A stretch of 10,358 bases of DNA from an uncultured Collinsella sp. GTDB lineage: Bacteria; Actinomycetota; Coriobacteriia; Coriobacteriales; Coriobacteriaceae. The stretch is taken from assembly GCA_934654765.1 (NCBI GenBank), contig CAKUGX010000063.1, forward strand, positions 1 to 10,358, in the 5' to 3' direction. A program made the position numbers and the translations under genes. This document shows positions 1 through 10,358 of the stretch, piece by piece; within the stretch, counting starts at the first letter, position 1; every line of letters begins with the position of its first letter. The notes under the pieces are model-generated. The model searched no databases. It saw only the letters and a program-made list of their open reading frames with translations, and had not been told where the DNA came from.

Positions 1-1
1 T

Positions 2-295
2 GGCCTGGTGGCGCTTGTGCGCAAGGCGTTTCCGACAGGGGAGGTGTCGATCGAGCATGCAGACGCGGGCCTTTACTGCACCGTGGTTGCGGAGTGCGAA
101 GCGGGCGGAAGCTCTTTTGCACGGGCCCTCATGCACTCGAGTATCCCTTTTATCGATATCAGTGACTGTTTTTGGTGTACCGATGGCGCATCTGTCCCTG
201 AAAACTCAACTCAAATTCTTGTCCAGTATGACGATCTGAGCCCGAAAGTACTTAATACCTTGGAATTGCAGCTAACGGGGCGCTCTGCAACCTAA
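2..295 (+). CDS. 3' end of a gene, possibly a MocR/PdxR-type PLP-dependent regulator (partial)
   Basis: The frame is open from the left edge, so only the last ~97 residues are visible and the true start lies outside the window. The visible pattern (an AGLY stretch resembling the 'GLH' strand, an Ala-Leu-Met-His...Ile-Pro-Phe-Ile segment, then an ILVQYDDLSP strand-turn followed by a final Leu-rich helix) resembles the C-terminal small domain of fold-type I aminotransferases as found in MocR/PdxR GntR-family regulators. This is pattern memory, not a search. No PLP lysine or HTH is visible because those parts are upstream. The stop TAA (293-295) lies inside the first bases of the 121-base repeat that follows, so the natural C-terminus may have been replaced by the repeat. 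It could instead be an unrelated accessory protein; the coding call is firmer than the family. Confidence 0.45.
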   Translation, partial: GLVALVRKAFPTGEVSIEHADAGLYCTVVAECEAGGSSFARALMHSSIPFIDISDCFWCTDGASVPENSTQILVQYDDLSPKVLNTLELQLTGRSAT

Positions 296-412
296 GTGAG
301 TAGACTTGTGGCACTTTGGCGACCAGGCAGTTTTGTAACAAGCTATCTACCTGTGGTTTTGAGAAGCAGAATGACCGGTCTGCTCGGGGTGTTCCAAATA
401 GTCTACTCACTT
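292..412 (+). repeat. 121-base dispersed element, copy 1 (MITE-like, terminal inverted repeats)
   Basis: This 121-base block aligns without gaps to 1712-1832, with 100 of 121 positions identical by my manual count. Its ends are inverted repeats: aagtgagtagact (294-306) and agtctactcactt (400-412), 13 bases perfect. The left end ctaagtgagtag holds TAA, TGA and TAG in three different frames within 11 bases, and it ends the preceding reading frame. The centre carries no recognisable gene. It resembles a small non-autonomous mobile element or a dispersed hairpin repeat; I infer, but cannot show, that more copies exist in the genome. Confidence 0.85.
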
Positions 413-446
413 GCCGTGCAAAGCTTCCGCATGAGAAATAAATGGG

Positions 447-512
447 GTTTTCAACAGGGCTTCGTCCAGTTCTCGGCAAGCTTTTGGTCAGTTGGGGAGG
501 GCTGTTGAAAAC
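447..512. repeat. 66-base inverted-repeat element
   Basis: GTTTTCAACAG (447-457) and its exact reverse complement CTGTTGAAAAC (502-512) bound a 44-base spacer. Read as RNA it would form an 11-bp stem. No U-tract follows, so it does not look like a classic intrinsic terminator. It lies between repeat copy 1 and the nuclease-like gene. It may be a second family of small palindromic element. The rest of the gap 413-589 shows no gene and no convincing promoter. Confidence 0.6.
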
Positions 513-589
513 TTAGCAGTCCGTTCGACGCCATTTTTGGTGCGTTCGCGCCAATGCGAGACCGATTGGGTTGAAATTCGTGTTTTCCT

Positions 590-1723
590 GTGCTTATGAA
601 GGATCTACTTTGTGACATATCGGCTTTTAGGTACTGGCGTTTGCCCCCTCAGGTCCGCGCTTTGTGTCCGCCGCTTCCACGGCCGGAAGAAGACCGGCAG
701 CGATATGATCTCGCCCGTAACCCGACGGCTGCGGTTGCGCTCGGCTTTCCGTTGTATACATTGGTTCGGACGAGAAACAAGCGGACTTGTCCTGCCAGCA
801 TTAGGCAGCGGCTGTTCCTCGGTGAGCTCCCCAGGGAATCCGTGCTGGAAACGGAGCATGGATTTTTGATTACGTCTCCTCTACTGACGGCATTCATCAT
901 GTTGCGGCATCTGACGGATCTCCAGCTTCTTTTGGTATTGGCGGAGATGTGTGGCTTGTTTGCGGTGTGCGCTCTGCCGGCGGCGCTTGAGGCGGAGCTT
1001 ACGCGCGCAATTGATTCGGGCGCGATTTCGACAACGGTTGGTTGGGTGCGCTGCCCGTCCGAAGACGGCACCGCTTCAAATTTATGGCGTCGAGACGCTT
1101 TGGTTTTGGGCAGAGACCTTGACCGTTTTTGTTCAGATGTTTGCGGGATGCGTTACGGCAATAGATTTATGGCGGTATCGCAACTCGTTCCATTGGGTGC
1201 CGCGTCGCCTTTTGAGGTCGAGGCGTATTTGTTGCTTGGACTGCCGCGAGCCCTGGGAGGCGAAGGGTTCTGTGGCATAGAGCTCAATGTCGAAGTGACG
1301 CTAAGCACAAGTGCTCGAGCGATTGTGGGAAAGTCCCGTGTATATATCGACCTACTTCTTTCTTCGCCGGACGGCAGGCGACAGGTGGCCATTGAATGTC
1401 AGGGGAAGGCCTCGCACGGACGCGCAGGGGATGGCTTGCGTGACGCTGACCGCATGACAGCCCTTCAGGCCATGGGCTACGATGTACTTCTCCTGACACA
1501 CAGACAGATATTCGATGAGGGTAGATTCCGCGCGATTGTTAAGGCCGTATGCAGGATGCTCGATGCTGAATATCGTGATAAAAGCTCAGATGAGCAAAGG
1601 GCTGAGACATTACTTCGGTCTGAACTATTCGTTGACTGGACAAAATTGGGAGTAATTGACGGAAAGATGCCCGTTAGACACAAAACAGCTCGATCGTGGA
1701 CGGCTGCGGTTCTAAGTGAGTAG
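590..1723 (+). CDS. AbiEi/DUF559-like protein with C-terminal PD-(D/E)XK nuclease-type fold
   Basis: This is a 377-residue protein. The start is uncertain: GTG at 590 or ATG at 596, neither with a clear Shine-Dalgarno; an in-frame TGA at 572 sets the upstream limit. Visible blocks are an N-terminal SAFRYWRLPP segment (~11-20), a TSP motif (95-97) as in 'TSPxrT' blocks of AbiEi/DUF559 proteins, an SPFEVE block (206-211), then the nuclease-like core: D254 in VYIDLLL, E269-x-Q271-G in IECQGK, H276, D287-R288, and GYDVLLLTHRQI. This order matches actinobacterial DUF559 (Vsr-like) proteins, where 'EyqG..H..DR' forms the active site; E-x-Q in place of E-x-K is common there. Such genes occur in accessory and defence-type DNA, but a role as a toxin, antitoxin or nuclease is inference. 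Codons are visibly less GC-rich than in neighbours, suggesting transfer. The last residues LSE and the TAG come from the repeat starting at 1712. Confidence 0.75.
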   Translation: MLMKDLLCDISAFRYWRLPPQVRALCPPLPRPEEDRQRYDLARNPTAAVALGFPLYTLVRTRNKRTCPASIRQRLFLGELPRESVLETEHGFLITSPLLTAFIMLRHLTDLQLLLVLAEMCGLFAVCALPAALEAELTRAIDSGAISTTVGWVRCPSEDGTASNLWRRDALVLGRDLDRFCSDVCGMRYGNRFMAVSQLVPLGAASPFEVEAYLLLGLPRALGGEGFCGIELNVEVTLSTSARAIVGKSRVYIDLLLSSPDGRRQVAIECQGKASHGRAGDGLRDADRMTALQAMGYDVLLLTHRQIFDEGRFRAIVKAVCRMLDAEYRDKSSDEQRAETLLRSELFVDWTKLGVIDGKMPVRHKTARSWTAAVLSE

Positions 1724-1834
1724 ACTTTTGGCACTTTGGCGACCAGGCTGTTTTGCAACAAGTCATTTACCTGCGGCTTTATAAAGCAATATGGATGGTG
1801 TGCTCGGCAAGTTCCAAAAAGTCTACTCACTTAG
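1712..1834 (+). repeat. 121-base dispersed element, copy 2 (17-base terminal inverted repeats)
   Basis: This is the second copy, in the same orientation as the one at 292. Here the terminal inverted repeat is 17 bases and perfect: ctaagtgagtagacttt (1712-1728) and aaagtctactcacttag (1818-1834). Pairing continues inward with one bulge (ggcac / gttcc). The inner palindrome gctttataaagc is present here but decayed in copy 1. The left end supplies the stop codon of the preceding gene, and the right end gives three-frame stops to anything read from the minus strand. This looks like the more intact copy. Confidence 0.88.
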
Positions 1835-1899
1835 TTTTTGGCAAGATGCCAATGCCTAAGGCGGTCCTATTTCAGGGCGTTAACGAGTCCTCGAGACAC

Positions 1900-1929
1900 A
1901 AAAAGGCCCGAACCGTGTGGTCCGGGCCT
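1900..1929 (-). terminator. Rho-independent terminator of the rubrerythrin gene
   Basis: On the minus strand AGGCCCGGAC pairs with GUUCGGGCCU (10 bp with one G-U pair) around a 6-base loop, followed directly by five U residues (1904-1900). It lies 34 bases beyond the rubrerythrin stop. Its plus-strand face may also stop transcripts arriving from the nuclease-like gene, though no U-tract follows on that strand. Confidence 0.9.
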
Positions 1930-1963
1930 CATTGAGCAAGAGGTTATGCCTCAGGCAGTTGGC

Positions 1964-2524
1964 TTAGCCAAAGTAACGCTTGAGCAGACCGGCGAAAGCC
2001 TTGCCGTGGCGAGCCTCGTCGCGAGCCATCTCGTGCACGGTGTCGTGGATGGCATCGAGGCCAGCGGCCTTGGCGCGCTTGGCGAGGTCGGTCTTGCCGG
2101 CGGTAGCGCCGTTCTCGGCCTCAACGCGCATCTCGAGGTTCTTCTTGGTGGAGTCGGTCACGACCTCGCCCAGGAGCTCAGCGAACTTGGCGGCATGCTC
2201 GGCCTCCTCGTAGGCAGCCTTCTCCCAGTACAGGCCGATCTCGGGATAGCCCTCGCGATGAGCGACGCGAGCCATGGCCAGGTACATACCGACCTCGGAG
2301 CACTCGCCCTCAAAGTTGGCGCGCAGGTCGGCAACGATGTCCTCGGAGACGCCCTCCATCTTGGCGACGCCCACGACGTGCTCGGCAGCCCACTCGAGCT
2401 GGCCCTCCTCCTGCTTCAGGAAACGAGAACCGGGGACGCCGCACTGGGGGCACTTGAAGTCCTCGGGCAGCTGGTCGCCGTCGAACTCTTCCACATAACC
2501 GCAAACGGGGCAAACAAACTTCAT
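1964..2524 (-). CDS. rbr: Reverse rubrerythrin (N-terminal rubredoxin, C-terminal diiron domain; NADH peroxidase type)
   Basis: Start chosen at ATG 2524: [10 protein letters not shown] is the natural rubredoxin start and AAAGGA (2537-2532) sits 7 bases upstream; a longer in-frame extension to 2617 lacks family sequence. The product is 186 residues. Residues 5-29 form the FeCys4 rubredoxin site: C5-x2-C8-G and C25-x2-C28-G. Residues ~45-186 are the ferritin-like four-helix bundle with diiron ligands in FEGE (E74 region), E106/E107-x2-H110, E135/E137 and D169-E170-x2-H173. The rubredoxin-first order marks the 'reverse' rubrerythrins, known from Clostridium acetobutylicum as NADH-linked peroxidases that reduce H2O2 (and O2) to water with electrons from NADH-dependent partners. 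The protein is expected in the cytosol as an oxidative-stress defence of an anaerobe. It appears monocistronic, with its own promoter and terminator. Confidence 0.95.
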
Positions 2525-2560
2525 GATTCGATCCTTTCGATCGATGGCGATGGGGCGCTT

Positions 2561-2589
2561 GTCCGGTCCCGTAAGGGCCCTCTCCGGAC
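2561..2589 (-). promoter_or_regulatory. GC-rich hairpin in the rubrerythrin leader
   Basis: GTCCGG (2589-2584 on the minus strand) pairs with CCGGAC (2566-2561), and an inner CCC/GGG pair can close around a short loop. It lies in the ~80-base leader between the proposed promoter and the ATG, about 24 bases before the Shine-Dalgarno. It could affect mRNA stability or translation. I see no match to a named riboswitch. Confidence 0.4.
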
Positions 2590-2608
2590 GTGCGTCTTGA
2601 CGAGTTCT

Positions 2609-2636
2609 ATTATCCATAAATGCGACCGAATGTGAA
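2609..2636 (-). promoter_or_regulatory. Putative promoter of the rubrerythrin gene
   Basis: On the minus strand TTCACA (2636-2631) and GATAAT (2614-2609) are 16 bases apart, close to the housekeeping consensus TTGACA / TATAAT. An AT-rich stretch (2641-2670) lies just upstream of the -35. The site would give a leader of roughly 75-80 bases. No start-site data support it. Confidence 0.5.
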
Positions 2637-2659
2637 GCCTATTAGGAATGATTTTTAAT

Positions 2660-2691
2660 AAAACAATTTTGACGCTGTCATCTAACAGCGC
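2660..2691 (-). terminator. Weak stem-loop at the end of the DUF5131 gene
   Basis: On the minus strand GCGCUGU (2691-2685) pairs with ACAGCGU (2678-2672), 7 bp with one G-U, and the gene's own TAG stop sits in the 6-base loop region. The tail is only moderately U-rich (caaaattgtttt), so termination may be partial. Readthrough would continue into the rubrerythrin gene. Confidence 0.45.
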
Positions 2692-3575
2692 CCGCATAGT
2701 CCGCAGCGGACGCAGCCGTTGCAGATGAACTTGCTTCCGCAGGTTTCGCACCACTCGTAATACGGCGGATCCCAAAGCTCCGAGCTGGGGATTTCCAGGC
2801 CGAGCGGGTCCCTTAGGTCCCATTCGATTTGGCGATCGCGGTGCTGGAGGCCTGATTTCCATGCCTGCTCGCTTTGCAGGTTTTTGCCACGAAGGTGATA
2901 TGTTCGCCCGTCCTTAACGAAGGTGCTTCCGGTTTCGATGAAAGCGAACGTCGCATTTGCCGCTACGCATTCGGCATACAGCTGGCGCACCCATTCGTAA
3001 TGGCAGGGACGCGCTCCCGCGTAGTTTTCTCCGCCTGCGATGACCTGCTCGATTCCATCGGGTTTTCCAAGGCTACCGGGGGCGGCTTTCTCGACCGACA
3101 CGCTTCCGATGAACGGCGCACACATGATGCCGCGGTGTGCGGCCGGTGTGGCGAGCAGGAGGGGAATCCGCTCATTTGCCCTGCGCTGGTTTTCGCAGGT
3201 TACGTTGAGCATGACGTTTTGCCAGCCATCGCCCCAGTCGCTGGGCAGACAGCCGCAAAAGCGCTCGGGACGTTTGGTCAGAATGAAGAACTTTACGTCG
3301 GGTCTCTGGCGGATGATATCCCATACCTCTGGTCGCCAGGGATCGGCTTCGGGCAACAGGAAATCGCTTGTCATGCAGATGCGGATAAGCTCGCCGGCGC
3401 GAACTTTGTAGCTGCCGTCTCGTCGGCGTTGGAGGGGATAGGTGAAGCCCGACTTGCTCTTGCTAATCACGGAGGGGTCGATGCCGCGCTGGCCGTCCAT
3501 GTAATACATGTAGCAGTTGTCGCATCCCTCGCTGACGCGCGTGCAGCCATGCCAGGGGTTCCAGATGTCATGCAC
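2682..3575 (-). CDS. DUF5131 / phage Gp37-Gp68 family protein with radical-SAM-like Cys triad and Cys-rich tail
   Basis: The product is 297 residues. The start is GTG at 3575, chosen because AAAGGAGG (3590-3583) lies 7 bases upstream. The N-terminus has the family hallmark WNPWHGC...GCDNCY, giving C11-x6-C18-x2-C21, a triad resembling the iron-sulfur motif of radical-SAM enzymes. The body includes LTKRPERF (~99-106), NVMLNVTCENQ, a GGENYAGARPCHYEWVRQL stretch and an FIETGS block, as in Gp37/Gp68 proteins (Pfam DUF5131). The last 22 residues hold seven cysteines (276, 279, 285, 288, 291, 294, 297), suggesting a zinc ribbon or further metal site. Family members occur on phages and mobile elements, often beside a three-Cys-motif partner protein (TcmP); none is visible here. 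Substrate and reaction are unknown. The family call is firm; catalytic function is inference. Confidence 0.88.
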   Translation of the reverse strand: MHDIWNPWHGCTRVSEGCDNCYMYYMDGQRGIDPSVISKSKSGFTYPLQRRRDGSYKVRAGELIRICMTSDFLLPEADPWRPEVWDIIRQRPDVKFFILTKRPERFCGCLPSDWGDGWQNVMLNVTCENQRRANERIPLLLATPAAHRGIMCAPFIGSVSVEKAAPGSLGKPDGIEQVIAGGENYAGARPCHYEWVRQLYAECVAANATFAFIETGSTFVKDGRTYHLRGKNLQSEQAWKSGLQHRDRQIEWDLRDPLGLEIPSSELWDPPYYEWCETCGSKFICNGCVRCGLCGRC

Positions 3576-3697
3576 CTTTGCGCCTCCTTTGCGGCGGACG
3601 TGAATCCAATGGACTCTGAAAGACTAACACCGGATGACGCCGGGAAGCTCCGAACAATATGAAGATGTTGATTGATTAACGATTACCGAGCCACCTG

Positions 3698-3745
3698 CGA
3701 CCATCGATGAGTACAATCGGTCGAGCAAATGTTGACCCATCAACA
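3698..3745 (+). promoter_or_regulatory. Possible operator/promoter region upstream of the alcohol dehydrogenase operon
   Basis: The gap between the divergent DUF5131 and ADH genes (3576-3763) holds CGACC (3698-3702) and GGTCG (3719-3723) around an 8-base palindrome CATCGATG (3702-3709) and a -10-like TACAAT (3712-3717). A further 6-base inverted repeat TGTTGA / TCAACA (3730-3735, 3740-3745) lies just before the ribosome binding site. No good -35 was found. These could be regulator-binding sites for the operon, but short inverted repeats also arise by chance. Confidence 0.3.
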
Positions 3746-3763
3746 AATGAAGGAGTTTCCTTT

Positions 3764-4984
3764 ATGCATCTAGCCCGTCGTGCCTGGTGCCGAACATATC
3801 AGACGGTTTTTCGTATCGCATTGCCGATCCTGCCCTATACCGAGCCGCGCATTTTGGAGCATGCCGAGGATGTGCCCGCGGTGTTCCAAAAGCGCTCGAT
3901 ACAGCAGGCCCTTATCGTGACGGATCCTGGCATTGCTCGTCTGGGGCTTACGGCGCCGCTCGAGCGCGCGCTCGCGTCCAAGGGGATTGGCGTTACGGTC
4001 TATGCCGAAACGCGTGCGAACCCCACGGTCTCGAATGTGGAGGAAGCGGCGGCGCTGTATCGCGAGAACGACTGCCAGGCCATTATCGGCTTTGGTGGCG
4101 GTTCGGCCATGGACTGCGCCAAGGGCGTGGGCGCGCGCATTGCGCAGCCAAACAAACCCATCAACAAGATGCGCGGCCTGTTGCGTGTTCACCGTCTCCT
4201 GCCGCTGCTTATCGCGGTTCCCACTACCGCCGGTACGGGAAGCGAAGTCACGCTCGCGGCGGTGATTACCGACGACGAGACGCACTATAAGTACCCCATC
4301 AATGACTTTGTGCTCATTCCGCGCTTTGCGGTGCACGACCCCGAATTTACGCGTGGGTTGCCGGCGTCCATTACGGGGCAGACGGGCATGGATGCTCTGA
4401 CGCATGCCGTCGAGGCTTTTATCGGTCGTAGCACCACGCCCTACACGCGCAAGATGGCGCGCCAAGCGGTTCAGCTCATCCACGACAATTTGCTCGAGGC
4501 CTATGAGCATGGCGACAACATGAGTGCGCGTCGCAATATGCTTTCGGCGGCGTATAAGGCGGGCGTCGCATTTACGCGCTCCTATGTTGGATATGTGCAT
4601 GCCATCGCGCACAGTCTGGGTGGCCGATACGGCATTCCGCATGGTTTGGCCAACGCCATTATCCTGCCGCACATGCTTCGCGCTTATGGCGAAGCTGCCG
4701 CTCCCAAGCTTGCCGATCTTGCTCGCATGGCGGGCATTGCGCCGGCTAACGCGCGGGACGGCTTGGCTGCCGAGGCCTTTATCGATTGGGTCGATCGCAT
4801 GAACGATGCCTTGGGAATTCCTAAATACGTCTCGGGTATTCGCCGCTCCGATATTCCGCAAATGGCCGCCCATGCCGATGCCGAGGCCAATCCGCTGTAT
4901 CCTGTCCCGCTTTTGATGGACCGTTTGGAGCTCGAGCATATGTACGAGGTCGTCGCGGGTGGTATGTTTGAGGACGAGAACTAG
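3764..4984 (+). CDS. Iron-containing (group III) alcohol dehydrogenase
   Basis: The start ATG at 3764 has AAGGAG (3750-3755) 8 bases upstream; the longer frame from 3707 adds 19 residues without a ribosome binding site and is not favoured. The 406-residue product has the usual family size. The N-terminal Rossmann-like part carries G111-G-G-S114 in the GFGGGSAMD nucleotide-binding motif, and TTAGTGSE (154-161) follows. The helical C-terminal domain gives the metal ligands D210, H214, H279 and H293 by analogy with FucO. It should interconvert an aldehyde and an alcohol with NAD(P)H in the cytosol; the substrate cannot be read from sequence. The next gene is an aldehyde dehydrogenase whose ribosome binding site overlaps this stop codon, so the pair probably handles a common aldehyde, perhaps for redox balance or detoxification. 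No truncation or missing ligand is seen. Confidence 0.95.
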   Translation: MHLARRAWCRTYQTVFRIALPILPYTEPRILEHAEDVPAVFQKRSIQQALIVTDPGIARLGLTAPLERALASKGIGVTVYAETRANPTVSNVEEAAALYRENDCQAIIGFGGGSAMDCAKGVGARIAQPNKPINKMRGLLRVHRLLPLLIAVPTTAGTGSEVTLAAVITDDETHYKYPINDFVLIPRFAVHDPEFTRGLPASITGQTGMDALTHAVEAFIGRSTTPYTRKMARQAVQLIHDNLLEAYEHGDNMSARRNMLSAAYKAGVAFTRSYVGYVHAIAHSLGGRYGIPHGLANAIILPHMLRAYGEAAAPKLADLARMAGIAPANARDGLAAEAFIDWVDRMNDALGIPKYVSGIRRSDIPQMAAHADAEANPLYPVPLLMDRLELEHMYEVVAGGMFEDEN

Positions 4985-4988
4985 GAGG
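4983..4988 (+). promoter_or_regulatory. Ribosome binding site overlapping the ADH stop codon
   Basis: AGGAGG overlaps the TAG stop (4982-4984) of the alcohol dehydrogenase gene and lies 4 bases before the ATG at 4993. A ribosome ending on the first gene would sit on the binding site of the second, which supports translational coupling. Confidence 0.85.
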
Positions 4989-4992
4989 GTCC

Positions 4993-6372
4993 ATGAACAC
5001 CGAGGAAATCGCGCGCATCGTTAGCAGCCAGCGCACCTATTTTAAGACGCATGCCACGTTTGATGTCGATGCTCGCCGCCGCGCGCTCATGCGCCTGTGC
5101 GATGCGGTTCGGGCACACGAGGACGATATCGCCCATGCGCTCAAGACCGATTTGGGCAAGTCGCATGACGAGGCGTATATGTGCGAGATCGGCACGTCGC
5201 TTTCCGAGATTCGCCATCAGATTGCGCATGTGGCCCAGTGGAGTCGTGCGCACCTGCGCCCGTGCGACCTCGCCAATGCTATTAGCGTGTGCAAGACGCA
5301 GCCGGTTCCCTATGGCGTAACGCTGATCATGGCACCCTGGAACTATCCGTTTTTGCTGACGCTCGAACCGCTTGCCGGTGCCCTTGCCGCGGGCAACACC
5401 GCGGTTATCAAGCCGAGTGCCTATGCGCCGGCGTCGAGCGCCGTGCTCAAACAGATTTGCGAGGAAGCGTTCGATCCGCGCCTGGTGACAGTCGTCGAGG
5501 GCGGTCGTGCCGAGAACGAGGCACTGCTCGATGAGTGCTGGGATAAGATTTTCTTTACCGGCAGCGTTCCGGTCGGCAAGCTTGTCATGGAGCGCGCGAG
5601 CAAAAATCTCACGCCCGTGACACTTGAGCTGGGCGGCAAGAGCCCCTGCATCGTGGATGCCTCCGCAAACTTGAAGGTGGCGGCACGCCGCATCGCCTTT
5701 GGTAAGTGGCTCAACGTGGGCCAGACCTGTGTAGCGCCCGACTATCTGCTGGTCGATGCGCGCGTGCACGATGAGCTGCTGGAACTCATCAAGGAGGAGG
5801 TCCGCCGCATGTTTGGCGAGCACCCGCTCGACAACGAGGACTACGGCCATATCGTCAACGCCAAGCATTTCGCGCGCGTGCGCGGGCTGATCGACCCCGA
5901 CAAGGTTGTGCTAGGAGGTGCGGCGCGCGAGGCCTCGCTCAAGATTGAGCCGACGATCCTGGACGGCGTGACGCCCGAGGATGCCGTGATGCAGGAGGAG
6001 ATTTTCGGTCCCATCTTGCCGGTGCTGACGTTTGAGAGCCTGGACGAGGCCGAGACGTTTATCACGGATCGTCCGACGCCGCTGGCCCTGTATATCTTTA
6101 GTCGGGATCGCGCGGTGCAGCAGCGCTTTGTGCGCTACGTGCCCTTTGGCGGCGGCTGCGTTAACGATACGATCATGCATCTGGCTACGAGCCATATGGG
6201 CTTTGGCGGCATGGGCGCGAGCGGCATGGGGCAATACCATGGCCGCGAGAGTTTCGATACGTTTAGCCACAAGAAGAGCATCGTGAACAAGGCAACATGG
6301 CTGGATGTACCGTTCCGCTACGCCCCCTACGCAAGCTGGAAGCGCAAATTCGTGCGCATGTTTGTGCATTAG
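4993..6372 (+). CDS. NAD(P)-dependent aldehyde dehydrogenase (class 3-like)
   Basis: The 459-residue product is shorter than the ~490-500 of class 1/2 enzymes and typical of class 3-like bacterial enzymes. Key residues are visible: PWNYP (N117), K140 in IKPS, FTGS (188-191), general base E212 in LELGGKSP, catalytic C246 in GQTC, the EEIFGP block and the C-terminal GGGCVNDTIMH segment. It oxidises aldehydes to carboxylates, or works in reverse under strong reducing conditions. It ends without a hydrophobic tail, so it should be cytosolic. It follows the alcohol dehydrogenase by 8 bases and is probably translated with it. The substrate is not predictable from sequence alone. The fatty-aldehyde (class 3) similarity is suggestive only. 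Confidence 0.95.
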   Translation: MNTEEIARIVSSQRTYFKTHATFDVDARRRALMRLCDAVRAHEDDIAHALKTDLGKSHDEAYMCEIGTSLSEIRHQIAHVAQWSRAHLRPCDLANAISVCKTQPVPYGVTLIMAPWNYPFLLTLEPLAGALAAGNTAVIKPSAYAPASSAVLKQICEEAFDPRLVTVVEGGRAENEALLDECWDKIFFTGSVPVGKLVMERASKNLTPVTLELGGKSPCIVDASANLKVAARRIAFGKWLNVGQTCVAPDYLLVDARVHDELLELIKEEVRRMFGEHPLDNEDYGHIVNAKHFARVRGLIDPDKVVLGGAAREASLKIEPTILDGVTPEDAVMQEEIFGPILPVLTFESLDEAETFITDRPTPLALYIFSRDRAVQQRFVRYVPFGGGCVNDTIMHLATSHMGFGGMGASGMGQYHGRESFDTFSHKKSIVNKATWLDVPFRYAPYASWKRKFVRMFVH

Positions 6373-6400
6373 AAAAAGACAGCAGATAGGGGACAAACAG

Positions 6401-6434
6401 AGTGGCCGCCCCCGCGTAAGCGAAGACGGCCACT
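6401..6434. terminator. Inverted repeat after the ADH-ALDH operon (possible terminator)
   Basis: AGTGGCCG (6401-6408) and CGGCCACT (6427-6434) form a perfect 8-bp stem; the 18-base loop can itself fold (CGC-GTAA-GCG). It lies 28 bases after the aldehyde dehydrogenase stop, where a terminator is expected, but no U-tract follows on either strand. The rest of the 261-base gap 6373-6633 shows no gene; a -10-like TATAAG occurs at 6590-6595 without a convincing -35. Confidence 0.45.
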
Positions 6435-6633
6435 TCTCACGATGAAAACGTGTATCGGAGTTGGCAGGACCCGCGGGCACGGGTGCCATCCGTGACCCTA
6501 TCTTATCTGCAAGCGTTGCGACAAACGGTCAAAAAGACACGAGACCCGAGACAAGTGAATTTGTGTCCGCACGAGTTCGTAGACTTCTCTATAAGGTTAA
6601 GCGTCGGTTATTCCGGCCGTTAGAGGAGCTGCT

Positions 6634-6960
6634 ATGTACGAGCCTTCACGTGTTCTTTTATCGTTTCACATCGCAGGATTTCAGTATGCCGACGGCGCAT
6701 TGGTCCTGGGTGATCTAAAAGCGGGTGATAAGCTGACGTTGTGTGCCGAGCGCGATAACCCCCATGATCCTGAGGCGGTTGCAATCTATTTTGGCAAGGC
6801 TAAGCTCGGCTATGTTCCGGGAAACGAGGTCGGCCCGCTGTCCGTGATGATGTATTACGGGCACGAAGATGTGTTTGAGGCCCGCGTGCAGCAGGTTGCG
6901 CCCGAGCGCAGCCCCTGGCATCAGGTGCGCGTTGGCCTTTATGTGGCGGATGCCCGCTAG
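6634..6960 (+). CDS. Stand-alone HIRAN-domain protein
   Basis: The product is 108 residues. The start ATG has AGGAG 5 bases upstream (GAGGAG from 6623). The whole protein is one HIRAN-like domain: FHIAGFQY (11-18), an L-x-x-G-D-x-L block, the signature ERDNPHDPEAVAIYF, then KLGYVPGNE. In HLTF/Rad5 the HIRAN domain binds single-stranded 3' DNA ends; small bacterial HIRAN proteins are mostly uncharacterised and are often guessed to act in DNA repair or stalled-fork handling. No nuclease or helicase domain is fused here. A 59-residue gene starts 18 bases after its stop and is likely co-transcribed. The domain call is firm; the cellular role is open. Confidence 0.88.
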   Translation: MYEPSRVLLSFHIAGFQYADGALVLGDLKAGDKLTLCAERDNPHDPEAVAIYFGKAKLGYVPGNEVGPLSVMMYYGHEDVFEARVQQVAPERSPWHQVRVGLYVADAR

Positions 6961-6978
6961 CCGCTAGGGGAGGCTGCC

Positions 6979-7158
6979 ATGTTTGATGACGACGACCTGT
7001 TCGATTTGACGGACGACCCGTTTGAGTGGGATATGCTGCTCGACGATGATGAGCTGGAGCGGGACCGTAAGAAGCGGAAGGACGAGAACGTCCAAGGCGA
7101 CGCATCGAAAAAGAATGACAAGCGCCGCCGTGGATTGTTTGGCGGGCTCTTTGGGTAA
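6979..7158 (+). CDS. Small highly charged protein of 59 residues, unknown function
   Basis: ATG at 6979 is preceded by GGGGAGG (6967-6973) with a 5-base spacer, a very strong ribosome binding site. It follows the HIRAN stop by 18 bases, so the two are probably one operon. The protein has 15 acidic residues within positions 1-29 (starting MFDDDD), then 12 basic residues in 28-51, and ends RRRGLFGGLFG with a tandem GLFG. It has no Cys and no membrane segment, and is probably disordered apart from the tail. I do not recognise the family. The acid-then-base polarity could serve as a DNA mimic plus nucleic-acid-binding tail, or simply as a linker partner for HIRAN; neither is shown. Support for being real rests on the binding site, spacing and codon use. 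Confidence 0.75.
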   Translation: MFDDDDLFDLTDDPFEWDMLLDDDELERDRKKRKDENVQGDASKKNDKRRRGLFGGLFG

Positions 7159-7224
7159 CCGCCGTGCCAAAGCGTCTGTATACTAGGCACGTGTTAGACG
7201 CGTTGCGAAATGAGGACACAGACG

Positions 7225-7770
7225 ATGATGTGGTTTACCGCCGACCTGCACCTGGGCGATACGAATATCCTGCACGATATGGATCGACCGTTTGCCTCGG
7301 TCGAGGAGATGAACCGCAAGGTTATTGACGCTATTAACGAGTGCGTGGCTGCGGACGACCGCCTCTATATCCTGGGAGACTTTACGTATCGCTTGCCCAT
7401 GGCGGAGGCCGTGCGCCTGCGCGAGCGTATTGCCTGCCAAAACGTGACGCTCATACGGGGCAACCATGACGGCGATTGGGAAGATCCGGACGCACCGCAA
7501 ATTTGGGATGACGTGCGCGATTACCTGGAGATTGCTCCCGGTTATGCCAAGGGACATCGTCTGGTTCTGAGCCATTACCCCATGCTCAGTTGGAACGGCA
7601 AAGCGCGTGGCGCCATTATGCTACACGGGCATATCCACAGCAGGGGAGACCGCGCCAACACGCGCAACCGTGATCGCGAGCGTCCCATTTTCCGCTACGA
7701 TGTTGGTCTCGACGCCAACGACTACAAACCTGTAAGCCGAGACCAGATCTTGAGCTTCTTTGGACTGTAA
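7225..7770 (+). CDS. Calcineurin-like metallophosphoesterase
   Basis: The start is taken at ATG 7225, 8 bases after GAGGA (7212-7216); an upstream ATG at 7210 overlaps that site and lacks one of its own. The 181-residue product carries the five metallophosphoesterase motifs in order: D7-x-H9 (TADLHLGD), G51-D52 (LGDF), G79-N80-H81-D82, S116-H117 (LSHYP), and G135-H136-x-H138. These bind two metal ions and hydrolyse phosphomonoesters or diesters. The small size and single-domain layout match uncharacterised cytosolic phosphohydrolases; the substrate is unknown. A -10-like TATACT at 7179-7184 may start its transcript, though without a clear -35, so it may also be read from the HIRAN operon 66 bases upstream. 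A hairpin terminator follows. Confidence 0.92.
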   Translation: MMWFTADLHLGDTNILHDMDRPFASVEEMNRKVIDAINECVAADDRLYILGDFTYRLPMAEAVRLRERIACQNVTLIRGNHDGDWEDPDAPQIWDDVRDYLEIAPGYAKGHRLVLSHYPMLSWNGKARGAIMLHGHIHSRGDRANTRNRDRERPIFRYDVGLDANDYKPVSRDQILSFFGL

Positions 7771-7779
7771 CCCTCAAGC

Positions 7780-7816
7780 CACCATAAAGGGGACAGGCAC
7801 CTTTGTGGTGTTTTTT
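7780..7816 (+). terminator. Hairpin terminator, also copy A of a 32-base hairpin repeat
   Basis: CACCATAAAGG (7780-7790) pairs with CCTTTGTGGTG (7800-7810), 11 bp with one G-U, loop of 9, followed by six T residues (7811-7816). It starts 9 bases after the metallophosphoesterase stop. The block 7779-7810 matches 8610-8641 at 29 of 32 positions, with the last 22 identical. Confidence 0.8.
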
Positions 7817-7834
7817 CCTTAGATTGGAGTCGTT

Positions 7835-8599
7835 ATGAAGCAACTGCTCATTCGTGCCGATGATATTGGCTATTCGTACGCCGTTGACCTGGGGATTGCT
7901 CGCAGTGTCAACGAGGGTCTCGTGCGCTCGGCGGGCCTTATGCCCAATATGCCCGAGGCCGAGCGTGGCTGGTCGCTCGTGGCGGATGCCGGCATTGCGG
8001 TGGGCCAGCATACCAATGTGTGCCTGGGTAAGCCGTGTGCCGAACCGGCGCTCATCCCGAGTCTGCTCGATGAAAACGGTGAGTTCCATAGCAGCCGTAC
8101 CTTCCGCGGGCACTTTAAGCATGGCGAGGAACTGATTGACTTCGACGAGGCCTGCATTGAGATTCGCGCGCAGCATGACCGCTTTGTCGAGATCGTGGGT
8201 CGCGAGCCCGATTACTTTGAGGCCCACGCCGTTATGAGCAAAAACCTCAACCGCGCGATTTCGGTGGTGGCGCAGGAGTTGGGCCTTAAGGAGCAAAAGG
8301 CGAGCTTTGACCCCACGGCCGTGGTGCACTGCGGAGACACCGATCTGCGCATGGTGATGCGCTCGATGGAGCCAGACTATGAGCCAAAGGAAGCAATCAT
8401 GCAGACGGTTCGCGAGATGGCCGATGACGAGACGGTCGTCTTCGTATGCCATCCGGGCTATCTCGATCGCTTTATTCTTGAGAGCAGCTCGCTTACGACC
8501 GATCGAACCAAGGAGGTCGATGCGCTGATCGACCCCGAGCTGCGGGCGTGGCTCGAGGCTCAGGACGACCTGCGCCTGATTGACTACCGCGACCTGTAA
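7835..8599 (+). CDS. YdjC/ChbG-family carbohydrate deacetylase
   Basis: The start ATG has TGGAG 5 bases upstream. The product is 254 residues, typical of the family. Visible motifs are LLIRADDIGYS with the metal/catalytic pair D9-D10, GQHTN with H59, F-E-A-H131 in the block equivalent to the 'D-x-H-x-H' strand, and CHPGYLD near the end. ChbG (YdjC) removes an N-acetyl group from chitooligosaccharides such as diacetylchitobiose phosphate; other members act on different acetamido sugars. No PTS, glycosidase or sugar regulator is next to it, so the substrate cannot be assigned. There is little room for a promoter between the preceding terminator and this ribosome binding site, suggesting readthrough or a start within the hairpin. 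Around H131 the motif is FEAHAV rather than the commoner DGHQH, a possible subfamily difference. Confidence 0.92.
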   Translation: MKQLLIRADDIGYSYAVDLGIARSVNEGLVRSAGLMPNMPEAERGWSLVADAGIAVGQHTNVCLGKPCAEPALIPSLLDENGEFHSSRTFRGHFKHGEELIDFDEACIEIRAQHDRFVEIVGREPDYFEAHAVMSKNLNRAISVVAQELGLKEQKASFDPTAVVHCGDTDLRMVMRSMEPDYEPKEAIMQTVREMADDETVVFVCHPGYLDRFILESSSLTTDRTKEVDALIDPELRAWLEAQDDLRLIDYRDL

Positions 8600-8609
8600 A
8601 GCACTCAGA

Positions 8610-8642
8610 CCACCACGATGGGGACAGGCACCTTTGTGGTGG
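8610..8642 (+). repeat. Hairpin repeat, copy B
   Basis: CCACCAC...GTGGTGG forms a stem of about 8 bp, with a partly mismatched inner part. Its sequence matches the hairpin at 7779-7810 at 29 of 32 positions. It begins 11 bases after the deacetylase stop but, unlike copy A, has no U-tract. A true terminator follows 4 bases later. Confidence 0.75.
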
Positions 8643-8646
8643 TTCT

Positions 8647-8681
8647 GGCGCCGTTGCCATTCTGGCGGCGGCGCCTTTTTT
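8647..8681 (+). terminator. Rho-independent terminator after the deacetylase gene
   Basis: GGCGCCG (8647-8653) pairs with CGGCGCC (8669-8675); the loop can extend the stem with GCC/GGC. Six T residues follow (8676-8681). This is a textbook intrinsic terminator for the deacetylase transcript. Confidence 0.9.
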
Positions 8682-8739
8682 GTCCGCATGGCGCGGTAGA
8701 GTGTAGGCGGTTGAAATTTGCGTCCATCGAGGAGCTGCT

Positions 8740-10358
8740 ATGAACGAGATCAAGTGCCCGCATTGCGGCGAAGTCTTTAAGGTCGATGCGTCCGGCTATG
8801 CGGACATCGTCAAACAGGTGCGCGATGCGGAGTTCTCGCGCGACTTGGATGAGCGCGTGAAGGCCGTCCAGCGCGAGGGTGAGCAGGCGTTGGAGCTTGA
8901 GCGCTCGCGCTCGACTGCCGCCTTGCAGGAGGCGGAGTCTCAGCGCGACGCTCAGCTCGTTGAGCAGAAAAACGCCGCGGCTCAGGAGCTGGCGCAGGAA
9001 GTTGCCAAGCGCGACGCCGAGCTTGCCGAGCTGCGTGCCAAGCTCGAGGGTGCTGCCGCAGAGCGTGAGAGCGCAAGTCAGCGTGCAGCTGTTGAGGCTC
9101 GTGCCGATGCTCAAAAGGAAAACGCCGAGCTGCAGCGCGAGGTTGATAGCTTACGTGCGCAGCTGGGACGCAAGGACGACGAAGCCAAGCTTGCCGAGGC
9201 AGCGGTGCGCAACGCCGCTCAAAACGACCTGTCCGCACGTGATGCCCAGATTGCCGAGCTGCAGGCGAAACTCTCCGCGGCAGACAAGGCCCAGGAGATG
9301 GCGCTCGCCGCTGCGGCCGCCGAGTCGCAGCGCGAGCTTGCTGCTGCTCACAGCGAAGCCGAGCGCGCGCTTGCCGACTATCAGGCGAAAGTACAGGAGA
9401 AGTTCTCCGCCGCAAAGGCTCAGTCCGAGCAGGAGGCAGAGGGTCTGCGTGCCCAGCTGCGCGAACAAGAGCTGACGGCAAAGATGAACCTATCGGAGGC
9501 AGTTGCCGCGGCGGAGCGTGAGCGCGATGAGGCGCGCGCGAAGCTCACGAGCGAGCTTGCGGTGCGCGATTCTCGCGAGGAGCAGGCCAAGGCGGCCCAC
9601 GAGCTCGAGCTTGCTCAGGCAAAGCGCGCGAGTGACGAGCTCATTCGCTACAAGGACGAAGAGATTGAGCGCCTGAAGGACATGAAGGTGCGCCTGTCCA
9701 CCAAGATGGTGGGCGAGTCGCTCGAGCAGCACTGCGAGACGGAGTTCAATCGCTTGCGCATGACGGCGTTTCCCAACGCTTATTTTGAGAAAGACAACGA
9801 TGCATCCGAGGGCACCAAGGGCGACTTCATCTTCCGTGAGTGCGACGCGAGCGGCAACGAGATCATCTCGATTATGTTCGAGATGAAAAACGAGAATGAC
9901 GAAACCGCGACCAAGCACAAGAACGAGGACTTCTTTAAGAAGCTCGACCACGATCGCCGCCAGAAAGGCTGCGAGTACGCGGTGCTCTGCACCCTGCTCG
10001 AGCCCGAGAGCGAGCTCTATAACGCCGGCATCGTGGACGTGAGCTATCGCTACGAGAAGATGTATGTGATCCGCCCGCAATTCTTCATCCCGATGATCAC
10101 GCTGCTGCGCAACGCCGCTATGGGCTCGCTGCGCTATAAGCAGGAACTGGCGGAGTACAAACAGCAGAACATCGATGTGACGAACTTCGAAGCCAAGATG
10201 GAAAAGTTCAAGGACGGTTTCTCGCGCAACTACAACTTGGCGAGCAAGCAGTTTGAGTCGGCAATCAAGGAAATCGATGCCGCTATTAAGCAGCTTGAGA
10301 AGACCAAGGACGACCTGCGTCGTAGTACCGAGAACCTGCGCTTGGCCCACAATAAGGC
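8740..10358 (+). CDS. DUF2130 protein: CPHCG N-terminus, long coiled coil, PD-(D/E)XK-type domain (3' end outside window)
   Basis: The frame is open from ATG 8740 (GAGGAG upstream, 5-base spacer) to the window edge, 539 residues visible with no stop. The N-terminus has one C-x2-C pair in IKCPHCGEVFKVD. Residues ~25-318 are an almost unbroken Ala/Glu/Gln/Arg/Leu-rich stretch expected to form a long coiled coil, with repeated 'AELxAKL'-like units. From S320 the DUF2130 domain begins (STKMVGESLEQHCE), containing G361-D362-F and F380-E381-M-K383, a D...E-x-K arrangement of the PD-(D/E)XK nuclease fold, then KNEDFFKKLDHDRRQKG and an AVLCTLLEPESELYNAG strand. A final helical part (~455-539) follows. 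The layout resembles RmuC-like proteins that act on DNA. DUF2130 proteins are usually ~400-480 residues as I recall, so this one has an expanded coil. Function is not established for the family; cytosolic or nucleoid location is likely. Confidence 0.9.
   Translation, partial: MNEIKCPHCGEVFKVDASGYADIVKQVRDAEFSRDLDERVKAVQREGEQALELERSRSTAALQEAESQRDAQLVEQKNAAAQELAQEVAKRDAELAELRAKLEGAAAERESASQRAAVEARADAQKENAELQREVDSLRAQLGRKDDEAKLAEAAVRNAAQNDLSARDAQIAELQAKLSAADKAQEMALAAAAAESQRELAAAHSEAERALADYQAKVQEKFSAAKAQSEQEAEGLRAQLREQELTAKMNLSEAVAAAERERDEARAKLTSELAVRDSREEQAKAAHELELAQAKRASDELIRYKDEEIERLKDMKVRLSTKMVGESLEQHCETEFNRLRMTAFPNAYFEKDNDASEGTKGDFIFRECDASGNEIISIMFEMKNENDETATKHKNEDFFKKLDHDRRQKGCEYAVLCTLLEPESELYNAGIVDVSYRYEKMYVIRPQFFIPMITLLRNAAMGSLRYKQELAEYKQQNIDVTNFEAKMEKFKDGFSRNYNLASKQFESAIKEIDAAIKQLEKTKDDLRRSTENLRLAHNK

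Follow-up and report, generated by a model that had tools for sequence, protein, structure and literature searches.

REPINs are short extragenic palindromic units whose paired ends fold into a long hairpin (Bertels and Rainey, PMC3116915). One Pseudomonas genome carries three REPIN sequence groups, and in each of them a cluster lies beside the RAYT gene of that group (PMC3116915), and GTAG/CTAC is the tag of one REP superfamily (PMC3733652). Among MITEs of the ERIC and Correia type, some are reported in 3' untranslated regions (PMC10969869). The homing endonuclease I-Bth0305I is described as forming a dimer on its target, which spans nearly 60 bp (PMC3943268). Palindromic repeats of Collinsella or Coriobacteria do not occur in the text available of PMC3733652, and nothing on them was found among the top-ranked literature results, subscription papers being outside the scope.

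The window (the whole stretch of DNA analysed, 10,358 nucleotides from an uncultured Collinsella sp.) contains two copies of a palindromic element, 83% identical over 121 nt, with a gene for a predicted nuclease-like protein, gene 2, between them (table 1). Copy 1 measures exactly 119 bp from AAGTGAGTAGACT to AGTCTACTCACTT, and weaker inverted-repeat similarity continues outward of it (282-306 with 400-424, 80% complementary). An earlier note, made from the letters of the window, had given the extent of copy 1 as 292-412; the element is there, but the last two bases of its core were missed. The folding that it had described was borne out: as RNA, on either strand, both copies fold much more stably than shuffled sequences (z -4.0 to -5.6), and in none of the four folds did any of 200 shuffles reach the same stability. 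The window also holds a second, unrelated repeat, GGGGACAGGCACCTTTGTGGT, at 7773-7813 and 8604-8644, after two genes, which we take to resemble REP sequences of the RAYT type.

Table 1. Positions of the features discussed, numbered from the first letter of the window.
Feature	Positions	Strand	Remarks
Gene 1, 3' part	2-295	+	ends on TAA of copy 1; L031 orthologue 490 aa
Element copy 1 with flanks used in covariance model R2	280-426	+	core 292-414
Left outer arm, copy 1	292-307	+	CTAAGTGAGTAGACTT; stops in three frames
Interior of copy 1 including inner inverted repeat	319-387	+	conserved columns; repeat around 321-325 and 381-385
Centre motif TACCTGTGGTTTT of copy 1	348-360	+	conserved columns
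Right outer arm, copy 1, inverted	399-414	-	TAA lost; ends GC instead of AG
Gene 2, nuclease-like (predicted)	about 590/596-1723	+	375-377 aa; flanked by both copies; ends on TAG in copy 2
Element copy 2 with flanks used in R2	1700-1846	+	core 1712-1834; same orientation as copy 1
Centre motif TACCTGCGGCTTT of copy 2	1768-1780	+	conserved columns
Terminator-like hairpin AAAAAGGCCCG..CGGGCC	1900-1930		by eye; adjoins convergent rubrerythrin gene
Rubrerythrin gene, convergent	1964-2524	-	Pfam-type domain match

Copies of the window type were sought with 110-128 bp between their ends; 48 of the 50 distinct copies were exactly 119 bp long and the other two 120. A covariance model (R1) was built from 31 copies, and in its more distant matches the outer arms differ while the length, the GAGTAGAC/GTCTACTC repeat and the central TACCTGCGGTTTT are still recognisable. 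Family elements, also searched with a second model (R2), measure roughly 120-165 bp. They consist of outer arms, between 14 and about 37 bp long, that are type-specific in sequence and near-perfectly complementary in their two halves; a spacer, in which pairing is no better than chance; a strongly conserved inner inverted repeat (GAGTAGAC ... GTCTACTC; in the window type GAGCAC or GACCA ... GTGCTC or CTGCTC); and a conserved TACCTGCGGTTTT motif at the centre. Among 60 copies the 14 bp arm core was paired in 92-100% of sequences versus 42-79% expected, and 514 double-change cells were observed in the arms versus 180 in shuffles, where cells are sequences rather than events and copies of one type are related. 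Like REPINs, the elements are extragenic palindromes in which an inverted pair of conserved sequences forms a long hairpin, with a type-linked gene and with GTAG/CTAC contained in the inner motif; unlike REPINs, they are conserved internally and have outer arms that are near-perfect yet type-specific.

Several variants of the element were encountered. Elements of about 155-168 bp at L278, L282, L250 and L252 (genomes G059, G062 and G065) form a longer subfamily whose centre motif is of the same kind. Elements of G023 (L134 and L149) have left and right arms of different types, for example TTTAGGGG on the left and TTTAGAAG on the right, hinting at recombination between types. Neighbouring family elements separated by almost nothing to about 85 bp were seen at L162, L163 and L168, and elements likewise adjoin at G115:C1:762376-762681 and 1562271-1562565. 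In G025 (L032, 5605-7237), copy 1 is split by about 1.5 kb of inserted DNA, and 8-9 bp (GCAGGATG) appear to be duplicated.

Copies 1 and 2 are members of a palindromic family present in several families of Coriobacteriales. The nearest genome shares 36% of the window's sampled 31-mers; the window type was found in 18 of 58 relatives, all within that genome's genus (18 of its 35 genomes), and R1 matched 38 of 43 genomes of the same genus. R2 detected the family in 48 genomes of a 120-genome sample of the order Coriobacteriales and in 18 of 66 genera, five of the 18 having one weak match each that may be chance. In a phylum-wide sample of 198 genomes, seven had matches at E <= 1e-5, all of them Coriobacteriales. 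Counts per genome are lower bounds, 26 (order) and 15 (phylum) candidates having been scored in each. Two complete genomes were scored more fully and gave 27 and 28 rows; 7 and 11 places were reported on both strands, which leaves 20 and 17 distinct places, with one partial place in each genome.

The gene 2 family has a predicted Vsr/EDxHD-like nuclease domain. In the predicted structure, the C-terminal part of gene 2 has the catalytic fold of I-Bth0305I/Vsr, with the homing endonuclease I-Bth0305I as closest match; gene 2 also matches PF18741 weakly. Residues E207, D252, E267, H274 and D283 are invariant in 15 sequences of the family. When nine family members were scanned against Pfam, REase-type matches were found in eight and weak DUF559, MTES_1575 and AbiEi_1 matches in some, a likeness to the AbiEi/DUF559 group; unlike that group, seven members gave no match in NCBIfam and six members a single weak one in PADLOC (HEase, E 0.005). 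The resemblance to I-Bth0305I and Vsr has its own bounds: for the N-terminal part of the family nothing beyond a weak AbiEi_1 match in a single member was found, and gene 2 is flanked by palindromic repeats, with no intron or intein seen. As a difference from RAYTs, Y1_Tnp (PF01797) was not matched by any of the nine partner proteins in the Pfam scan. A codon model trained on the fetched loci does not recognise gene 2 as coding, so its codon use is unusual for the genome. The named close relatives come from Collinsella, order Coriobacteriales, and are called hypothetical protein.

Homologues of gene 2 were sought regardless of elements, and 54 loci besides the window site were analysed (14 obtained by the search itself, 40 selected from its listing). 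An element lay within 370 bp, a limit set after the distances were seen, in 39 of the 54 loci (on both sides in 7, upstream only in 17 and downstream only in 15), two of the 39 being accepted at E 0.0013 and 0.004 (L321, L324) and two on partial matches (L316, L320). The 15 misses comprise nine loci of one orthologous site, among them L212 with a sub-threshold match (E 0.12), two loci cut by contig ends and four others. Counted as protein clusters at 60% identity, window-site orthologues included, 20 of 24 have a neighbouring element, and all five homologues at E <= 1e-30 in G034 adjoin one. For other genera a profile search was run on 13 genomes of nine genera, and 30 loci from the longer match list were scanned. 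Eight of the 10 best-scoring of these 30 have an element at E <= 1e-3 (six on both sides); the remaining two gave a weak match (L360, 0.011) and none (L371). The 20 lower-scoring loci include one place fetched twice (L366, L382) with elements on both sides, weak matches at E 4e-4 to 6e-4 in L364, L365 and L378 (for the first two, possibly within the reading frame), and still weaker matches in L369 and L381. PF00149 genes made a poor control, as 15 of their 30 loci belong to one orthologue group beside a window-type site; elements were present at 12 of the 30 loci, all within that group (12 of 15), and at 0 of 15 outside it.

Elements flanking the same gene usually share arms, of a type private to that gene. 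Mean arm similarity was 0.82 within 16 flanking pairs (8 in the same orientation, 8 not) versus 0.45 between genes (maximum 0.65; 480 comparisons). Three pairs, L222, L383 and L308, scored 0.65 or less, and the arms of L308 agree by eye at an offset beyond the allowed shift. At least 13 of 14 bases were shared with a gene-flanking arm of the same genome by 30 of the 72 solo copies listed (G017, 15/17; G115, 8/11; G035, 4/11; G059, 2/11; G034, 1/22), compared with 2 of 80 when the arms of the other four genomes were used. Type-specific linkage to an enzyme-like gene, as in the REPIN/RAYT pair, is found here too; it is uneven between genomes, and for some types no gene was found. Unlike the REPIN/RAYT arrangement, the gene is flanked by two copies in many Coriobacteriales loci. 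Many palindrome types adjoin their own nuclease-like gene, an unexpected combination that may be an unrecognised kind of mobile DNA.

The reading that we favour, with a probability of roughly 0.6, is that these elements form a REPIN/MITE-like family with a nuclease-like partner in place of the RAYT, the arms being recognised, cut and spread. The nuclease would recognise the arm type that belongs to it, perhaps extruded as a hairpin or cruciform, and would cut or nick it; copying into the break would spread the gene with its flanking elements, and solo elements would spread in trans by the same copying. Insertions would survive mainly past the 3' ends of genes. The result would be a REPIN-RAYT-like pair built on an enzyme of the homing-endonuclease type.

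The strongest competitor, though an unlikely one, is an ordinary MITE derived from a DDE insertion sequence, with a transposase recognising the outer arms and the nuclease-like genes hitchhiking. The elements do have the form of ERIC- or Correia-like MITEs, being short, non-coding and intergenic, with terminal inverted repeats and a moderate copy number (about 20 places per genome in the two genomes scored more fully), and intergenic locations are usual for bacterial MITEs (PMC10969869). The distribution of conservation, however, is the reverse of what a MITE would lead one to expect: the conserved part is internal, and the arms vary between types, covarying freely. The linkage of one nuclease-like family to the elements, at 20 of its 24 clusters, also sets the elements apart from MITEs. 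On casual inspection of the loci, no transposase was noticed between matching arms. Coding DNA between element halves was met once (L032, a 562 aa ORF) and looks like an insertion into the element. Target site duplications were not evident by eye in those aligned flanks that were viewed, nor was an insertion-sequence parent noticed on the same casual inspection.

Somewhat less likely still is a regulon, in which the gene 2 family would be AbiEi-like DNA-binding autoregulators, the element beside the gene its operator and the dispersed copies further binding sites. An element lies just upstream of the gene in 24 of the 54 homologue loci and the AbiEi_1 match in one of nine members (E 0.076) would suit a regulator, but downstream elements are about as frequent (22 of 54), and the recognisable domain is nuclease-like, with invariant acidic and His residues. 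The placement of the elements also argues against operators. From the fetched loci, 165 distinct copies (67 via a loose window-type pattern) were reduced to 91 sites, and genes were called with a home-made codon model and long ORFs, so that boundaries are approximate. The sites were convergent in 37 cases, tandem in 38 and divergent in 10, with four inside a called gene and two at locus edges; 149 element-free gaps of 150-900 bp in the same loci were convergent in 6, tandem in 84 and divergent in 59. Promoters are thus avoided (10 of 85 classifiable sites divergent versus 59 of 149 gaps, p = 6e-6). Convergent sites are enriched (37 of 85 versus 6 of 149, Fisher p = 1e-13), in keeping with the earlier suggestion that the element is well tolerated near gene ends.

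A device acting at the RNA level, be it a terminator, an mRNA stabiliser or a structured RNA at 3' ends, is slightly less probable again. Strong predicted hairpins and the enrichment near 3' ends speak for it; the window, however, has no Rfam match at gathering scores, and the arms keep Watson-Crick pairs with few G-U intermediates. A structured RNA was rejected on this empty Rfam result and on the scarcity of G-U pairs, the covariation itself being real. The median distance from stop to element was 104 bp (222 gene ends, orthologues included), and a terminator-like hairpin already lies between the two in 38 of 107 intervals versus 43 of 298 control genes, a comparison that favours the intervals because the control stretch is shorter (104 nt, against intervals of up to 400 nt). 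At L050 and its orthologues, inspection by eye places the element between two convergent genes, past the terminator-like hairpin of each. None of these analyses demonstrates the suggested role of the element in shaping 3' ends. The GC-rich stem and 3' T run of an intrinsic terminator are not features of the elements: the window arms end CACTTAG/CACTTGC, the foot of the stem is not GC-rich, TTTTT directly follows copy 2 and not copy 1, and most arm types are listed without a T run, one G034 type ending in a run of T.

The L050 site was also used in a DNA search of 21 genomes for a clean empty site of a solo element. None was readable, because the element-free genomes have changed intergenic stretches: in L341-L345 and L347 an unrelated intergenic stretch replaces the element, and in L346 an element lies further off, with a changed stretch. 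Many of the 21 genomes carry, in several places each, an intergenic sequence of roughly 145 bp met at L050 (3224-3369), which belongs to a repeat family distinct from the element.

The earlier note had centred on the left end of copy 1, CTAAGTGAGTAG, in which TAA, TGA and TAG occur in three different frames. These stops are present (292-303 read ctaagtgagtag, with TAA at 293-295, TGA at 297-299 and TAG at 301-303), the upstream coding frame closes on the TAA as described, and the TAA is indeed lost from the right end, which reads GCAAGTGAGTAG inward. In copy 2 both ends bear the triple stop, and the TAG there at 1721-1723 closes the upstream gene 2 ORF. Random 14-mers with the base composition of the arms are stopped in all three frames in 0.16% of cases, so that, drawn once, such a motif is unusual. 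Alignment A2, with 60 copies, has it in 5 of the 6 left arms of the window type and in none of the 54 others; 37 of the 60 left arms stop no frame at all, and at least one of six frames is open right through 47 of the 60 elements. The triple stop acts as a frame-independent end at the gene 1 site, and this does not extend to the family; among the arm types sampled it belongs to one.

Gene 1, which we take to encode a MocR-like regulator/aminotransferase (its 97-aa window fragment had no Pfam match), is followed by copy 1 in 17 sequences, from 16 genomes and the window. Small indels shortly before the element bring gene 1 into it in three frames, and the gene closes on the TAG of the arm in eight sequences, on the TGA in five and on the TAA in four. 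At this site the arm substitutes for a lost stop in any frame, and homologues manage without the arm: five that are element-free (L186-L190) use a TAA of their own that comes 5 to 8 codons earlier. In four of these genomes, which lack the segment, the rubrerythrin hairpin before which copy 2 ends in the window (1900-1930) stands directly after gene 1; L188 has a contig end there and other sequence. The use of all three arm stops by the 17 gene 1 sequences would agree with a translational stop cassette selected for closing genes in every frame, but such a selected function is very improbable and was rejected, a stop codon lying within 15 bp at 2 of the 75 sites with a neighbouring 3' end, namely those of window copies 1 and 2, in one arm type only and with element-free homologues ending at their own stops. 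The outcomes named in the earlier note as refuting its reading were largely those found. The triple stop looks like a side effect, incidental to the arm sequence AAGTGAGTAGAC.

In G026, a locus with the same neighbours carries a gene 2 homologue with 41% identity and one element with entirely different arms, beside a rubrerythrin with 94% identity. Because this locus holds a gene 2 homologue and an element, the segment at gene 1 may have been either gained or lost, and an insertion in the window lineage was considered and not adopted. The gene 1 homologue there (L258) matches in separate pieces and so seems to be broken, while the gene 2 homologue beside it is intact. The divergence of both protein and arms beside so similar a rubrerythrin would fit a co-divergence of enzyme and arm.

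To return to the nuclease-partnered family that we favour, the family itself, its architecture and covariation, the gene association, the sharing of arms and the genomic context are what the analysis shows; recognition of the arms by the nuclease, their cleavage and their mobility are what we infer. More tentatively, and at slightly less than even odds, the family may be an undescribed class of mobile DNA in Coriobacteriales, in which a homing-endonuclease-like protein, a private and fast-changing palindromic recognition arm, two flanking palindromes and solo copies are combined, enzyme and arm co-diverging. If true, this would be a second, independent solution to the REPIN-RAYT arrangement, in which an enzyme-like gene unlike known transposases maintains dispersed palindromes. 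Nuclease-like genes labelled hypothetical in Collinsella and related bacteria would gain a concrete, testable function, and the matched pairs of protein and DNA arm would offer a natural series in which to follow the evolution of sequence recognition. The designed-looking three-frame stop would then be explained as an arm, kept for another reason, that closes a neighbouring gene whose own stop was lost.
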